Shown: piece by piece, positions 1-64,000 of the stretch | How the letters are laid out: each line of letters begins with the position of its first letter | Numbering within the stretch: the stretch's first letter is position 1 | Assembly: GCF_000383975.1 (NCBI RefSeq) | Contig: NZ_KB913017.1 | Coordinates: 2,035,527 to 2,099,526 of the forward strand | Length of the DNA: 64,000 nucleotides | Reading direction: 5' to 3' | Source of the DNA: Natronorubrum tibetense GA33 | GTDB lineage: Archaea; Halobacteriota; Halobacteria; Halobacteriales; Natrialbaceae | Position numbers and translations under genes: made by a program | Notes under the pieces: model-generated | Seen by the model: only the letters and a program-made list of their open reading frames with translations | Databases searched by the model: none | Told to the model about the DNA's origin: nothing

Positions 1-65
1 CTGGGAAATGTGATTCGCCGCCTTCACTCATACTCGGCGATCCCTCGGGATCGCCACGCACATCA

Positions 66-101
66 CCCACAGAGCCACAGCGCTGGCTTTGTGGGTTTTT
101 T
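66..101 (+). terminator. Hairpin followed by T-run
   Basis: A 12-bp stem with one mismatch (CCCACAGAGCCA at 66-77 against TGGCTTTGTGGG at 84-95, loop CAGCGC) is followed directly by six T at 96-101. The form is that of an intrinsic terminator. It would serve a plus-strand gene lying left of the window, or insulate the tRNA-Cys gene downstream. Archaeal termination mostly needs only the T-run, so the stem may be incidental. Confidence 0.5.
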
Positions 102-182
102 GCGTATAGATGGTACAGTCGCTCAGCAACGATTGTGCCGTACCGCTATGCTTAAACGAACGCAGTGACAACATCAAAACGC

Positions 183-258
183 GCCAAGGTGGCAGAGTCC
201 GGCCGAACGCAGCGGCCTGCAGAGCCGCCCACCGCCGGTTCAAATCCGGCCCTTGGCT
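183..258 (+). tRNA. tRNA-Cys (GCA)
   Basis: A full cloverleaf can be drawn. The acceptor stem GCCAAGG (183-189) pairs with CCTTGGC (251-257), the discriminator is T at 258 as expected for tRNA-Cys, the anticodon loop CTGCAGA contains GCA, and the T-arm carries GGTTCAAATCC. No intron is visible and CCA is not encoded. Size is 76 nt. Confidence 0.95.
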
Positions 259-417
259 TCTTACTGCGAGTAATTTCACGAGCGGCAGAAACGTACTGCG
301 GTAAACCGGGATTCTGCGCGAGACAGTTCTCTCACGTTGTTTAAATCCGACCGACAAGTTTCCAATCGCTGCCATCGACAGCTTCATCGATCGAGGAGTG
401 GCTTCCCGATAGGAAAA

Positions 418-670
418 TGGGCCGGCCGCGATTGTGAACTACGCTGAGACGGTTCTGCTCGCTCGTTTCACTCGCTGCGCGGGCTGGGACTCGTCTAGTT
501 CAAATCCTGGCGGTTCCGATGCTCGCCGCTCGCGGATTTGCTCGCGGCGAGAAGTGGGCCGGGCGCGATTTGAACACACGGTCGGACGTGCTCACTGCGT
601 TGCGCGCGACCCCCCTGCATTCAAATCGCGGTAGCCGCTTTGCTCCTCGCGTAATTGCTCGGAGCAAAAG

Positions 671-693
<23 letters not shown>
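418..693 (-). repeat. Partial copies of the tRNA-Lys 3' end
   Basis: The 22-base segment beginning GGGCCGGGCGCGATTTGAAC, which on the minus strand is the tRNA-Lys 3' acceptor strand plus T-arm, occurs intact in the gene at 672-693 and again exactly at 556-577. A degenerate copy lies near 418-439. Spacing is about 116 and 138 bases. The sequence between them carries further tRNA-like T-arm fragments, for example TTCAAATC near 500 and 623. None of the upstream copies has a full cloverleaf. The 3' end of a tRNA gene is the usual target of archaeal tyrosine integrases, so these may be old attachment-site scars, but no integrase gene is present here. Confidence 0.6.
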
Positions 694-744
<51 letters not shown>

Positions 745-850
745 CGTAGGTGCTACTTCCGGAGAGCGATGGTTAAACGTTTCTTTCTGCATCAGACAAT
801 GGTCGCCCTGGTGCTGTTTTCATGACAAATCGGAAGAGTTGGCCTAAGAA

Positions 851-1546
851 CTACTCGAAGTACTGTTCGAGTGCCTCACTAACGATGATTCCGGGTTCAA
901 CGCCGTCAATCGAGGCGCGACGCCGGAGATCACGGTAAGTCTCTGGAGTGAGCGTCAGTTCGAGTTGGCCGAGCGTGACGCCCTGGTCGATCAATGCCCG
1001 TTCGATCGGGACGTCGTCGTTGACCGCGCTCGCGACGCTGCGAACCTCGCGGACGGTGAGTTCGCCGTCGAAGGCGGCCCATGCAAGCAGGAGTCTGGCC
1101 TCGCCGCCGACGCGAGCGATGTGCTTGGCTGCGGTCGGCGCAATGCGGCCGAGTGCGACCTGCTTGCGGACCGAACGCGGGAGATCGTGGACACGAGCCC
1201 ACTTTCGGATGAAGGAGACAGTTGCGTCGCCGCCGGCTCGTTCTGCGGCAGCCTTGTAGGAGCCTTCACCGCGGACGAGTGCGGCACAGGCAGCGGCGCC
1301 GCGGAGCATGTAGAGGTGATCGTCGTTCGTCGAGCCGGCGGCGAACTGGCGAACGGTTTCGGCGGCGTCGGCAAGACTGCCGGGATCGTCGGGATCGAAC
1401 TGTACGGCCTTGCGAGCACGCGTTCCAGTGACCGATTCGTCGCCCCGAATAACTGGTGCACCGACGGGAGACTCTCGGTCCGTCGGGATCGATCGACCGC
1501 TGTCACGACGGTTGGCGCCACGATCGCCGGGCCGATTGTCGGTCAT
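851..1546 (-). CDS. Conserved haloarchaeal protein (DUF7119-like)
   Basis: A protein of 231 aa. It has a polar, probably disordered N-terminus of about 35 residues, then a mostly helical conserved body. A basic helical stretch around residues 110-128 (FIRKWARVHDLPRSVRKQ) and a following segment with TAAKHIARV resemble helix-turn-helix proteins of the ParB/KorB type. The C-terminus (TPETYRDLRRRASIDG) could form a ribbon-helix-helix-like or dimerising tail. I recognise it as the haloarchaeal DUF7119 family from memory. DNA binding is an inference. It is a single gene transcribed away from a small ORF at 1598-1744. Confidence 0.75.
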   Translation of the reverse strand: MTDNRPGDRGANRRDSGRSIPTDRESPVGAPVIRGDESVTGTRARKAVQFDPDDPGSLADAAETVRQFAAGSTNDDHLYMLRGAAACAALVRGEGSYKAAAERAGGDATVSFIRKWARVHDLPRSVRKQVALGRIAPTAAKHIARVGGEARLLLAWAAFDGELTVREVRSVASAVNDDVPIERALIDQGVTLGQLELTLTPETYRDLRRRASIDGVEPGIIVSEALEQYFE

Positions 1547-1597
1547 ACCTTCGATACGGGCTTCGAGGTCAAAAAAGTCGCTTCCATGGCGAATCTC

Positions 1598-1744
1598 TCA
1601 CTCGTCACGCTGTTTGGCAAGATGCTCCCAGATTTCCGTACAGCCGGCACCCTCCTCGAGGTCGTCGAGGTGTGCGTCGTCGCGCTCCGCTTCGTCCTGC
1701 TCGTGCTTGATCGTCTCTGGTTTGCATTCGGCCGCATCAGTCAT
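1598..1744 (-). CDS. Small acidic protein, 48 aa
   Basis: An ATG at 1744-1742 opens a 48-codon frame ending in TGA at 1600-1598. The product starts MTDAAECKPETIKHEQDEAE and ends in a short helix with EIWEHLAKQRDE. It is highly acidic, contains Cys at residues 7 and 35, and uses GC-rich third positions, all of which fit real haloarchaeal coding. It lies about 50 bases upstream of the 851-1546 gene on the same strand, so the two may be co-transcribed. Function is unknown. Small proteins with paired Cys are common in haloarchaea, but no CxxC motif is present here. Confidence 0.6.
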   Translation of the reverse strand: MTDAAECKPETIKHEQDEAERDDAHLDDLEEGAGCTEIWEHLAKQRDE

Positions 1745-2353
1745 AAAGCACCTTTCGAACGCGGAGAGCATAAGTACCGCTTCGTCTGCAAGCGATACCC
1801 GTGCTCAACCTTATCGGTTAGTGCTGCCGCTATCGTTGACACGCTCGCGCGTCGTTTGTGTCGAACCGGACATCGCAGGTCGTCACTACGGATCGATGGC
1901 CCTGTACTGGTGGATCACGGATATCTTCGTCTTCTGCTCGGTGTAATCTGACGTAGAGCATCTGCGATGTTTCGATTCTCGGGACCGTCCCAGTGTGTGG
2001 GTCCTCTGGGGCCGTGGCTGCAGTTCTATCGGGTGCCTCGAGCGAACTCCTCGTAATCTCGAGTGTTTCTCGATACCGGTCGCGGTTCGTTCGAGATCGT
2101 ACGTTCAGTTCTGGGGAATCGATATCGCGCGTTGAACGACGTCGGTGCGGGTAGATCGAGTGGTAGACCGAACGCTGTTGCCTGAGGGAGACGATAGAGG
2201 TAGATCACCGGGTTCGATTTTAGTGGCGAATAGTGCCGCTAAGTGGTGCGATATTTTGTGGGACTATCGCGACACTCGAGTGATACTATCACGGTTATAC
2301 CACGAGCTGCACGTGGGGTCTGGTTCGAGTCGGTGGAATGGAGTCGTTGATTC
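1745..2353. other. Gap of about 600 bases without a recognised gene
   Basis: No frame here has the acidic composition and GC-rich third positions seen in the neighbouring genes. The short possible frames on both strands are Arg/Ser-rich and look like chance. It should contain the promoter of the small acidic protein gene (minus strand) and that of the DUF6360 gene (plus strand), but I see no convincing TATA element. Confidence 0.4.
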
Positions 2354-2758
2354 GTGGTCAGCGAACGTGTACCGAACACGTCGGTGGGATCGAACTCGTC
2401 TGTGTCGCTCGTCACGGGGCCTAACTGGTCCTGCCGCGAGCGGTGCAGTCTGTCCGATCGACTGATCACGGTCAACGCCTACACGACGTTGGATTACGTC
2501 GAGGCCACAGCGAAGGGTCAAGAGTTCGAGTGGGGGTCGGTCGCCGTCGTGAACGCGACCGTCGATAGGGAAGAGCCCGATGCCGTCCACTTGCAATTCG
2601 AGCTGGATAACCTCGCCGAACAGCACCTGCCCAAACATATGGTGAACCTCGAGTTGACGCCCGAGCAGGCGCGAGCGCTGGCGGCTGACCTCGGGAAACA
2701 CGCTGCTTGCGGCGAGAATGCGAGTGCCGAGAACGACAGCACCTATAGTAGCCACTGA
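2354..2758 (+). CDS. DUF6360-like protein, start uncertain
   Basis: The conserved part begins around position 2450 with the residues SDRLITVNAYTTLDYVEA and runs through a segment DNLAEQHLPKHMVNLELTPEQ to the end. This matches what I remember of the haloarchaeal DUF6360 family, about 90 aa, usually starting MSDRL. Here the codon in place of that ATG is CTG (2450-2452). The first usable start in frame is GTG at 2354, which would add about 32 non-family residues. So the start codon is either mutated, non-standard or upstream. The last four residues and the stop are supplied by a miniature inverted-repeat element (2743-2828). The gene may be decaying. Confidence 0.6.
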   Translation: MVSERVPNTSVGSNSSVSLVTGPNWSCRERCSLSDRLITVNAYTTLDYVEATAKGQEFEWGSVAVVNATVDREEPDAVHLQFELDNLAEQHLPKHMVNLELTPEQARALAADLGKHAACGENASAENDSTYSSH

Positions 2759-2828
2759 AAGTCAATGCATACCTGATCGCACGATAGCTGTGCGATCAGT
2801 GTGTACATCGTTTCAGTTGTTACTATAG
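2743..2828. mobile_element. Miniature inverted-repeat element, copy 1 (86 bp)
   Basis: The ends are CTATAGTAGCCACTGAAA (2743-2760) and the inverse of CTATAGTAACAACTGAAA (2811-2828), 18-bp terminal inverted repeats with two differences. The inside is a hairpin built on CTGATCGCAC ... GTGCGATCAG (2773-2798). There is no coding capacity. A second, longer copy lies at 42291-42448 and is similar both in the terminal repeats and in the sequence immediately inside each end. A related transposase would have to act in trans, and none is encoded in the window. Confidence 0.8.
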
Positions 2829-2905
2829 CCGCTCCGTCGACAGCGCTTGCCGTGGCAGGCTGGCGGTTTTTTCGCACTGATGGCGATCGATCCGCCGGCT
2901 CAACA

Positions 2906-3400
2906 ATGAGTATGGACACGATTCAGGACCTGTTCGAGCACGGTCTCGAGGACATTTATCACGCCGAGCAGCAGCTGCTGGACGCACTCGACGATCTCGA
3001 AGCGAAGACCGAAGACGAGGAGATCGCACGGGCGTTCGCCGACCACCGTGAGGAGACCGAAGGCCAGATCGAACGCCTCGAGGAGGTATTCGATCTCTTC
3101 GGCGAGCCACCCGAGAAAGAGGAGTGTGAGTGTATCGAAGGCCTGCTTCAGGAGTACGAGGGGTTCACGGCGGCGGAACCGAGCCAGGAAGTGATGGATT
3201 ACCACAACATGGCCGCCGCAGAGAAGATCGAGCACTACGAAATCGCTGCCTACGGGAATCTGATTCCGCTCGCGGATCAACTCGGACTGGACGAAGGTGC
3301 CGACCTCCTCGAGGAGAACCTTCGGGAGGAACAGAACGCCCTCGAGGAACTGAAGGAGTTGACCGAGCAGTTCGAGATGGACGCGATCCCGGCGGAGTAA
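2906..3400 (+). CDS. DUF892 (YciE-type) ferritin-like protein
   Basis: A protein of 164 aa when started at ATG 2906 (MSMDTIQDLF). An in-frame upstream start would lie within the miniature element and add a hydrophobic, non-family tail. The start LFEHGLEDIYHAEQQLLDAL is typical of the YciE/YciF family, a four-helix ferritin-like bundle. Glu and His residues sit in helices 1-4 (E16, H20, E21, E60s, EKIEHYE near residue 110, and EEQNALEEL near 145), which would be the di-iron ligands. In bacteria the family is linked to stress responses, but its activity is not settled. The gene appears monocistronic. Confidence 0.9.
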   Translation: MSMDTIQDLFEHGLEDIYHAEQQLLDALDDLEAKTEDEEIARAFADHREETEGQIERLEEVFDLFGEPPEKEECECIEGLLQEYEGFTAAEPSQEVMDYHNMAAAEKIEHYEIAAYGNLIPLADQLGLDEGADLLEENLREEQNALEELKELTEQFEMDAIPAE

Positions 3401-3662
3401 CCCTCCCATGCCGGACGAAGGGAGTGGCGACGACGAACGTGCCGAGACCGACGACAGAGCCGTCGACACGTAATCGGAGACTGTCGTCTCGGCCGTCGAC
3501 AATCGTGTGTGTATTTTCGCTGATCGGTAGTCTGATCTCGCTGTTAGCACCCGAGTTCGTGTTCGTATCGCGCGGATCGCACCTGTCTCGAGTATTCGAC
3601 TGTCGATTCCCTGACCGACCGGTAACCCGATAATAATTCCATGTGGGGTGGTGGCAGGCAGC

Positions 3663-3672
3663 AAATATATAC
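3663..3672 (+). promoter_or_regulatory. TATA box of the sodium-dependent transporter
   Basis: AAATATATAC is an AT-rich island in GC-rich DNA. Its centre is about 42 bases upstream of the ATG at 3710, which would give a leader of about 15 bases containing the purine-rich CCGAGG just before the start. This supports the start at 3710 over the in-frame GTG at 3683. Confidence 0.6.
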
Positions 3673-3709
3673 GTAGCTGGACGTGGTGCGTTTTCCGGGT
3701 GATCCGAGG

Positions 3710-5170
3710 ATGGCTGATGTCCCAACAAAAACGGCACGAGCGGAGTGGGGAACCCGGTTTGGGTTCCTGATGGCGATGATCGGCGCGATGGTGGGCGCCG
3801 GGAACATCTGGCGGTTCCCGTACGTGATGGGTGATAACGGGGGTGGAGCGTTCGTTCTCGCCTTTCTTGTCCTGCTGTTTCTCCTCGCGGTACCGGGATT
3901 GATGGCCGAGGTTGCACTCGGCCGGTACACGAACAAGGGAGTTATCGGTGCCTTCCGTGAGGTCGTCGGGCGGGGCGGGATGGTCGGCTTCGGCGTCGTC
4001 GTTATTCTGGTGAACATCGCGTTGATGTCGTACTACTCGCCGGTGATCGCCTGGACGCTGTACTACGCGGTTCACTCGTTGCTGTTTACGTTTACCGCGA
4101 CCGGCTTCGAGGCCGAGGCGTTCATGAACGGTCTCTTCGCGAACTCGGCGCTGATGATTGGCCTCCACACGGTCGTGATGGGATCGATCGCGGCGATTCT
4201 CGTCCTCGGAATCCGGCGCGGCGTCGAGCGAATCGTCGTCTACGCGGTGCCGGCGCTGGTGGTCGCGCTCGTAGTCATGACGATTCGCGGACTGACGTTA
4301 CCGGGGGCGAGCGAGGGAATCGCCTTCACGTTCGGCGTCCAGTGGGAGTATTTGACGTTCAGTGACACCTGGATCGCGGCGCTCGGCCAGGCGCTGTTCT
4401 CGACGGGTCTCGGCTGGGGAATCGCCCTGACTGTCGGGAGCTATCTGCGGGAGTACGACGACGTTCCGCTCGGCGGTGGCGTCTTCACGGCGATCGGTGA
4501 GTCCAGTATCGGTATTCTCGCCGCCCTCGCCATCTTCCCCATCGTCTTTGCGGTCGGGGTCGACCCCGACGCCGGGGCTGGCCTCGCGTTCGTCTCGCTG
4601 GTTCAGGTCTTCCCCGAGATACCGCTGGGTGGGCTCGTCGCGATCCTGTTTTTCGTCGGCTTCTTCCTCGCGACGTTCACGTCGGGATTGCTCATCACCG
4701 AAGTCAGCGTGACGACGGTGAGCGAGGAAACGCGATTCGATCGTACCCAGACGACGCTCGGGGTCTGTGGCGCGATCTGGCTGCTCGGAATCCCGAGTGC
4801 CTACTCCGTCGACGTTCTCGACTATCTCGACTTCGTCTTCGGGAACTGGGGACTGCCGCTTGCAGCACTCGCCATCATCGGCATCATCGGCTGGGTCGCG
4901 GGGCCGAAACGGATCCGCATGCTCGCGGTGAACCGCAACGCCGGTATCTACGTCGGCTCCTGGTGGGATCCCGTGATCAAGTACGTCATTCCCGCGGTCA
5001 TGCTCTTCATCATGGGCTACTTCGCCTGGGAGAACTACGGCACCGCGGAGATGATCGGTGGCATGCTCGTGATCGTGCTGTTCCCGATCATCGGTTACGC
5101 GATCATGTCCGTCGTGGAGGGCCGGGGCGGCCAACCGGATCGTGCGGAAGTTCCCGGAGGTGACGACTGA
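3710..5170 (+). CDS. Sodium-dependent transporter, SNF/NSS family
   Basis: A protein of 486 aa with about 12 hydrophobic segments. TM1 carries the family signature GAMVGAGNIWRFPYV (about residues 25-39), which in LeuT-type transporters lines the sodium and substrate sites. Substrates of the family are amino acids or related amines, and the specific one cannot be read from sequence. The start MADVPTKTARAEWGTRFGF is typical. The stop overlaps the start of a small membrane protein (TGATG, ATGA overlap at 5170), so the two are translationally coupled. This resembles the MetP-MetS methionine/alanine transporter arrangement of bacteria. Confidence 0.92.
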   Translation: MADVPTKTARAEWGTRFGFLMAMIGAMVGAGNIWRFPYVMGDNGGGAFVLAFLVLLFLLAVPGLMAEVALGRYTNKGVIGAFREVVGRGGMVGFGVVVILVNIALMSYYSPVIAWTLYYAVHSLLFTFTATGFEAEAFMNGLFANSALMIGLHTVVMGSIAAILVLGIRRGVERIVVYAVPALVVALVVMTIRGLTLPGASEGIAFTFGVQWEYLTFSDTWIAALGQALFSTGLGWGIALTVGSYLREYDDVPLGGGVFTAIGESSIGILAALAIFPIVFAVGVDPDAGAGLAFVSLVQVFPEIPLGGLVAILFFVGFFLATFTSGLLITEVSVTTVSEETRFDRTQTTLGVCGAIWLLGIPSAYSVDVLDYLDFVFGNWGLPLAALAIIGIIGWVAGPKRIRMLAVNRNAGIYVGSWWDPVIKYVIPAVMLFIMGYFAWENYGTAEMIGGMLVIVLFPIIGYAIMSVVEGRGGQPDRAEVPGGDD

Positions 5171-5487
5171 TGGCGCTGACTGCCGAAGTGCTGGCCATGC
5201 TCGCGTTCACCCTGCTCGCGTTCTGGGGCGTCGCCGCGTGGGCGCTCGTCCGGACGCTGCGACAGGAAGGGCGGAAAGTCGAGATCCTCGAGCACCAGGA
5301 TCGGATGGACACCTACTCGCCGAAAGCCCTCGCGGAGTTGCGCGAGTGGATCGAGGCCAACCCCGACGATCCGCTGGTCGACGAGGTCCGCGAACAGCAC
5401 AACGAGTGCGTCGAGGTCCTCGAGCAGACCGACAGGCGCTTCTACGACTGGTCGGACGCGGAGGTCGAGCGACTCGAGCGGGTCTGA
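5170..5487 (+). CDS. Small membrane protein coupled to SNF transporter
   Basis: A protein of 105 aa. One N-terminal transmembrane helix (about residues 5-27) is followed by a basic RTLRQEGRK stop-transfer segment and an acidic, helical cytoplasmic part. It starts inside the stop codon of the transporter gene, so it is probably made in fixed ratio with it. Bacterial MetP/MetS-type transporters have a short single-helix partner; this protein is longer and I see no clear sequence match, so a partner-subunit role is inferred from position and topology. Confidence 0.75.
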   Translation: MALTAEVLAMLAFTLLAFWGVAAWALVRTLRQEGRKVEILEHQDRMDTYSPKALAELREWIEANPDDPLVDEVREQHNECVEVLEQTDRRFYDWSDAEVERLERV

Positions 5488-5546
5488 TCGACGGATCGGG
5501 CTCGTCTTGTTCGATCGGTCTCGATTCCGACGCTAGTTCTTTTACG

Positions 5547-6050
5547 ATGCCGCCACTACCAGCAGGTGTGACACGGCCGGCTTCCGGAGCGCGTAACGGT
5601 GACAGCGGTCCTTCGATCCGCCCCGCCGAGCGTGCCGACCTGCTCGCGGTTACCCGTATCGAAAACGAGTCGTTCGCCCAGCCCTGGCCGTACGACGCGT
5701 TCGACCGATTTCTGGGCGAACCGGGCTTTCTCATCGCCCTCGAGGAGGGCGAGGTCGCCGGCTACGTCGTCGCCGACGTCACGCGAAACTTTGGCCGAAG
5801 TCTCGGCCACGTGAAAGACATCGCGGTCCACCCGGACCACCGGGGCGCGGGTGTCGGTAGCCTGTTGCTCTCCCGGGCGCTCGCGGTGCTCACGGCCCAC
5901 GGGGCTGATTCGGTCAAACTCGAGGTTCGTCGCTCGAACGACCGTGCGAAGCGCCTCTACCGGCAGTTCGGCTTCGAACCGTTGCGGTTCGTCCCCGACT
6001 ACTACGGGGACGACGAGGATGCAATCGTGATGATCCGCAAACTCGGTTGA
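5547..6050 (+). CDS. rimI: Ribosomal-protein-alanine N-acetyltransferase RimI-like
   Basis: A protein of 167 aa from ATG 5547. A single GNAT domain covers residues about 24-165. It begins SIRPAERADLLAVTRIENESF, has the acetyl-CoA pyrophosphate loop HRGAGVG, and ends in the family pattern of RSNDRAKRLYRQFGFEP and PDYYGDDEDAIVMIRKL. In archaea this enzyme acetylates protein N-termini broadly (Ard1/NatA-like). It sits 59 bases after the transporter-associated gene and is probably independent of it. Confidence 0.88.
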   Translation: MPPLPAGVTRPASGARNGDSGPSIRPAERADLLAVTRIENESFAQPWPYDAFDRFLGEPGFLIALEEGEVAGYVVADVTRNFGRSLGHVKDIAVHPDHRGAGVGSLLLSRALAVLTAHGADSVKLEVRRSNDRAKRLYRQFGFEPLRFVPDYYGDDEDAIVMIRKLG

Positions 6051-6239
6051 TCGTCGCTCGTCGGCCTCGCTGTGTCGGTTACGTGCTGGATCTCGCTCTC
6101 CCGTCGTTTCATACGATTTGTTGTACCGATGTACCGGTGGGACCGCAGGACGGTTGCGGTCCCAGCGGTAACGACGTACAGCAGACAGTATCAGCCGCGG
6201 GACGTGGACGTTTTACCGCCCGCGCTCGTACGATCGAGC

Positions 6240-6716
6240 ATGGGATACGCTTGCCCCGTCTGCGGCGCCGAACAGGCCGACGCGGCGCATCTCGCGAATC
6301 ACCTCGCGATCACCGCGTCGCTCGGTCGGGAGGACCACCGCGAGTGGCTCGAGGAGCACGCCCCCGACTGGGGCGACTGTTCGCCCGAGGAGTTAGGCGA
6401 GCGCGTCAGCCCGCACGCTCCCGAGGTCGAGACGCCCGACTTCGAGAGCGCGAGCCACGGTCACGACCACGGTCGACCGGACGGTCTCGAGGAGGGGATC
6501 GCCCAGCAGAGCCGCCAGCCCGGTCGCGGATCGCTGACGGCCGAAGCCGAGGACGTCCTGCAGGAGGCCCGGGAACTGACGAAACAGATGCAGGAAACGG
6601 GCGGCGCGGACGACGATACCGAGGGCAGCGGGGCTGAAAGCGCTCACGACGATACCGAGGACAACGGGACCGAGGATGCGGACGACACCGCCGAGCGCGG
6701 AAACGAAAACGCGTAA
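6240..6716 (+). CDS. DUF5810 zinc-finger-like protein
   Basis: A protein of 158 aa from ATG 6240. The N-terminus MGYACPVCGAEQADAAHLAN has CxxC and a following His pair (HLANHL), a likely zinc-binding finger of C2H2 type. The middle part (REDHREWLEEHAPDWG) is conserved in the family as I remember it. The C-terminal 60 residues are low-complexity Asp/Thr/Glu repeats, probably disordered. It lies directly upstream of a DUF5809 gene, a pairing I recall from other haloarchaea. Function unknown. Confidence 0.8.
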   Translation: MGYACPVCGAEQADAAHLANHLAITASLGREDHREWLEEHAPDWGDCSPEELGERVSPHAPEVETPDFESASHGHDHGRPDGLEEGIAQQSRQPGRGSLTAEAEDVLQEARELTKQMQETGGADDDTEGSGAESAHDDTEDNGTEDADDTAERGNENA

Positions 6717-6741
6717 CTGCCCGTCGGTCGTTCGTCCACGT

Positions 6742-7152
6742 ATGCACACGGTGGGGACGTTCACCTTCGAGTCCGTAGCGGACGCGCGCGAACAGTACAA
6801 CGACATCGGTCCGGCAGCCCAGACCGTCGTCCGCGAGGTCGCGAAGGCCATGGAGTTCGACCGCGAGGAGTACGCCGACCGCGTCTCGAGCGAGGTCATC
6901 GAGACTGCCCGCGACGCCCTTTTCGCCAGTTTGCTCGAGGTGTGCGTCGGCACGCGCGAGGAGTTCGACGACTGGCGGGAGTCGTACGACGGCGAGGTGT
7001 CGGTCGCCGGCCACGAGAACGTCGAGAACGTCGTCTGGCACGTCGGTCCCGAGGGCGAGGCCGTCGCCGCCACCTTCCAGAACGAGGAGGACGCGGCGGT
7101 CGCGACGCTCCGTCGGCAGGCGTTTGGGCAACTGTATCGGGACCTCTTGTAG
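6742..7152 (+). CDS. DUF5809 family protein
   Basis: A protein of 136 aa from ATG 6742, 25 bases after the DUF5810 stop. It is an alpha/beta, strongly acidic, soluble protein with no cysteine cluster and no known catalytic motif. The start MHTVGTFTFESVADAREQYN and the end LRRQAFGQLYRDLL fit the DUF5809 family as I remember it. It likely shares a transcript with the DUF5810 gene. Confidence 0.78.
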   Translation: MHTVGTFTFESVADAREQYNDIGPAAQTVVREVAKAMEFDREEYADRVSSEVIETARDALFASLLEVCVGTREEFDDWRESYDGEVSVAGHENVENVVWHVGPEGEAVAATFQNEEDAAVATLRRQAFGQLYRDLL

Positions 7153-7233
7153 TCGCTTGAGCGAGTTCATTCCGGTCGGGTTCTTCGATCCGTCACTCGG
7201 GGCTACCTGTGTCACTGTTCGGCGAACCGACAC

Positions 7234-7253
7234 TATAATGTGTTCGTGAACAC
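7234..7253 (+). promoter_or_regulatory. TATA box with adjacent palindrome
   Basis: TATAAT (7234-7239) is followed immediately by GTGTTC GT GAACAC (7240-7253), an inverted repeat of two 6-base arms. The TATA centre lies about 36 bases upstream of the ATG at 7272. A palindrome between TATA box and start is where an archaeal repressor would block transcription, so this may be an operator for the membrane protein gene. Confidence 0.4.
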
Positions 7254-7271
7254 TATCCAACAACTACTGCG

Positions 7272-8162
7272 ATGCCCTCCGTACAGGACTTCCGCGACGG
7301 TCTGGCCGACGAGTCGCTACGGGCGGCGATCCTCGCCGGTCTCGCGGCGGTGCCGTTTGTCGTTTTCTTCTCTTGGGGGGCGGTGATCGACGATGTCGTC
7401 GTTCTTGGCGGGTCGATCTCGTTTTGGGCACTGGCGCTGGCGGCGGTGTACGTCGGCTACCGCTACAGCGATCACGAAATCTCGAGTCGCCGTGCCGGTT
7501 TCTGGACCGGTCTTGCCGGTTCGCTCGGAACGGTGCTGGTCCACGTCGCCAACACGATCACGACGATCCAGTCGCTCTCGCCCCGTTGGGCCGTCATTAC
7601 CATCGTCGCGACGCCGTTCGTCGCCGCCGTCGGTGTCGGGATCACTGCCCTGTTGACGATGCTCATCGCACAGTTTGTCGGCTGGGTGACGACGCGGCTC
7701 GATCGGGACCGACGCGTCCGGGACGGATCGACTGTCGTCGACGAACATCTCTCCGAGTCGCGGTGGTGGCTCCCCGTCGCCGCGTACGCGATTCTGGCCC
7801 CGGTCGTGTTTGGCTCTCTGTTCTGGGAGCTCTGGGCGACGTCCGGTGACGTCTGGTTGCTCGTCTCGCTGGTGGGTTTCGTCGCCTTGGTCGGCCTCTC
7901 GATCGTCGCCCTCGTCGGCCTCTTCGTCGATGCGACCGCTCCGCGGGACGAGGACGTGGCCTGGTTCCCGAACGCGCTCCTGTACGCGGGGATTCCGCTT
8001 GGGGCGTATGCGCTCGCCCATTTGGTAGCTTCCCTCTGGAGGCTGGAGAACCCGCCCGGCTACGGGATGTACGCGTTCCTCGCGGCGCTCTGGCTCACGT
8101 CGGCCGTCTACCTCACCCACCGACACCGGTACGTTGGCACGCTGTCGCACCACTCCGTGTAG
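7272..8162 (+). CDS. Multi-pass membrane protein, function unknown
   Basis: A protein of 296 aa with about eight hydrophobic segments in two sets. A central hydrophilic loop near residues 138-160 contains RLDRDRRVRDGS. No catalytic, nucleotide-binding or metal-binding motif is visible. The N-terminal half loosely resembles haloarchaeal membrane proteins of the DUF5518 type, but it is longer and I do not assign it. It is preceded by its own TATA box and palindrome. Confidence 0.8.
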   Translation: MPSVQDFRDGLADESLRAAILAGLAAVPFVVFFSWGAVIDDVVVLGGSISFWALALAAVYVGYRYSDHEISSRRAGFWTGLAGSLGTVLVHVANTITTIQSLSPRWAVITIVATPFVAAVGVGITALLTMLIAQFVGWVTTRLDRDRRVRDGSTVVDEHLSESRWWLPVAAYAILAPVVFGSLFWELWATSGDVWLLVSLVGFVALVGLSIVALVGLFVDATAPRDEDVAWFPNALLYAGIPLGAYALAHLVASLWRLENPPGYGMYAFLAALWLTSAVYLTHRHRYVGTLSHHSV

Positions 8163-8229
8163 CGACGGTCTCGGTCGGTCGCTCGAGCGAACGGCACCTA
8201 TTACCCGCTCGAGGCCGACGTCACTCTCG

Positions 8230-8844
8230 ATGACTGCACCCGACGAGTGGGAGCTTCGCGAGGAGGTTACCGAGTACGAAACCGGCTGGTACGACGGCGG
8301 CTACGACCTGCTCGAGCAACCCAACGGGATCGAGAAACGCTACTACTGGGCTGACCTGCCGCCGGCGGTCGTTGTAGTCGCCCGGATCGATGGTACCCTC
8401 GCCGCGTCCGTCGACAGTGACGAGACCGAAACCGACGACGAGAGGGACGCCAACAGCGGCAGCGACGGCGACCACCTCCTCTTCGTCGAGCAGTATCGGC
8501 CAGCGATCCGCGAAACGCACCTCGAACTCCCTGCTGGCATCGTCGAAGACGGCGAGTCCTACACCCGCGCCGCCGCCCGCGAACTCGAGGAGGAGACCGG
8601 ATTCAAACCCTCGAGCACGGCACTCCTCCAGGAGTACGCGGTCGCGACGGGTGTCCTCCGACACGACCGCGGTATCGTCTACGCTGAGGGACTCGAGCCG
8701 GGCGAGCGCGAACTTGACAACAACGAGTTCCTCGAGGTGACGACGGTGCCGGTCGAGGCGGCCCTCGAGCGCGCCCGCGAGCAGCCGGCGAACGACTCGA
8801 CGGTGTCGGCGCTGTTGCTGGCGAAGGAGGACGGCGTGCTCTGA
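8230..8844 (+). CDS. NUDIX hydrolase, ADP-ribose-pyrophosphatase-like
   Basis: A protein of 204 aa from ATG 8230. The Nudix box is intact: GIVEDGESYTRAAARELEEE plus TGF, giving the G-x5-E-x7-REUxEExGU pattern with the metal-binding glutamates. The segment QYRPAIRETHLELPAG before the box is typical of ADP-sugar pyrophosphatases (NudF type). An insertion of about 25 acidic/Ser residues (DSDETETDDERDANSGSD) separates two strands and is probably a surface loop. Confidence 0.87.
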   Translation: MTAPDEWELREEVTEYETGWYDGGYDLLEQPNGIEKRYYWADLPPAVVVVARIDGTLAASVDSDETETDDERDANSGSDGDHLLFVEQYRPAIRETHLELPAGIVEDGESYTRAAARELEEETGFKPSSTALLQEYAVATGVLRHDRGIVYAEGLEPGERELDNNEFLEVTTVPVEAALERAREQPANDSTVSALLLAKEDGVL

Positions 8845-8970
8845 GCGAGGGCGACTCGAGGGCCGCGTTCGGGTACGTGTCGATCGGCCGGAATGGCACC
8901 AGATCCACCGGCGTTCTCGCGTGACGTGTCAGAAAAACGCTACCGATTCGATTCACCGCAGCGAAGTGGC

Positions 8971-9213
8971 CTACTTCGAGCCGAGACCGAACGGGAGTCG
9001 GCTCCGTTCGCGGCCGCCGGCGTCCTCGAGCGGTTGCTCCGTCGCTTCGACGCTCGCGGCGAGCGCCAGCCCCACGATGGCGAGCATGATGAGCGCGCCG
9101 CCGACGAGCGTGACGGTCGTGAGCCCGCCCAGCGAGAGGCCGATTACGAAGACGACGGTGCCGATAAGTTGCAGGGCGAACAGCGCTTCGAAGGGGATCG
9201 ATTCTCGGTTCAT
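8971..9213 (-). CDS. Small two-helix membrane protein
   Basis: A protein of 80 aa. Two transmembrane helices (about residues 9-27 and 32-53) form a hairpin with a Gly/Thr turn, followed by a short charged C-terminal tail. It is convergent with the NUDIX gene and divergent from the rhodanese gene. No function can be assigned. Confidence 0.65.
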   Translation of the reverse strand: MNRESIPFEALFALQLIGTVVFVIGLSLGGLTTVTLVGGALIMLAIVGLALAASVEATEQPLEDAGGRERSRLPFGLGSK

Positions 9214-9382
9214 ACGGGACTAGAGGGGCTGAGCGTAAATAACGGATTCATACGAACGGAGAGTATCTCCGCCGGACTGGCAGCTTCGCTGCAGTTCGCG
9301 TTACCGTTTTCGGCCGACGGATGGCTCCGTCTACGAGAATCGACCCGTGGTCTTATTCTGTCCGAGTTCCAACGCGGCAGTA

Positions 9383-9751
9383 ATGGACGGCGAAATCTCC
9401 CCCGACGAGGTCAAGGACCTCCTCGAGGACGATGCCGACGTACGTATCGTGGACATTCGCGATGCACAGAGCTTCACGCACAGTCACATTCCCGACAGCG
9501 AGAACGTTCCGTTCCACGAACTGACGAGTCGCGTCGAGGAGTTCGAGGACGCAGACCACATCGTCACGGTCTGTCCCCACGGCAAGGCCAGCGTGCAGGC
9601 GGCCCAGCTTATCAGCTCCTACGAGGGCACCGCGGACGCCCGCGTCGAGAGCATGGCCGGCGGACTCGAGAAGTACGGGATGAAGTACGGTCTCGCTCGC
9701 CCGGAAGAGAAAGAGACGGACGAGTCCGCGAACGCGGAATCTCCGTTCTGA
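9383..9751 (+). CDS. Rhodanese-like domain protein
   Basis: A protein of 122 aa from ATG 9383, a single rhodanese domain. It begins with the family pattern VRIVDIRDAQSFTHSHIPDS (about residues 20-39). The active-site loop is CPHGKAS, with the catalytic Cys at about residue 67. It ends with a Gly-rich GGLEKY segment before an acidic tail. Such proteins carry sulfur as a persulfide, and the acceptor here is unknown. Confidence 0.9.
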   Translation: MDGEISPDEVKDLLEDDADVRIVDIRDAQSFTHSHIPDSENVPFHELTSRVEEFEDADHIVTVCPHGKASVQAAQLISSYEGTADARVESMAGGLEKYGMKYGLARPEEKETDESANAESPF

Positions 9752-9964
9752 ACTCTCGATCCACTCATCGGATCCCGAATCGGTTCGAACCGAGAGGGAG
9801 TACTCGAGTCGCTCGTAACTCGTTCGCCGACGGCACGATTCCCGTCCCGTCGACCGATCGCACCGCTATTCGGTCGCCGTCGGCTGAAAATGAACCACAG
9901 TCGCTGTGAGGCGATTCGCGAGTCGATCGTGACGCTCGGAAGTCGTCTCAGATCATCGCGGGCA

Positions 9965-10258
9965 TTAGGCGACGTTGAAGCCGCGGTCCCGAAGGAACTC
10001 TTCGATGCGGCCCCTGTGATTGCCTTGCAGTTCGATCTGGCCGTCTTCGACAGTTCCCCCGCAGGCGAACTTGGACTTCAAGTCCGACGAGAGACTGTCT
10101 AAGTCGACGTCCTTCGGATCGAATCCTTCGACGATCGTTACCTCTTTACCGTATCTGCGCTCGTCAATGCGGATATTGAGTTGCTGTTGTCCCTTGGCCA
10201 CGTCTTCGCAGACGCAAAGTTCCTCGGGCAGCCCGCACGTCGAGCAGACTTCCGACAT
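9965..10258 (-). CDS. Translation initiation factor aIF1 (SUI1)
   Basis: A protein of 97 aa. The N-terminus [13 protein letters not shown] gives four cysteines in a small zinc-binding knuckle, common in archaeal aIF1. The SUI1 fold follows, with the conserved [20 protein letters not shown] and [11 protein letters not shown] segments. It promotes start-codon selection on the 30S subunit. It is a single gene with an AT-rich upstream stretch (TTTAATATG on the minus strand near 10285) that may be its promoter. Confidence 0.95.
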
Positions 10259-10429
10259 TACGTTCCATGCTACGAAACGGCCATATTAAACACTATCGGG
10301 ACCTACATGCCCTCGCGTGGTTCTTTTTGACTCGGACGGGGGTCGACTCGAGTCTTCATTTGCCGTCGACGGCCGAACGGACTCCGGATAGCACTCCTAC
10401 AGACGTGACGAAGCGTGACGATATCGACG

Positions 10430-12751
10430 TTACCGGCGACCGACGATCGGGAGGTGCGCTCGAGCGAGGCCGTCGACGAGTTCGATCGTCTCGTCGGCCT
10501 CGCTTCGACTGACACCGCCGCCGTAGAGTGCCCGCTCGTAGCGATCGACGACCGTTGCGACCTGCGGATCGATCTCTCGGTCCGGATCGGACGATAGCGC
10601 CTCGAGGTAGCTGCGAGCGGATTCCGAGCGCTCGCGCGGCCGGTACTCGCGTGCGAGTACGCGCTCGAGTCGCCGATAGGCACGTTCGGTGTCGCGGTCG
10701 GGGTCGTCGGTCCGTCGTTGCCAGTAGCAGCCGACGGTTCGGCGAACGCGGTCGGTTGCGCCGGTGCGGTGGACGCCGGCGACCACCCCGACGAGCGCGA
10801 TCAGGCCGATCGCGGCCGTCTCGCGCGAAATGGAAAGTGCGGAGACGAGGGTACTCAAGAACCCGTCATCTCGCTCGCTCGCGTCGGCGCTCGCGCCGGT
10901 GTCGTCCGAGCCGTCGTCCGAACCACTCTGGTCGTCGTCGGTGCCGGGATCGGTCTCGTTGCCGTCCGGATCGTCGTCGGAGCCGGGGTCGGTCTCGTTC
11001 AGGTCGGAACCGTCGTCGTCCGTCCCGTTCTGGTCGGACTCGAGATCGTCTGCGCCGTCGTCGTCCTCGTCGCTGACCGGGACGTCCTCGCTCGAGTCGG
11101 TGTCGATGTCGTCGACGCCGTCCGAGCGGGCCTGTTCGACGCTCTCGGCGTGGGCCTCGTCGCGCGGGCCCGGCGGCGTCGGCTCGAAGGCGACCCAGCC
11201 GTGGTCGGGGAAGTAGACCTCGACCCAGGCGTGGGCGTCCGTGCCGCGGACGACGTACTCGTCGTCGTCGACCTGCTGCCCGGCCGTATAGCCGGTGACG
11301 TAGCGGGCCGGGACGTCCTCCGCGCGCAGCATTTGGGTCATCGCCGTCGCGAAGTAGACGCAGTAGCCTTCGTCCATCTCAAACAGGAACTCCTCGGCGA
11401 CGTTGCCGTCGGGCCGGTCCACGTCGAGCGAGTAGTCCTTCGTCGAGCGGAGGTGGCCCTCGATGGCGACCGCCTTGTCGTACGGATTATCGGCGTCGGC
11501 GGTGATCTCGGCGGTGCGCTCCTCGAACTCGTTCGAGGTGCTCTCGGGCGTCTGGAGGTAGTCGCCCTCGAGGATTGGCTGCGGGTAGTTCGTCCCCGCC
11601 GCGCGGAGTTCGGCTGCGTTCGGGTCGATGATCGCGCTCTCGACGGCGTAGCTGTCGCCCTCGATCACGGGCGTCGTCGGGTGGAACTGCCCGTGTGCGC
11701 TGACTTCCGTGTGCTGGGCGAGATCTCCTTCGATGGAGAGGGGCTGGCTCGCGGCGGGCATGACGCCGAGGTCAGTTTCGGCGGTGATGACCTGTTGGAC
11801 CCGTTCGCGGTCGCCGGGCGGTGCCTCGAGAGCGCCCTCGTAGGCGCTGGCGTCGCCCGTTCGAATCCACTCGTCGCCGGCGAAGCGGTCGTAGACGCCC
11901 GTTCGCCAGTAGGCACCCCGTTCGGATTCGACGGTGAACCGCACCTCCGGCGAGAGATCGACGGAGCCGCCGATCCCCGATCGCTCGGAGGAGTAGTCGA
12001 TCGCGCCCTCGAGCGTGGTGGGATCGCCGCCGGAGAGGTGGTCCGAGGAGCCAGAGCCGTCGGGGACGAACGTAACCGACAGCGAGAGGACGATGATCAG
12101 CGCAAAGGAGACGGCGAGCAGGTCGGCCTGCGCGACGGAGCCGCCGCGTCGCTCGAGTTCGCCGAAGCCGACGGCCCCGACCGCGGAAAGCGTCCCGAGC
12201 AGCGTGACCGTCGTCCCGGCGTCGCCGGTCAGGACGAGAAAGACCAGCGCGAAGCCGCCGGGGATCACGGCGAGTGCGTATCTCCCTCGCACGGCTAGAT
12301 ACCACGAGAGGAAGACGGGTGCGGGGACGAACGCGAGCGTCCAGACACCGGCTTCGACCATCCGAAGCAGCGGGAGCCCGGCCACGAGCGTGATCGTATC
12401 CGAGAGGATCGCGTCGCTCGCGGAGAACGCGACGTCGACACCGACGCCGGTGACCTCGAGGTAGTAACCGAAGCCGACCGCGCCAGCGGCAATCGCGGCG
12501 ACGACTGCCGTTCGGGGCCGAATCGTCCACGCGAGCACCGTCGCGACGACAATCATTGCCCCGACGAGGGCGAACAGCGACTGGGTGCCGCCGACGACAC
12601 GGGTCACCTCGCGCAACACGCTCACGTACGAGGCCGTCATGACCAGTACACACCCTAGCGCGAGCAGCCGGAACGTGTCGGGGCCGATCGAGCCGTCCAG
12701 GCCGATATCGGCCGTTCGGTCGCCGGCGTGGGACTCCGATTTCGTGCTCAC
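10430..12751 (-). CDS. TgpA-like membrane transglutaminase (DUF3488)
   Basis: A protein of 773 aa, start GTG 12751. About seven N-terminal membrane helices are followed by a large extracytoplasmic part. The transglutaminase core has a catalytic Cys in DEGYCVYFA (about residue 464), a His in GTDAHAWVEVYF (about residue 505) and the following FEPTPPG. A low-complexity Asp/Ser/Gly/Asn linker, another membrane helix, and a DUF4129-type C-terminal domain (YRRLERVLAREYRPRERSE) complete it. It is the third gene of a MoxR-DUF58-transglutaminase operon and overlaps DUF58 by GTGA. A cell-envelope protein-processing role is inferred. Confidence 0.92.
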   Translation of the reverse strand: MSTKSESHAGDRTADIGLDGSIGPDTFRLLALGCVLVMTASYVSVLREVTRVVGGTQSLFALVGAMIVVATVLAWTIRPRTAVVAAIAAGAVGFGYYLEVTGVGVDVAFSASDAILSDTITLVAGLPLLRMVEAGVWTLAFVPAPVFLSWYLAVRGRYALAVIPGGFALVFLVLTGDAGTTVTLLGTLSAVGAVGFGELERRGGSVAQADLLAVSFALIIVLSLSVTFVPDGSGSSDHLSGGDPTTLEGAIDYSSERSGIGGSVDLSPEVRFTVESERGAYWRTGVYDRFAGDEWIRTGDASAYEGALEAPPGDRERVQQVITAETDLGVMPAASQPLSIEGDLAQHTEVSAHGQFHPTTPVIEGDSYAVESAIIDPNAAELRAAGTNYPQPILEGDYLQTPESTSNEFEERTAEITADADNPYDKAVAIEGHLRSTKDYSLDVDRPDGNVAEEFLFEMDEGYCVYFATAMTQMLRAEDVPARYVTGYTAGQQVDDDEYVVRGTDAHAWVEVYFPDHGWVAFEPTPPGPRDEAHAESVEQARSDGVDDIDTDSSEDVPVSDEDDDGADDLESDQNGTDDDGSDLNETDPGSDDDPDGNETDPGTDDDQSGSDDGSDDTGASADASERDDGFLSTLVSALSISRETAAIGLIALVGVVAGVHRTGATDRVRRTVGCYWQRRTDDPDRDTERAYRRLERVLAREYRPRERSESARSYLEALSSDPDREIDPQVATVVDRYERALYGGGVSRSEADETIELVDGLARAHLPIVGRR

Positions 12752-13860
12752 GAGACCACCCCCGATTCGTCGCCGTCAGGCTGGTTTCGAGTCGCTCGGC
12801 TTGTCGAACCGGCTCGTCGTGATCGCCCGTTCCCGCGGCGATCACCGATCAGTCGGTCGAACGGGATCGATCGCCCGTCGACGACGACCGTGGTTCCCTC
12901 GTCGCCGGCCCGAACGACGATATCCGCCGCTCGTCGCTGCTCGTCCTCGAGGTCGCCCGCCTCGAGGACGGCGAACGCCGACAGGAGGGTGTGATGGTGG
13001 TCCGAGCCCGTACCCGGCGGATACTCGCCGTTTGGGACGGTCACGCCGACGCTGACGTCGGCTTCGAGGAGGTGGGTCACAACGCTCGCGACGGCCGTCG
13101 CCAGGTCGTCGTCCCGACCGGGGGGACACTCCGCGGAGACTGTCACGGAGCCCGCTTCCTCGTCGGCAGCGTACTCCGTGACGACCAGGTCCGCGTCGGG
13201 CCGTTTGGCGGCGGACTTCCAGTGGACGTCACGTAACGAGTCGCCGCGCTGGTACTCCCGCAGGTGGTCGAACTCCTCGCGGTCGCCGCGCTCGCGCTCG
13301 ACGAACGCCCGGAGGTCGCTGCCGGGATCGCTCCGGAGGTCGTGAACGCGCGGATAGACGACCAGCGAAGTCGTCTCGTCGTAGTCGAACCGTCGGTGGA
13401 ACAGGCCGAACACGTCGGTGACGATGACTGTCAACGGGCCGAGTCGATGTTCGCCTCGTCGCTCGAGTCGCACCGCGTACTCGAACCGATCGTCGGCCTC
13501 GAGGGTCGTCGTCGCGGTGGGCGCGCCGCGCCCGTCGATTTCGGTCTCGGCTCCACTAACCGACTCGATGTCGGTAACCGTGGCTCCCTCGTCGACGGCG
13601 TCGCGAACGGTCGCCGAGACGGCCGACGCGGTCTCGAGCGCGATTTCGACCGTCCGGCGGTCGTCGACGAATCCCGGCGAGACGGGGGCACGTCTCACCT
13701 CGGGCCGTGTGGCTCGGGCGGTCGTCAGCGCACCGACGACGAGCACGACTAGCAGCGGCGTCACGACGGCGTTCAGCGCACGGGGACCGAACTCCCACAC
13801 CATCGCGAACGAGAGCGCGACGACGGCGATGGCAGTCCAGCCGCGAATCGTCGGTCGCAT
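12748..13860 (-). CDS. DUF58 membrane protein
   Basis: A protein of 370 aa. Two N-terminal membrane helices (about residues 8-46) precede a beta-rich domain. The DUF58 signature follows at about residues 205-220 (EEFDHLREYQRGDSLRDVHW) with KSAAKRPDADL. In bacteria and archaea DUF58 (vWA-related) proteins work with MoxR ATPases. It begins 3 bases after the MoxR stop and its end overlaps the transglutaminase start, so all three are made from one transcript. Confidence 0.92.
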   Translation of the reverse strand: MRPTIRGWTAIAVVALSFAMVWEFGPRALNAVVTPLLVVLVVGALTTARATRPEVRRAPVSPGFVDDRRTVEIALETASAVSATVRDAVDEGATVTDIESVSGAETEIDGRGAPTATTTLEADDRFEYAVRLERRGEHRLGPLTVIVTDVFGLFHRRFDYDETTSLVVYPRVHDLRSDPGSDLRAFVERERGDREEFDHLREYQRGDSLRDVHWKSAAKRPDADLVVTEYAADEEAGSVTVSAECPPGRDDDLATAVASVVTHLLEADVSVGVTVPNGEYPPGTGSDHHHTLLSAFAVLEAGDLEDEQRRAADIVVRAGDEGTTVVVDGRSIPFDRLIGDRRGNGRSRRAGSTSRATRNQPDGDESGVVS

Positions 13861-13863
13861 CTG

Positions 13864-14835
13864 TTACTCCACGGAGACGCGCTCGAGGGCGTTCGAAACG
13901 ACCGTCTCGCCGTCGCGGTCGTGATCGGTCGTCTTGATCCGGTGGGGGAGGACGACGGGAGCTTCGATCTGGATGTCGTCCGGAATCACGTAGTCGCGAC
14001 CGTCGGTGGCGGCTCGGGCCTGTGCGGCCCGCAGGAGCGCGATCGTTCCGCGGGGACTGACGCCAATGTGTGCGTGCTCGCGGGTGTAGCCCGCCAGTCG
14101 TGTCGCATACTCTCGAACCGGCCCTTCGACGCGCGTCCGGGCGACGGTCTCGCGGGCGGCGACGACCGTCTCGAGGTCGGTCACCGACTCGAGGTCCTCG
14201 ATCGGGTGGTGGCCGACCGTGCGGCCCAGCATCTCGGCTTCCTCCTCGGGCTCGGGGTAGCCAAGCTGGAGTTTCTTCATGAACCGATCGAGTTCGGCGA
14301 AGGGCAGATCGTAGGTCCGGTTCGGTTCGATCGCGTTCTGCGTCGCGATCACGGTAAAGGGGTCGGGCAGTTCGCGGGTCGTTCCGTCGACGGTGACCTG
14401 CTCTTCCTCCATGGCCTCGAGCAGCGCGGACTGGGTCTTCGGCGGCGCGCGGTTGATTTCGTCGCCCAGCACGATGTTGCCGAAGACGGGGCCGGGCTGG
14501 AACTCGAACTCGCGGCTCTGCTGGTTGAAGACGTTCACCCCGGTGACATCGGCGGGGAGAAGATCGGGGGTGAACTGGACCCGGCGGAACGTACAGTCGA
14601 CGGAGGTCGTGATCGAGCGCGCGAGCATCGTCTTGCCGACGCCGGGGACGTCGTCGAGCAGGACGTGGCCGCGGCCGAGCATGGCGGTGACGACGTGTTC
14701 GATCGCCTCGTCGTGGCCCACGATCACCTCGGCGACGTTCGCCTCGATTTCGGCACAGAGGTCGGCGACCGTCGAAACGTCGAGGGCCGCTCGATCCGGG
14801 CTAGCGGTCTGCGTCGGCGGGTTCACGTCAGTCAT
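13864..14835 (-). CDS. MoxR-family AAA ATPase
   Basis: A protein of 323 aa. Walker A GVGKTM lies in VLLDDVPGVGKTMLARS (about residues 60-70), and Walker B LGDEINRAPPKTQSAL at about 124-139. Sensor-1 is VIATQNAIEPNRTY, and the C-terminal lid has SPRGTIALLRAAQARA. MoxR ATPases are chaperone-like and act on partner vWA/DUF58 proteins. First gene of the operon with DUF58 and the transglutaminase. Confidence 0.94.
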   Translation of the reverse strand: MTDVNPPTQTASPDRAALDVSTVADLCAEIEANVAEVIVGHDEAIEHVVTAMLGRGHVLLDDVPGVGKTMLARSITTSVDCTFRRVQFTPDLLPADVTGVNVFNQQSREFEFQPGPVFGNIVLGDEINRAPPKTQSALLEAMEEEQVTVDGTTRELPDPFTVIATQNAIEPNRTYDLPFAELDRFMKKLQLGYPEPEEEAEMLGRTVGHHPIEDLESVTDLETVVAARETVARTRVEGPVREYATRLAGYTREHAHIGVSPRGTIALLRAAQARAATDGRDYVIPDDIQIEAPVVLPHRIKTTDHDRDGETVVSNALERVSVE

Positions 14836-15090
14836 GGTTCGTACACGTACGGAAAGCAGGGACCGGTCGAACCTCTCATCAGTACGTCAGTAGTGGCTCC
14901 GGACCATAGGCTTTGTGTCACGTTGCCCGAATGTCAGCTGTCGCTGCTCGCTTTGCGGGGCGTCGGCGCTACCAACTCACGGCACCGTTCACGTGGAGCG
15001 GCGCGTCTCGGGCCGAAACGGCATCGGATCCGAGACAGCCGTTGCTAGCCACGTAACAATCAGAGAACGATACCACTCCGTGAATTCGCC

Positions 15091-15285
15091 TTACAGGCGT
15101 TCGAGGTTCGTCGCTCGTGGGCCCTTCTCGGCCTCCTCGATGTCGAACTCGACTTCCTGTCCCTCCTCGAGATCAGGACCGCCGACGTCTTCCATGTGGA
15201 AGAACACGTCGTCGTCTGCGTCGTCGGTTTCGATGAATCCATAGCCGCCAGTGTCGTTGAAGAAGTCGACCGTACCTTTCGCCAT
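15091..15285 (-). CDS. cspA: Cold-shock domain protein
   Basis: A protein of 64 aa from ATG 15285. A complete cold-shock domain with RNP1-like GGYGFIE and RNP2-like DVFFHM, which bind single-stranded RNA/DNA. It starts MAKGTVDFFNDTGGYG and ends KGPRATNLERL, both typical. Compared with bacterial CspA it is acidic, as expected in a halophile. It has its own promoter with a TATA box 25-35 bases upstream, so the mRNA has little or no leader. Confidence 0.95.
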   Translation of the reverse strand: MAKGTVDFFNDTGGYGFIETDDADDDVFFHMEDVGGPDLEEGQEVEFDIEEAEKGPRATNLERL

Positions 15286-15309
15286 TGCAAGTGTATCAAT
15301 CCGCGACAG

Positions 15310-15319
15310 AGATATAAAG
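15310..15319 (-). promoter_or_regulatory. TATA box of the cold-shock gene
   Basis: On the minus strand CTTTATATCT lies with its centre about 30 bases upstream of the ATG at 15285. Transcription would begin at or within a few bases of the start codon. Confidence 0.7.
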
Positions 15320-15381
15320 CTTCGGGAGTACACTCGCAGGCACCTCCAAGAGGACCCGGTCACACTCGCTGAGAGTGCCGA

Positions 15382-15714
15382 TTACCAGGGTTTGCACGCT
15401 GGGCAGACGAAATCGCCTTCATCACGCCAAACGCGCTCGGTTTCGGTATCGCATCGACTGCAGGTGTACGTTCCCCAGGCGTACGTCGAGCGTGCGGTTT
15501 CGCCGTCCACGTCTGCGTCGCGCGTTTCGCGGACGCTGTGGTCGGTCGTCTCGTCGTCGACTGGCTCTCCGTCGTTGCTACCGTTATCCGGCGCTCGTTC
15601 GCCCGTCTCGACCTCGGTAGTCGAATTCGAGTTCGAGTTCGATCGCTGCTCGTCGGGATCTTCGTCAGTCCCCTCGCCCGAATCGAAATCCGAGAGCGTC
15701 GCGTCGTCGGTCAC
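15382..15714 (-). CDS. DUF7573-like zinc-ribbon protein
   Basis: A protein of 110 aa, read from GTG 15714 (VTDDATLSDF). An Asp/Ser/Asn-rich, probably disordered middle links a short conserved N-terminus to a C-terminal zinc ribbon with CSRC and CPAC (about residues 84-107) and the sequence TETERVWRDEGDFVCPACKPW. I recall the same two-ended layout in haloarchaeal DUF7573. A longer frame upstream adds a Cys/Ala-rich non-family stretch. The GTG is supported by a TATA element 29 bases upstream, which makes this a leaderless start. Confidence 0.75.
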   Translation of the reverse strand: MTDDATLSDFDSGEGTDEDPDEQRSNSNSNSTTEVETGERAPDNGSNDGEPVDDETTDHSVRETRDADVDGETARSTYAWGTYTCSRCDTETERVWRDEGDFVCPACKPW

Positions 15715-15739
15715 GTTCGAGGGTACGGCCGGCGGTGGC

Positions 15740-15747
15740 TTATATTG
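15740..15747 (-). promoter_or_regulatory. TATA box of zinc-ribbon gene
   Basis: AATATAAG on the minus strand has its centre about 29 bases upstream of the GTG at 15714. This is the spacing expected for a leaderless haloarchaeal transcript and decides the start. Confidence 0.6.
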
Positions 15748-15916
15748 TCGGCTCTCTCTCCACCGGCGGGCGTCCGGCGATTCACCGTCACTGACCGCAG
15801 CCGATTCATCGGTACCGGGACCAGTGCCAGCGACGGCGGCAGCGAACGCTCCGGCAGCGGCCGCTCCGCAACGGTGGACCGGCACGGCCAAGTAGGATCG
15901 GTGACAACCCCCGTAC

Positions 15917-16117
15917 ATGGACACCGTCACACCGATGAACGTGATCGTCGATGACATCGTCGAGATGAACGAGTACTTTACCGACGTCGCGATGGGCGAC
16001 GGACTCGCCCCGTTGCTCGTCCTGATAGGAACGGTCCTGGTCGTCTTCACGCTCGGCGTTTTCGGCGTTCTTACGCTCGGCGCAATCGGTAGCCTCTTCT
16101 CCTCGAGTTCGAGCTAA
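15917..16117 (+). CDS. Small single-pass membrane protein
   Basis: A protein of 66 aa. An amphipathic N-terminal part (about 28 residues with DDIVEMNEYF) is followed by a long Leu/Val/Gly-rich hydrophobic helix and a Ser-rich end (SSSSS). An internal ATG (second Met at residue 7) is an alternative start. Convergent with the F420-dependent oxidoreductase gene, with only 21 bases between stops. Function unknown. Confidence 0.65.
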   Translation: MDTVTPMNVIVDDIVEMNEYFTDVAMGDGLAPLLVLIGTVLVVFTLGVFGVLTLGAIGSLFSSSSS

Positions 16118-16138
16118 CGCCTTCGGCCGACCGGATTC

Positions 16139-17209
16139 TCACTCGGACCGTCGGTTTTCGACGCTGTCGAGCGCCTCGCTCGCTCGTCGGACGGCGTCCT
16201 CGAGATCCGGCCCGAGCGGGGAGCCGACGACGATACCGTCGACGTACTCGAGCGCGGCTTCGAACCGGTCGGCGATGGTCTCGGTCGTCCCCGCGATACA
16301 GAAGGCGTCGATCATCGCCGGTGTGACGTGACCGAACGCCTCGTGCAGATTCCCCTGCTCTAAGGCGTCGCTGACCGCACTCGCAGCCTCGCGGTCGATA
16401 TCGTGGCGCTCGAGGACGGGTTCGGCCGCCCCGCCGGCGATGAACGCGACGGGCGGCCGGGCCGCCTCGCGGGCCTCGGTTTCGTCGCCGGCGACGCTCA
16501 CGCTAGCGAACGCGAGCGACTCGAATTCGCCGTCTCGCGAGTCGCTGCGCTCCTCGCTCGCTCGTTCCGAGGCGCTCTGCGCCTCGCGCTCCTCCAGCCC
16601 CTGCTCGATTTCGCCCGCGGCCCACTCGAGGTCCCGGGGATGTGCGGCGTTGATCAGCACGCCCTCGGCGTGTTTCGCGCTCATCCGAAGCATGTGCGGT
16701 CCCTGTGCGCCGACGTAGGTCGGGATCTCTTCCGAGGGCGGCTCGATGTTGAGCGACGCGTCCCGCGCGGTGAACGTCCCCTCGTGGGTCACCGTCTCGC
16801 CGTCCCAGAGATCCTGCGCGAGTTTGAACGTCTCGAGGACGCGCCGGAGGGGGCTGTCGCGCTCGATTCCGAGGTTCGCGAGCGAGGAGCGGTCTCCGGC
16901 TCCGACGCCGAAGACGGCTCGTCCGTCGCTCACCTCGTCGATCGTCGCCGTCTGGGCGGCGAGTTTCACGGGGTGGCTCTCGTAGGGGTTGACGACGCCG
17001 GGTCCGAGGCGAAGTTCGTCGGTGGCGTCTGCCATCCGCGAGAGCGCGACGAACGGATCGCGGTTGAAGTAGTGACTGCTCGCGAAGGCGATATCGAACC
17101 CCTCGTCCTCCGCCAACGCCGCCAGTTCGGCGACGCGCTCCGTGGGGTGTTCGGGTGTCAGTTCGATGGCTCGAGTCGCGCCGTCGGTCGGTGTGGTATT
17201 TTTGGTCAT
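16139..17209 (-). CDS. LLM-class F420-dependent oxidoreductase (Mer-like)
   Basis: A protein of 356 aa with a luciferase-like TIM-barrel fold. It opens IELTPEHPTERVAELAALAE and has the family segments RLGPGVVNPYESHPVKLAAQ (about residues 70-90) and FGVGAGDRSSL, close to the methylene-H4MPT reductase (Mer) group. A hydrophilic stretch rich in Ser/Glu/Arg (about residues 210-235) is inserted compared with the core family. Its start overlaps the CofE stop by one base, so the enzyme is co-produced with the ligase that adds glutamate to its cofactor F420. The substrate is not defined; TIGR04024-type proteins are the likely relatives. Confidence 0.88.
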   Translation of the reverse strand: MTKNTTPTDGATRAIELTPEHPTERVAELAALAEDEGFDIAFASSHYFNRDPFVALSRMADATDELRLGPGVVNPYESHPVKLAAQTATIDEVSDGRAVFGVGAGDRSSLANLGIERDSPLRRVLETFKLAQDLWDGETVTHEGTFTARDASLNIEPPSEEIPTYVGAQGPHMLRMSAKHAEGVLINAAHPRDLEWAAGEIEQGLEEREAQSASERASEERSDSRDGEFESLAFASVSVAGDETEAREAARPPVAFIAGGAAEPVLERHDIDREAASAVSDALEQGNLHEAFGHVTPAMIDAFCIAGTTETIADRFEAALEYVDGIVVGSPLGPDLEDAVRRASEALDSVENRRSE

Positions 17210-17979
17210 CAGTCGTCGAACCTCCAGTTCCGCAGCGCCTGCCGCACGAGGTCGTCCTCGACCGCTCTGAACAGTTCGTCGCTGCCCTCGTGGTCGCCAA
17301 AGTCCCAGTCGCGGACGACGACCGCGGGCGTCCCGCCGGCTCCCTCGCCCGTCACGAGGTTCGCGGCCGAGGACAGTTCGTCGACCACGGACTGGACGGT
17401 GACGCCGAGTTCGTGGCCATCGCGGTCGAGTTCGCCCCGCCAGTCCCGGCTCGCAGGCATCCCCGCCCAGCCGAGGGCAACCCCGCGCTGGCCGTGGCGG
17501 AACGGCCGCCCGCAGGTGTCGGTCACGATGACAGCGACGTCCTCGATCCCGCGCTCTGTGAGCCCCGATCGAATCCGTTCGGCGCTCTCAGTTGGCTTCT
17601 TGGGCAGCAGCAGAATATCGTGATCCGGCACGTTCGAGCGATCGATCCCCGCGTTCACGCAGATGTGGCCGAACCGCGTCTCGGTCAGCAGGAACGGACA
17701 GTCGATCAGTAGCTCCGTGCTCTCCTCTAAGACGGCCTGTGCGAAGCGCGGGTCCTTCTCCTCGTCCGCCACGTCGGCGATCCGGTCGGCGATCTCTTGT
17801 GCTCGGCCGCTGACCGGGTAGTCCTCGAGATTCGCCACTCGGCCCTCCGTCTTCGAGACGATGGTGCTCGCGACGGTGAGCACGTCGCCGGGCTCGAGAG
17901 CCGCCCGATCCGCGACGAGTTCGGCGATGTCGTCGCCGGGACGGATCTCGGGCAGATCCGCCACTGGCTCCAGTTCCAT
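17209..17979 (-). CDS. cofE: F420-0:L-glutamate ligase CofE
   Basis: A protein of 256 aa, full length for the archaeal enzyme. It makes gamma-glutamyl F420 by GTP-dependent addition of glutamates. Conserved blocks are TIVSKTEGRV (about residues 40-50), CVNAGIDRSNVP, LPKKPTESAERIR, and VTDTCGRPFRHGQRGVALGW (about residues 152-171). The gene overlaps a F420-dependent oxidoreductase. Confidence 0.95.
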   Translation of the reverse strand: MELEPVADLPEIRPGDDIAELVADRAALEPGDVLTVASTIVSKTEGRVANLEDYPVSGRAQEIADRIADVADEEKDPRFAQAVLEESTELLIDCPFLLTETRFGHICVNAGIDRSNVPDHDILLLPKKPTESAERIRSGLTERGIEDVAVIVTDTCGRPFRHGQRGVALGWAGMPASRDWRGELDRDGHELGVTVQSVVDELSSAANLVTGEGAGGTPAVVVRDWDFGDHEGSDELFRAVEDDLVRQALRNWRFDD

Positions 17980-18059
17980 ACTGACAGGTGGGAAGGCGGC
18001 GTCAAAAGCGCACCGTCACCGGAGAATGGAGTCACCGTTCCGGGCCCATTCACGCGGAC

Positions 18060-18800
18060 CTACCGCTCGAGTTCGAACAGCGCCCCCGGCCCGTCCAGAT
18101 CGATCTCGAACCCGGCGACGCCACAGACGTCCCACAGCGTCGCACCGTTGCTGGTGATCACCGGCACCCCCAACTTCGCCTCGAGCGCCTCGACGGCGGC
18201 CAGCGAGCGGTAGTTCGTACAGGAGACGAAGACGGCGTCGAGGTCGTCGTCCCCATCGACGTCGTCGAGAACCTGCTGAAACGCGTCGTCGGCGTCCAGC
18301 GCACCGATCGCCGTGTTCGACTCGAGTCCCCAGCCGTCGATCGAGGCGACGTCGAAGCCCGACGCCTCGAGAAAGTCGCGCTCTTTCGCGTCGAGATCGG
18401 CGGTGTAGGGCGTGACGACTGCGATCCGTTCGGCGTCGAGCGCCTCGAGCGCGCGCACCACCGAGCGGGCCGTCGCGACGGCGGGTGCGTCGGCCGCCTT
18501 CCGAAGTCGTTCCTCGAGTTCGGCGTCGAACCCGGGTCCGTGGAGTAGGCTGCCGGTGGTGCAGGCGTAGGCGACTGCGTCGACGTCGGCGTGACCCAGC
18601 AGTTCGGCCGCCCGCGCTGCGTCGTCGCTCATCGCGTCCAGCGCATCGACGGTCACCGACTCGAGTGCCATCCGCGCGCTGTGGACGGTGATCTCGTCGG
18701 GGAGCCACCGGCGAACCTCGGGTTCGGCCGTGGTGTTCGAGGAGGGGACGATCAGCCCGAGTCGGCCGCGGACATCGCCGATGTCGATGTCGGTGCTCAT
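18060..18800 (-). CDS. Asp/Glu/hydantoin racemase superfamily enzyme
   Basis: A protein of 246 aa. Two catalytic cysteines typical of the superfamily lie in YACTTGS (about residue 80) and VSCTNYRS (about residue 195). The start LGLIVPSSNTTAEPEVRRWL resembles maleate cis-trans isomerase/arylmalonate decarboxylase members. The superfamily also contains hydantoin racemases. Because it overlaps hyuB by ATGA at 18797-18800, hydantoin racemisation or an isomerisation feeding HyuA/HyuB is the natural hypothesis. Confidence 0.85.
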   Translation of the reverse strand: MSTDIDIGDVRGRLGLIVPSSNTTAEPEVRRWLPDEITVHSARMALESVTVDALDAMSDDAARAAELLGHADVDAVAYACTTGSLLHGPGFDAELEERLRKAADAPAVATARSVVRALEALDAERIAVVTPYTADLDAKERDFLEASGFDVASIDGWGLESNTAIGALDADDAFQQVLDDVDGDDDLDAVFVSCTNYRSLAAVEALEAKLGVPVITSNGATLWDVCGVAGFEIDLDGPGALFELER

Positions 18801-20506
18801 CGATCGGCCACTCCTCCCTCCGTTTCCTCGCTCGAGTCGGTTCGCTTCCCGGCCGAGCGGTCGTCCTCGAGCGCGCTATCGTCCCGCTCGCTCGGCTCGC
18901 CGTGTCCGCCGCCGCCCGGCGTCCGAACGGATACTGTCGTCCCAGCTTCGACGTCGACGGTCGTCTTCGCGGGCACCGACTCGCCGTCGATCAGATTCTC
19001 CCCGGTGGCACCGTTTTGCCCGCCGGCGACCCCCTTCGGCGCGTGGCGACGCCGTTCGGTCAGCAGCGACACCGTCGCGTCCGCCTCGACGGTGACGGTT
19101 CGATCGAGTCCCAGCCCACCCCGGAACCGCCCCTCGCCGCCACTGTCCGGACGGAGCGCATAGCGCTCGACCCGCAGCGGGTACTCGGTCTCGAGGGATT
19201 CGATCGGTGTGTTCAGCGTGTTCGTCATCCCCACCTGCACACCGTCCATCCCGTCACGGCCCGCTCGAGCGCCGAAGCCGCCGCCGATGGTTTCGTAGTA
19301 GGTGAACGAGCCGTCGCGCGCGCCGATGGTCAGGTTGTTCATCGTCCCCTGGCCCTGGGCTGGCACGCGCTCGGGTGCGGCCCCCGCAAGCGCGGTGAAG
19401 ACGACGTCCGTCACGCGCTGGCTGGTCTCGACGTTGCCGCCGACCACGGCGGCAGGTGGGTTCGGATTCAACAGCGATCCCTCGGGCGCGTGGACTTTCA
19501 CCGGCTCGTAGCAGCCGTGGTTCGGCGGAATCTCGGGATCGGTGATACAGCGTACGACGAAGTAGACCGCGCTCTTTGCGACCGCGATGGGGGCGTTGAG
19601 GTTCCCCTCGAGCTGTCCCGCGGTTCCCGAGAAGTCGACATCGATCGCGTCGCCGTCGACCGTCACCGAGACGCGGATTTCGATGTCTCCGTCGGTGATC
19701 CCGTCGCCCTCGAGGAGGTCGGTCGCCTCGTAGGTGCCGTCGGGTAGCGCCGCGATTTCGTCCGATATTCGCTCTCGCGAGTAGTCGATGACGGCGTCGA
19801 ATCCCGACACCACCGTCTCCCGTCCGTGCTCGTCGAAGAGCGCGCTCAGCCGTTCTTCGGCGCGTTCGTTCGCCGCCAGTTGTGCACGCAGATCGGCCCG
19901 TCGCTCGGTCGGATTGCGGACGTTCGCGAGGATCAGCGACTGCACGTCCTCGCGGCGCTCGCCGCCCTCGACCAGTCGAGTCGGTGGGAGCCGAAGCCCC
20001 TCTTGATAGATCTCCCGTGCCCCGGCGGGCATACTGCCGGGGGTCATACCCCCGACATCTGCGTGGTGGGCTCGTGAGACGGCGAAGCCGACGATTTCGG
20101 GGTCGTCGCTGGCCGCTCCGGCGTCGTGGTCCCCGCTCGTCTGGGGTGCTATAGGCGACACCATCGTCACGTCGGGCAGGTGCGTCCCGCCCGTGAATGG
20201 GTCGTTGAGCACGAAGACGTCGCCTGGTTTCGGATCGTACTCGAGCACCGCGTCGACGGCCGCGGGCATCGCGCCGAGGTGGACCGGGATGTGCTCGGCC
20301 TGGGCGATCATCCGCCCCTCGGCGTCGAATAACGCGGTCGAGCAGTCCCGGCGTTCCTTGATGTTCGGCGAGTAGGCCCCGCGGATCAACGTCTGCCCCA
20401 TCTCTTCGGCGACGCTCTCGAGTTGGTTGCGCAGCACCTCGAGGGTCACCGGATCGATGCTTTCGTCGGGAGTGCCGGTATCGTCGGTCGTGTCTCTCGT
20501 CATCAC
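18797..20506 (-). CDS. Hydantoinase/oxoprolinase subunit B
   Basis: A protein of 569 aa, the usual length for HyuB. Conserved parts are the start [20 protein letters not shown], the segment [34 protein letters not shown], and the Gly-rich [20 protein letters not shown] region. It forms the ATP-dependent hydrolase with HyuA, acting on 5-oxoproline or N-substituted hydantoins. The C-terminal part is Glu/Asp/Ser-rich. It overlaps hyuA upstream and the racemase downstream by ATGA. Confidence 0.93.
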
Positions 20507-22638
20507 TTGCTCACCTCCGTCTCATCCGCCGCTCGACTCATCACCAGCGTGCCGTCCTCGAGGATCTCGCCGCCCCAGTTCGGCGGGACGACGGTCGTAC
20601 TTTCGGCCTGCTCGAGGATCGCCGGCCCCGAAATCGACGCGCCCGACGCGAGCCGATCCCGGTCGTAGACGGTCGTCTCTCGAGGCTCGACACCGGTGCT
20701 TGGGAAGTGTGCGTCTCGGGAGCCGAGGCGGGCGTCGCCCGTTCCCTCGTGGCGGACGGTCGGCTCCGTTCCCGGAACCGTCGCCGTCGCGCGGAGGTTG
20801 ACGACCTCGAGCGATTCGTCCATCGCGTAGCCGTAGGCTTGTTCGTGGGCCGCGTGGAAGCGCTCTGCGACTGCAGTCGCATCGAACGACTCGTCGACGG
20901 GAACGGTCAACTCGAAGCTCTGACCCGCGTAACGGCAGTCCGCAGCGCGTTCGACCTGTGCAGCGTCACGGTCCGACGCGTCCGCGAGCACGTTCGCGAC
21001 GAGGTCGTCGTAGACGGACTCGAGTTCCGCTGCATCGGCTGTTTCAAGTCCGACACCGACCGTCCGAACGGCATCGTAGCTCTCGTCGGCCGCGAGCAGA
21101 CCGAACGCGGAGAGAACGCCACCCGGCCGCGGAACGACGACGCGATCCACCTCGAGCGACTCGGCCAGCGCGGCGGCGTGCATCGGTCCCGCGCCGCCGA
21201 AGGCGACGACGGCGAACTCGCGGGGATCGTGACCCCGTTCGACCGTCACCGCGCGGATCGTCCGCGTCATCGTCGCATTCGCGACCCGGTAGACGCCCCG
21301 TGCGGCCTCGAGCGCGTTCTCGAGGCCCGCCTCGTTGGCGAGTCGCTCGAGGGACGCCTGCGCTGCGTCGACGTCGAGCGTCATCTCGCCGCCGAGTGCG
21401 GTCTCGGGGCCGATGTAGCCGAGGACGACGTTGGCGTCGGTAACCGTCGGCTCGGTGCCGCCGCGGCCGTAGCAGGCGGGACCGGGCTCTGCACCCGCCG
21501 AGCGCGGGCCGACCCGGAGCGCGCCCCCAGAATCGACCCACGCGATCGACCCGCCGCCCGCGCCGACGGTGTTTACGTCGACCATCGGCGTTCGGATCGG
21601 GAGCCCTGCGATCTCGGCGTCGGTCGTCCGCTCGGCCTGGCCGTCCCGGACGAGGCTCACGTCGCTCGAGGTGCCGCCCATGTCGAAGGTGACGAGGCCC
21701 TCGACGTCGGCGTCGTCGACGGTCGCAGCGGCACCGACGACGCCCGCGGCGGGACCGGACAACGTCGTCGTCACGGCGTGCTCTCGAACGGTTTCCGGGT
21801 CGGCGATGCCACCGTTTGCCTGCATGATCCGCGGTGCCGGGATTCCGGCGTCCTCGCTCTCCTCGACCAGCCGACCGACGTAGCGGTCGATCGCCGGCCG
21901 AACGTAGGCGTCGACCGTCGTCGTCGACGTCCGTTCGAACTCGCGGAACTCCGCGAGCACCTCGTGGGACGCTGAAACCGGGACTGCGAGTTCCTCGCGC
22001 AGAATCTCGGTGACGAGCCGTTCGTTCTCCGAATCGGCGTAGGAATGTAACAGACAGACGGCGACAGTTTCGACGTCCGACTCCTGTAGGGTCGCCGCGA
22101 GGTCACGAATCTCGTCGGGATCGACCGGTTGCTCGACGTCCTCGGTCGTCGTCCGCTCTGCGACCTCGAACCGTTGCTGGCGAGGGACGAGTGGATCCGG
22201 CTTCTCGGCCTCGAGATCGTACAGATCCGGCCGGTTCTGGCGGCCGATCTCGAGGACGTCCCGGAACCCCTCGGTCGTGACGAGCGCGGTTTTCGCGCCG
22301 CCGCGCTCGAGGAGCGCGTTGACCGAGACGGTCATCGCGTGGGCGAAGGCGTCGATTTCGCCGGGATCGATGTTCGCCCGCTCGCAGGCCTTTTCGATGC
22401 CCTCGAGCACGCCGAGCTGTTGGGGATCGGTCGTCGGCACCTTCGCGGTGACGAGGCGGTCGTCGACGGTCAGCGCGACGTCGGTGAAGGTGCCGCCGAC
22501 GTCGACCCCGATCCTGGTGTCGTCCCTCTCGGGCGTCGCCCGTTTTTCAGTTCGGTTTGCGTTTACGTGTTTGTCTGGCGTCCCCGTGTGTTCGTCTGGC
22601 GTCTCTATGCGTTCGTCTCGTGCGTCTGTCTCGTTCAT
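20503..22638 (-). CDS. Hydantoinase/oxoprolinase subunit A
   Basis: A protein of 711 aa. The ATP-binding actin-fold start is IGVDVGGTFTDVALTVDDRL (about residues 44-63), and the middle has VTFDMGGTSSDVSLVRDG and VGAGGGSIAWVDSGGALRVG. All are typical of HyuA and bacterial 5-oxoprolinase A. The first 42 residues are an added polar tail containing tandem repeats (ETPDEHT GTPDKHV) created by 21-bp DNA repeats. An internal start near the ATP-binding domain is possible, but no good ATG lies there. Confidence 0.93.
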   Translation of the reverse strand: MNETDARDERIETPDEHTGTPDKHVNANRTEKRATPERDDTRIGVDVGGTFTDVALTVDDRLVTAKVPTTDPQQLGVLEGIEKACERANIDPGEIDAFAHAMTVSVNALLERGGAKTALVTTEGFRDVLEIGRQNRPDLYDLEAEKPDPLVPRQQRFEVAERTTTEDVEQPVDPDEIRDLAATLQESDVETVAVCLLHSYADSENERLVTEILREELAVPVSASHEVLAEFREFERTSTTTVDAYVRPAIDRYVGRLVEESEDAGIPAPRIMQANGGIADPETVREHAVTTTLSGPAAGVVGAAATVDDADVEGLVTFDMGGTSSDVSLVRDGQAERTTDAEIAGLPIRTPMVDVNTVGAGGGSIAWVDSGGALRVGPRSAGAEPGPACYGRGGTEPTVTDANVVLGYIGPETALGGEMTLDVDAAQASLERLANEAGLENALEAARGVYRVANATMTRTIRAVTVERGHDPREFAVVAFGGAGPMHAAALAESLEVDRVVVPRPGGVLSAFGLLAADESYDAVRTVGVGLETADAAELESVYDDLVANVLADASDRDAAQVERAADCRYAGQSFELTVPVDESFDATAVAERFHAAHEQAYGYAMDESLEVVNLRATATVPGTEPTVRHEGTGDARLGSRDAHFPSTGVEPRETTVYDRDRLASGASISGPAILEQAESTTVVPPNWGGEILEDGTLVMSRAADETEVSK
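22569..22631 (-). repeat. Three 21-bp tandem repeats in hyuA N-terminus
   Basis: The unit with core GTTYGTCTGGCGTC repeats with a 21-base period beginning at 22569, 22590 and 22611, the third being degenerate. It encodes seven-residue repeats of the form ETPDEHT/GTPDKHV near the hyuA start. Slippage would add or remove whole repeats without changing frame. Confidence 0.6.
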
Positions 22639-22666
22639 TAGTGGAGAGCGGTATGGTCAGTAGTCG

Positions 22667-23911
22667 TTAGAACGGCAGGAAGCCGAATAATACCTCGAGG
22701 CCGTCGCCGACGATCAGGACGTCGTAGAGCGTTTGCACCCCGATCCCGACAACGACGATCGTGACGAGCCCGCCGAGGACGTTCTGGAGGGTCGTGTTCG
22801 TGTGTTCGCCGAGCAGGTCGTCGTTGTTCATCGCGTAGATGAGGAAGACGGCGAGGATCGGCAGCAGGAGCCCGTTGGCGACCTGTGCGAAGACGATGAC
22901 CTCGACGGGGTTGTAGTCCAGCGCCGAGAAGACGATGCCGACGGCGAGGATCGTCATCCAGATCGCACGGAACCGCGTCGATTTCAGGTCGCGCTCCCAG
23001 CCGAGCGCACCAGCGGTCGCATAGGCTCCCGCGAGGGGCGCGCTCATCGCACTCGTAAAGCCGGCGGCGAAGAGCCCGATCGCGAAGAACGTCAGCGCGT
23101 AGCCGCCGAAGACGGGCTCGAGTTGGTCGGCCATCTCGCCGACATCGGCGATCTGCGTTCCTTCGGGGAACACCGCGGCGGCCGTGACGACGATCGAGGT
23201 CGTGATGAGCCCGCCGACGATGATCATTCCGATCGTGTCGGTGCGACACTCCGCGAGGTCGTCGGACCCGTTCCAGCGCTCCTGGACGGTGCTCGCGTGC
23301 AGGAACAGGTTGTAGCCGACGACGGTGGTTCCGACGAGGCCGGCGATCAGGTACGCCGAGCCTTCGGGAACCGTCGGCACGAGACCGCCGCCGAGTGCGG
23401 TGATATCGGGCTGAACGATGATCGCGTTGAGCACGAACGCGAGGCCCATGACGACGACGAGGCCGATGAAGACCCGCTCGATCAGTTTGTAGCTGCCCGA
23501 CCACAGCAGGGCGGCGGCGACCAGTCCGATGACCGGCCCCCAGATGTTCTCGCTAATGCCGGTGATCGTCGCGAGGCCGGCCGCACCGCCGACGATGTTC
23601 CCCGTCTGGAACGCCGCCGTCCCGATCCCGATCGCGCTCACGACGAGCGCGATGGTCACCCCCTTTGCGATCGGGTTCGAGAACTCGCCGCGGAACGCCT
23701 CGCCAAGTCCCTCCTTCGAGATCAGTCCCAGTCGCGCGCTCATCTCCTGGAGGACGATCGTTGCCAGGATCGAGAACGCGATCGTCCACACGAGCAGGTA
23801 CGCGTACTCTGCCCCAATGACGCTCGCCGTCGTGACGGTACCCGGACCGACGAACGCCGCGGCAACGAGCGCGCCCGGTCCGATCGATTTGAGTCTGTCT
23901 ACAACACCCAT
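22667..23911 (-). CDS. Nramp-family transporter lacking metal motifs
   Basis: A protein of 414 aa from ATG 23911 (MGVVDRLKSIGPGALVAAAF) with about eleven membrane helices. In TM1 the canonical DPGN is replaced by GPGT (AAFVGPGTVTTASVIG), and in TM6 the canonical MPH is replaced by VGY (TTVVGYNLFLHAS). These residues bind the divalent metal in true Nramp proteins, so a Mn/Fe function is doubtful. It lies 28 bases upstream of hyuA, in the same direction. A role in importing an organic substrate of HyuA/B is inferred. Confidence 0.88.
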   Translation of the reverse strand: MGVVDRLKSIGPGALVAAAFVGPGTVTTASVIGAEYAYLLVWTIAFSILATIVLQEMSARLGLISKEGLGEAFRGEFSNPIAKGVTIALVVSAIGIGTAAFQTGNIVGGAAGLATITGISENIWGPVIGLVAAALLWSGSYKLIERVFIGLVVVMGLAFVLNAIIVQPDITALGGGLVPTVPEGSAYLIAGLVGTTVVGYNLFLHASTVQERWNGSDDLAECRTDTIGMIIVGGLITTSIVVTAAAVFPEGTQIADVGEMADQLEPVFGGYALTFFAIGLFAAGFTSAMSAPLAGAYATAGALGWERDLKSTRFRAIWMTILAVGIVFSALDYNPVEVIVFAQVANGLLLPILAVFLIYAMNNDDLLGEHTNTTLQNVLGGLVTIVVVGIGVQTLYDVLIVGDGLEVLFGFLPF

Positions 23912-24066
23912 GATGTATGTCCACACACATCCCTCTCCGAAGACCACAAAAGGGTTGTTAAGAATCGAACACACGGACTCGAGTATTCCCGTACGGGTGA
24001 TGTTCGGCGTATGAACTCGTATGAACGTCGGCCGTCCGTCGACGAATTCGTTCTCCGAGCGTGGAA

Positions 24067-24612
24067 TCAGCTACTCGAGCGCTCGGTCACGATCACCTTC
24101 GAGACGCCCTGCTCGATCTCGATCTCCGTCGGTAGATCGACCGTGCTGCGCTCAAGAAAGCGCGTCATGAACCAGCGGATCGCTTCCGAGGGGAAGACGA
24201 TGTGGTAGACATCCTTCTCCTCGCTTCGCACATCCAGAAAGCCACAGAACGAGAGCCACTCGAGAACCTCGCCGACACTCTCGAACCGCTGGGCGTACTC
24301 CCGGGCGTGGTAGTCCGAGACTCGATCCGCCGCATCGACGAACGCCGGATCGGGGTCGCCGCCGGCGTAACAGTGCTCGAGGAAGGCGTGGAGGAAGTCG
24401 ACGTCCAGCAAGACGTGTTCGCCCGAGGTGAGCATCTGATAGTACTGTTCTAAGTTGTCGCTCGGCGAGCCGCTCGCCGCCTCGAAGTTCGCGGCGTAGA
24501 AGGCGAGCGCACGCCGGACGAGTTCGCTTTGTCCGTTTCCAGTCTCGGCGAGGAGCGTCTCGAGGGCCGCCTGCGAGTCGTCGTCGAGCGAGACCGTGAC
24601 GCGCTGTGTCAT
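24067..24612 (-). CDS. Ribbon-helix-helix transcription regulator
   Basis: A protein of 181 aa. The N-terminal 45 residues (TQRVTVSLDDDSQAALETLL ... SELVRRALAFY) form a CopG/Arc-type ribbon-helix-helix DNA-binding domain. The remaining 135 residues form a mixed alpha/beta domain with FLHAFLEHCY and FPSEAIRWFMTRFLE, probably ligand-sensing. Just upstream of, and codirectional with, the hydantoinase operon, separated by 155 bases, so it may regulate that operon. Confidence 0.85.
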   Translation of the reverse strand: MTQRVTVSLDDDSQAALETLLAETGNGQSELVRRALAFYAANFEAASGSPSDNLEQYYQMLTSGEHVLLDVDFLHAFLEHCYAGGDPDPAFVDAADRVSDYHAREYAQRFESVGEVLEWLSFCGFLDVRSEEKDVYHIVFPSEAIRWFMTRFLERSTVDLPTEIEIEQGVSKVIVTERSSS

Positions 24613-24803
24613 GTGTCCTCGTCGAACGCAAGACGGGTATAGTTCACGGCACGTGTCCGTCGGAAGTCACGTTCGCGGTCCCTCGAGTCGGTCGTCGCTC
24701 GTCGGTCGAGAGGGCGACATCAGTGAACGTGCCGCCGACAGTTTATGGTTCGTCCACCGCCTGCGACCGAGGCCCCCACTCGCGTTCTCTGAGATGGGGC
24801 GAT

Positions 24804-25358
24804 CTATCCAGTTCGATGCTCGACCGAGAAGGTTCCGTCGTCGACGGTCGCGACGAACATCGTCTCGAACGTCGTGGGTGCAGCGCCGGTGGCGCTCCCC
24901 GGGTTCAGCAGCCGGACGCGACTGGCCGGTTGGCCCTCGTCGTCGGCTCCGAGGGGGTCGTCGAGCGTAACGGTCGTATCGACGACCTGGTGGGTGTGGC
25001 CGGCGACGGCGACGAGCATCGTATCGACGTTCGCGCCCGCTTCCTCGCGGACTGTCCCGACGACTCGTTCGCGCCAGCTGCCCGACGAGCCGTCGCCGTG
25101 AGTGACGACGAACGTCACGCCGTCGACCTCGAGGGTGGCCGTCCGCGGCACGTCGAGCGTCGCCGGATCCACGTTGCCAAGAACGGCGGTTAGTTCGCCG
25201 TTCGTGAGGTCGACCATCCGCTCGTAGGCCCCGATCGATTCGAAATCGCCGGCGTGGATGGTGTGGTCGGCCCGCTCGATCTCGGCGACGACCCATTCCG
25301 GAATGTCCGACTCTCGAGTCGGGACGTGCGTGTCGGAAATAATCGCAATACGGGTCAT
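24804..25358 (-). CDS. YfcE/MJ0936-type phosphodiesterase
   Basis: A protein of 184 aa. Calcineurin-like metal site motifs are all present: SDTHVP (residues 9-14), GDF near 40, GNVDPATL near 62, VTHGDG near 85, and AGHTHQ near 119. The family hydrolyses phosphodiesters such as cyclic nucleotides in vitro. It is divergent from the NUDIX-isomerase gene with about 230 bases between. Confidence 0.92.
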   Translation of the reverse strand: MTRIAIISDTHVPTRESDIPEWVVAEIERADHTIHAGDFESIGAYERMVDLTNGELTAVLGNVDPATLDVPRTATLEVDGVTFVVTHGDGSSGSWRERVVGTVREEAGANVDTMLVAVAGHTHQVVDTTVTLDDPLGADDEGQPASRVRLLNPGSATGAAPTTFETMFVATVDDGTFSVEHRTG

Positions 25359-25589
25359 AGCGTCCGTTTGTCGGCCTGTCTCGAAAACTGTTCGTCTCCC
25401 CCAAACCGTTTGTCACCGACGCGGAAACCCGTTCGTCAGCGGACGATCCCCGTGGCCCGTCTCACGTACTCGAGGTCGTGACGGGAGACGCTCCCTTCCT
25501 CGAGAGACGCGTTCGACCGTGAGGGCGACCAACCGGGAGGGCGAGTCGCTGTCGAAAGCGACACCACTCCGGCCCCCGTCGGGACGGGT

Positions 25590-26927
25590 ATGTGCGCCGA
25601 CGCTTCCGATGGAACGCACGTCGTCACTGCCTTTCTCAGACACCGGGGCGACGTCCTCCTCCTGTGCCGCAGCGACGCTGTCGGCACCTATCAGGGCCGA
25701 TGGGGCGGCGTCTCCGGCTTCGCTGAAGGCGACCCCGACGAACAGGTTCGCGCGGAGATCCGCGAGGAGACCGGTCTCGAGCCCGGTGAATCCGTCTCGC
25801 TCGTTCGCTCGGGCCGCCCGGTCGAGTTCGCGGATCCGGTCCTCGAGCGCGAGTGGGTCGTCCACCCGTATCTGTTCGACGCCGACTCCCGGGAGATCGA
25901 ACTGAGCGAGGAACACGACGCCCTCGAGTGGGTGTCACCCACGGTTGCTATCGATCCGGACGACGATCGCGAGACCGTGCCCGAACTCTGGACGGCCTAC
26001 GAGCGCGTCGCACCCACGGTTCGATCGATCGCGGCCGACGACGAACACGGCGCGGCGTCCCTGTCTATCCGGGCGCTCGAGGTGGTACGCGACCGTGCGG
26101 GGTTGCTGGTGGCGGAGCGAGAGGAGTTTGGGACGGATCCCGACGGCGAGTGGGACGAACTCGCCGAACTCGCCGGTCGGCTGCTCGAGGCTCGCCCCTC
26201 GATGGCGGTCCTCCGAAACCGGGTCAATCGAGCGATGAGCGAGGCGGTGGACGCCGCATCCGACGGGGAGTCGGTTCCCGGCGCGCCGGCCGTCCTCGAC
26301 TCTGCGATCGCCGGTATCGAGCGCGCGACCGCCGCCGATACCGACGCCGCGGCGGCCGCGGGCGAACTGATCGACGGCACCGTCTCGACGCTCTCGCGGT
26401 CGGGAACCGTCCTCGAGGCCCTCCGCGGGGGCGATCCGGTGCGGATATTCGTCGCCGAATCCCGGCCGGCGCGGGAGGGAATCGACGTGGCGGAGGCACT
26501 GGTCGAAGACGACGCGATCGACTGTCCCGTCACCGTTCACACCGACGCGGCCGCCGTGCACGTTTGCTCACAGGAGGGTATCGATCGGGTCGTCGTCGGT
26601 GCGGATACGGTGCTGCAGGACGGCTCCGTGGTGAACAAGACCGGAACGCGAGCGCTGGCGCTCGCGGCAGCCCACGAGGGGATTCCAGTGACTGTCGTCG
26701 CCGCGACGGACAAACTCTCGACGCGCGAGGAGGTGAACCTCGAGTCCGGCTCCCGATCCGCCGTCTATGACGGCGACGCGTCGCTCGACGTGGTGAATCC
26801 GACGTTCGACGTGACGCCCGCCGCGTGTGTTTCCGAAATCGTCACCGAACGGGGGTCGCTCGAGGCTGGCGGGGTGGAGGCCGTCGTCGAGGAGTTGCGG
26901 GGGCTCGAGGACTGGCGCGATCGGTAG
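25590..26927 (+). CDS. NUDIX domain fused to eIF2B/R15P isomerase-like domain
   Basis: A protein of 445 aa. The N-terminal Nudix domain (about residues 10-150) has GFAEGDPDEQVRAEIREETG as an intact box. The C-terminal domain (about residues 170-445) belongs to the eIF2B alpha/ribose-1,5-bisphosphate isomerase/MtnA group. It has the signature VVVGADTVLQDGSVVNKTGT and a Ser/Thr-rich SRPAREG segment. Archaeal R15P isomerase acts in nucleoside/pentose-bisphosphate catabolism. A Nudix domain on the same chain could process a nucleotide substrate or act as a regulatory domain. Function of the fusion is inferred. Confidence 0.88.
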   Translation: MCADASDGTHVVTAFLRHRGDVLLLCRSDAVGTYQGRWGGVSGFAEGDPDEQVRAEIREETGLEPGESVSLVRSGRPVEFADPVLEREWVVHPYLFDADSREIELSEEHDALEWVSPTVAIDPDDDRETVPELWTAYERVAPTVRSIAADDEHGAASLSIRALEVVRDRAGLLVAEREEFGTDPDGEWDELAELAGRLLEARPSMAVLRNRVNRAMSEAVDAASDGESVPGAPAVLDSAIAGIERATAADTDAAAAAGELIDGTVSTLSRSGTVLEALRGGDPVRIFVAESRPAREGIDVAEALVEDDAIDCPVTVHTDAAAVHVCSQEGIDRVVVGADTVLQDGSVVNKTGTRALALAAAHEGIPVTVVAATDKLSTREEVNLESGSRSAVYDGDASLDVVNPTFDVTPAACVSEIVTERGSLEAGGVEAVVEELRGLEDWRDR

Positions 26928-27452
26928 GCCGAAGCGACAGACGGAAACCCCTCGAGTGTGTACTCGAAGTCGGCGGCAGTGACGATATGTTACCCCCTCC
27001 GAGCCCCTTGTGACGAGGATTTTTCCTGAGCCGCCCTTTCGAAGTTCCCAGCGACGGCACCGTCTGTGAACCGTCCTCTCAGTGGTTCCAATAGTCGACC
27101 GACTTCGTGGATCGATCGTCAGTACAGGTGAGAGACACATCACTTCGGACCGGTCGAACCACGTGCGGTGGCGTGCGCTGAGCCGTGGTGAGCGACGAGT
27201 GAACCACGGCTCGAATTCGCACGAGGGATGAGGGAGCGAGCCTGCGAGCGACCGAATCGGCTGGGGAGGACGTGGAACTCATCGCCGCCAGCGGCACGAT
27301 ACGCTCGCCCGCATCAAATCATCAGCAAAACAACCCGCTCACTACGCCCACCTAATGAACACCATCATCTGTCCAACGCAGACTCCAGCAATGATTCCGA
27401 CGACGAGTCGTCTCTGGAAAGGTTCAACCCGCGTTCGTCCGTACCCACATCC
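26928..27452. other. Gene-free gap with inverted repeat
   Basis: I see no credible coding frame. At 27181-27211 AGCCGTGGT and ACCACGGCT form a 9-bp hairpin with a 13-base loop, surrounded by short repetitive GCGAGCCTGCGAGCG-type sequence. This looks like remains of a small repeat element, but I found no second copy in the window. The downstream part (27300-27450) contains the promoter region of the dehydrogenase gene, with a CAAATCATCAG-rich stretch. Confidence 0.4.
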
Positions 27453-28385
27453 ATGCACTTCGAACTCGAGCGACTCGGCATCCACGACTCGGTCGACGCG
27501 GTGTTTCCGCCGTCGGAACTCGCGACCCACCTCGCCGACCTCCCGGTCGCCGTCGACGTGATCGGCGACGACGAAATCGCCGCCTGCGACGCGGTCGTCA
27601 CCCTCGAGTATCGCGAGGCGTTCCTCGAACTCGACTGGATCCACTCCATTCAGGCGGGCGTCGACCGGTTCCCGTTCGATGACCTCGAGGCCGAAGGCGT
27701 CGTCCTCACGAACAGCACGGGGATCCACGACCGCACGGTCGGCGAGACGGTCGCGGGCTACCTGCTCGCGTTCTCCCGACGGCTCCACGACCACGTCGCC
27801 AACCAGCAGGAGCGCCGGTGGGAGCGCCCCGAGTGGGACGAAGCGTTTACGCTGCCCGGGAACACCGCCTGCGTCGTCGGCACCGGGACCCTGGGACGCG
27901 GCGTCGCGGAGACGCTCGGCGCGCTCGGCGTTCGCGTCATCGGCGTCCGTCGGTCGGGCGATCCGGTCTCCGGATTCGAGGAGATCTACGCGAACGACGA
28001 CCTGCTCGAGGCCGTCGCCGACGCCGAGTTCGTGATCGCCACGGTTCCGCTGACCGACGAGACACACCACCTGTTCGACGCCGACGCGTTCGACGCCATG
28101 CGGGAGGACGCCTACTTCGTCAACGTGGCGCGCGGCCCCGTCGTGGACGAACCGGCGTTGATCGACGCCCTCGAGTCGGATTCGATCGAAGGCGCGGCGC
28201 TCGACGTTTTCGAGGCGGAACCGCTCCCCGAAGCGTCGCCGCTGTGGGAGCTGGACGAAGTGATCGTCACGCCCCACTGTGCGGCCTACACGCGGGACTA
28301 TTTCCGAGACGTCGGCGAGATCGTTCGCGAGAACGTCGGGCGACTCGAGTCTGGCGACGAGGCGTTCCACAATCGCGTGGTCTGA
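27453..28385 (+). CDS. D-2-hydroxyacid dehydrogenase
   Basis: A protein of 310 aa from ATG 27453. The NAD(P)-binding loop is GTGTLGRG (about residues 142-149). Catalytic residues are visible as Arg in NVARGPVVDEPAL (about 228), Glu in AALDVFEAEPLP (about 254) and His in TPHCAAYT (about 275). This is the GHPR/GyaR-type arrangement. It reduces an alpha-keto acid, not predictable here. Two bases separate it from the following acetyltransferase. Confidence 0.92.
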   Translation: MHFELERLGIHDSVDAVFPPSELATHLADLPVAVDVIGDDEIAACDAVVTLEYREAFLELDWIHSIQAGVDRFPFDDLEAEGVVLTNSTGIHDRTVGETVAGYLLAFSRRLHDHVANQQERRWERPEWDEAFTLPGNTACVVGTGTLGRGVAETLGALGVRVIGVRRSGDPVSGFEEIYANDDLLEAVADAEFVIATVPLTDETHHLFDADAFDAMREDAYFVNVARGPVVDEPALIDALESDSIEGAALDVFEAEPLPEASPLWELDEVIVTPHCAAYTRDYFRDVGEIVRENVGRLESGDEAFHNRVV

Positions 28386-28387
28386 GG

Positions 28388-28909
28388 ATGGCTCCCGCTC
28401 GAGTGAGGATTCGCGAGGCGGAGTCGACCGATGCGGAATCGATCACCGATGTCCACGCGGCGTCGATCCGCGAACTCGGACCCGCCGCGTACGACGCCGA
28501 GCAGGTCCGAGCGTGGCTCTCGAACGTCCCGCCGGAGGGCTACCCGCTCGAGGACCCAGACCATCACGTCGTCGTGGCCGAATCCGAGGACGGGGACGAC
28601 GACAGAATCGTCGGCTTCGGCCTGCTCGACTACGATCCCGACGGGAGCGACGACTCGACCGGCGAGATCGGCGCGGTCTACGTCCACCCCGCCCACGTCC
28701 GCGAGGGCGTCGGTCGCGCGATTCTCGCGGCACTCGAGTCGGCCGCGAGCGACGCGGGCCTCGAGACGCTCGTGCTCACGGCGTCGCGGAACGCGATCGA
28801 CTTCTACAGGCGGCAGGGATACGAGGGAGTCGAGACGGTCTCCCTCGAGATGGAACCGGGGGTGGGACTCGAGTGTCTGCGGATGCGAACGGTGCTGCAG
28901 TCGCCGTAA
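28388..28909 (+). CDS. GNAT N-acetyltransferase
   Basis: A protein of 173 aa from ATG 28388. A single GNAT domain opens VRIREAESTDAESITDVH. The acetyl-CoA loop is VREGVGRAIL (about residues 104-113) after the strand GEIGAVYVHP, and the end has NAIDFYRRQGYEGVE. The acceptor is unknown. Probably in an operon with the dehydrogenase, from which only 2 bases separate it. Confidence 0.88.
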   Translation: MAPARVRIREAESTDAESITDVHAASIRELGPAAYDAEQVRAWLSNVPPEGYPLEDPDHHVVVAESEDGDDDRIVGFGLLDYDPDGSDDSTGEIGAVYVHPAHVREGVGRAILAALESAASDAGLETLVLTASRNAIDFYRRQGYEGVETVSLEMEPGVGLECLRMRTVLQSP

Positions 28910-28970
28910 TTCGGTTTCAGTTCCGCCGCGGATGGAATACCCTGAAGGGACGCCGGCATCTCTCGCCGAT

Positions 28971-29441
28971 ATGGAAACGACGCGCCACTTCACCGCGACC
29001 GTCTACATCGTCAACGACGGGGCGACGGCCCTCCACGAGCACGAGCGACTCGGGATGACGATTCCGCCCGGCGGGCACGTGGATCGGGACGAACTGCCCG
29101 CCGAAGCCGGGATCCGGGAGGTTCGCGAGGAGACGGGACTCGAGGCGACGCTGCTCGACGAGCCGGATCCGATCGAGGCCCCCGCCGGACGGCCGTTACC
29201 CCCGCCGCGCCATCAGATGCTCTACGACATCAACGTCCACGACGGCCGGATCGGCCACCAGCACATCGATCTGATCTACTACGCGAACGTCTCGAGTCGC
29301 GATATCTCACCCGCAGACGGGGAGGTGGCTGCAGACGCGTGGGAGTGGTATACGCGGAATGATCTACTCGAGAGCGACCTGCCGGAGGACGTCGTCACGC
29401 TCGGGACGGAGGCGATTCGCGCCGCTGGCCCTGGGTTGTAA
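28971..29441 (+). CDS. NUDIX hydrolase
   Basis: A protein of 156 aa from ATG 28971 (METTRHFTATVYIV). An in-frame ATG at 28932 would add 13 residues. The Nudix box is GGHVDRDELPAEAGIREVRE followed by ETGLEA, intact. The segment RPLPPPRHQMLYDINVHDG is unlike the ADP-ribose class, and the substrate is unknown. It follows the GNAT gene by 61 bases. Confidence 0.88.
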   Translation: METTRHFTATVYIVNDGATALHEHERLGMTIPPGGHVDRDELPAEAGIREVREETGLEATLLDEPDPIEAPAGRPLPPPRHQMLYDINVHDGRIGHQHIDLIYYANVSSRDISPADGEVAADAWEWYTRNDLLESDLPEDVVTLGTEAIRAAGPGL

Positions 29442-29529
29442 CCCGATTCGAACTACAGTCGACGCCGCAAAGTCTGCTGGCTGGTAAGCGTCTCGAGCGA
29501 CTCGAGAGCCGTCTTCCTTATACGCTGAA

Positions 29530-30090
29530 CAGGTGCAATACCACGGCCTTCAGGCCGTGGATACGCGCCGTCACTTAGTGCCACATTCCACCGTCAAGAG
29601 CATAGTCGAGTTTCCGATCCTAACGTTCAAGTTACAAGAGTCCCCATAGGCTGGTAAGGTCAGGTGGGAACGGAGCGGATTCCGAACGATCTTCGGAGGC
29701 GGCCTGCCCGCTACCCAACGAGGCAATATCCGAAACGCTGACGCGGTGAACACGAATCCTCGAAGGGTTCGTCATTGTGCCCGTCGGTCGAGCAAGCCCG
29801 ACGATAACTCCGAGTTCGTCGACGTGTCAGCGGCCCCCTGCTGGCAAAAACAACAGATGGGAGCCAAAGACACAGAGGATAGGAGTAACGGCGGTTTGGC
29901 ACCGCCAGTCAGCCACCGTCACGATGGCTGGGTTAGATGTGGGCTCCCGTAAAGTGGCGGAGTCATGGTTGCGAACCTGAAACTCCCACCGCTCGGGATT
30001 CCTGCGTTAACGAGACGCGACGCGTCTCGTTCGCACACCAGAACGCGGAGCGTTCTGGGGACGTCTTCAGGCGCAGGAGGATGTCAATAC
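29530..30090 (+). mobile_element. Decayed IS200/IS605-type element (PATE-like)
   Basis: The left part is a 20-base hairpin CCACGGCC TTCA GGCCGTGG (29541-29560). The right part (about 29855-30083) contains successive hairpins at 29890-29906 and 29911-29929, and a three-way junction: outer CCTGCG/CGCAGG (30001-30006 with 30072-30077) enclosing AACGAGACGCG/CGCGTCTCGTT (30009-30031) and CCAGAACG/CGTTCTGG (30038-30058). The segment with GTTTGGCACCGCC...GGTTAGATGTGGGCTCCCG and GAACCTGAAACTCCCACCGC is what I recall from the 3' end of haloarchaeal TnpB genes, where an overlapping guide-like RNA is transcribed. No TnpA or intact TnpB is present; a 67-codon open frame ending at 29980 may be the TnpB tail. 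Confidence 0.6.
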
Positions 30091-30328
30091 GCCTTGTTTC
30101 ACGGGACTGCAGGGCCCCACGAACCGTTCGCGCGGCGTTGTCACCCGACTGCAAGCGACTCCGTCGGAATCGCCCACTCCGAAAGAGCGCAGAGCGCAAA
30201 GCGCCTTGTTGCGGATTTTGTCGATGGATGACGCGCTGTCGGACAGCGACGCTGCCGTCAGTAGGACGGACCGTAGCGCGAAAGGTCGTATCGATGTTCT
30301 TTTGAGCGACGGCCGTCTTCCGTCGCAC

Positions 30329-30733
30329 ATGGCAAGTTTCACTGTCGTCGTTGGCGACCCCGACTCCGGGTCGTCCTACCAGCTCGAGGCGGAAGAACAG
30401 GATGCAAACCGGTTCATCGGCAAGTCGATCGGCGAGGAAGTCGATGGCAGCGCCGTCGGTCTCGACGGCTACACGCTCGAGATCACCGGTGGCTCGGACA
30501 ACGCTGGCCGACCGCTCAACCCGGGCGTCGCCGGCGGGGACCTGCAGGAAGTCCTGATGAAGGAACGCCAGACTGGCTACAAGCCGTCGCGTGACGGCGA
30601 GCGCCGCCGCATCACGGTCCGCGGAAGCGAGGTCTCCGACGCGGTCGCACAGATCAACGCCGCAGTCGTCGAGCACGGCAGCACCGGTATCGACGACCTG
30701 CTCGGTGACGGCGACGCCGAGGACGACGAGTAA
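30329..30733 (+). CDS. Ribosomal protein eS6 (S6e)
   Basis: A protein of 134 aa from ATG 30329. The start [20 protein letters not shown] and the segment [19 protein letters not shown] are diagnostic of archaeal/eukaryotic S6e. The tail is Asp/Glu-rich. It encodes a small-subunit protein. It starts about 240 bases downstream of the IS605-like remnant, which may have moved into its promoter region. Confidence 0.95.
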
Positions 30734-30760
30734 TACGACCACACGACCCTTCGTTCTAGC

Positions 30761-31198
30761 ATGGCAGACCGAATTTCGAGCGACCATCCGTCAGTGCAGA
30801 CGGTCCGGTCGACGTGTACGGAGACGGCAACCGGCGTCCGTCTCGAGGTACCGGCCGACGAACGCGACGCGTTCCCGACCGACGAGGTCGTCCGGATCGT
30901 CCTCGACGGCGACGAACTGTTCGGACGGGTCGAACGGGCGTTGACGGGCGACGATCTGTCGATTCCAGCCATCTACGAGACGCCCGATCAGGCCCGTGAC
31001 CCGAGCGGTGCACCGGACCAATTGATCGACTGGGCCGACGACCACGGCGTCGCGGCCGGCGGGTCCGTTCTCGTGGACGTCATCGAACCCGAGTTCCTCT
31101 ACGGCCTTCGCGCGCCGGGCGAGACGCTCTACTACGATGCCCACGAACCGCCGAGCGACAGCCTGAGCGACATCGCGAAGGACCTCGAAGAGCAGTAG
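30761..31198 (+). CDS. DUF7112 family protein
   Basis: A protein of 145 aa, acidic and soluble. Conserved stretch: FPTDEVVRIVLDGDELFGRV, then SVLVDVIEPEFLYGLRAPGE. I recognise this as a haloarchaeal family (DUF7112) from memory. It follows S6e by 27 bases and is likely co-transcribed. Function unknown. Confidence 0.75.
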   Translation: MADRISSDHPSVQTVRSTCTETATGVRLEVPADERDAFPTDEVVRIVLDGDELFGRVERALTGDDLSIPAIYETPDQARDPSGAPDQLIDWADDHGVAAGGSVLVDVIEPEFLYGLRAPGETLYYDAHEPPSDSLSDIAKDLEEQ

Positions 31199-31321
31199 CA
31201 GTACCGTCGGCTACAAAAGTCACGTTCAGGCGCTGATCCAGCGTGAGTCGGAGATCGAATCCCTCTACACTTCCACCCGTATGACGCGTCCTTTTTCCAC
31301 CTCGAGCGAGGACTCACCACT

Positions 31322-31750
31322 ATGACCAACGCACGCGAGGAGTTCCTGGCCGGCGAGCGACCCGACGACGTCGCACTGTTTTTGGCCGACTCGTACGTCT
31401 CGGACGACCGCCTCGAGCAGTTCGGCGACCGAGTCGAAGACGGCGTCTTGATCGTCGTCGACGGCGAGCGCGGCCGGAGCGCATTTCAGGCGGCGACCGG
31501 CACGCAGGCGATGGAGTTCGCGAAGTCGGCAATGGATCTCGAGGGCGAGATCGACGACGAGCTCTCGAGCGGCGACTGTCCGGAGGCGACCGACGGCGAG
31601 GAGCACGCGGTCCAGTTCGTCTTCGCCTTCGCGGAGGAGCAAAACGAGGATGTCGGGGGAATCTACGCCGAGGGCGACGTGGTCCACGCCTACGCGAAGT
31701 GTACGTGCGGAACGGCGTACTCGGATCGGTGGAACGCGACCAACGCCTGA
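31322..31750 (+). CDS. DUF5807 family protein
   Basis: A protein of 142 aa. It starts TNAREEFLAGERPDDVALFL, contains a Cys near residue 84 and ends KCTCGTAYSDRWNATNA, a CxC motif close to the C-terminus. This matches DUF5807 as I know it. No enzymatic motif. Probably independent, with 123 bases upstream. Confidence 0.78.
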   Translation: MTNAREEFLAGERPDDVALFLADSYVSDDRLEQFGDRVEDGVLIVVDGERGRSAFQAATGTQAMEFAKSAMDLEGEIDDELSSGDCPEATDGEEHAVQFVFAFAEEQNEDVGGIYAEGDVVHAYAKCTCGTAYSDRWNATNA

Positions 31751-31826
31751 TCACGACCTATCAACGAACACATTGTTTCAACCGTAAGGAACACGCTTTT
31801 GCGACCCGACCGGCTAGTCTCGAGCA

Positions 31827-32525
31827 ATGAGTTCCTTCGAAACACCGCACAAGACCGACCGTGGCTTCGGGCTCTCGAGTCGAGAGGTGCAGGTGATCGG
31901 CGGCGCGACCGGGTTGATGGCGATCACCGTCGCGTTGATGTACGTCTTCGCGGCGACGCCGCTCGCGGTCGTCAACGACTACCTCTTTGCGGCCCCGATC
32001 GTGGGCGTGCTCGTCTACGGTGCGGCGATCATGGGCGGCGAGATCATCGCCGAACGCGGCATCAAGGGCGGCGATATGGGGATCGCCTTCGCCGGGATGG
32101 TCGTTCTGCAGTTGGCGTTTGGTGTCTTCGGAGCGGGTATCCTGTCGATGGCCCCGCAGGGAACGCAGCTCACGGTGCTGGGAATCACGGCGATCGTCAC
32201 CGCGCTGATGACGGCGCTGGTGTCGGGCTACGTCTACGCTCGCTCGACGACGTTCGAACACTGGGGCAAGTTCGCGAACTACGCGTTCCTCGGGGGGCTC
32301 GGCGTGATCCTCGTCGGGACGTTCGTCCTCGATATCCTGCTTCTGGTCGGCTTCGTCCTCATCTTCCTGGGCTTCATCCTCCGGCTGGGCTACGAGATCT
32401 GGCAGGTTCGGGATCACCGTGACACGCGCGTCGCTCTCCAGACGATCGGCGTCTACATCGCCGTCGCCGGTGTGTTCGTCCACGTCCTGCAGCTCGTGAT
32501 GAGGTACGTGATGTCCCAGGACTGA
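31827..32525 (+). CDS. Bax-inhibitor-1-like membrane protein
   Basis: A protein of 232 aa with seven hydrophobic segments. A charged N-terminal part (HKTDRGFGLSSREVQV) precedes TM1. The C-terminal half (ILLLVGFVLIFLGFILRLGY, then a charged loop EIWQVRDHRDTR, then TIGVYIAVAGVFVHVLQLVM) has the layout of the BI-1/YccA family, proteins that form leak channels. The similarity is by layout; I cannot score it. Confidence 0.7.
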   Translation: MSSFETPHKTDRGFGLSSREVQVIGGATGLMAITVALMYVFAATPLAVVNDYLFAAPIVGVLVYGAAIMGGEIIAERGIKGGDMGIAFAGMVVLQLAFGVFGAGILSMAPQGTQLTVLGITAIVTALMTALVSGYVYARSTTFEHWGKFANYAFLGGLGVILVGTFVLDILLLVGFVLIFLGFILRLGYEIWQVRDHRDTRVALQTIGVYIAVAGVFVHVLQLVMRYVMSQD

Positions 32526-32629
32526 AATGGAGCGTTCGTGCCCGCGTTCGGTGCGATAGCTACCGAGTAACTGGGGTCCCGATTCGCGGAACCGATCGAC
32601 TTACTCACTCTCCCGAGAGAGTACGCCTC

Positions 32630-33088
32630 GTGACGCGCTACTACGAGGACCTGACGGTCGGAGACACGTACGATACCGGGGGTTACACCGTTTCCAAGGA
32701 GGAGATCGTCGAGTTCGCCGAACAGTTCGATCCGCAGCCGTTCCACGTCGACGAGGCGGCGGCCGAGGAGTCGATGTTCGGGGAACTCGTCGCCAGCGGC
32801 CTGCACACGCTCTGCCTATCGGTTCGGTTGTTCGTCACGGACTTCGTTCAGGGCGGAGAGGGAGTCGCGAACATGGGCGGACTGGGAATGGACGACCTGC
32901 GGTGGCACGAGCCGGTCCGCCCCGGCGATACGCTCCGCGTTCGGGCCGAGGTGGTAGAGAAGACGCCCTCCGAGAGCCGGTCGGATCGCGGCTACGTCGA
33001 GTTCCACCGCACCGTACACGTCGACGGCGCGGAGGTCATGTCGATCACTTCTCACAACATCGTTCGACGAGCGGAAGCCGAGGAGTAG
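32630..33088 (+). CDS. MaoC-like dehydratase (R-hydratase)
   Basis: A protein of 152 aa, GTG start at 32630. A hot-dog fold with the hydratase motif FAEQFDPQPFHVDEAAA (about residues 28-44), in which Asp and His are catalytic, then SGLHTLCLSVRLFV. It hydrates enoyl-CoA or a related thioester. Single-domain, as in (R)-specific enoyl-CoA hydratase. Confidence 0.9.
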   Translation: MTRYYEDLTVGDTYDTGGYTVSKEEIVEFAEQFDPQPFHVDEAAAEESMFGELVASGLHTLCLSVRLFVTDFVQGGEGVANMGGLGMDDLRWHEPVRPGDTLRVRAEVVEKTPSESRSDRGYVEFHRTVHVDGAEVMSITSHNIVRRAEAEE

Positions 33089-33166
33089 GCCGTTTCTACC
33101 GGCCGATTGTGGATTGCTCGTCGCCAAACTACAACGTACCGACGAACCGTCGCCTCCTCGAGTCGA

Positions 33167-34423
33167 TTATGCGTCGTCGGCTGCCGTATCAGTCGCTCTG
33201 TCGTCCGCATCGGCAGCGTCTTCGACGACCTCCTCGAACGCGCTCAGAATGACCTGCTTCGTCACGGCCCCGCGAGTCACCCAGTGGTTCGCGTAATCCA
33301 GCATGTCGTCGTAGATATCGGGCTTGCAGCCCGCGGCCTTTGGGTGGCCGCCGCCGTTGACCTTGCCCGCAACCTCGTGACAGAGCTGGAACTCGTCGGT
33401 CCCCCGAATCGATGCCGAGCCGGCGGGTTTGACGATCACGGAGGCATCGGCGCCCTGCTCGCGCATCGCTTCGGCGACCTCGTTCTGCGAGCAGCGGCCG
33501 TAGGTGATTCCGACGGTGTAGCCGCCGATCTCGCGGAGTTCCGAGCGGGCGACGGCCTGGTCGATCAGCGCCTGTTTCTCGACGCGGCGTTCCTCGAGGA
33601 ACTCGCTCACCCAGTCGGGCAGGTCGGCGCCGTACTCGCGGACGACCTCGACGTACTCTGCGGGATCGGACCAGTACGCGTAATCCGCGAGGTCGTCGCT
33701 GCGCGGATCCTCGCGCAGCCAGAGGTCGTGATCCCGCGTGACGGCCGCCAGCTCCTCGTACATCGGGTCGAAGTCGTACTCGAGCGAGCGATAGACCACG
33801 TCGGCGGAACACTCCTCGTCCGAATCGCCCACGACCAGATCGACGCCGGCGTCGCGAACCGACTGGGCGACGTCGTCGCCCCACTGGTGGTGGTCGTACC
33901 AGGCGACGCCGCTCGCGGTCTCGAGCGCCGCGTCGAGTTCGTCTTCGACGTACTCGTACCGGTCGGGCGCGAGGTCGCAGACGAAGAGATCGATCCCGTC
34001 CTCCCCGTACTCGGCGACGCGGGCCAGCGCGTCCTCGACGTCGTGCGGGCTGGCCGGGATCAGCGCGACGCTGTGGGGCGTTGGTTCGGGCTCCTCGAGG
34101 GGGGCGTCGGCCGCTTCGTCGGCATCGTCGACGGCGTCTGCAGCGGGTTCGCCGTCGGCAGTTTCGTCGGCGTCGTCGTCTTCCTCGTCCGGCTCCGGGA
34201 CGTTCCGGACGTCGTCGTAGGCCTCGCGGATCAGCGCGACGCAGGCCAGACCGTCGGCGTCGGGGTCGGCGACGACGGCGACGTCGGCACCCTCGAGTGC
34301 GGCCGCCGTCTGCTCGTCTTCTAAGTCCTCCTCGAGGGTGTCAGGGAGAAAGAAGCCGGTGCCCGGAACGACCGACTTCCGGGCGATCGGGAGCTCGCCG
34401 CTATCGATGAGTTCGTCGTACAT
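33167..34423 (-). CDS. DHH-family phosphoesterase
   Basis: A protein of 418 aa. The metal site is in VADPDADGLACVAL (about residues 51-64) and DHHQWG (about 175), and the DHHA1 domain ends with GKVNGGGHPKAAGCKPD (about 355-371). An acidic insertion of about 35 residues (DEEDDDADETADGEPA and following) interrupts the DHH domain after the first metal motif. Relatives include single-strand exonucleases and oligoribonuclease/pAp phosphatases; the substrate is not known here. Confidence 0.9.
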   Translation of the reverse strand: MYDELIDSGELPIARKSVVPGTGFFLPDTLEEDLEDEQTAAALEGADVAVVADPDADGLACVALIREAYDDVRNVPEPDEEDDDADETADGEPAADAVDDADEAADAPLEEPEPTPHSVALIPASPHDVEDALARVAEYGEDGIDLFVCDLAPDRYEYVEDELDAALETASGVAWYDHHQWGDDVAQSVRDAGVDLVVGDSDEECSADVVYRSLEYDFDPMYEELAAVTRDHDLWLREDPRSDDLADYAYWSDPAEYVEVVREYGADLPDWVSEFLEERRVEKQALIDQAVARSELREIGGYTVGITYGRCSQNEVAEAMREQGADASVIVKPAGSASIRGTDEFQLCHEVAGKVNGGGHPKAAGCKPDIYDDMLDYANHWVTRGAVTKQVILSAFEEVVEDAADADDRATDTAADDA

Positions 34424-34550
34424 ATCCGGAACTGCGCGCTGGCGGGGGAAGTGACTTCCCCTCTGTGGCGGCCACTGGCTTGCGTTGGCACGGAAACCCG
34501 AGAACCAGGTGGTTCGCGGCGGAATGGGGACCGGAAAACGGCGGGACGTC

Positions 34551-35027
34551 TCAGGCGCCGGTCGCCAGTCCGTCGCTGCCCGCGTCGTCGTCTTGGACCG
34601 TCTCGAGTTGGCGAACCGAGAGGACGGGAACGGGCGAGGTGCGGACGACGCGTTCGGCGACGCTGCCGAGTAGCAGCCGGTTCTCGCCGTGGCGGCCGCG
34701 GGTGCCGGTCGCGATCAGATCGGCGTCGACCTCGCGGGCGTACTCGCAGAGCTCGATTGCGGGTCGACCCTCACGGACAGCCGTGGTGATCTCTCGCTCC
34801 TCGTCCGTTCGGTCCTCGACGGTCGCGAGCGCGGCGTCCGCGGTCGTCTCGAGGGCGGTCTGAAGTTCGTCTCGAAGCTGTTGGGGTGAGGCGTCGACCT
34901 CGCTGGCGTCGACGACCGAGAGGGCGTGGACCTCCGCGTCGAAGCGACTGGCGAGATCGAGGGCGACGTCGACGGCCCGTTTGACGCTGTCGGAGCCGTC
35001 GGTGGCGATCACGACCGTATCGAACAT
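34551..35027 (-). CDS. Universal stress protein with ATP-binding motif
   Basis: A protein of 158 aa. The fold begins MFDTVVIATDGSDSVKRAVD. The ATP-binding motif G2xGx9G(S/T) is present as GTRGRHGENRLLLGSVAERV (about residues 107-126). It probably binds ATP, unlike the divergent neighbour at 35158. Confidence 0.9.
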   Translation of the reverse strand: MFDTVVIATDGSDSVKRAVDVALDLASRFDAEVHALSVVDASEVDASPQQLRDELQTALETTADAALATVEDRTDEEREITTAVREGRPAIELCEYAREVDADLIATGTRGRHGENRLLLGSVAERVVRTSPVPVLSVRQLETVQDDDAGSDGLATGA

Positions 35028-35157
35028 ACGCGAGGGTTACAGACGGAGTGGCTTAAACGCTCTCTCCTCGCGCGTCGCTCCGCGACGGCTCCCCAATTCG
35101 GTGCGAGTCGGCGGAACGTGGGGTGGCTTTTTGACGACGGGCCACACACCAGCGCGT

Positions 35158-35619
35158 ATGGACGACAGCGAGCCGTTTACCGTCGACACCGTTCTCGCAC
35201 CAGTCGACGGGAGCGAGGAGTCAGCCACCGCCGTCGAGTACGCCGTCGCGGTCGCCGACCGCTACGATGCCTCGGTCCACACCTTGTTCGTACTCGGCCG
35301 CGGTGTCGTGCAGGGAATGAACGCCGGCGCCGTCGACGAAGACGATGTCGCAACGGACACCCAGGGGTTTTTCGACGACGTGACGCGCATCGCGGACGAG
35401 GCTGACGTGCCGATCACGACCTCCGTCGACGACGGCTTCTCGCCGACCCGCAAGACCCGTCACCCGGGAAACGTCGTGCTCGACACCGCCGACGAAATCG
35501 ACGCCGACTTCATCGTGTTGCCCAGGGAGCCAGTCGCCGACACCGCGTCGGCGGAAGTGCTCGAGCAGGTCGCCGAGTACGTATTGTCCTACGCGAGCCA
35601 GCCCGTGCTGTCGGTTTGA
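35158..35619 (+). CDS. Universal stress protein without ATP motif
   Basis: A protein of 153 aa from ATG 35158. The start has VLAPVDGSEESATAVEYAVA. The region that would hold the ATP-binding glycines (VLPREPVADTASAEVLEQVA) has none, so this member probably does not bind ATP. It is divergent from the ATP-motif USP gene with 130 bases between. Confidence 0.85.
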   Translation: MDDSEPFTVDTVLAPVDGSEESATAVEYAVAVADRYDASVHTLFVLGRGVVQGMNAGAVDEDDVATDTQGFFDDVTRIADEADVPITTSVDDGFSPTRKTRHPGNVVLDTADEIDADFIVLPREPVADTASAEVLEQVAEYVLSYASQPVLSV

Positions 35620-35717
35620 CCCGTTTCGGGGCACCGAACGTCGTTTCGGAGCGGGCCGTACCGAAGGGTGAGCGGAGAGTCGGCTACGTGTCCGACGTGT
35701 TGAGTGGTTGCCGGCTG

Positions 35718-36278
35718 CTACAGTCGAATCGCCATCTCCTGTTCGAAGCTCTCGGTGCCGGTCGACTCGAAGCCGACCCGCTCGTAGAGCGCGATCGCCG
35801 GATTGTTCCAGCGCTCGACGGTTAACCACACTCGATCGATACTGACGGTGTTCGCGTGGCCGAGCAAGTGCTCGAGCAGCATCGTCCCGATCCCGGCGCG
35901 CTGGTAGGCCTGCAGGACGAAGATCGCGAGCTCCCACTCGATGTCGGCGTTGTCCTCGATCGAGGCGGGATCGTCGGTGTCGGGGACGAGCATCGCATGG
36001 CCGATCACGTCCTCGCCGTGGCGGGCGACGACGTTGACGGTCTCGTCGGCGATCGTCTCGAGCCAGTTGCGAATGCGCTCCTCGCCGGTCGGCGGGATTC
36101 CCTGCGCTCGGTCGGTGGGGTCGAACTGATCGTACATCTCGACGACATCATCGAGGGTGTCCTCGAAGTCGTCGGACGCCAGAATCTCGATCTGGCGGTC
36201 CGCTCCGTCCTCGAGCGTCGTCGGCGGTGCGGGAAACGGTCCGGCTGGCTCCTCCGGGTACGGTCGCGTGCCAGCCAT
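35718..36278 (-). CDS. GNAT N-acetyltransferase
   Basis: A protein of 186 aa. GNAT motif A is IFVLQAYQRAGIGTMLLEHL (about residues 128-147) and the end has NNPAIALYERVGFESTG. The first 25 residues are a Pro-rich tail. It follows a universal stress protein gene by 2 bases, so the two likely share a transcript. Confidence 0.87.
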   Translation of the reverse strand: MAGTRPYPEEPAGPFPAPPTTLEDGADRQIEILASDDFEDTLDDVVEMYDQFDPTDRAQGIPPTGEERIRNWLETIADETVNVVARHGEDVIGHAMLVPDTDDPASIEDNADIEWELAIFVLQAYQRAGIGTMLLEHLLGHANTVSIDRVWLTVERWNNPAIALYERVGFESTGTESFEQEMAIRL

Positions 36279-36280
36279 CG

Positions 36281-36649
36281 TTATCGCACCAGTTTGACGG
36301 TCGTCGGCGCGTTCAACAGGACGAACTCGGTGATCGGTCCGAGTTGGATCTTCCCCATCGGGCTCAGGGTGCCGCCGCCGATCACCAGCTGATCGTACTC
36401 TCCCTGTTCGGCGTAGTCGACCAGCGAACTGCCGGGATCGCCCTCGAGCTGGACGATATCGGCGTCGACGCCGGCCTCCGCGACCAGCTCTCCAGCCCGT
36501 TCGGCCATCGCATCCTGTGAGCGTTTCGCTTCCGGTTTATCGACGACCGCGACGGTGAGGTCGTCGCCGACCTCGTGGGTGCGATCGACTGTCCGACGGA
36601 GTGTTTTGATCGATTCGTCGCTGCCGACGATTCCCACTAAGACGTTCAT
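36281..36649 (-). CDS. Universal stress protein, UspA-like
   Basis: A protein of 122 aa from ATG 36649; an ATG two codons upstream is an alternative. It begins MNVLVGIVGSDESIKTLRRT and ends in a Gly-rich VIGGGTLSPMGKIQLGPITE. The usual ATP motif is only partly kept (GGG then G, lacking the second spacing). Two bases before the GNAT gene. Confidence 0.83.
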   Translation of the reverse strand: MNVLVGIVGSDESIKTLRRTVDRTHEVGDDLTVAVVDKPEAKRSQDAMAERAGELVAEAGVDADIVQLEGDPGSSLVDYAEQGEYDQLVIGGGTLSPMGKIQLGPITEFVLLNAPTTVKLVR

Positions 36650-36853
36650 ACGCATGACTGTGCACCCATGCACGAAAACCGTTGTGCCGCTGGGACTGCT
36701 CCCGAGGGTGTCGTTGGGGTGGCCGCGGGCTGTCGACCCCCGATCTCGATCGTCACGAACGAATACTCGAGTGTGAGTCAACACTGCGCGTATCGGCCGC
36801 AGACGTTGCGCATGACGACGACGTTAAGAGCGTGTGGTGAATACGATGACGGA

Positions 36854-38323
36854 ATGAGTGATGCGGCGCTCGATGTCGTGGAGTTCCTGCTCACGACGAG
36901 CGTGTATTCGGACGACAGGACGCTAGACGAGAACGATCTCCCGCCGGCGTTCCGGCGGGTCTTCTGGACCGGGGGTGTCGAGGACGACGGCGACGGCGCT
37001 GAGGGGCGCAAACACGCCGGCATCAGCCGTCCACTTTCGGCGACCAACGCGACTGCCCGCGAGGCGACGGACGTCGACCGTCCCTGGGACGCCATCTCGG
37101 AGCTGATGTTCACCGAGCGCGACGAGTTCTCGGGAACGATCACCCTCGCCCAGGAGGAGATGGCCGAGCAGTGGTTCGCCGAGCGCGTCGACGACGAGCG
37201 ACTGCGCGAGAACCCGACGCTGACGAAACACTTTACCACCCACGCGGAACACGGCGACCAGTTCGACGTGACCCACGAGGAAGCGCGGGAGGAAAACCGG
37301 CCGATTCAGGCCGACCGCGTTTGGATCGACGGACTGCTCAACGAATACTTCGACGAGGAAGACGACGAGGAGATGCTCGACCTCGTCGAGGTTCGGGCAC
37401 CGGAGGAGGTCGACATGTCCCTCGACGACCTCGTGCTCACCGAGGATCAGGAGAACGAACTCAACAAGATCGCGAAGGCGATCGAACACCGCGACTATCT
37501 CGCGGATATCGGGCTTCGTGAGATCGGGAAGCTGCTGTTCGTCGGTCCGCCGGGGACCGGGAAGACGTCGACGGCGCAGGCGCTGGCCCAGGACATGGAT
37601 CTCCCGTTCGTCGAGGTCAAACTCTCGATGATTACGAGCCAGTACCTCGGCGAGACGGCAAAAAACGTCGACAAGACGTTCGAGGTCGCAAAACGGCTCT
37701 CGCCGTGTATCCTCTTTATCGACGAGTTCGACTTCGTCGCCAAGACCCGCAGCAGCGACGAACACGCCGCCCTCAAACGCGCGGTCAACACGCTCCTCAA
37801 GAGCATCGACAACATCTCGCTCATCGAGGACGACGTCCTGTTGATCGGGGCGACCAACCACCCCGACCAACTGGACGACGCCGCCTGGCGGCGCTTCGAC
37901 GAGATCATCAACTTCCCCAAACCCGACCACGGCATGCGGGCGGACATCCTCTCGCTCATCACCCGCACGATGGATATCGACGAGTTCGAACCCCAACTCA
38001 TCGCCGAAGTCACTGAAGGGCTGACCGGCAGCGACCTTCGAATGGTGTTGCGAGAGGCCGTCCTCGAGGCCCTGACGGAAGACCGAACGACGCTGACCCA
38101 GGAGGACCTGCTCAACGCCGTCGAGGAGTTCGAGGAGCGCGATACGCTGAAGAACATGGACATGATGGGCGGCGACCACGACGCGCTCGTCGCCGGCGGG
38201 GACCTCGGGAAGGCCAGCGACGGCGGCGAGCCGAGCGGGTCAGCGGAGGGGCACGACCACAGCCACGATCATAGCGATCACGACCACGACCATAGCGATC
38301 ACGATCACGACCACAGCCACTGA
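36854..38323 (+). CDS. AAA ATPase with His/Asp-rich tail
   Basis: A protein of 489 aa from ATG 36854. The first about 215 residues are a haloarchaea-type acidic domain. The AAA domain has Walker A GPPGTGKTS, Walker B ILFIDEFDFV, sensor-1 IGATNHPDQLDD and the arginine-finger region WRRFDEIINFPKPDHG. The last 25 residues are almost only His, Asp and Ser (HDHSHDHSDHDHDHSD), which could bind divalent metal. The stop lies inside the first of three 25-bp tandem repeats. Its AAA core is of the CDC48/RCA type; its substrate is unknown. Confidence 0.9.
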   Translation: MSDAALDVVEFLLTTSVYSDDRTLDENDLPPAFRRVFWTGGVEDDGDGAEGRKHAGISRPLSATNATAREATDVDRPWDAISELMFTERDEFSGTITLAQEEMAEQWFAERVDDERLRENPTLTKHFTTHAEHGDQFDVTHEEAREENRPIQADRVWIDGLLNEYFDEEDDEEMLDLVEVRAPEEVDMSLDDLVLTEDQENELNKIAKAIEHRDYLADIGLREIGKLLFVGPPGTGKTSTAQALAQDMDLPFVEVKLSMITSQYLGETAKNVDKTFEVAKRLSPCILFIDEFDFVAKTRSSDEHAALKRAVNTLLKSIDNISLIEDDVLLIGATNHPDQLDDAAWRRFDEIINFPKPDHGMRADILSLITRTMDIDEFEPQLIAEVTEGLTGSDLRMVLREAVLEALTEDRTTLTQEDLLNAVEEFEERDTLKNMDMMGGDHDALVAGGDLGKASDGGEPSGSAEGHDHSHDHSDHDHDHSDHDHDHSH

Positions 38324-38392
38324 CACAGATTACGGTCGCGGTCACTGACACAGATTACGGTCGCAGTCACTGACACAGATTACGGTCGCAGC
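38318..38392 (+). repeat. Three 25-bp tandem repeats at AAA gene end
   Basis: Three copies of CACTGACACAGATTACGGTC plus GCAGT-type ends, starting at 38318, 38343 and 38368, form a perfect period of 25 with only one or two base changes. The first copy includes the final His codon and stop of the AAA ATPase gene. In haloarchaeal DNA such short direct repeats usually come from slippage. Confidence 0.8.
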
Positions 38393-38587
38393 TACTGATA
38401 TCGACGAATCCGCTCGCTCGAGGCTGGGTCACACCGATCGAGTCAGCGCCCGAACAACATTGATCGGGGCCGCCAGATATCCCGTATGAGCCGCGACCAC
38501 GCCGATCCGGCCCACGCCGGAGGGCTTGCGGTCGTAGCAGGGACATTCGAGCGAAACGCCCAACTGTTCGCCCGGCGTCGTCCGCGT

Positions 38588-39394
38588 ATGAAGGACTTCC
38601 ACACGCACACGACCTACTCCGACGGGGGGTTTCTCCAGGGGATGGTCGAGGCCGCCGAAGCGGCCGGACTCGAGGGGATCGGGCTCACCGACCACTGTAC
38701 GGTGTCGTCCCGCGAGAAGCCGGCGACGACCCGAACCATCTACGGCTTCAACCTGGACGTGACCTACGAGCGCCGCCGCCGAGCTATCGAGGAACTCCGA
38801 CGGCGCGAGGATGTCTCGATCGAGATCTACGACGGCGTCGAGATGGACTACGACCCGCGAGATGAGACCGAGATTCGCGACTTTCTCGTGGAGGCCGGCT
38901 TCGATTACACGATCGGGAGCGTCCACGCGGTCGACGGGCTGAATGTCCAGGTGCCGAGCAATTTTGCGGATCTCTCCGAGGCGAGGCGCGACGAACTCGT
39001 CGACGGCTACTTCGAGAACCTGGTCTCGCTAATCGAATCGGAACTGTTCGACGTCGCGGCCCACATCGATCTGATCGAACGAACGCCGCCGTTGCGCGGC
39101 CGGGCGACGACGGACCACTACGAACCCGTCGCCCGGGCGCTCGCGGACTCGCGGACGGTCCCCGAGATCAACGCCGGCCGAGCGATCGCGGACATGGCGA
39201 TCGTCCACCCCTCCGAGACGTTCCTCGACGTATTGCGGGAGTACGACGTCGCCGTCACCGTCGGCTCCGACTCCCATCGGCCGAGTGAGATCGGCGACAG
39301 AGCCGGATTCCTCGAGGGCTACTTCGAGCGCCACGGTCTCGAGTCGGTCGAACCGCCGGGGCTCGACGGCCAACGCGTTCCGACTGACGGCTGA
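38588..39394 (+). CDS. PHP-domain phosphoesterase, histidinol-phosphatase-like
   Basis: A protein of 268 aa from ATG 38588; an upstream start would add 34 residues that lack family character. Metal ligands are DFHTHT, TDHCTV, GVEMDYDP, GSVHAVDG, HIDLIER and SDSHRPSE, in the order expected for the PHP superfamily. Its likely reaction is phosphoester hydrolysis, histidinol phosphate being one option. Confidence 0.9.
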   Translation: MKDFHTHTTYSDGGFLQGMVEAAEAAGLEGIGLTDHCTVSSREKPATTRTIYGFNLDVTYERRRRAIEELRRREDVSIEIYDGVEMDYDPRDETEIRDFLVEAGFDYTIGSVHAVDGLNVQVPSNFADLSEARRDELVDGYFENLVSLIESELFDVAAHIDLIERTPPLRGRATTDHYEPVARALADSRTVPEINAGRAIADMAIVHPSETFLDVLREYDVAVTVGSDSHRPSEIGDRAGFLEGYFERHGLESVEPPGLDGQRVPTDG

Positions 39395-39540
39395 GTCGAT
39401 CCCGTTCGTACAGGAATCACGTGTCCGGTGTGTCCCGCACTTGGTGCCGACAGAGGCGAACATTCGAGAACGATGGGGTGTTCTCGTGCCCCGGATACTG
39501 AGGACACGCCTTTTTATCGACGGGATCCGATAGCCCGAGT

Positions 39541-39966
39541 ATGACTACGGACCGGAACGTCTACGGGACCGATCTCGAACCCTGTAGCACCGATCCATCG
39601 ACGGGATTTCTCCGCGACGGCTGCTGTCGCCGCGTCGAATCGGATCGGGGCCGCCACGAGATCTGTGCCGTGATGACCGAGGAGTTCCTGCGGTTCAGCA
39701 GCGCCCAGGGAAACGACCTCGTCACGCCGAAACCCGAGTTCGAGTTCCCCGGTCTCGAGTCCGGCGATCGGTGGTGTCTCTGTCTCGGTCGCTGGCTCGA
39801 GGCCGAGGAGGCCGGCTGTGCGCCGCCGGTGGTTCTCGAGGCGACCCACGAGGCCGTCCTCCGCGACGTCGAGCCGGATCTGCTGCGAGAGTACGAGTAC
39901 GAGCGCGGCGAACACGGCGGGGGAGACGCGGACAAGGCGTCCACCGACGGGTTCGGGACAGAGTAG
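39541..39966 (+). CDS. DUF2237 family protein
   Basis: A protein of 141 aa. The family pattern is complete: VYGTDLEPCSTDPSTGFLRD, then GCC, ICAVMTEEFL, PEFEFPGLESGDRWCLC and PPVVLEATHE. It has conserved cysteines at about 15, 28-29, 42, 79 and 81 that suggest metal or thiol chemistry, but the family has no known function. Confidence 0.93.
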   Translation: MTTDRNVYGTDLEPCSTDPSTGFLRDGCCRRVESDRGRHEICAVMTEEFLRFSSAQGNDLVTPKPEFEFPGLESGDRWCLCLGRWLEAEEAGCAPPVVLEATHEAVLRDVEPDLLREYEYERGEHGGGDADKASTDGFGTE

Positions 39967-40039
39967 TTCGCCATCGGCCGTCGGATCGAGCGACCGGCGG
40001 GGGAATACCCTTTATGTAGCGGGTTCTAATCGGACGCCA

Positions 40040-40369
40040 ATGAGCGATGGATCGTCACAGGGAAGCGCCGCGGACGCGTTTGCCGACCGGGCACAGGCGG
40101 AGTACGGCGACTCGATCCGTCACCTCGTCGTCTTCGGGGACGCGGTCCGAGCCGACGACCACGGCATGCACGCCGAGTGGGAGGCGCTGGTCGTCCTCGA
40201 GGATCACGACGAGGCAGCCGAACGACGGCTCGAGGGACTCGGCGAGCGCGTCGGCCTCGAACACGGAGTCGTCACCTCGGTGTACGTGCTGCCGGTCGAG
40301 CGGTTCGAAGCCGGCGAGGATCACCCGTTCGTGCGGACGGCGTTCGAAGAAGGGCGGTCGTATGTGTAG
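40040..40369 (+). CDS. Small acidic protein, possibly nucleotidyltransferase-like
   Basis: A protein of 109 aa. The stretch LVVFGDAVRADDHGMHAEWE has the outline of a minimal nucleotidyltransferase entry (strand, then Gly-Asp-Ala-Val-Arg) and the end has ERFEAGEDHPFVRTAFEEGR, also seen in MNT-type proteins. The catalytic GSxxxGxxxxxSDxD pattern is not complete, so function is uncertain. It sits 91 bases before the PhnP-like gene. Confidence 0.7.
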   Translation: MSDGSSQGSAADAFADRAQAEYGDSIRHLVVFGDAVRADDHGMHAEWEALVVLEDHDEAAERRLEGLGERVGLEHGVVTSVYVLPVERFEAGEDHPFVRTAFEEGRSYV

Positions 40370-40459
40370 GCGACAGCGGTCCGACGATCCCGTGCGTCGA
40401 GCCGTAACGGACGAGCGAGCCGGTCGCCCACCGGACTCCGACGGAGGCCGACGCTGACC

Positions 40460-41284
40460 ATGCGCGTCACGCTGCTCGGAACCGGCGACACGACCGGGAC
40501 GCCAACCGTCGGCTGCGACTGTGACACCTGCGAGACCGCTCGTGAGCGCGGTATCGAGCGGACCAGATTTTCGGTCCACATCGAGAACGAATGCATCGGC
40601 GAGTCGCTGCTGATCGACTTCAGCCCCGACTTTCGGTACCAGTTCCTGCGTGACGACGTCTCGCTGCCCGACGCCGCCATCGTTACGCACATCCACTTCG
40701 ACCACCTCGACGGACTCGGCAACGTCTTTCGGGTCTTCGACTCCCTCGACGTTTACGCGGCGAACGAAACCGACCCGAAGACGGACAAGAGCGTCGCCGA
40801 GACGGTCCGGGCGGATTACCACTATCTCGAGCCGATCGACGTTTACCCGACGACACCCCTCGAGCCCGTTCGGATCTGTGGCTTCGACGTGACGCTGGTT
40901 CCGGTCGAACATCCGCCGCTTCTGTGTTACGGCGTCGCGATCGAGGACCCCGTGACGGGCGCGAAGCTGTCGCTCTCGGGCGACACGAGCTACAACGTTC
41001 CGGCGGACTCGCGCGAGGTCCTCGCCGACCCCGACCTGTTGCTCGCGGACGGCATCGTCCCCGCACACCTCTGTGAGTACCACCCGATCGGCGGCCGCCA
41101 CGAGAACGATGCGGGCGTTCCCCGGACGTTCGGGACGAAACACATGACTCGAGAGGGCGCGCTCGAACTGGCCGACGAGTTGAACGCCGAGCGAACGCGG
41201 CTGGTCCACCTCGCACACTACTACCCGGCCGACGAAGCGTTCGAGGAGCCGCTGGCGATCGACGGCGAGCAGTATGTGCTCTAA
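40460..41284 (+). CDS. PhnP-like metallo-beta-lactamase hydrolase
   Basis: A protein of 274 aa. The MBL motif is THIHFDHLDG (about residues 76-85), and further metal ligands are in GDTSYN and the His near the end (LVHLAHYYPAD). The N-terminal Cys cluster GCDCDTCE (about 18-25) is typical of PhnP, a phosphodiesterase that hydrolyses cyclic phosphates. It is immediately followed by a fragment of a sensor kinase gene. Confidence 0.88.
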   Translation: MRVTLLGTGDTTGTPTVGCDCDTCETARERGIERTRFSVHIENECIGESLLIDFSPDFRYQFLRDDVSLPDAAIVTHIHFDHLDGLGNVFRVFDSLDVYAANETDPKTDKSVAETVRADYHYLEPIDVYPTTPLEPVRICGFDVTLVPVEHPPLLCYGVAIEDPVTGAKLSLSGDTSYNVPADSREVLADPDLLLADGIVPAHLCEYHPIGGRHENDAGVPRTFGTKHMTREGALELADELNAERTRLVHLAHYYPADEAFEEPLAIDGEQYVL

Positions 41285-41496
41285 CTCCAGGCGATCGAAC
41301 AGCGGTGCGGCGACGACCTCGACCAAGACGCCGACGGGTTCCTCGACTTTGCGATCGACGGCGCGGACCGCATGCGCGGCATGATCGACGGCCTGCTCGA
41401 GTACTCTCGGGTCGACTCGGCGGAAAATTCCCTCGAACCGACGGACCTGAACGCGGTGCTCGAGGACGCGCTCACGGATCTGTTGATAATGACCGG
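41285..41496 (+). pseudogene. Sensor histidine kinase fragment (HisKA remnant)
   Basis: The open reading LQAIEQRCGDDLDQDADGFL continues to DRMRGMIDGLLEYSRVDSAE and EPTDLNAVLEDALTDL. This looks like the end of a HisKA dimerisation domain and the linker, as in haloarchaeal PAS/HisKA kinases, where it would follow the phospho-His and precede the ATPase domain. Here it has no start and no ATPase domain, and it begins one base after the stop of the PhnP-like gene. It is a decayed insert or a deletion scar. Confidence 0.6.
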
Positions 41497-41602
41497 TGGG
41501 CACGACGCCGACGACGTTCACCCTCTGCGGTCAACGGGCCGTGAGGGGCCGTCCCCCGTGACCGAGTCGAGAACTCAAGAGGCTGGAGCCCGTATCCCGG
41601 CC

Positions 41603-42100
41603 ATGGAGTGGACCAGGCGACGGGTAGTCGGGACGACCGTGGCTGCTGTTGCGCTCGCCGGCTGTCTCGGCGAGGACAGTGCCGGCGATGGAGACGAAAA
41701 TCCAGGAGACGACGACGGGGACGAGAGCGGGAACGGAGACGATCACGACGCCGAGTCGGTCCTCGAAGAGCGCGACCTCGAGGACCACACCGGCGAAGAA
41801 AGTGTCGAGATCAGGGTCGATCCCGACGGGGACGGCTTCGAGCCCGACGCGATCGAAATCGATCAGGATACGGTCCTCGAGTGGACCTGGGAGGGGGAGA
41901 GTACCGGTATCTATCCGATCGACATCCCGCCGGAGTGCGTCTGGGACGAGGATGTAGACGAAGATTCCGTCGACGAGCAGGAGGCGGGCTACCAGTACGA
42001 CCGACTCTTTTGGGCCGACGGCGCGTATCTCTACGGCAGTCACGACGCGGACGGCGAGGAGTTTACGGGCGCGTTTCGGGTTCTCGAGGGCGACGACTAG
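41603..42100 (+). CDS. Lipoprotein with degenerate cupredoxin-like domain
   Basis: A protein of 165 aa from ATG 41603. A Tat-like RRR motif (RRRVVGTTVAAVALAGC) ends in a lipobox Cys at about residue 20, after which a 40-residue acidic linker leads to a beta-sandwich. FEPDAIEIDQDTVLEWTWEG resembles halocyanins, but the copper ligands are not all there: the first His is missing and the Cys is replaced by Ser (YLYGSHDADG). It may have lost copper or bind something else. The adjacent HisKA fragment is on the same strand. Confidence 0.8.
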   Translation: MEWTRRRVVGTTVAAVALAGCLGEDSAGDGDENPGDDDGDESGNGDDHDAESVLEERDLEDHTGEESVEIRVDPDGDGFEPDAIEIDQDTVLEWTWEGESTGIYPIDIPPECVWDEDVDEDSVDEQEAGYQYDRLFWADGAYLYGSHDADGEEFTGAFRVLEGDD

Positions 42101-42290
42101 CCCCCGAATCGGATCGATTGCGGCGCTTCGATACCGTGAATTAGACCGTTCGGGGCGCATGTAGCGGTCTTCCCCGTCGTTCGGTACAGGTGAAGGCGTT
42201 ACTGAAGCAGCGATAATAGAGTGGACGAGAATAAGCCGTTGTCGGCGATTCGAATCATTCGGGAAAGAGAGCGTCCTCGTTCGACTGGAC

Positions 42291-42448
42291 CTATAGTAAC
42301 AACTGGAACTGTTTACACACCGTTCGCATAGCTCACGGGTCGCATACGCTCCCCGTTCGCTTTTCGCGGTTCTCGCTCACTTCGTTCGCTCCGAACCGCG
42401 CTGCCCTCGTGCGATCGGGTGTGCACTGACGTCCAGTGGCTACTATAT
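42291..42448. mobile_element. Miniature inverted-repeat element, copy 2 (about 158 bp)
   Basis: The terminal repeats are CTATAGTAACAACTGGA (42291-42307) and the inverse of ATATAGTAGCCACTGGA (42432-42448). Just inside, the sequence is like copy 1: GTCAGTGCACACCCGATCGC on the minus strand compares with GTCAATGCATACCTGATCGC in copy 1, and the other side matches too. The interior has about 72 additional bases that include a hairpin CGCGGTTC/GAACCGCG (42365-42400). The end lies within 2 bases of the carotenoid oxygenase stop at 42450. Confidence 0.78.
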
Positions 42449-42449
42449 C

Positions 42450-43868
42450 TTACACCCCCGGAAAGAATCGACCGTGAAAGCCGAACGGAACGGCGTGTGG
42501 CAGTGGCGCACGCGCTCTCTCGACTAACGTTTCCGCATCGAACACGAGCAGCATCGATCGTTCCCGTCGGGTGTCCAGCGCCGTCGCGATCACGACGCCA
42601 TCGTCCGCCGCGGTTCCGCCCGGGCGCTGAATCATTCGCGGCTCTTCGACGTAGACGCCCCGTTCCCACCATTCCGCCGCGGTTCCCCGATCGACGTCGA
42701 GTTTGACCAGTCCGTTCGCGCCCTTCCTGTCGGTCGCCTGTGCATACGCGTACCGATACCGTCGGCCCCGAACCGGTTTCGGGACTGTCGGGAGCTCCAT
42801 CCCGCCGTCGTAGCGCTCGAAACGTCGGACGCGTCCCTCGTCGGGATGGAGTCGGAATCTAACGAACTGACCGTCGGGAGCCGCGGCGAAAGCGTCCTCT
42901 GAGAGGGCGTCGAAGGTGAGCGCCCGGACAATCTCGTCGTCGTCGAACGCGACGAGATCGAGGACCAGCTCGTCGTCGTCCTCGTAGGCGTTGATGTGGT
43001 GGAACGTAAAGAACGGCGGCGTTTTCAGCGTCCCGACGAGCGTTTCGGCGTCCCGGTCGACGACGATGAACCTGCTTTCGGCCCCTTCGTCGTACTCGAG
43101 GAGGTCGAGGAATCCTTCGTTCCACGGGGCCAGTGCCTTCGCCATCGCGATCCGGAGCGGCGTTTCCACGATGGTGACGTGTGACTCGGTGACCGAACAG
43201 TCGTGGACGTATCCGGGGCCGGCGGCCGGCACGGTAGCGACGTGCCGTCGGGCGCCACGCCCGTGGGGGATCCGATAGACGTGATACGACGGGGAGAGCC
43301 CGAACTCCGTACTGTAGCCGATCGTCTCCTCGCGGTTGGAATCGACCGTCAAGTGGGCCGTCGCCAGATGCTCCGGGATGTCGTCGCGCCAGCGAAACTC
43401 GCCGCGGGTCTCGAGTGTTACTGGGTCAAACGCGATCCGCCGCGGTGCTTCGGTGAGCGCGACGAAGTGCTCGCCGAGTTGAGCGACGTGGACGTTCGCG
43501 TTGTCCGTCGGTTCGGGCGGCCCGAGCGATCGGAGCCACTGCAGGGTCCGGCGGAACGAACCGCCGCCCGTTGCGAACTCCGTAGCGCCGTGGCCGGAGT
43601 CGGCGGCCGCGTACGCGTCGGTCCGCAGGAACCGGTTCGTATACGAAACGGTGCCGTCCGCGAATCCGTAGCGGCGGAGCATCGCGAGGCCGTCGAACCA
43701 GTGAGTCGCGCGCTCGCCGCCGAACTCGAACCGTCCCGGCCCGTTCCGGATCAACGCGCCGGAGAGCCACGACGGAACGGCGCCATCGATCGGCAGTTGT
43801 CGGTCGGCGTACTCGGTGTCGACCGTTCGAAACCCGAGTTCGTAGGCGCAATCGGTTGCGTTCGACAT
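42450..43868 (-). CDS. Carotenoid cleavage oxygenase family
   Basis: A protein of 472 aa. A seven-bladed beta-propeller with four iron-binding His: in ATAHLTVD, in YVHDCSVT, in FFTFHHINAY and at the end VPFGFHGRFF. N-terminal GALIRNGPGRFEFGGERATH is the family start. Haloarchaea use a different enzyme (Brp/Blh) to make retinal for rhodopsins, so this oxygenase may act on other carotenoids or apocarotenoids. A miniature element ends 2 bases after its stop. The preceding gene direction suggests it is monocistronic. Confidence 0.92.
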   Translation of the reverse strand: MSNATDCAYELGFRTVDTEYADRQLPIDGAVPSWLSGALIRNGPGRFEFGGERATHWFDGLAMLRRYGFADGTVSYTNRFLRTDAYAAADSGHGATEFATGGGSFRRTLQWLRSLGPPEPTDNANVHVAQLGEHFVALTEAPRRIAFDPVTLETRGEFRWRDDIPEHLATAHLTVDSNREETIGYSTEFGLSPSYHVYRIPHGRGARRHVATVPAAGPGYVHDCSVTESHVTIVETPLRIAMAKALAPWNEGFLDLLEYDEGAESRFIVVDRDAETLVGTLKTPPFFTFHHINAYEDDDELVLDLVAFDDDEIVRALTFDALSEDAFAAAPDGQFVRFRLHPDEGRVRRFERYDGGMELPTVPKPVRGRRYRYAYAQATDRKGANGLVKLDVDRGTAAEWWERGVYVEEPRMIQRPGGTAADDGVVIATALDTRRERSMLLVFDAETLVERARAPLPHAVPFGFHGRFFPGV

Positions 43869-43997
43869 ACCATCACATCGGGTGGATGGACGATCAATCC
43901 GTGGGAGGCGGCATCGACCGGAGAAGACCGATTCGCGGAGCTGTGGGCCGACTGGCTACTCCGGGTTAGCCTGGTGCAGGACACCGTCCTCGAGCGG

Positions 43998-44345
43998 TCA
44001 CTCGGCGTCCGTTCGGCGAGGGAGCACCTGCCCCCAGACGTGCTTTTCCAGCAGCCTGACCGTCATCGGTCGGTCGACCTCGAGACAGCAGGACAGCCGC
44101 GGATAGCCGAACCGGACGGCGGCGGCATCGTGCCAGTGGACTGGCTCTGGTGCTGGGTCGACCTCGACGGTACACGTCGCGCACAGCCCTCGTCCCCCGC
44201 AATTGAGCTGGGACGAGACGGTTCCGTAGACCGAGAACCCTCGATCGCGAAGGGCGTCCCGAAGCGTCGTTCCGCGTTCGACCGTGATCGTCGATCGGTC
44301 GCCGTCGTCGATCACGGTGAGTTCGATTTCTTCGCTCACGCTCAC
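43998..44345 (-). CDS. 2Fe-2S ferredoxin, C-x5-C type
   Basis: A protein of 115 aa. The cluster ligands are in LNCGGRGLCATC, a C-x5-C-x2-C spacing, with the fourth Cys near SCCLEVD. It overlaps the second ferredoxin gene by 4 bases (ATGA at 44342-44345), so the two are co-translated. This one is not the abundant haloarchaeal plant-type ferredoxin with its extra N-terminal domain. Confidence 0.9.
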   Translation of the reverse strand: MSVSEEIELTVIDDGDRSTITVERGTTLRDALRDRGFSVYGTVSSQLNCGGRGLCATCTVEVDPAPEPVHWHDAAAVRFGYPRLSCCLEVDRPMTVRLLEKHVWGQVLPRRTDAE

Positions 44346-44695
44346 AGCTCCCTCGTATCTTCCTCCCGCACCTCCGTTCGACCGGTGTGCTGGCCCCAGA
44401 ATCCGGGGTACTTCTCGACGACCAGGTCGTCCTCGACGCGGAGCTGGCAGGCGAGCCGGAGGCCGGAATCGGAAACGTGTGGCGGAGTCGCCAGTCGAAG
44501 TCGCTCTCGAGGTCCGGGCTCTTCCACCTCGCCGGACACCGAAACGGCACAGGTTCCACAGGTCCCCAGCCCGCGACAGTTGAGGGTGTCCGCCCGGCCG
44601 TTGTGCGGTGACTCGTCCGCTTGGAGAAGAACGTCCCGGAGCACTGCACCTCGTTCACACTCGAGTTCTCGACCGCGAACAGTAACTATTGGCAT
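44342..44695 (-). CDS. 2Fe-2S ferredoxin, second of pair
   Basis: A protein of 117 aa from ATG 44695 (MPIVTVRGRELECERGAVLR). The cluster ligands are LNCRGLGTCGTCAVSVSG, also C-x5-C-x2-C, with a fourth Cys in LACQLRV. It is upstream of and overlaps the other ferredoxin gene. The pair lies divergent from a saccharopine-dehydrogenase-like reductase gene. Confidence 0.9.
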   Translation of the reverse strand: MPIVTVRGRELECERGAVLRDVLLQADESPHNGRADTLNCRGLGTCGTCAVSVSGEVEEPGPRERLRLATPPHVSDSGLRLACQLRVEDDLVVEKYPGFWGQHTGRTEVREEDTREL

Positions 44696-44829
44696 GTGTA
44701 GTTTTCGCATGCCGAATACAAAACCGCACTGCCATACCAGTTGACGGCTCCGCTCTGCGGAGTGACGTAGGACCAGTGTGAAGACCACCGAACGGTTGAG
44801 GGCGATGGGCCACGAAGCGACTACTACTC

Positions 44830-46098
44830 GTGTCGAACACCGACCGGACATACGATCTCGTCGTCTGGGGTGCAACCGGCGTCGCCGGCCGTCTCGTCGC
44901 CGAGTACCTCACCGAACAGTACACGTCGGATGACCTCTCGCTCGCCCTCGGCGGTCGCGACGAGACGCGGCTTCGCGAACTGGAAGCGGCGCTCGTGGAG
45001 CAGCGCTCCGGATGGGAGGAGCTGCCGATCGTCATCGGCGATGCAACGGATCCGGAAAGCCTGCGCGCTATCGCCGAAGATACCCGCGTCGTCTGTACGA
45101 CTGTCGGCCCGTACACCACGTATGGCACGCCGCTCGTCGAGGCGTGTGTCTCTGCCGGAACGGACTACTGCGATCTCACCGGTGAAATAAACTGGGTCCG
45201 AGAGATGATCGACCGGTACCACGACGATGCGGTCGATGCGGGCGCTCGTATCGTCCACAGCTGTGGGTTCGATTCGATTCCGGCCGACCTCGCCACGTTG
45301 CTCGTACAGTCGTTTGCCATCGACGAGTTCGGGACTCCCTGTGATCTGGTTCGGATCTACCTCGAGGACGGTCGCGGCGGCGTAAGCGGCGGAACGACCT
45401 CGAGCGTCCTCGAAGTGTTCCGGGCTGCATCCACAGATCCGGTCGCCCGGCAGACGCTTCGGAACCCGTACTCGCTGGCACCGCCGGGCGAGCGCGACGG
45501 CGTCGACCCCGGCGCACAGTCTTTTCCGAGAAAAGACCCGTTGCGGGGCGAGTGGACGGCCCCGTCGCCGATGGCGGTCGTGAACGAGCGGGTGATTCGA
45601 CGAAGTAACGCCCTGCTCGAGTATCCGTGGGGTCGCGAGTTCGAGTGTACGGAGGTCGTCCCCGTCGGATCGGGTCCCGTCGGTATGATGGGTGCAAGCG
45701 CCGTCTCGGCCGGACTCGGGTTTACGACTGGAGCACTGGCCTTCGGCCCGACACGGGAAGCTCTCCGTCGCTTCGCGTTTCCCGATCCGGGCGAGGGACC
45801 GACGAGAGCAGAGATCGAGAACGGGTACTTTACCATTCGCGTGCTCGGTCGCGGAACCGCCACCGACGGGCCGTTCGTCGTCGAGAGTCGAATCAGCGCC
45901 GACCTGGATCCGGGTTACGGCGCGACCGCGAGAATGCTCGGCGAGGCCGCGATGTGTCTCGTGTGCGATCGGATCGACTCGCCGCTCGAGGGCGGTATCC
46001 TCACCCCGGCGGCAGCTATCGGTGATCCGCTCGCCGACGGGCTTCGTCGGGCGGGACTGGTCGTCGAAGTGGGCGAGTGGAACCCCGATCAGACGTAG
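44830..46098 (+). CDS. Saccharopine dehydrogenase-like / trans-acting enoyl reductase-like
   Basis: A protein of 422 aa, GTG start. The Rossmann fold starts YDLVVWGATGVAGRLVAEYL (about residues 8-27). The middle has VGPYTTYGTPLVEACVSAGT and DLTGEINWVREMID, typical of the saccharopine dehydrogenase/enoyl reductase group found next to polyketide or lipid genes in mycobacteria. Substrate unknown. The twin ferredoxins are divergent with 134 bases between, which could mean shared control. Confidence 0.87.
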   Translation: MSNTDRTYDLVVWGATGVAGRLVAEYLTEQYTSDDLSLALGGRDETRLRELEAALVEQRSGWEELPIVIGDATDPESLRAIAEDTRVVCTTVGPYTTYGTPLVEACVSAGTDYCDLTGEINWVREMIDRYHDDAVDAGARIVHSCGFDSIPADLATLLVQSFAIDEFGTPCDLVRIYLEDGRGGVSGGTTSSVLEVFRAASTDPVARQTLRNPYSLAPPGERDGVDPGAQSFPRKDPLRGEWTAPSPMAVVNERVIRRSNALLEYPWGREFECTEVVPVGSGPVGMMGASAVSAGLGFTTGALAFGPTREALRRFAFPDPGEGPTRAEIENGYFTIRVLGRGTATDGPFVVESRISADLDPGYGATARMLGEAAMCLVCDRIDSPLEGGILTPAAAIGDPLADGLRRAGLVVEVGEWNPDQT

Positions 46099-46253
46099 CG
46101 ATTGGGGATTTTAGCTCCGATACCGATGGGCGTGCCCCAACCGCTACCAGACTGGGCAACCGTTCGATACGACATGTGACCGACACGCGCCCTGTCTTAT
46201 CCGCTGCAACTGAGAGGAATCACAGCGGGCAGTTCGCCCGACAAGTGAGCAGC

Positions 46254-47309
46254 CTACCCGAACTGGTCTAGCCCCGACTGCTGACGCCGTTTCCCGTCCG
46301 GGTCCGCTACCCAGGGCGTTCGGCGGTCGCGCTCGGCCTCGAGATCAACCACCGGAGACGATTCCGTTTCCGAACACGACTCCGCTGCGGGCTCGTACCC
46401 CTCACACGAGGTCCCACACTCCGAGCCGGCGTTGACCACTCGCTCTTTCCACGCACAGTAGGGAAGCGTCGCGCCGCTCGAGTCGTCCGGCCGACAGGCC
46501 TCACACGCCGGAAAATCGTACGTTCGCCAGCCCTTGCCGTAGGCTCGCTCGGCGATTCGACGCCGCTTGCGGGTCTTCGCGTCGGGGGAAACGACGGCGA
46601 TGTCGGTTCGGCCGGGGTGGAACTCGAGGGGTTCGATCCCCGAATCCTCGACGGCAAGCGGTTCGGATTCCCGAATCACCTCGATCTCGAGGCCGTCGCC
46701 CCCGACGCCATCGCCCTCGTTGCCCCCGACATCACTGCCTCCGTCACCGCCTGCCCCCTCGCGATGCACGCGCCAGACGCCGACCGCCTCGGGGATTCGA
46801 TTCAGGTGGGCGCGCGTAACGTAGCTCTCCGTCGCGAGGACGATCTCGTCGACCACCGCGAGGCTGACGTCGGTTCGGAGCTGGGCCTCGAGGTCACCCG
46901 GCCGACCCAGATCGGGCTTGTTCTCGATGCCGACGATGCGGTTGTACCAGTCCGGATAGCGGGCGACCTGTCGGACGTACTCGCGACCCTTGCGGCGTTC
47001 GCGTTCGAAGAAGCCGATCTCGCAGGCCCGGTCGACGGCGCGTCGGGCTCGATCGGGGTGGCAGTCGAAGGCGTCCTTCCAGTAGCGTGCTCGTCCCGTA
47101 CCTACGTCGGCCTCGATGGCAGCGTCCGGGACGGCGGCGCTCGAGAGGGCGACCCGGTCGTCGAACGCAGGGCCCGGCTCGACGCAGACCACGTCGAGGA
47201 TCCGGCCGCCGGGATCGGCGACGCTCGCGCCGAGTTGGCGGGCGAAAATCCCCTCGCGGCGCGACTCGAGGTGGGCACACAGCTCGAGTTCGAACGCGAA
47301 CTCACTCAC
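46254..47309 (-). CDS. DUF5787 family protein, possible nuclease
   Basis: A protein of 351 aa read from GTG 47309 (VSEFAFELELCAHLESRREG). It contains GIENKPDLG preceded by an acidic segment (IEADVGTGRARYWKDAFDCH), an ExK-type signature that could mark a PD-(D/E)xK nuclease fold. The C-terminal region has a Cys cluster CEAC ... YCAWK ... ECGTSC suited to bind a metal or Fe-S centre. I recognise DUF5787 from memory; nuclease activity is inferred. The Gly/Asp-rich region near residues 190-215 is variable. Confidence 0.75.
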   Translation of the reverse strand: MSEFAFELELCAHLESRREGIFARQLGASVADPGGRILDVVCVEPGPAFDDRVALSSAAVPDAAIEADVGTGRARYWKDAFDCHPDRARRAVDRACEIGFFERERRKGREYVRQVARYPDWYNRIVGIENKPDLGRPGDLEAQLRTDVSLAVVDEIVLATESYVTRAHLNRIPEAVGVWRVHREGAGGDGGSDVGGNEGDGVGGDGLEIEVIRESEPLAVEDSGIEPLEFHPGRTDIAVVSPDAKTRKRRRIAERAYGKGWRTYDFPACEACRPDDSSGATLPYCAWKERVVNAGSECGTSCEGYEPAAESCSETESSPVVDLEAERDRRTPWVADPDGKRRQQSGLDQFG

Positions 47310-47376
47310 GTCCCTCGAGAGGGGTGCCAGCGGGAAAAACCGCGCGAATCGTGGCGTGATCCGTCCGACTCGTCGG

Positions 47377-48282
47377 TCAGTCGGCCGATTCGACGGTCGT
47401 CTCGAGCACCGTGAGCGCCTCATCCAGCGTGGCGCGAAGTTCGTCGCCCTCGAGCGGGACGCGGACCCGGATCCGGATCGGGTCGCGGTCGACGACGGTC
47501 GTGTACTCGTCGGAGACGCACCACGGCAGCGTCCAGTAGGGACGCTCGTCGAGCGAGACGCCGCGCTCGCGGTGGAAACTGACGACCTGCGAGTGATCGA
47601 GCAGACGGAGTCCGGGTGCCGAACAGAGCGTGTGGCCACACTGGACGCACTCGTGATCGATGCGCACCGTGGCTCCGAGACAGCAGTCGTCGTCTTCAAC
47701 GACGTGTGATTCGACACGACCGCTGCACTCGGGACAGACGCCGTCGGCCGCGAGACAGTGCAGGTGTTTCACCCGCTGATCGAAGGCGGCGGCAACTTCG
47801 TCTCGCGTTCGGTTGTTCAGCCCGCCCGGCGGGAAGCCGTACTCGCCGTGGCCGTGCTCGCAGTCGCGACAGCCGATCGCGAGCCGTTCGTCCCGATAGC
47901 AGGCCTCGAGCGGTCCGCCGCAGGCGACACACGAGCCCTCGACCGGAAACGGATCGATCGTCGGGTGTTCGTTGAACGAACCGGCGATCACCGAGCGGAC
48001 GACCTTCTCGCCGGCGTGCTTGAAGTCGTAGCCGTCCTCGGTCTGAACCACGAACTGACCGAGCAGCTTCTGGAGGTGGTAATTGAACTGCGCTGAATCG
48101 CGCATTCCGACCTCGCGTCGCAGTTCCGAGAACGCGACCGGACGGTCGTCGGCCAGCCACAGCGCCTCGAGAATCGCGAGGCGAGTCTCGTTGCCGATCA
48201 ACGCGAAGGCGTCCGCCGGATCGAGACAGTCGGTGCACGCGAGGACGGACTCGCGCTCGCTCGAGGCGTCGGATTTGCTCAT
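47377..48282 (-). CDS. ArsR-like winged-helix regulator with zinc ribbons
   Basis: A protein of 301 aa from ATG 48282 (MSKSDASSERES). The winged helix is DAFALIGNETRLAILEALWL followed by SELRREVGMRDSAQFNYHLQ, an ArsR/TrmB-like layout. The C-terminal 200 residues carry several CxxC pairs (CVAC, CRDC, CPEC, CVQC), so two zinc ribbons are likely. It is 67 bases upstream of the DUF5787 gene, in the same direction. Confidence 0.87.
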   Translation of the reverse strand: MSKSDASSERESVLACTDCLDPADAFALIGNETRLAILEALWLADDRPVAFSELRREVGMRDSAQFNYHLQKLLGQFVVQTEDGYDFKHAGEKVVRSVIAGSFNEHPTIDPFPVEGSCVACGGPLEACYRDERLAIGCRDCEHGHGEYGFPPGGLNNRTRDEVAAAFDQRVKHLHCLAADGVCPECSGRVESHVVEDDDCCLGATVRIDHECVQCGHTLCSAPGLRLLDHSQVVSFHRERGVSLDERPYWTLPWCVSDEYTTVVDRDPIRIRVRVPLEGDELRATLDEALTVLETTVESAD

Positions 48283-48365
48283 ATCGGAACGTATGCGATC
48301 GATTGACAAAACCGTTCCCTGAACGGCGTTTTTGTAAAATGGCTGTTACGTGTGGTGGAGACGAT

Positions 48366-49361
48366 TCAGGGTCGCGGTGCAGCCTTCTGCAGCGCCGTTT
48401 CGGCGACGTTGCCGCCGTAGTCGGCGCTCCGGGAGAGCGAGTCGAGGATCAGGCCGAGCGATTGGGCTTGCACGGGATCGAGGTTCCGGAGCATGTCGTC
48501 GATCGTTCGGGTGTGTTCGTCGATCTCGAGGACGGACGCGAGCGCCTCGTGGCCCAGCTTCGTCGCCTCGTCGCTCTCCTCGGCGAAGAGGGCGTCCATC
48601 GACTGCTCGAGGATCGTCGAGGCGTCGGCGTGTAACTCGAGCAGCGCGTCAGCGACGTCCTCTGGAACGTCGTCGAGTTTGCGCGCGAGTTGGCTGATCT
48701 TGACGGCGTGGTCGGCGACGCGCTCGAGTTGGCGCGCACTCGAGTGGAAGTCGAAGCAGTCCTCGCGGGAGACGCCGAGCCCCTCGGCGGCGCGTGGCGA
48801 CCGGAGCGTCGCGCGGAAGATCCGCGAGACGACGAGGAAGAGCCGGTCGACATCGTCGTCGCGTTCGATGACGTCGCGGGCGATGTCGTCGTCGTTCTCG
48901 ACGAGGGCGGTGACGGCGTCTGCGAGCATCGAGGTGGCGATTAGCCGCATCCGGCTTACGGCGTTGACGATCGAGAGCTCCGCAGAGTCGAGGAGGTCTT
49001 GGACGACGACCGAGTCGCTTCCCTCCTCGACGACTTCGACGCCGACGAGGCCCTGGACGGCGCTGCGAATCGCTCGTCGCTGGTCGGTCGTGATCCGCCC
49101 CGCTTCGAGGCGGATAATGTCGAAGCCGCTGACGTACATCGTCAGGACGGCCCGGATCAGCTGTTCGTCCTCGAGCGTGGCGATCTCGAGGGTTCCCTCC
49201 TGATGATCCGTCTCGCGCTGTGGCGTGACGAGCAGCGTATCGCCCTCGGAGTATATTTCGACGGTCGAGCCGCTGCTGACACCGTTTTCGGTCGCCCACG
49301 ACTTCGGGAGCGAGACCGTATACGTCGAGCCACCGGTCACCTGGACCTTGCGAGTCTCCAT
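48366..49361 (-). CDS. AbrB-PhoU phosphate regulator
   Basis: A protein of 331 aa. An N-terminal AbrB/SpoVT DNA-binding fold (RKVQVTGGSTYTVSLPKSWA, about residues 4-23) is fused to a PhoU-like helical domain (EDCFDFHSSARQLERVADHA, about 195-215). PhoU proteins sense phosphate status via the Pst transporter. Divergent to pstS with 456 bases between. A similar AbrB-PhoU protein is encoded at the end of the pst operon (54282-55286). Confidence 0.92.
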   Translation of the reverse strand: METRKVQVTGGSTYTVSLPKSWATENGVSSGSTVEIYSEGDTLLVTPQRETDHQEGTLEIATLEDEQLIRAVLTMYVSGFDIIRLEAGRITTDQRRAIRSAVQGLVGVEVVEEGSDSVVVQDLLDSAELSIVNAVSRMRLIATSMLADAVTALVENDDDIARDVIERDDDVDRLFLVVSRIFRATLRSPRAAEGLGVSREDCFDFHSSARQLERVADHAVKISQLARKLDDVPEDVADALLELHADASTILEQSMDALFAEESDEATKLGHEALASVLEIDEHTRTIDDMLRNLDPVQAQSLGLILDSLSRSADYGGNVAETALQKAAPRP

Positions 49362-49385
49362 ACGAAGCGCATTCTATGCCTGGAC

Positions 49386-49392
49386 TATAAAT
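49386..49392 (-). promoter_or_regulatory. TATA box of AbrB-PhoU gene
   Basis: Minus-strand ATTTATA is centred 28 bases upstream of the ATG at 49361, so the transcript is probably leaderless. Confidence 0.65.
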
Positions 49393-49788
49393 CTACCCGG
49401 ATCTATAGAGAGATTCTACTGTCTCCTATACCGGGAACTAAGCGACTACAATACCGTACGTAGCCATCATAGGCAGATGTACCTCTCTGCAGCTAGCCGT
49501 ACTCGAACGTATGCCTATATAGAAATTGGTTCGGCTGGGGGAAAGTGCCATCGCTGCTCAGGACCGCGATTCAAACCGTGATCCGGTGTGCGTCGATCGC
49601 GAGTGATATCCACTGTCGAGCCGAACCGAACCTCGAGACTGAATTCGAGTAACTGTGGGGTATGTGGGGTCTACCCGTCGGAATCTAACTGATGTCGAAC
49701 GGCAGAGTCGATCACTACTGCGAGCTACAGTCGGCTATGTACTGGTATATCGAGAACAGTGAGTACCTATATAGATCATAGCATCCTC

Positions 49789-49795
49789 TTTATAC
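49789..49795 (+). promoter_or_regulatory. TATA box of pstS
   Basis: TTTATAC is centred 26 bases upstream of the ATG at 49818 and supports it over the GTG at 49815. The transcript is probably leaderless or has only a few bases. Confidence 0.7.
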
Positions 49796-49817
49796 GATCT
49801 GGGCTACCCTCCGGGTG

Positions 49818-50840
49818 ATGACGGACAACACGTCCGAAACCGGTGGTATCGGGATGACATCACGACGTCGGCTCCTCGCTGGAACCGGCGCGGCTGGGAT
49901 CGCGCTCATCGCGGGCTGTAGTGCGGGCGGAGATGGCCCGTCCGGGACCATCGATGCATCCGGATCGAACACCGTCGCCCCGATTACCTCGTGGGCGGGG
50001 GAGAACTTCGAAAACGAGTATCCCGACGTTTTGGTCGACGTCGCTCCGGAAGGAACCGGCGCGGGTTTCCAGGAGTTCTGTCGCGGTAACTCTGCGGTTC
50101 AGAGTGCAAGCCGCCAGATTACCGAAGACGAGGTCGGCCTCTGTGAGGAAGAAGACGTCGACTACGGCTTCCTCGAGGTCGGTCTCGACGGATTGTCGGT
50201 CGTGAAGAACTCCGAAAATAACTGGGTCGACAACATCACGCTCGACGAACTGCAGCAGGTTTGGGAGTTCGAGTCGGATGTCGAGACGTGGAGCGATATC
50301 CGTTCCGACTGGCCCGACGAAGGGATTCAGCTCCACGCGCGTGACGACGCGTCGGGGACGTTCGACTACTTCACCGAGGCGATCAACGGCGAGCTGGGGA
50401 ACATCCGCGACGACTACTCGGCGACGAGTCAGACCAACGAGATCATGAACGCCGTTGCCAGCAACGAACACGGCTTCGGCTGGGGCGGCCTGGGCTACCT
50501 CCGGGACATCGAGGACGATCAGCCGATCGAAGCGGTTCCCGTCGAAAGCGATGCGGACGGCGAGTTCTACCTACCCGAACAGGAAAACATCGAAGAAGGG
50601 ACCTACTCGCCGCTCGCCCGTCCGCTGTTCGCGTTTATCAACCTCGCAAGCCTCGAGGAAGAACCCGATCTCATCGGCTCGTTCGCTCGCTTCTACGTCA
50701 ACGGCCAACACGAGTTCGCACGCGACGAAGGGTTCTACGCGACGACCGACGAGGCACAGGAGGAGAACCACGACAAAATCGACGACTGGCTCGACCAGGT
50801 CGGTGCCGATCCGGACGAACTCACCGTGCAGCGAGAGTAA
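49818..50840 (+). CDS. pstS: Phosphate-binding protein PstS
   Basis: A protein of 340 aa. A Tat motif SRRRLLAGTGAAGIALIAGC (about residues 15-34) ends in a lipobox Cys, so it is an anchored lipoprotein. The mature start GTIDASGSNTVAPITSWAGE is typical of PstS; phosphate contacts likely include SGSNTV and the ARDDASGTFDYF segment near residue 175. First gene of pstSCAB. Confidence 0.94.
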   Translation: MTDNTSETGGIGMTSRRRLLAGTGAAGIALIAGCSAGGDGPSGTIDASGSNTVAPITSWAGENFENEYPDVLVDVAPEGTGAGFQEFCRGNSAVQSASRQITEDEVGLCEEEDVDYGFLEVGLDGLSVVKNSENNWVDNITLDELQQVWEFESDVETWSDIRSDWPDEGIQLHARDDASGTFDYFTEAINGELGNIRDDYSATSQTNEIMNAVASNEHGFGWGGLGYLRDIEDDQPIEAVPVESDADGEFYLPEQENIEEGTYSPLARPLFAFINLASLEEEPDLIGSFARFYVNGQHEFARDEGFYATTDEAQEENHDKIDDWLDQVGADPDELTVQRE

Positions 50841-50855
50841 CCGAAGAGGCACACG

Positions 50856-51848
50856 ATGAGCACTGAAACCGACCCCGGACCGGGAATTACCGGCGATACT
50901 GCTCGAGACGCCATCGAGTCGAATCGCCGGGCACGGCGCATCCTCTTCGGGTGTGCGTCGATCACGGTCCTTACGACGCTCGCGATTTTTTTCGTACTGT
51001 TCGACAACGCCGCTAGCTACTTTTTCGGTGCGCGGCTCACCGAGATGGTCATGGGGGCGAGCGTCGAACGGACAGTCACGTTCACCGAGTTCTTCACCGG
51101 AACGCGGTGGGCGCCGTCCCACGCGACGCCATCTCACGGGGCGCTCCCGATCATCTTCGGGACGCTCGCGATCACTGTCGGCGCGGCGTTCGTCTCGATT
51201 CCGATCGGTACCGCGACGGCGATCTACCTCTCGGAGTACGCGTCACCCGGCGTCCGTTCGAAGCTCAAACCGACGCTCGAGATCCTCGCCGGAATTCCAA
51301 CGATCGTCTACGGCTACTTCGCGATCGCGTTCATCAACCCGGTCATCCTCGGTCCGATCGCCAGTACACTGTTCGGCATCAACATCGGTCGATATAGTCT
51401 CCTCTCGGGGATGCTCGTCGTCGGGATCATGACGATTCCGATGGTGTCTTCGATCAGCGAGGACGCGATGGCCGCGGTGCCGGACGACCTCAGAAACGGG
51501 GCGTACGCCCTCGGGGCGACGAAGTACGACGTCTCGACGCGGATCGTGCTGCCGGCGTCGATCTCGGGCGTCTTTGCATCGTACATTCTTGCCGTCTCAC
51601 GAGCGATCGGCGAGACGATGGCCGTGACGCTCGCTGTCGGATACAACGCGAACATCACCGCCAACCCGTTCGACGAGGTGATGACGATGACGGCGTACAT
51701 GGTCTCGCGGGCTCGCGGCACGTCCGCGGTCGGCACGGTTGACTACCAGAGCCTGTTCGCCGTCGGATTGCTGCTGTTCATCATGACGCTGACGATGAAT
51801 CTACTCAACGATTGGTTCAAACGACGCTTCCAGGAGGAGTACCGATGA
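50856..51848 (+). CDS. pstC: Phosphate ABC permease PstC
   Basis: A protein of 330 aa with six or seven membrane helices. Inner-membrane-permease features are SIPIGTATAIYLSEYASPGV and the EAA-type loop LRNGAYALGATKYDVSTRIV (about residues 210-229). Its TGA overlaps the pstA ATG by four bases (51845-51848). Confidence 0.95.
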   Translation: MSTETDPGPGITGDTARDAIESNRRARRILFGCASITVLTTLAIFFVLFDNAASYFFGARLTEMVMGASVERTVTFTEFFTGTRWAPSHATPSHGALPIIFGTLAITVGAAFVSIPIGTATAIYLSEYASPGVRSKLKPTLEILAGIPTIVYGYFAIAFINPVILGPIASTLFGINIGRYSLLSGMLVVGIMTIPMVSSISEDAMAAVPDDLRNGAYALGATKYDVSTRIVLPASISGVFASYILAVSRAIGETMAVTLAVGYNANITANPFDEVMTMTAYMVSRARGTSAVGTVDYQSLFAVGLLLFIMTLTMNLLNDWFKRRFQEEYR

Positions 51849-52744
51849 GCACTGACACCGATGGGAAGCTGTTCACCGACATCGACCTCGGGTGGGACCA
51901 CCGGAAGAACCGAATCTTCCTCGCGGTCATCTTCGCCGCGTCGATGTTTGGCGTCGTCATGCTGGCACTGTTGTTGCTCGACGTGATTACCGACCTCTAT
52001 ACCGGGCTGACGGAGTACAACATCAGTCTCGTCGAGTTCTTCACTCGAGACGGCTCGCGTCGCGAAGAGCTGTCCGGATTCAGGGGGGCGATCATCGCCT
52101 CGATCATGCTGATGATCATCACCGCGGTGCTGTCGTTTTTCGTCGGCGTCGGCTCGGCGATCTATCTCGAAGAGTACGCACCGGACAACCGAACCACGCG
52201 GCTCATCGAAGCGAACCTCGCGAACCTCGCCGGGGTTCCGTCGATCGTCTACGGACTGCTCGCGCTGGCAGCGTTCGTCAACGGGATCGGTCTCGGCCCG
52301 GTCCTGCTTGCCGGTGCAATCGCGCTCGCGCTGTTGGTGATGCCGATTATTATCGTCTCGACGCAGGAGGCGCTACGAGCGGTCCCAGACGGCGTCAGGA
52401 ACGGGTCGTACGCGACCGGCGCGACGAAGTGGCAAACCATCCGCGAGGTCGTCCTGCCGGCCGCGATGCCCGGCATCATGACGGGGACGATCCTCGCACT
52501 GGCGCGTGCGATCGGCGAAACGGCCCCGCTTATCATGGTCGGTGCACTGTTCACGAACCGCATCGCGTGGGGGCCGTTCGATCGCTTCAGCGCGATGCCG
52601 ACCCAGATTTACAACTGGGCAGCTGAACCGAGTCAGCACTTCATTCATCTCGCCGCAACCGGGATCGCAGTGTTGCTCGTCTTCATGTTCGCCATGAACG
52701 GGATCGCGATCTATCTTCGAAACAAGTACGAGACGGAGATCTAA
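51845..52744 (+). CDS. pstA: Phosphate ABC permease PstA
   Basis: A protein of 299 aa from ATG 51845, with six membrane helices. The EAA loop is [20 protein letters not shown] (about residues 182-201). A charged N-terminus ([18 protein letters not shown]) precedes TM1. One base separates its stop codon and pstB. Confidence 0.95.
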
Positions 52745-52745
52745 C

Positions 52746-53600
52746 ATGGCCACAGAGAAAGACAACGAACGGAGCGCAGACGAACGCTCGCTTATCACCA
52801 CCGAGGTAACGGCAGAGGCAACCAACCGAAGCGATAGCCGGACGAATTCCGTCATCACCACGACGGATCTCGATGTCTACTACGGCGATGAACGGGCGCT
52901 TGACGGGGTCGATATCGGCATTCCGGAAAACCGAGTGACGGCGATTATCGGCCCCTCGGGCTGTGGAAAGTCGACCTTCCTGCGCTGTATCAACCGAATG
53001 AACGACCAGATCGACAGCTGTCGCGTCGACGGGACGCTCGGTTTCCACGGGAAGAACGTCTACGACGACGACGTCGATCCCGTCGCCCTCCGACGCAAGA
53101 TCGGGATGGTCTTCCAGAAACCGAACCCGTTCCCGAAATCGATCTACGACAACGTCGCCTACGGGCTTCGTGTACAGGGCCTTGAGGACGACGTGGATCT
53201 CGACGAGGAAGTCGAGCGGGCGCTGCGCGGCGCTGCCCTCTGGGACGAAGTGAACGATCAACTGGACTCGAGCGGGCTCGACCTCTCGGGCGGGCAACAG
53301 CAGCGACTCTGTATCGCCCGCGCCATCGCACCCGATCCCGAGGTCATCCTGATGGACGAGCCGACGTCGGCGCTGGACCCCGTCGCGGCGTCGAAAATCG
53401 AGGACCTGATCGACGACCTCGCCGAGGAGTACACGGTCGTCATCGTCACCCACAACATGCAGCAGGCGGCCCGCATCTCGGACAGGACAGCCGTCTTCCT
53501 CACCGGCGGGAACCTCGTCGAGTACGACGAGACGGCGACGATCTTCGAGAACCCCGAGCACGACCGCGTCGAGGACTACATCACTGGCAAATTCGGCTAA
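52746..53600 (+). CDS. pstB: Phosphate ABC ATPase PstB
   Basis: A protein of 284 aa. Walker [10 protein letters not shown] (about residues 69-77), signature [20 protein letters not shown] and Walker [14 protein letters not shown]. The N-terminal 38 residues are a polar extension. Binds ATP to drive phosphate import with PstC/PstA. Confidence 0.96.
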
Positions 53601-53602
53601 CT

Positions 53603-54277
53603 ATGGCACGAAACGACTACCAACAGCAACTGGCGGCACTGCGCGACCGCGTCCTCGAGATGAGCGACCTCGTCTGTCACCGGCTCGAGCGGGCGCTTTC
53701 CGCCCTCGAGACGAAAGACGACGAGCTAGCCGACCGGATCATCGCGGGCGATTACGAGATCAACGAGCTGTACCTCGAGATCGAGCAAACGTGTATCGAC
53801 CTATTTGCCCTGCAACAGCCCGTCGCAGGCGACCTCCGCTTTATCGCCGCGTCGTTCAAGATCATCACCGATCTCGAGCGGATCGCCGACTTAGCGGTTA
53901 ATCTCGGCGAGTACACCCTGCAGGCCGAGCGGGATCGCTACTCCGAGATCGACATCGGCTACATCGGTATCCGGACCGTCGAGATGGTCGAGGCGGCCAT
54001 GCAGGCGTACGCTGACGAGGACGCCGAGACACCCCACGATATCGCCGCGCTGGACGACGAGATCGACGCCCTCTGTGAGGGGGCGAGCGACGTCGTCGTC
54101 CGAGACTTGCTCGAGGCCGAGGGGACGACTGGCGAGGTCGCCGACGACGCGTTCCTCGACGATGTCTCGCGGATGCTGCTGACGATCCGGGACTTAGAGC
54201 GCGTCGGCGACCACGCGGTCAACATCGCCGCACGAACGCTCTACATGGTCGAAAACGACGACGAACTGATCTACTGA
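53603..54277 (+). CDS. phoU: Phosphate transport regulator PhoU
   Basis: A protein of 224 aa with two PhoU repeats. The conserved ATPase-contacting and metal-binding Glu/Asp-rich stretches include FKIITDLERIADLAVNLGEY (about residues 88-107) and IRDLERVGDHAVNIAARTLY. It starts 2 bases after the pstB stop. Confidence 0.95.
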   Translation: MARNDYQQQLAALRDRVLEMSDLVCHRLERALSALETKDDELADRIIAGDYEINELYLEIEQTCIDLFALQQPVAGDLRFIAASFKIITDLERIADLAVNLGEYTLQAERDRYSEIDIGYIGIRTVEMVEAAMQAYADEDAETPHDIAALDDEIDALCEGASDVVVRDLLEAEGTTGEVADDAFLDDVSRMLLTIRDLERVGDHAVNIAARTLYMVENDDELIY

Positions 54278-54281
54278 AGCG

Positions 54282-55286
54282 ATGAGTCAGCACTCCGTTC
54301 CCGACGATTCGACCGACCCGATCGAGCGAAAAGTCCAGCTCACCGGCAACTCCACGTTCGTCGTCTCGCTGCCCAAAGAGTGGGCCCTCGAACAGGGACT
54401 CGAGTCCGGCGCGTCGATGTATCTCTACCCCCACGACGATCGAGTCATCGCGGCTCCGGAACACGTCTCGGGGAGCGACCGATCGGTGACGATCGACGCC
54501 GCGACCGACGACGAGCGAGCGCTGTTACAGCGGGTTCGGGCGGCGTACGCGACGGGGTACGATCGAATCACCGTCGCGGGAGTGGACGGCCTCGAGACCG
54601 ACACCCGGCGGGAACTCGAGCGAACCGTCGGTCGGCTCATCGGCATCGAGATTCAGGAGACGACCGACGACCGACTCACGATACGGAACCTGCTCGACGC
54701 CGGTGAGGTTTCGCTCCCGCAGACGGTCGCCCAGGCGCGCCAACTCGCACTCGAGCTGTACGACGACGCGATCGAGGCGCTCCTGTCCGGCGACGACGAC
54801 CTCGCGCGGCGAGTCCGGAGTCGAAACGACGACGTGGACCGACTGTTCGCGTTCGTGAGCCGGGGCTTTCACCGCGGGCTCGAGGACGTCCGCGATATCG
54901 GACGACTGGGAACCGACCGAACGGTCGCCTTTCGGGAGTACCGGACGGCCCGCCAACTCGAGCGACTCGCCGAACACGCGGACCGAATCGCGGCCGTCGC
55001 GCTCGACCAGCCCGACCCGCCCGACGGAGTGCTTCGGGACGGGATCGAATCGGTCGCATCCGAGATCCGTCGACTCGTCGAGTCCGCGCTCTCGGGTGAG
55101 GTTCGGACGGCGAGCGACGCCTATGCTGCCGTCGACGAGGATCTCGCGGAGCTCACCCAGCGCGTGTACGGCCGCTGTGAGAGCGATGCGTGTCTGTACA
55201 GTCCCCTCCTCGCGAGCCTCCGCCAACTGGCCGAGATCGGACTCACGATCGGCGAGACCGGGATCGAAACGGGACTCGAGTCGTGA
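54282..55286 (+). CDS. AbrB-PhoU regulator, second copy
   Basis: A protein of 334 aa. The AbrB-like domain RKVQLTGNSTFVVSLPKEWA (about residues 14-33) is followed by a PhoU-like helical domain (FREYRTARQLERLAEHADRI). Related to the 48366-49361 protein. It starts 4 bases after the phoU stop. With PhoU and the divergent regulator there are three PhoU-domain proteins at this locus. Confidence 0.9.
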   Translation: MSQHSVPDDSTDPIERKVQLTGNSTFVVSLPKEWALEQGLESGASMYLYPHDDRVIAAPEHVSGSDRSVTIDAATDDERALLQRVRAAYATGYDRITVAGVDGLETDTRRELERTVGRLIGIEIQETTDDRLTIRNLLDAGEVSLPQTVAQARQLALELYDDAIEALLSGDDDLARRVRSRNDDVDRLFAFVSRGFHRGLEDVRDIGRLGTDRTVAFREYRTARQLERLAEHADRIAAVALDQPDPPDGVLRDGIESVASEIRRLVESALSGEVRTASDAYAAVDEDLAELTQRVYGRCESDACLYSPLLASLRQLAEIGLTIGETGIETGLES

Positions 55287-55392
55287 CGTGCCGGGACGGC
55301 GAGACACAGTCGGTACACAGTTCTCTATAGTGCTACTGAGTGATCATATAAACGGTTTATTTCTCATTTCGTGATCGGACTAGCGAGAACAC

Positions 55393-56085
55393 GTGACGGT
55401 CACCAACCCACCGTCGGAAACGCAGGTATCGTTCGATCATCGCCGGATCGATCTCGAGGCGTACGACAGCGTCTACGTCGTCGGTGACGTCCACGGCTGC
55501 CTCGATGCGCTCGAAACGCTTCTTTCGACGCTCGATCTCGGCGAGAACGATCTTGCAATTTTCGTCGGCGACCTGGTTCGGAAGGGACCGGAGAGCGAGG
55601 CGGTCGTCGATCGAATCCGAGCGTCGCCACAGCTGATGTCGGTCCGTGGTAACAACGAGCAGAAACTCATCGACGGAACCGCGACGCTGGAAGAATTCGG
55701 TCCGTCTGCGCAGGCCTATATCGAATCGCTTCCAGTTGCAATCTCTTGGGACGGCGGACTCGTCGTTCACGGCGGCATCGAACCGAGTCGACCGTTCACG
55801 GCTCACTCGAGCGAGGAGCTCCTTACGATGCGAGCTCCCGACGGCGACGGTTACGATGGACCGTTCTGGTTCGATGAGTACGATGGCAATCCGCGGGTGT
55901 TCTTCGGTCACACGGTTCTCGAACAGCCGCTGGACGGCGAACGGACAGTGGGTCTCGATACGGGCTGTGTCTACGGCGGAAGTCTGACCGCGTACGACGT
56001 TCGACGCGAGGTGTTCGTGAGCGTGCCGGCGGACGAACACGTAAACCGAGACGAGGAGAAAATCGTCGCTACCGGAGGGCGTTGA
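55393..56085 (+). CDS. PPP-type phosphatase, ApaH/Ser-Thr-like
   Basis: A protein of 230 aa, GTG start at 55393. Metal-site motifs are VVGDVHGCLDALE (about residues 29-41), FVGDLVRKGPESE (about 56-68) and the end GHTVLEQP. The third motif, normally GNHE, is here GNNE (RGNNEQKL), so the usual catalytic His is replaced by Asn. VHGGIEPS is as expected. Located between the pst operon and ppk1, with 11 bases to ppk1. Confidence 0.85.
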   Translation: MTVTNPPSETQVSFDHRRIDLEAYDSVYVVGDVHGCLDALETLLSTLDLGENDLAIFVGDLVRKGPESEAVVDRIRASPQLMSVRGNNEQKLIDGTATLEEFGPSAQAYIESLPVAISWDGGLVVHGGIEPSRPFTAHSSEELLTMRAPDGDGYDGPFWFDEYDGNPRVFFGHTVLEQPLDGERTVGLDTGCVYGGSLTAYDVRREVFVSVPADEHVNRDEEKIVATGGR

Positions 56086-56096
56086 TCGAGAGAAAA

Positions 56097-58358
56097 ATGT
56101 CAGACAACGAGTCAGGCGGGAGGTCCGAAGACGGTAGCGAGACCGAATCGCATCCGCAAACCGAGGATTACGGCGGCTCCGGCGGCGACGAACTCATGTT
56201 TCGGCAGTCTGAAGATGCGATCGAAGCGGTACTCGGCGCGCAGACCGAAATACGCGAGCACGCCGAACTGCTGATCGACGGCCAGGGGGAAGCTTCTGAC
56301 ATCGATCTTACGGCATCAGAGTACTACCTCAACCGTGAACTCAGCGAACTCGCGTTTCAACGGCGCGTTCTTCACGAAGCGCTCGATCCGGAGCAGCCGT
56401 TGTTAGAGCGGGTGAAGTTTCTCGCAATCGTCACGACCAACCTCGACGAGTTCTTCCGCAAGCGAATCGGCGGACTGAAACAACAGATTGCAGCGGGAGT
56501 TTCCGAGAAAACACCGGACGGCCGTACACCGATCGACCAATGGACGGCGGCCCTCGAGGAGTCGCGACGGATACTCGAGCGACAGAGTCGGTGTTATCGC
56601 GAGGAGATCCGTCCTGCACTGAACGACGCCGGAATCGAGATCATCGAGATCGAATCGCTGACCGCCTCCGAACGAACCGAACTGCGTGCGTACTTCGAGC
56701 GATCGATCCTGCCGACGCTGACGCCGTTGACGTTCGACCCTGCCCAGTCGTTCCCGTTTATCTCGAACCAGAGCCTCTCACTCGCCGTTTTGACTCAAGA
56801 ACAACCGGATGCCGACTGCACCTTCTCCAGAGTGAAGATCCCGCGGAACCAGGTCCGGTTCGTCCGGTTCGAGGGAGAATCTCGGTACGTTCCGCTCGAG
56901 GAGATCGTCCGGTCGAACCTCGATCTCCTCTTTCCGAACGTCGAAATCGTCGACTCTGCACTGTTTCGAGTCACCCGAAACGCCGAAGTTCGACGCAACG
57001 AGGAGGTCGCCGAAGACCTGATCGAGATGGTCGAGGAGGTCCTTGAGGAACGGCGATTCGCGACTGCAGTTCGACTCGAGATCGAGCGTGACGCACCAGA
57101 GCAGATCCTCGATATCGTCACGCGAGAACTCGATCTCGATGACCGTGAGGTGTTCGAACTCGACGGACCCCTCGACTACCGAGACTTCACGGAACTCGTG
57201 GACCTGGATCGGAGCGATCTGAAGCTTCCCGACTGGACTCCACAGATCCATCCACGGTTCGATAACTGTAGCGACGAGACGAGCGTCTTCGACGTGATTC
57301 GCGAACGCGACGTCCTCGTCCACCACCCCTATCACGCGTTCGAGGGCACCGTCCAACGGTTTCTCGAGGCGGCGGCGCACGATCCCAACGTGTTAGCGAT
57401 CAAGGCCGTGATCTACCGGACCGCGAGCGACTCACAGATCATCGAGAGCCTTCTCGAGGCCGCTCGAAACGGCAAACAGGTCGCCGTTATGGTTGAGCTC
57501 AAAGCTCGGTTCGACGAGAAGAACAATCTCGAGTGGGCGAAGAAACTCGAGGAGGAAGGTATTCACGTCGCCTACGGGACGATCGGCTACAAAACGCACG
57601 CGAAGACGTCACTCGTCGTGAGGCGGGAAGACGACGACGTTCGACTCTACTCCCACATCGGGACCGGTAACTACCACTCCGAGACGGCCAAGCGCTACGA
57701 GGACCTCGGACTGTTGACGGCCGACCGAGACATCGGTCAGGACCTCGTCAAGCTTTTCAACTACTTTACGGGTCACTCGATGCACAGCGAATATCGGACG
57801 CTGCTCATCGCCCCCGGGAACATGCGCGACCGGTTTACCGAACTACTCCGGGACGCAACCCAGCACGCGCTCCAGGGGGGCGACGTTCGTCTCGTCGCCA
57901 AAATGAACCGCCTCGAGGATCCCGCGCTCGTCCGAGCGCTCTACCGAGCCTCGATTGCCGGCGTCGATATCGACCTTATTGTCCGAGACGTCTGTCGGCT
58001 CCGTCCCGGTCTTGAGGAGGTCAGCGAGACGATCAACGTTTACAGTATCGTCGGTCGGTTCCTCGAGCACTCGCGGCTGTTCTACTTTCAGACAGGCGAC
58101 GACGAACGCTACTACATCGGCTCGGCCGATTGGATGACGCGTAACCTCGACAGCCGCGTCGAAACCGTGGCGCCAATTGAGGAACTACGCCTGCAGAACA
58201 GGCTTCAGTCGATACTCGAGACGCTGCTGTCGGACACCCAAAACCGGTGGAAGATGCAGTCTGACGGCACCTACGAACGGTGTCGGTCGTCCGACAGCGA
58301 GAACAGAACGGACGCTCACGAGACGTTCATGCGAAGTTCGCGGGACGCAGTTCGTTGA
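56097..58358 (+). CDS. ppk1: Polyphosphate kinase 1 (Ppk1)
   Basis: A protein of 753 aa from ATG 56097. It catalyses reversible transfer of the ATP gamma-phosphate to polyphosphate. The phosphorylated His lies in GYKTHAKTSLVV (about residue 500); other active-site segments are SHIGTGNYHSETAKRYEDLG and YIGSADWMTRNLDSRVE. The N-terminal half (YYLNRELSELAFQRRVLHEA) is the regular Ppk1 N domain. The first 40 residues are a polar addition. Following the phosphatase by 11 bases, it probably shares that transcript. Confidence 0.96.
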   Translation: MSDNESGGRSEDGSETESHPQTEDYGGSGGDELMFRQSEDAIEAVLGAQTEIREHAELLIDGQGEASDIDLTASEYYLNRELSELAFQRRVLHEALDPEQPLLERVKFLAIVTTNLDEFFRKRIGGLKQQIAAGVSEKTPDGRTPIDQWTAALEESRRILERQSRCYREEIRPALNDAGIEIIEIESLTASERTELRAYFERSILPTLTPLTFDPAQSFPFISNQSLSLAVLTQEQPDADCTFSRVKIPRNQVRFVRFEGESRYVPLEEIVRSNLDLLFPNVEIVDSALFRVTRNAEVRRNEEVAEDLIEMVEEVLEERRFATAVRLEIERDAPEQILDIVTRELDLDDREVFELDGPLDYRDFTELVDLDRSDLKLPDWTPQIHPRFDNCSDETSVFDVIRERDVLVHHPYHAFEGTVQRFLEAAAHDPNVLAIKAVIYRTASDSQIIESLLEAARNGKQVAVMVELKARFDEKNNLEWAKKLEEEGIHVAYGTIGYKTHAKTSLVVRREDDDVRLYSHIGTGNYHSETAKRYEDLGLLTADRDIGQDLVKLFNYFTGHSMHSEYRTLLIAPGNMRDRFTELLRDATQHALQGGDVRLVAKMNRLEDPALVRALYRASIAGVDIDLIVRDVCRLRPGLEEVSETINVYSIVGRFLEHSRLFYFQTGDDERYYIGSADWMTRNLDSRVETVAPIEELRLQNRLQSILETLLSDTQNRWKMQSDGTYERCRSSDSENRTDAHETFMRSSRDAVR

Positions 58359-58658
58359 CTTCCCATGATAATTCCACAGCAACGACGGAGTATCCACTCT
58401 ACCCGGCCGGTTCCGGGGACTAGAGACGGTGTTTGCAGACGATCGAGGTACGGTGTGCTACACCCGGCTCGGGAACGCTCCGTACCGCTCCTAGAAATTT
58501 CCTTATAGCGACACGTGGTCGAGACGGATGCGTGGTGTCTTACCGGACGAACGAGTCGGCGGCCAGCGATTTCCGCCCGGCGGAGTCGTCGATCCCGAAG
58601 TGTTCGATACGCCCGCGAACCGAGAGCCACGCCATCCCCTCCAGCGGTCCACTCCACA

Positions 58659-58877
58659 ATGTCTGAACGCTCCACGACGGCAGATCGGGTGACAGCGATC
58701 GACCCGTCCACGACGGCCAGCCGATCCACACCGGTCGATGAGACGACGGCCTGTCCGCTGTGTGCGTACACCGCCGACAGCCGGAAAGATGTCTACACGC
58801 ACCTGCTGACCGGCCACCGAAAGAGTGCGATCAGCGACCTGCTCCTCGAGTCCCGCTCGGCGGAGACGACTCGCTGA
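58659..58877 (+). CDS. Small C2H2 zinc-finger protein
   Basis: A protein of 72 aa. The finger CPLCAYTADSRKDVYTHLLT plus GH fits C-x2-C-x12-H-x4-H. A Ser/Thr-rich tail of about 30 residues precedes it. Haloarchaea have many such small zinc-finger proteins with regulatory roles. Its function here is not known. Confidence 0.75.
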   Translation: MSERSTTADRVTAIDPSTTASRSTPVDETTACPLCAYTADSRKDVYTHLLTGHRKSAISDLLLESRSAETTR

Positions 58878-59498
58878 TCCGCTTACGCGATACGCTGCCC
58901 CTTCCTGACGTGACGCGTCGCGGATCGACGCGTCACGCGCTGATCCATGGCGACTGAACAGCGTTTCGGTCGCCACTCACTTTCGAGGCTCAGTCGCTCG
59001 AGGATCGGAGTCGGAGACGACGGCTGTTCGCGCTCACTCGTAGATCGAAAACTCGCCGGAGCCACACGGACTCGTTTTTCACGAACCGATCGGCCTGAGA
59101 GTATCGTCCGGCAGTTCGCGCGACCAGCGGGCTCCGACAGCGATCACAGACGACCAACAGTCGCGGGTACTCGTGTATGGTAGGTATCCGTACCGGAGCG
59201 ATGGATGGAACCGGGCATAAATCGAACTAGGAGTCGACCAGAGGGCTACGGAGCGCTACGGATCGAGTCGACTGTTCGAGGGGGATCGCCGCGTCCTCGC
59301 GACCACCCGCTCACGCGGTACCGGAGTGCTCTCGAGCGGCGGACGGTGGGCCGGCGTTTGTCCCGTCCGATCGTACCGGTGGAGTACCGGGTTGTACGAA
59401 TCCCTCGACACCGATACGGAGTGCTCGGTACGGCAACTAGCAGCGGTTTTGTACGTTCTGACAGTACCGCTAGATACTCGGTCGAGGTTACAATTCCA
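58878..59498. other. Gap with perfect 11-bp hairpin, no clear gene
   Basis: A perfect inverted repeat lies at 58910-58936: GTGACGCGTCG and CGACGCGTCAC with spacer CGGAT, 32 bases after the zinc-finger stop, so it may end that transcript although no T-run follows. The rest has no credible frame. A short minus-strand reading with CDRC and SPLV is discussed under rejected items. Confidence 0.45.
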
Positions 59499-59726
59499 AT
59501 GAGCAATTCATCACGCGGCTGCGACGACCGAACAGTGCGACAGCGACTCGAGGCAGCCGCAATCGATGCGGATCACGTTCCCGCGCTCGAGTGCGTCATC
59601 GTTCGATACCGAACTCAGGCGGATCGGTGTACGATCACGCCGCGGGAGTGTCCCGAAGACGAACAGACGACCACTTGGCTGTCTACCGATCTGTCGGCCG
59701 TCGTCGACCTCGATAGCATGCGGTAG
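59499..59726 (+). CDS. DUF7511-like small protein
   Basis: A protein of 75 aa from ATG 59499. It reads CVIVRYRTQADRCTITPREC, then TTWLSTDLSAVVDLDSMR. I recall a haloarchaeal family, DUF7511, with a similar C-terminal pattern. It is acidic and soluble with three Cys. Function unknown. Confidence 0.72.
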   Translation: MSNSSRGCDDRTVRQRLEAAAIDADHVPALECVIVRYRTQADRCTITPRECPEDEQTTTWLSTDLSAVVDLDSMR

Positions 59727-59854
59727 CGATCGGTTTCTGGGTGGCTCGAGGCGCACTCGTCCGCGACGGTTCGTTGATCGGGACCGTCCATCGGACCTCA
59801 CAGCCGTTTCGTGTCTCACGATCGGTCGATACGCAGTTCCGGCAGTGACGACGG

Positions 59855-60949
59855 TCAGTTGAAACCGGTTCCGGTCTCGTTTACTCGTTCATTCTGTGCC
59901 CCTTCCGTTCGTTCGGTTCGATGTTTCTCGCGGACGCGAGGGTTGAACACGCGGTCGGACGACTGCGCAAGCAGGATGAGCCCCATCGAGAGTACGATGA
60001 TGGCGAGCGTCGGAACGAGTATCCAGTGGAGAAGCCCGACGCGGTACATGGCTCCGCCATCGTAGGCCGCCCGAAGCGTGATCCCCCAGTTCGTGTCCTC
60101 GAAAGGGAGGACCCCGATGAAGTACAGTCCGGCGGCCGAGAAGATCACGTTCCGCATCGCACTGACGAAGTTGACGGCGATGTACGGCAACAGTGCGGGG
60201 AGGACGTCCTTGAGAACGATCGGTCCCGTTGGGATGCCGATCGTCCGCGAGGCCTCGATGAACGATTCGTGACGGAGCTGTAAGACCTGCGAGCGGACCG
60301 CTCGAGCGAGGCCGGCCCAGGCCGCGACGGTCAACAGTACGCCGAGCGTGAACGGGTTCGACGGTTGGAAGATGACCGCCAGAACGATCACGAGCGGAAG
60401 ACCAGGGATGTTGATGAAGATATCGGTGACGCCGCTGAGGACGGTATCGACGGTACCGCCCTTGTAGCCGGCGACGGTCCCGAACGCCGTCCCGACGACG
60501 ATCGTAAACAGGCCGCCGGTAAGCATCATCTGTAGCATCGGCCGCGTCGAGTGAACCATCTCGGAGAACAGGTCGCGTCCCATCGGATCGGTCCCGAGTG
60601 GGTGTTCGAGGCTCTGGAACCAGGCTACTCGGTGCGGTGCGTCGTTCACCGACGTCGGTTCGACGAGGAGGGGACCGACGAGACCGACGAGGAGGTACGT
60701 GGAAACGATCGCGAGACCGGTGACCGCTCGCCAGTCACGTCGCATCGTCTCCCAGGGCTCGAGGACGAACGTACGGAGGTGTCTGCCGGCGGCCCGTCTC
60801 TTCGCCGGAGAGCTGTCGTCGGCGGGCGTGGCCGCCAGCACGTCGAGCGGATCGCTCGCGCCGTCGATCGCTCCGGAGCCGTCGGTCACAACGGGTTCCG
60901 AAGCAGAACGGTTCGACTGGTTGTGATCGGAATCTTCGTTTGCGCGCAT
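59855..60949 (-). CDS. dppC: Dipeptide/oligopeptide ABC permease DppC-like
   Basis: A protein of 364 aa. A soluble N-terminal extension of about 65 residues precedes six membrane helices. The permease has HPLGTDPMGRDLFSEMVHST (about residues 113-132) and the EAA-type loop LRHESFIEASRTIGIPTGPI (about 228-247). It is the last gene of the operon, 1 base after dppB; no ATPase gene follows on this strand, which ends opposite the DUF7511 gene. Confidence 0.93.
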   Translation of the reverse strand: MRANEDSDHNQSNRSASEPVVTDGSGAIDGASDPLDVLAATPADDSSPAKRRAAGRHLRTFVLEPWETMRRDWRAVTGLAIVSTYLLVGLVGPLLVEPTSVNDAPHRVAWFQSLEHPLGTDPMGRDLFSEMVHSTRPMLQMMLTGGLFTIVVGTAFGTVAGYKGGTVDTVLSGVTDIFINIPGLPLVIVLAVIFQPSNPFTLGVLLTVAAWAGLARAVRSQVLQLRHESFIEASRTIGIPTGPIVLKDVLPALLPYIAVNFVSAMRNVIFSAAGLYFIGVLPFEDTNWGITLRAAYDGGAMYRVGLLHWILVPTLAIIVLSMGLILLAQSSDRVFNPRVREKHRTERTEGAQNERVNETGTGFN

Positions 60950-60950
60950 G

Positions 60951-61946
60951 TTAGAGCTCCTCTCCGGAGGCGTCGATTCGCGGATCCAGTTTCGGATAGG
61001 TGAGGTCGGCGATCAGCAGTGCGACGACGACGGCAACCGTAATGACCATGAACACGCCCATCATCAGCGGATAATCGCGCGTGTTCACCGATTCGGCCAT
61101 GTAGTAGCCCATCCCCTGATAGCCGAAGACCATCTCGAGGATGATGACGCCGCCGAAGATGTTCCCGATGGAGATCATGAATCCCGTGTACATCGGGAGG
61201 ACGGCGTTTCGAACAACGTACTGGGTAATGATCGTCCGATCGGGGAGTCCGCGGAGTCGAGCGACCCGGATGTAGTCCGCGCCGAGGACGCGGATACTGT
61301 TCCCGCGCATGGAAAACGAGGCGATCGACCCCGAGAGCACGATCGAGAGCGTCGGCAGGGTGGCGTGGTGGATAACGCTCCTGATGAACGGCCAGTTGAA
61401 CCCCGGCGTGAGTCCCGATCCGACGCGGCCCGACGTCGGAAAGTAGCCGGTTCGGTACGAGAGCGCGATGAGCAGGAAGATCGCGAAAACGTAGTAGGGA
61501 ATCGAGCCGGCGAGCATGCCGTAAGACGTGAGCCCCACGTCGATCTTCGATCCCTCGTAGTACGCCATCACCGAGCCGAGCACGATTCCGACGAAGAAGC
61601 TGAAGAACAGTCCCCAGCTGACGATAAAGAGCGTCCACGGGAGCGACACCGCGATCAGCTCGTTGACGCTCTGGCCGTACCAGATCGACTGCCCGAGGTC
61701 CAACTGGTGGACGTTGATCATGTAGTCGACGAACGCGACGTGAATTGGGTCATCCGGATGCATGTTCATGAACCGCTCGACCTGCCGGTCGATCTCCGCG
61801 GACGACATGCCGCCCTCGTCTTCAAGCCGCGCACGAAGGATGTCTCCCGCGTTCCCCGGAAGGACTCGAGTGAACACGAACGACAGCACCAGAACGGCAT
61901 ACACCGTCAGAATCGCCTGTAAAACCCGTCTACTGTACCAGTTCAT
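60951..61946 (-). CDS. dppB: Dipeptide/oligopeptide ABC permease DppB-like
   Basis: A protein of 331 aa from ATG 61946 with six membrane helices. The start MNWYSRRVLQAILTVYAVLV is usual for DppB/OppB, which form the channel with DppC. The EAA-type loop is YIRVARLRGLPDRTIITQYV (about residues 229-248). It follows the substrate-binding gene by 61 bases. Confidence 0.93.
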   Translation of the reverse strand: MNWYSRRVLQAILTVYAVLVLSFVFTRVLPGNAGDILRARLEDEGGMSSAEIDRQVERFMNMHPDDPIHVAFVDYMINVHQLDLGQSIWYGQSVNELIAVSLPWTLFIVSWGLFFSFFVGIVLGSVMAYYEGSKIDVGLTSYGMLAGSIPYYVFAIFLLIALSYRTGYFPTSGRVGSGLTPGFNWPFIRSVIHHATLPTLSIVLSGSIASFSMRGNSIRVLGADYIRVARLRGLPDRTIITQYVVRNAVLPMYTGFMISIGNIFGGVIILEMVFGYQGMGYYMAESVNTRDYPLMMGVFMVITVAVVVALLIADLTYPKLDPRIDASGEEL

Positions 61947-62007
61947 AGCGTACCTCGTGTGAATATCATCGGGGACTGCGTATCGGATCGGTACAATTGG
62001 GTGTGGG

Positions 62008-63834
62008 TTACTCGACGGACCAGACGATCTCCTCCGGCAATCGGAACCACTCACCCTGGTGGGCCAACCGGACCGAGGGGTGGTCGTAGTCGACGTCGAA
62101 TCGATCGGTTGCCAGCGCCTCGACGTCCTGTAACGAGGCGATGAGGATGCTCGGCACGGTCTGGTTCCAGACCCAGGCGGCTTCGATCAGGTACTCGCCC
62201 CAGTCCTCGTCCGACGCGTCGGCCGGCGTCGAGAGGAACCGACTGTACGCGTCCCGGTGATCCCAGTCGTGACTGTCGCCGTCGGCGTCTCCAGGCGGCC
62301 ACGGTACCTCGAACGTTCGCGGCGTGTGCTGTCTGTCCTCGAGCCGCACCCAGTCGTTGAGGTGGCTCGGCAGCGTACGGACGCCGGTCGTGTCCGTCTT
62401 GAAGTCGTACTCGCCGCCGCGTCGTCGCTCGCTTTCGGCACCGCTGTCGACGGCGTTGATCGTCACGTCCCAGCCGAACGCCGACAGTTCACTCTCACAG
62501 ATCTGCGCGATGTCGAGGCGGATGTCCTGCCGAGAGAGGATCTGGATCGTCGCCTGCTCGCCGGGATCGCTGTTGGCATCGCCGTTCTCGCAAACGACAA
62601 TCTCCTCGCTCTCGTCGTAGCTGTAATTCTCTGAGGCGTCGATGAGTTCCTTAGCTCGGTCTTCGTCGTGATCTCGGGTCTCGAAGTCGACGTCGTCGAG
62701 CATCGCGAGGAACTCGTCGGACTGGCCCTCGACGATCTCGTCCGGAAGGCCGTCCCAGGGGAACTCGAGCGGTTCGTAGCCGTAGGGCATCGCCGAAGTG
62801 AATGCGTCGCGATCGAACGTGTACTCGATGGCTTTCCGGATGTTAACGTCCCACGTCGGACGGGTGTCGCCGTGCAGGTCGTGACCGTTGTTGAACTTGA
62901 GGACAGCTTGTCGGAGCTGGTCCTGCCCGTAGTAGTCGTAGTCGTCAGGCATGAGGCCCTCGTCCTCCGGCTCGACCGGCATTCCCACGTCGGTGTAGTC
63001 GATCTGTCCCTCGATGAACGCCAGAAACTCGTCCTCGTGGTAGTCGAGGCGCATCCCCGTGAAATCGAGCGTTTCGGCCGCGAAGTGATCGTCGAATCGC
63101 TCGAGGGTCAACGACGTATCGGAGTGTTCGACGTACTCGACCGGTCCGTTTCCGACCGGCGGGTAGAACTGATCTTCGTCGTTGGTAAACTCCTCCCACA
63201 GTTCGAGCCACTCGTCGCTCGTCGCGTCGACCGACCCGAGCTCGTCGTGCCAGTCGGCGTGCCGGGTTCGGTTGGCGGCGTACGGTTCGCGGACCAGCGA
63301 ATCAGTCGCCCAGAACCGGCTCTGCGGGATGTCGTCGCGGAACACCATCGTCGCGGTCTTGTCGCTCTCGACGACGAACCCGTCGTCCTCGAGCAGCCCG
63401 CTCTCGCGGGCACCGTCGGCTTCCTGTAGCCAGAAGTGATAGTCGAAGCCGATCGAGACGTCTTCGGTCGTCACCTCGTCGCCGTTGTGCCAGTACCAGT
63501 CGTCGCGGTACTCGAGCCAGAGCTCGTTGCCGTCGATATCGTAGTCCGCGACGCCTTCCGCGTGGAGTTCGTCGGTGTTCGGCGTGTAGACGAACGCGCT
63601 CGAGTAGAGGAAGTCGTCGGCAGCGACCGAGAGGACGTCGTTGTAATAGTTCCAGCTGTAGTCCGCAGAGAGCGGCTCGTTGATTGCGCTCACGATCGTT
63701 CCCTCGTCGTCGTCGAGGTGTGGGTCGTCCGTGCTGTCAGCACAGCCTGCAAGCATCGCGAGTCCGCCGGCAGCGAATCCAGTCTTTGCAACCAGCTCCC
63801 GACGGGTGTACCGCCGATTTGCGTTAGGAGACAC
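62008..63834 (-). CDS. dppA: Peptide-type ABC substrate-binding lipoprotein
   Basis: A protein of 608 aa, read from GTG 63834. Twin-arginine signal NRRYTRRELVAKTGFAAGGL leads to lipobox LAGC (Cys at about residue 33). The mature part is a SBP_bac_5-type peptide-binding protein with GDEVTTEDVSIGFDYHFWLQ. An acidic DDDEGT segment follows the signal. Longer frames upstream would add 28 non-signal residues. Confidence 0.92.
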   Translation of the reverse strand: MSPNANRRYTRRELVAKTGFAAGGLAMLAGCADSTDDPHLDDDEGTIVSAINEPLSADYSWNYYNDVLSVAADDFLYSSAFVYTPNTDELHAEGVADYDIDGNELWLEYRDDWYWHNGDEVTTEDVSIGFDYHFWLQEADGARESGLLEDDGFVVESDKTATMVFRDDIPQSRFWATDSLVREPYAANRTRHADWHDELGSVDATSDEWLELWEEFTNDEDQFYPPVGNGPVEYVEHSDTSLTLERFDDHFAAETLDFTGMRLDYHEDEFLAFIEGQIDYTDVGMPVEPEDEGLMPDDYDYYGQDQLRQAVLKFNNGHDLHGDTRPTWDVNIRKAIEYTFDRDAFTSAMPYGYEPLEFPWDGLPDEIVEGQSDEFLAMLDDVDFETRDHDEDRAKELIDASENYSYDESEEIVVCENGDANSDPGEQATIQILSRQDIRLDIAQICESELSAFGWDVTINAVDSGAESERRRGGEYDFKTDTTGVRTLPSHLNDWVRLEDRQHTPRTFEVPWPPGDADGDSHDWDHRDAYSRFLSTPADASDEDWGEYLIEAAWVWNQTVPSILIASLQDVEALATDRFDVDYDHPSVRLAHQGEWFRLPEEIVWSVE

Positions 63835-63865
63835 AGGCTGAGATTCGCGAACTGCATAAAGAGAG

Positions 63866-63875
63866 CTTATATGAT
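63866..63875 (-). promoter_or_regulatory. TATA box of the peptide transporter operon
   Basis: Minus-strand TCATATAAGC is centred about 36 bases before the GTG at 63834, which would leave a leader of about 10 bases. A second AT stretch CTTTATGC at 63854-63861 lies nearer. Either would place transcription close to the start codon. Confidence 0.5.
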
Positions 63876-64000
63876 ATGTCTGGATCTCTCGGGAGACGAC
63901 CGGCTGTCCGCATAGCACTGTATAGCCCCCTCCCTGACACTCGTGTGTACGTATCCCACGGGTGGCTATAGTGAGGCGGGCTCCGCTTGGACAGTCCTCG

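Follow-up and report, generated by a model that had tools for sequence, protein, structure and literature searches.

A gene in the 64,000-nucleotide stretch of Natronorubrum tibetense GA33 DNA analysed here (hereafter, the window) encodes an Nramp-fold carrier that has neither metal-binding motif of the true Nramp transporters and whose probable role is to import 5-oxoproline (pyroglutamate, a cyclised glutamate), or a closely similar lactam, as substrate of the HyuAB enzyme from the same operon. The fold, the missing metal motifs, the conserved residues in their place, the operon, the clade to which the carrier belongs and the neighbours of its members are established by the analysis, and it is the neighbours that point to this substrate. 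Genes for such carriers occur in hundreds of genomes, where mntH or "Nramp family divalent metal transporter" is a common annotation; the clade appears to be closely related to the true metal transporters and mislabelled in many genomes. Motif-free Nramp-related proteins were already known, as was the need for YcsG/PxpT in growth on 5-oxoproline; new here are two associations of the one clade, a strict one with hyuAB in haloarchaea and another with pxpABC in bacteria, and the substrate hypothesis to which they lead. In the open-licence literature, we found neither a transport or enzyme assay for any member of the carrier clade nor a paper assigning it a substrate.

The carrier is read on the minus strand from an ATG at 23911 to 22667, stop codon included; this start is favoured over one at 23974 by a conserved promoter-like element 35 nt before the ATG (Table 1). 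The Pfam Nramp profile (PF01566) matches the protein with 325 bits (gathering cut-off 29.8) over profile positions 1-356 of 357, PDB sequence matches also place it in the Nramp family, and its AlphaFold model (pLDDT 92.6) superposes on DraNramp (6c3i) with a Z score of 49.0 over 374 residues at 2.4 A, with the LeuT-fold architecture of Nramps present. The carrier is unambiguously an Nramp-fold protein. Outside the Nramps, the amino-acid carriers AgcS (Z 30.6) and AdiC (Z 30.0) are among the best structural matches of the model, a point in favour of 5-oxoproline.

Table 1. Features of the carrier operon and of its upstream region, by position in the window.
Feature	Position	Strand	Basis and remarks
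Asp/Glu racemase-superfamily enzyme (AMDase / maleate isomerase-like), 246 aa	18060..18800	-	Pfam Amdase, Asp_Glu_race; 4-nt overlap with hyuB
hyuB, hydantoinase/oxoprolinase B subunit, 569 aa	18797..20506	-	Pfam Hydantoinase_B, 699 bits; 4-nt overlap with hyuA
hyuA, hydantoinase/oxoprolinase A subunit, 711 aa	20503..22638	-	Pfam Hydantoinase_A, Hydant_A_N, Hydant_A_C
Nramp-related carrier, LeuT fold (P0001), 414 aa	22667..23911	-	Pfam PF01566 and AlphaFold model
TTVVGY, TM6, codons 195-200, replacing A-x-x-M-P-H	23312..23329	-	Alignment to DraNramp
GPGT, TM1, codons 22-25, replacing DPGN	23837..23848	-	Alignment to DraNramp
Conserved promoter-like element, TTCTTAACAACCCTTTTG	23947..23964	-	35 nt before the ATG; ortholog upstream regions compared
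Predicted operator, TTCATACGAGTTCATAC, tandem TTCATAC repeat with a 10-bp step	24009..24025	-	Upstream of the carrier; conserved in ortholog upstream regions
CopG/RHH regulator with conserved C-terminal domain	24067..24612	-	Upstream of the carrier; Pfam RHH_1

Canonical Nramp/MntH proteins (DraNramp, BfraNramp) share this fold (Z up to 49) at about 25% identity and have DPGN in TM1 and MPH in TM6, whereas both motifs are absent from the carrier, as judged from its sequence, its alignment to DraNramp and the ortholog alignment. GPGT aligns with DPGN and VGY with MPH, gap-free nearby, and no acidic residue is left at the TM1 site. These replacements had been reported in the preliminary description, and they stand in the DraNramp alignment, the fold match and 101 orthologs. 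Since the alignment is gap-free and the model superposes, metal motifs at a shifted position can be ruled out. Of 391 genomes searched within the class, 112 have orthologs, at 55-100% identity. In the haloarchaeal orthologs (window protein counted), G22, P23, G24 and T25 are each present in 101/101, and V198 and Y200 in all 100 that are readable at those positions; across 51 bacterial and archaeal members of the clade, G22, P23, G24, G194, T195, T196, V198 and Y200 are all invariant. Because the replacements are almost invariant in the 101 haloarchaeal orthologs, they were selected rather than left by decay, and the open frame likewise rules out a pseudogene; selection at this site favours something different from the classical metal ligands. 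Residues 101-102 in TM3 covary across the ortholog loci, being F-Q in 49 and Y-E in 47, and Y-E is the majority form among the aligned bacterial members. The window's genome encodes three PF01566 proteins, all without DPGN and MPH.

The carrier gene was described as lying 28 bases ahead of hyuA, in an operon with hyuB and a racemase-like gene, and this is confirmed: hyuA starts at 22638, 28 nt downstream, and all four genes lie on the same strand, the remaining junctions being 4-nt overlaps, with Pfam matches for each. Hydantoinase_A and Hydantoinase_B subunits are thus encoded together, as in the two-subunit 5-oxoprolinase (HyuAB). The best NCBIfam match of HyuA is caprolactamase, far below cut-off, and none of the NCBIfam equivalogs reaches its own. 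In the PDB, HyuA is matched best by an entry labelled N-methylhydantoinase, and the nearest entries for HyuAB are named N-methylhydantoinase and 5-oxoprolinase. That the sequence of HyuA does not assign it to one substrate counts against 5-oxoproline. The third enzyme has maleate isomerase as its best PDB match and keeps both conserved Cys residues, in the segments YACTTGS and SCTNY, which are conserved in 67 sequences. Four HyuB genes are present in the window's genome, and only the one in the window adjoins an Nramp gene.

To place the operon in its wider setting, 100 ortholog loci with flanks were examined (L042-L141). Directly downstream of the carrier lies hyuA in 96 of these haloarchaeal loci, with hyuB in 95 and an adjacent racemase-superfamily gene in 66. 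One of the four loci without hyuA ends with its contig (L052). L140 has the racemase-superfamily gene with the carrier but lacks hyuAB, and L095 has hyuAB on the opposite strand, displaced from the carrier. By comparison, hyuA, hyuB and racemase neighbours are all missing from the 20 loci of haloarchaeal Nramp-related cousins with about 30% identity (L142-L161). These cousins belong to other haloarchaeal clades without metal motifs, with GPGS / TTFSIA and GSGS / TTALWP at the two sites, and in four of the GPGS loci a divergent luciferase-like gene lies 330-430 nt upstream. Two further facts count against 5-oxoproline, as pxpA and pxpC are present elsewhere in the host genome and pxpA co-occurs with the carrier cluster in haloarchaea, being found in 27 of the 112 genomes with the cluster versus 24 of the 279 without it (odds ratio 3.4). 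Mutual exclusion, which would have spoken for replacement, was not found, and co-occurrence above chance is a poor fit to a simple replacement of PxpABC by HyuAB; pxpA is missing from 85 of the 112 genomes with the carrier.

An expression study bears on the same gene cluster. RNA-seq of Hfx. alexandrinus at 0.5 mM silver gave log2FC values of 2.43, 2.30 and 2.23 for the consecutive genes mntH, hyuA and hyuB (PMC10694973), an order that matches another strain of the species (cf. L353) and the carrier operon; their joint rise speaks for the 5-oxoproline reading. Gene order and names make it most likely that this mntH (cds117) is a carrier ortholog, so that the study's reading of it as a manganese transporter responding to silver is doubtful. 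A published nitrogen-response link in Hfx. volcanii was dropped, as the sole hydantoinase match there is a different gene.

The clade extends to bacteria, where its partner is a different enzyme. A pattern scan of genome contigs (AAF[IV]GPG or [IV]GTT[VI]V[GP]YN) found at least 590 relatives, from which 78 bacterial loci were kept, and bacterial members of the clade are 42-61% identical to the window carrier. Among the matches listed, pxpA, a gene of the ATP-dependent 5-oxoprolinase, lies within 1 kb of the carrier in 31 of the 78 loci, from several phyla, often in one tight carrier-pxpA-pxpB-pxpC run; pxpB and pxpC were confirmed in the loci tested, and NCBI models name the PxpABC proteins beside bacterial carriers 5-oxoprolinase. 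In the bacterial pxp operons tested, the three downstream genes are those of PxpA, PxpB and PxpC, with no racemase-superfamily enzyme among these three. Two Bacteroidetes loci have the carrier followed by a 1252-aa fused HyuA-HyuB of 5-oxoprolinase architecture. About 45 of the 78 loci among the matches listed, mostly from marine Gammaproteobacteria, have no ring-opening enzyme adjoining, which counts against 5-oxoproline. Against bias in the 78-locus list, whole genomes were also searched, blind to context, with the window protein as query; of the clade members so found, 29 of 30 from Bacteroidota and 6 of 8 from Bacillota have pxpA and/or pxpB adjoining the carrier, versus 0 of 18 Bacillota relatives from the Nramp family with about 30% identity. 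Overall, hyu or pxp neighbours occur in 0/38 more distant Nramp-family loci, haloarchaeal and Bacillota combined. A Pantoea pxp neighbour annotated as an MFS transporter (L166) was dropped, as it gave no alignment with the Nramp motifs. Since unrelated ring-opening enzymes, PxpABC on the one hand and split or fused HyuAB on the other, share one carrier clade, the simplest common factor would be 5-oxoproline. An organic substrate (hydantoin, oxoproline or similar) had been proposed for the window protein, and the proposal is supported and narrowed by the pxpABC neighbours of bacterial clade members, which make 5-oxoproline the leading candidate.

Phylogenetic trees group the carrier with motif-free members that sit beside oxoprolinase genes. 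The clade with GPGT / TTxV[GP]Y is supported at 100/96, or at 98/96 with long branches removed, in two trees, and the haloarchaeal carriers form one group nested within it; a position of this group next to pxp-linked Bacillota members has modest support (92/81) and is seen in the first tree only. The whole clade groups with NRMT and canonical Nramps at 89/90, which is not firm. Motif-free Nramp-related proteins are already known from earlier work (PMC12873925, PMC9606685); the group is probably older and is regarded as paraphyletic with respect to metal Nramps (PMC12873925). The preliminary description spoke of motifs that had been lost, which is probably wrong, as it implies a metal-binding ancestor that the published phylogeny does not support (PMC12873925).

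The closest functional parallel is YcsG/PxpT of B. subtilis and C. glutamicum, which, like the carrier, matches Pfam Nramp without DPGN and MPH and, like bacterial members of the carrier clade, is encoded beside pxpA. Relatives of YcsG/PxpT, which we recognised by their pxpA neighbours, likewise have Gly-Pro-Gly in TM1 and Gly-Tyr in TM6 (GPGF / GTVGGY). They are nevertheless only about 24% identical to the carrier and form a separate, fully supported group (100/100), and their partner is PxpABC, whereas that of the haloarchaeal carrier is HyuAB. A position of the carrier inside the YcsG/PxpT clade is unsupported by the trees; a sister placement is allowed, as joining the two groups was not rejected by the AU test (p 0.214). 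One Bacillota genome (G391, L221) has both carrier types, a clade member and a YcsG-like protein, each with pxpA/pxpB genes of its own alongside. C. glutamicum cannot grow on 5-oxoproline without PxpT (PMC13274462), so an Nramp-family protein can fill such a role. The carrier clade also shares G22, T25, T195, V198, Y200, F/Y101 and N105 with the SLC11 orphan outgroup (Cellier; Ray et al.), to which the cited SLC11-outgroup literature assigns no substrate. Cellier's outgroup-mimicking substitutions were D to G, N to T, A to T, M to V and H to Y, together with A to Y and G to N in TM3 (PMC10606218), and by this residue signature Cellier's outgroup sequences would be the carrier clade itself.

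Within 600 nt upstream of the carrier, a CopG gene is found in 88 of the 100 haloarchaeal ortholog loci. The only significant Pfam match of the window's regulator covers the RHH part, and its structure model, built from three sequences, is poor (pLDDT 58.5). H66, H102 and C123 are present in 95/95 sequences of the regulator and H75 in 94/95, a set that is compatible with a metal or haem site and could bind metal. In the DNA between regulator and carrier, the 10-bp TTCATAC pair recurs in 45 of 101 ortholog upstream regions, and 88 of the 101 have one copy or more; over 200 shuffles of these regions, the pair appeared in none and a copy in 3.5 regions on average. The exact tandem site occurs once in the genome, and the one further site at one mismatch lies in a seemingly transposase-rich stretch and was judged irrelevant. 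The tandem repeat is likely the operator of the neighbouring CopG gene.

From these features we infer a substrate, a direction of transport, a mode of binding, an enzyme activity and a role for the repressor, as follows. The Nramp-related (SLC11-outgroup) LeuT-fold carrier would bring in 5-oxoproline, HyuAB would open its ring using ATP to give glutamate, the racemase-superfamily enzyme would act on a stereoisomer or derivative, and a repressor of CopG type, encoded next to the carrier, would control the operon by way of the tandem TTCATAC repeats. At the proposed binding site, Gly stands where the TM1 Asp would be, so the charge needed for holding metal, which an anion would be repelled by, is gone; the carboxylate and lactam would be held by the TM6 threonines together with backbone amides from the unwound stretch GPGT, with Tyr200 packing on the ring. 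This binding model draws on general knowledge of amino-acid carriers of the LeuT fold.

The main rival to this reading, which we consider unlikely, is that the carrier imports a divalent metal (Mn2+ or Mg2+) through a non-classical site, is co-expressed with HyuAB because enzymes of this type need metal, and is under metal-sensing CopG control. The His and Cys residues of the adjacent regulator would fit such control, as would the TCATAC repeats, which resemble the NikR half-site. Two motif-free precedents also favour it: YcsG, encoded with pxpABC, was reported as an Mn2+ importer that raises cellular Mn and was renamed MntG (PMC10448178), and EleNRMT (PDB 7qia) transports Mg2+ (PMC8806188). 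EleNRMT has the same fold as the carrier (Z 45.4; about 27-29% identity), but NRMT forms its own supported group, apart from the carrier clade (support 98/96), and keeps the TM1 Asp in its signature DxxG-TxxA/T (PMC8806188), which the GPGT-TTxVxY of the carrier clade (GxxT-TxxV) fails, and an NRMT-type Mg2+ site was rejected. Against metal import stand also the TM1 site without an acidic residue, the loss of growth on 5-oxoproline without PxpT (PMC13274462) and the way in which the carrier tracks unrelated ring-opening families across phyla, which a common organic substrate fits more naturally than a common cofactor. The carrier also differs from canonical Nramps in its neighbours, which are enzymes; beside canonical plasmid copies metal-dependent regulators are seen. 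A metal role had earlier been called unlikely; an organic substrate is indeed the better reading, but the YcsG report (PMC10448178) and the regulator's His/Cys set make that dismissal less sure and count against 5-oxoproline.

Ranked below metal import, and in our view improbable, is import of hydantoin, N-methylhydantoin or another lactam or imide, with HyuAB as a hydantoinase or lactamase and the third enzyme as a hydantoin racemase. HyuA and HyuB find matches not only in oxoprolinase but also in models of N-methylhydantoinase and caprolactamase, the racemase-superfamily gene with both Cys kept is adjacent in 66 of 100 loci, and the genome has pxpA and pxpC separately, all of which would agree with it; yet it needs a substrate switch at entry into haloarchaea, given that bacterial carriers of the same clade sit with PxpABC, named 5-oxoprolinase by NCBI models, and the racemase gene is missing beside a third of the loci. 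That third of loci, with hyuAB and no third enzyme, also speaks against a carrier that serves the maleate isomerase-like enzyme, moving its substrate or product of dicarboxylate type and not the substrate of HyuAB, a reading that we regard as very improbable. It could draw on the closeness of the third enzyme to maleate isomerases in the PDB and on the gene arrangements of L140 and L095, but these are two loci only, and the tested bacterial pxp operons have no maleate isomerase-like enzyme among the three genes downstream.

If the 5-oxoproline reading is true, the metal-transporter annotation would be corrected, a likely function would be given to the Nramp-superfamily branch called an orphan outgroup in the literature, and haloarchaeal HyuAB, commonly named hydantoinase, would include a two-subunit 5-oxoprolinase; the origin of the metal site on an organic-anion carrier could then be tested directly. 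More tentatively, and with somewhat less than even weight, we suggest that the motif-free clade comprises widespread 5-oxoproline carriers, that metal binding was installed later on a carrier of amino-acid derivatives, and that haloarchaea acquired the carrier from bacteria, HyuAB becoming its partner in place of PxpABC.

In the window, the operon is followed by genes for a coenzyme F420 glutamate ligase and an F420-type luciferase-family protein (16139-17979, minus strand); 29 of the 100 haloarchaeal ortholog loci have cofE no more than 8 kb downstream.

Follow-up and report, generated by a model that had tools for sequence, protein, structure and literature searches.

A protein-less IS200/IS605-type element of Natronorubrum tibetense with a guide-RNA-like 3' domain

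Is a stretch of haloarchaeal DNA that looks like a transposon without its proteins a decaying fragment, or a complete element with an RNA that could be used in trans? The question is raised by an interval (positions 29,530 to 30,090) of a 64,000-nucleotide piece of the genome of Natronorubrum tibetense GA33, contig NZ_KB913017.1, positions 2,035,527 to 2,099,526; this whole stretch is referred to as the window. A sequence-only reading had taken the interval for an IS605-like remnant that kept an RNA-like right end. TnpB and its guide RNAs reportedly have a part in element retention, as Meers is said to have described in 2023.

The closest known elements are the PATEs (palindrome-associated transposable elements) of Haloquadratum walsbyi, described as having near-terminal palindromes, ends like those of IS605-type elements and too little length for a transposase, with terminal-only forms of 52 bp (PMC3119063). 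One of them, HqIRS71, contains part of the sequence encoding the TnpB C-terminus, and none of its ORFs is intact (PMC3119063). On the RNA side, sotRNAs are treated as omegaRNAs, and in the passages cited here only those tied to tnpB are discussed (PMC12558985).

Results and discussion

The interval is the insertion of a complete element and not a worn fragment. A whole-genome DNA search found a second copy on the opposite strand (G000:C1:647583-648152, G000 being the window's genome); the two differ at 8 of 570 bases (98.6% identity), with no gaps, and have unrelated flanks. As they match over exactly 570 bases, the unit was taken to run from TTAT at 29518 to TCAA at 30087 (Table 1). The sister species G108 has its own 97% identical copy elsewhere in its genome, and the joined flanks of the window copy are there one contiguous stretch of 504 nt (86% identity, TTAT itself not being conserved), so the window site is empty in G108. 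At the site of the second copy the flanks of relatives matched only as separate pieces and no clean empty form was found. The two copies, their differing flanks and the empty site show that the element has moved in the past; it may have done so without target duplication, the exact junction at the G108 site being blurred by divergence. The IS605-like part of the earlier description thus stands, but the decaying remnant does not: the element is full-length, has a second copy and an empty site, and belongs to a large conserved family.

Table 1 Features of the element and its surroundings (positions in the window)
Feature	Position	Strand	Basis
TTAT, presumed target site kept 5' of the element	29518..29521	+	both genomic copies begin matching here
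Complete non-autonomous IS200/IS605-type element (PATE), 566 bp	29522..30087	+	3' end TCAA; second copy, empty site
Left-end subterminal hairpin, 8 bp, TTCA loop: CCACGGCC-TTCA-GGCCGTGG	29541..29560	+	sequence
Conserved non-coding 5' domain (GGTCGGAACGGAGCGGATTCCGAACG...GGCGGCCTGNCCGCC...)	29656..29855	+	near-invariant runs in relatives
Guide-RNA-like (sot/omegaRNA-like) domain	29843..30087	+	covariance model R1; Rfam sot0042
Former TnpB codons, DRSNGGLAPP here, DRSNGWLAQP or similar in TnpB	29875..29907	+	TnpB 3' ends of the same genome
Predicted long-range helix, GGAGT pairing with ACTCC at 29982-29986	29882..29886 (5' strand)	+	consensus fold, 98.8% of cells paired
Predicted stem-loop SL1, GGCGG-TTTGGCA-CCGCC, strongly covarying	29890..29906	+	45-element pairing count
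Right-end hairpin CCTGCG/CGCAGG, loop interrupted by cassette	30001..30077	+	cassette-free relatives, several reading CCTGCGTCTTCAGGCGCAGG
Double-hairpin cassette, 57 nt, inserted after CG in right-end hairpin	30007..30063	+	R2, 83.6 bits at 30005-30063
TCAA, 3' terminus of element and site of right-end cleavage	30084..30087	+	55 of 56 collected elements end in TCAA
Host flank, would-be guide if transcription runs through the right end	30088..30107	+	presumed position, by analogy with TnpB omegaRNA

Near-terminal palindromes are present at both ends, and the ends are of IS605 type. The left end is 91% identical over 76 bp to that of L034, a TnpB element of the same genome (1463 bp, with a 449-aa frame containing OrfB and TNB domains) whose right end is of the same type, with GAGGATGTCAA in common. 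The left hairpin, noted earlier as a perfect 8-bp stem, is exact in the window copy and has two mismatched pairs in the second. With these palindromes, such ends and no transposase, the label PATE-like was apt.

Two terminal-only elements of about 53 bp, in which the left-end hairpin runs directly into the right end, were also seen in this genome (G000:C2:74850-74902 and G000:C1:2675728). They are like the 52-bp core-deleted PATEs reported from Haloquadratum. A second PATE type with a related guide-RNA-like 3' part occurs there too (L074, C1:2687619; L075, C2:76371; L077, C3:238580). Its left end, TTATACAAAGCAAGG, is different and was seen in L074 and L075, L077 being cut by a contig end.

At its length the element cannot encode a transposase. 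Of the 22 OrfB_IS605 and 3 Y1_Tnp domains in the genome not one falls within it, and two ORFs that span it have no Pfam match at E ≤ 1, which agrees with the earlier remark that TnpA and most of TnpB are missing; an autonomous IS200/IS605 element would encode Y1 TnpA and TnpB, and neither is encoded here. A protein-coding element was rejected on these ORFs and on the 1-nt indels and differing open frames among elements. The element probably survives by borrowing the proteins of other elements in the cell. One genomic TnpA has a domain without in-frame stops, and the element that carries it has a similar hairpin at its right end, ahead of GTCAA. The two other TnpA (Y1) genes, at G000:C2:224409-224768 and 225648-225938 (L043 and L045), are broken by in-frame stops.

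The family is widespread. When 125 genomes of the taxonomic family were searched with the element DNA, matches at E ≤ 1e-20 were found in 53 genomes and 19 of the 29 genera, some being the shared left end only, as in L034. Plasmid records matched in 76 cases at E ≤ 1e-5, 14 of these covering 80% or more of the element, with the best places in Natronorubrum, Halobacterium, Halomicrobium, Halarchaeum and Natrialba; most of the 40 plasmid places listed have no annotated feature in a gene table that is itself incomplete. Carriage by phages was rejected: among phage records nothing matched the window element at E ≤ 1e-5 or a relative of group B at E ≤ 1, and the other PATE type of the genome had a 32-nt match and no more.

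A chosen subset of the family-wide matches was fetched and 76 loci were compared with the element. Those with a definable right end and a length of 480-660 bp were kept, giving 56 elements of 508-629 bp, the left start being extrapolated in several; the family thus measures roughly 510-630 bp and is found in many haloarchaeal genera. TTAT begins 48 of the 56, the other starts being extrapolated or diverged, and the 20-nt flanks directly downstream, where we presume the guide to lie by analogy with TnpB omegaRNA, differ in all 56. The motif used for excising the RNA was held by 49, which gave 30 representatives below 95% identity: alignments of 17 and of 7 were used for counting, and six with other cassettes were left out of both. 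In the 5' domain, long near-invariant runs alternate with variable stretches (24 elements including the window's, below 93% mutual identity in the 5' part). It is non-coding, with 1-nt indels and longest open frames that vary between elements; as a guess, it may serve as a promoter or form a 5' domain of the RNA.

A three-way junction had been noted in the right end as part of a guide-like RNA, and its stems are exact in the sequence (6 bp, 30001-30006/30072-30077; 11 bp, 30009-30019/30021-30031; 8 bp, 30038-30045/30051-30058), the 11-bp stem being 10 bp in practice because its loop has 1 nt on paper. The junction is, however, the result of a cassette insertion, and as a guide-RNA core it was rejected: the cassette is at that position in 3 of the 56 elements (the window copy, the second copy and the G108 copy) and missing there in 53, most relatives having a plain short right-end hairpin. 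The same right-end cassette is also found in element L101 and in three partial right ends from other genomes.

The cassette, of about 57 nt, reads CGTTRACGA...TCGTTCGCACACCAGAA...TTCTGGGGACG, is flanked by CG, occurs in both orientations and sometimes adjoins or lies inside other cassettes. Double-hairpin inserts of 49-57 nt account for 31 insertions at five PATE positions in 27 of the 56 elements, one element having a 107-nt nested pair; L136 has a 96-nt insert, which was excluded as a tandem duplication. Two PATE copies from different genomes, with 3 of 517 bases differing, are distinguished by two clean 56-nt insertions. According to the cassette model R2, the cassette at PATE position 388 is of the same family as that at 492, but reversed, while those at 183, 206 and 476 have a similar layout only, with a weak R2 match or none. 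A scan with the cassette core gave at least 120 stretches, and all 80 loci listed (L199-L278) bear haloarchaeal record titles; the stems covary and the linkers are constant. R2 has matches in all ten genus genomes. The 49 of 61 R2 matches that reach 40 bits were compared with TnpB genes and 24 strong PATE matches: 17 adjoin TnpB genes or PATE RNAs, where about 0.5 would be expected, and 21 do so if four weaker R1 matches, hand-picked for their position beside cassettes, are added. The varied positions, the clean insertions and the neighbourhood of IS605-type elements indicate that the cassette behaves as mobile DNA and not as part of the guide RNA.

One cassette is nested between the two hairpins of another in PATE L123 (G058), and the same layout was seen by eye in L040, in the right end of a TnpB element of the window's genome. 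The SMR-A repeats of H. walsbyi, which measure about 110 bp and have prominent inverted terminal repeats, also target the palindromes of PATEs and IS605-type elements (PMC3119063). Both are small gene-less repeats inside near-terminal palindromes, but the cassette, with 57 nt, two internal hairpins and ends limited to CGT/ACG, is set apart from SMR-A as described there.

The earlier reading saw a likeness to the 3' end of haloarchaeal TnpB genes, where a guide-like RNA is made, and named such similarity as one of its tests; it was found. By sequence and predicted fold the 3' 245 nt of the element is a homologue of the guide RNAs (sot/omegaRNA) of haloarchaeal TnpB. The window copy scores 193.2 bits (E 4e-59) with covariance model R1, for which 16 relatives, all PATEs, were used and the window copy was left out. 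Rfam sot0042 (RF02656) matches it on the + strand over the full model (1-174 at 29822-30015), with 18.6 bits and E 0.035 against a gathering score of 88. All 20 PATE loci given to the model (of the 56 collected) were matched along the entire model and on the strand of the element, with E from 1e-11 to 1e-3; none of these PATE RNAs attains the gathering score, the best having 54.9 bits, and a 55.6-bit match at the edge of L088 is another RNA and was not counted. When 20 of the 22 TnpB loci were given as a control, sot0042 was found at the TnpB 3' end in 9, 7 of them above the gathering score; a tenth match, in L036, belongs to a remnant without TnpB that lies upstream of the gene there. Rfam HgcC has sub-threshold matches to the same RNA on 8 of the 20 PATE loci (E 8e-4 to 0.94), outscoring sot0042 in L117, and such matches arise on TnpB loci too.

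A genome search with sot0042 at E ≤ 0.1 gave 15 matches and missed the second PATE copy; comparison with the domain search showed 6 of the 15 to be without a TnpB domain upstream. At L191 (G000:C1:1970664-1970893) a TnpB-type guide RNA with 86 bits to sot0042 follows a short C-terminal TnpB remnant.

R1 was then run over ten genus genomes and the 72 of 135 matches with at least 40 bits were used. None of the 24 matches at 75 bits or more has a TnpB domain upstream, whereas 38 of the 48 between 40 and 75 bits sit 254-342 nt beyond the 3' side of a TnpB domain, the expected place of a guide RNA. This bimodal distribution suggests that the PATE RNA has the fold of TnpB guide RNAs and yet forms a TnpB-less subfamily of its own. 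It resembles sotRNAs in the full-length model match, in SL1, in the right-end hairpin and in an RNA domain that ends at the right end of the element (RF02656), and shares the scaffold fold of omegaRNAs by sot0042, R1 and covariation. It is unlike them in lying in an element without tnpB, so that it overlaps no tnpB 3' end, in scores below the gathering threshold and in its distinct sequence. The ten genus genomes yielded no TnpB with a scaffold of PATE type. As the PATE RNAs are consistently unlike the guide RNAs of the TnpBs in the same genomes, recognition by those TnpBs is not assured. PATE-type RNAs (at least 75 bits) are present in the five genus genomes with the most TnpB domains (14-28) and were not found at that score in the five with the fewest (1-12), a perfect split with a chance of 1 in 252, but this correlation may merely reflect general mobile-element load.

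The former coding sequence was compared with its pairing. At SL1 the TnpB genes of the genome read NGWLAQP or a close variant, the window PATE reads NGGLAPP and relatives have other changes. All five pairs of SL1 are nevertheless intact in 43 of 45 elements, ten with cassettes in SL1 and L110, which lacks the motif, being left out of the count. By parsimony, on a tree made without SL1, its two variable pairs changed 14 times, and the combinations seen are GGCGG/CCGCC, GGCCA/TGGCC, AGCCG/CGGCT, GGCAG/CTGCC and GGGGG/CTCCC. In the whole fold 96.7% of cells pair in the 17-sequence alignment and 97.1% in the 7-sequence one. Covariation in relatives had been named in advance as a test, and it was found: the score is 0.160 against 0.094 for shuffled and at most 0.036 for slid alignments (17 sequences), and 0.215 against 0.146 and at most 0.052 (7 sequences), with none of 500 shuffles reaching the score in either case; the structure counted was derived from the same two alignments, and slid controls and the G-U count favour such a structure. 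Further pair types showed no excess over shuffles in either alignment (417 and 366 of 500), nor did pairs with double changes in the 17-sequence alignment (131 of 500). On these comparisons, pairing was kept by compensatory changes after coding was lost. In Watson-Crick columns G-U cells outnumber A-C cells by 29 to 4 (17 sequences) and 12 to 3 (7 sequences), which favours an RNA of the + strand, on which the structure itself was predicted. Folding energy was rejected as a proof of RNA: the 3' 248 nt folds better than 200 of 200 dinucleotide shuffles (z -3.87), but the opposite strand does likewise (z -4.64).

These results bear on the possibility that the TnpB 3' region is a hitchhiker without RNA function in a PATE mobilised by TnpA. 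A haloarchaeal PATE that has a C-terminal TnpB segment and whose ORFs are disrupted is already known, and the terminal-only elements of about 53 bp in this genome suggest, as the authors of that work do, that ends alone may suffice for mobility (PMC3119063). The anatomy fits in part only, however, and compensatory evolution argues against it: SL1 pairing survives repeated paired changes, about 97% of the fold is paired in both alignments and the conservation of the 5' half is patchy and not uniform. We therefore regard this explanation as unlikely. The H. walsbyi PATEs have the palindromes, the type of ends and the shortness in common with the window element; their TnpB segment is called non-coding, with no RNA proposed in the sections cited, while the present family has a guide-RNA fold with covariation across genera (PMC3119063).

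Somewhat less likely still is a trans role for the RNA in which it does not guide: it might keep TnpB occupied as a decoy, or regulate TnpB or TnpA. A scaffold that is TnpB-like yet distinct from the guide RNAs of the resident TnpBs would suit such a role, as would the frequency of TnpB-less guide-RNA loci in the genome, and a decoy RNA would fit the same element anatomy. The retention of TCAA in nearly all elements speaks against it, in that a read-through transcript would carry a new guide at each site, although TCAA is expected for transposition too.

Y1 transposases recognise hairpins in single-stranded DNA, as established for IS608. The end hairpins are indeed conserved, but that the hairpins as a whole are single-stranded DNA structures of transposition and not RNA is very improbable, as the covarying SL1 and the multibranch domain lie deep inside the element, enclosed by long-range helices and just where a known ncRNA family is placed, and G-U exceeds A-C.

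The explanation that we prefer, and think rather probable, is a protein-less PATE that is moved by TnpA in trans and whose RNA may guide resident TnpBs. The evidence covers the mobile unit, the loss of protein, the guide-RNA homology, the kept pairing and the uninterrupted TnpB and TnpA frames in the genome. A TnpA (Y1 transposase) encoded at another locus would recognise the end hairpins and move the element as single-stranded DNA between TTAT targets, TTAT doubling as the TAM for TnpB. Transcription of the 3' half through TCAA into the flank would give a TnpB-type guide RNA, with the conserved fold as scaffold and the host sequence directly after TCAA as guide. Resident TnpBs, whose own guide RNAs have the same fold, could load this RNA in trans. 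The loaded TnpB would then cut the empty TTAT-plus-guide site left by excision, and repair would restore the element.

Transcription of a PATE has been reported in virus HRTV-DL1 and its host, where the end portion of a 489-bp element is strongly transcribed and likened by the authors to an ncRNA, the reads being mainly antisense to a predicted ORF (PMC10544981). The PATE was placed by eye at about 612-1090. R1 over 8 kb of HRTV-DL1 gave at best 9.8 bits, outside the PATE, and sot0042 gave nothing at E ≤ 1 over bases 400-1700, so this PATE was rejected as a transcribed member of the family and its transcription serves as an analogy only. No further description of TnpB-less guide-RNA elements or of the cassette was recognised in the literature covered, mostly listings together with term searches in PMC11656645 and PMC11870625.

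Conclusions

Taken further, the family can be seen, tentatively, as a long-lived lineage of RNA-only transposons, composed of ends, 5' domain and TnpB-type guide RNA, that would parasitise the transposase and nuclease of others and reprogramme TnpBs at each insertion site, overlaid by widespread cassettes of about 57 nt that enter hairpins in either orientation; this is a serious possibility that we hold with some reserve. The cassette shows how an RNA junction of complex appearance can arise from small palindromic modules without belonging to the functional core. Should TnpB guide RNAs be able to persist without TnpB, the IS605-type retention system would be a shared resource open to cheaters, and protein-less elements could direct one resident TnpB to many sites. 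This may help to explain how haloarchaea came to have numerous IS605-like elements that lack their own transposase. The PATE RNAs are natural, genome-encoded candidates for trans guide RNAs, directly testable in haloarchaea.
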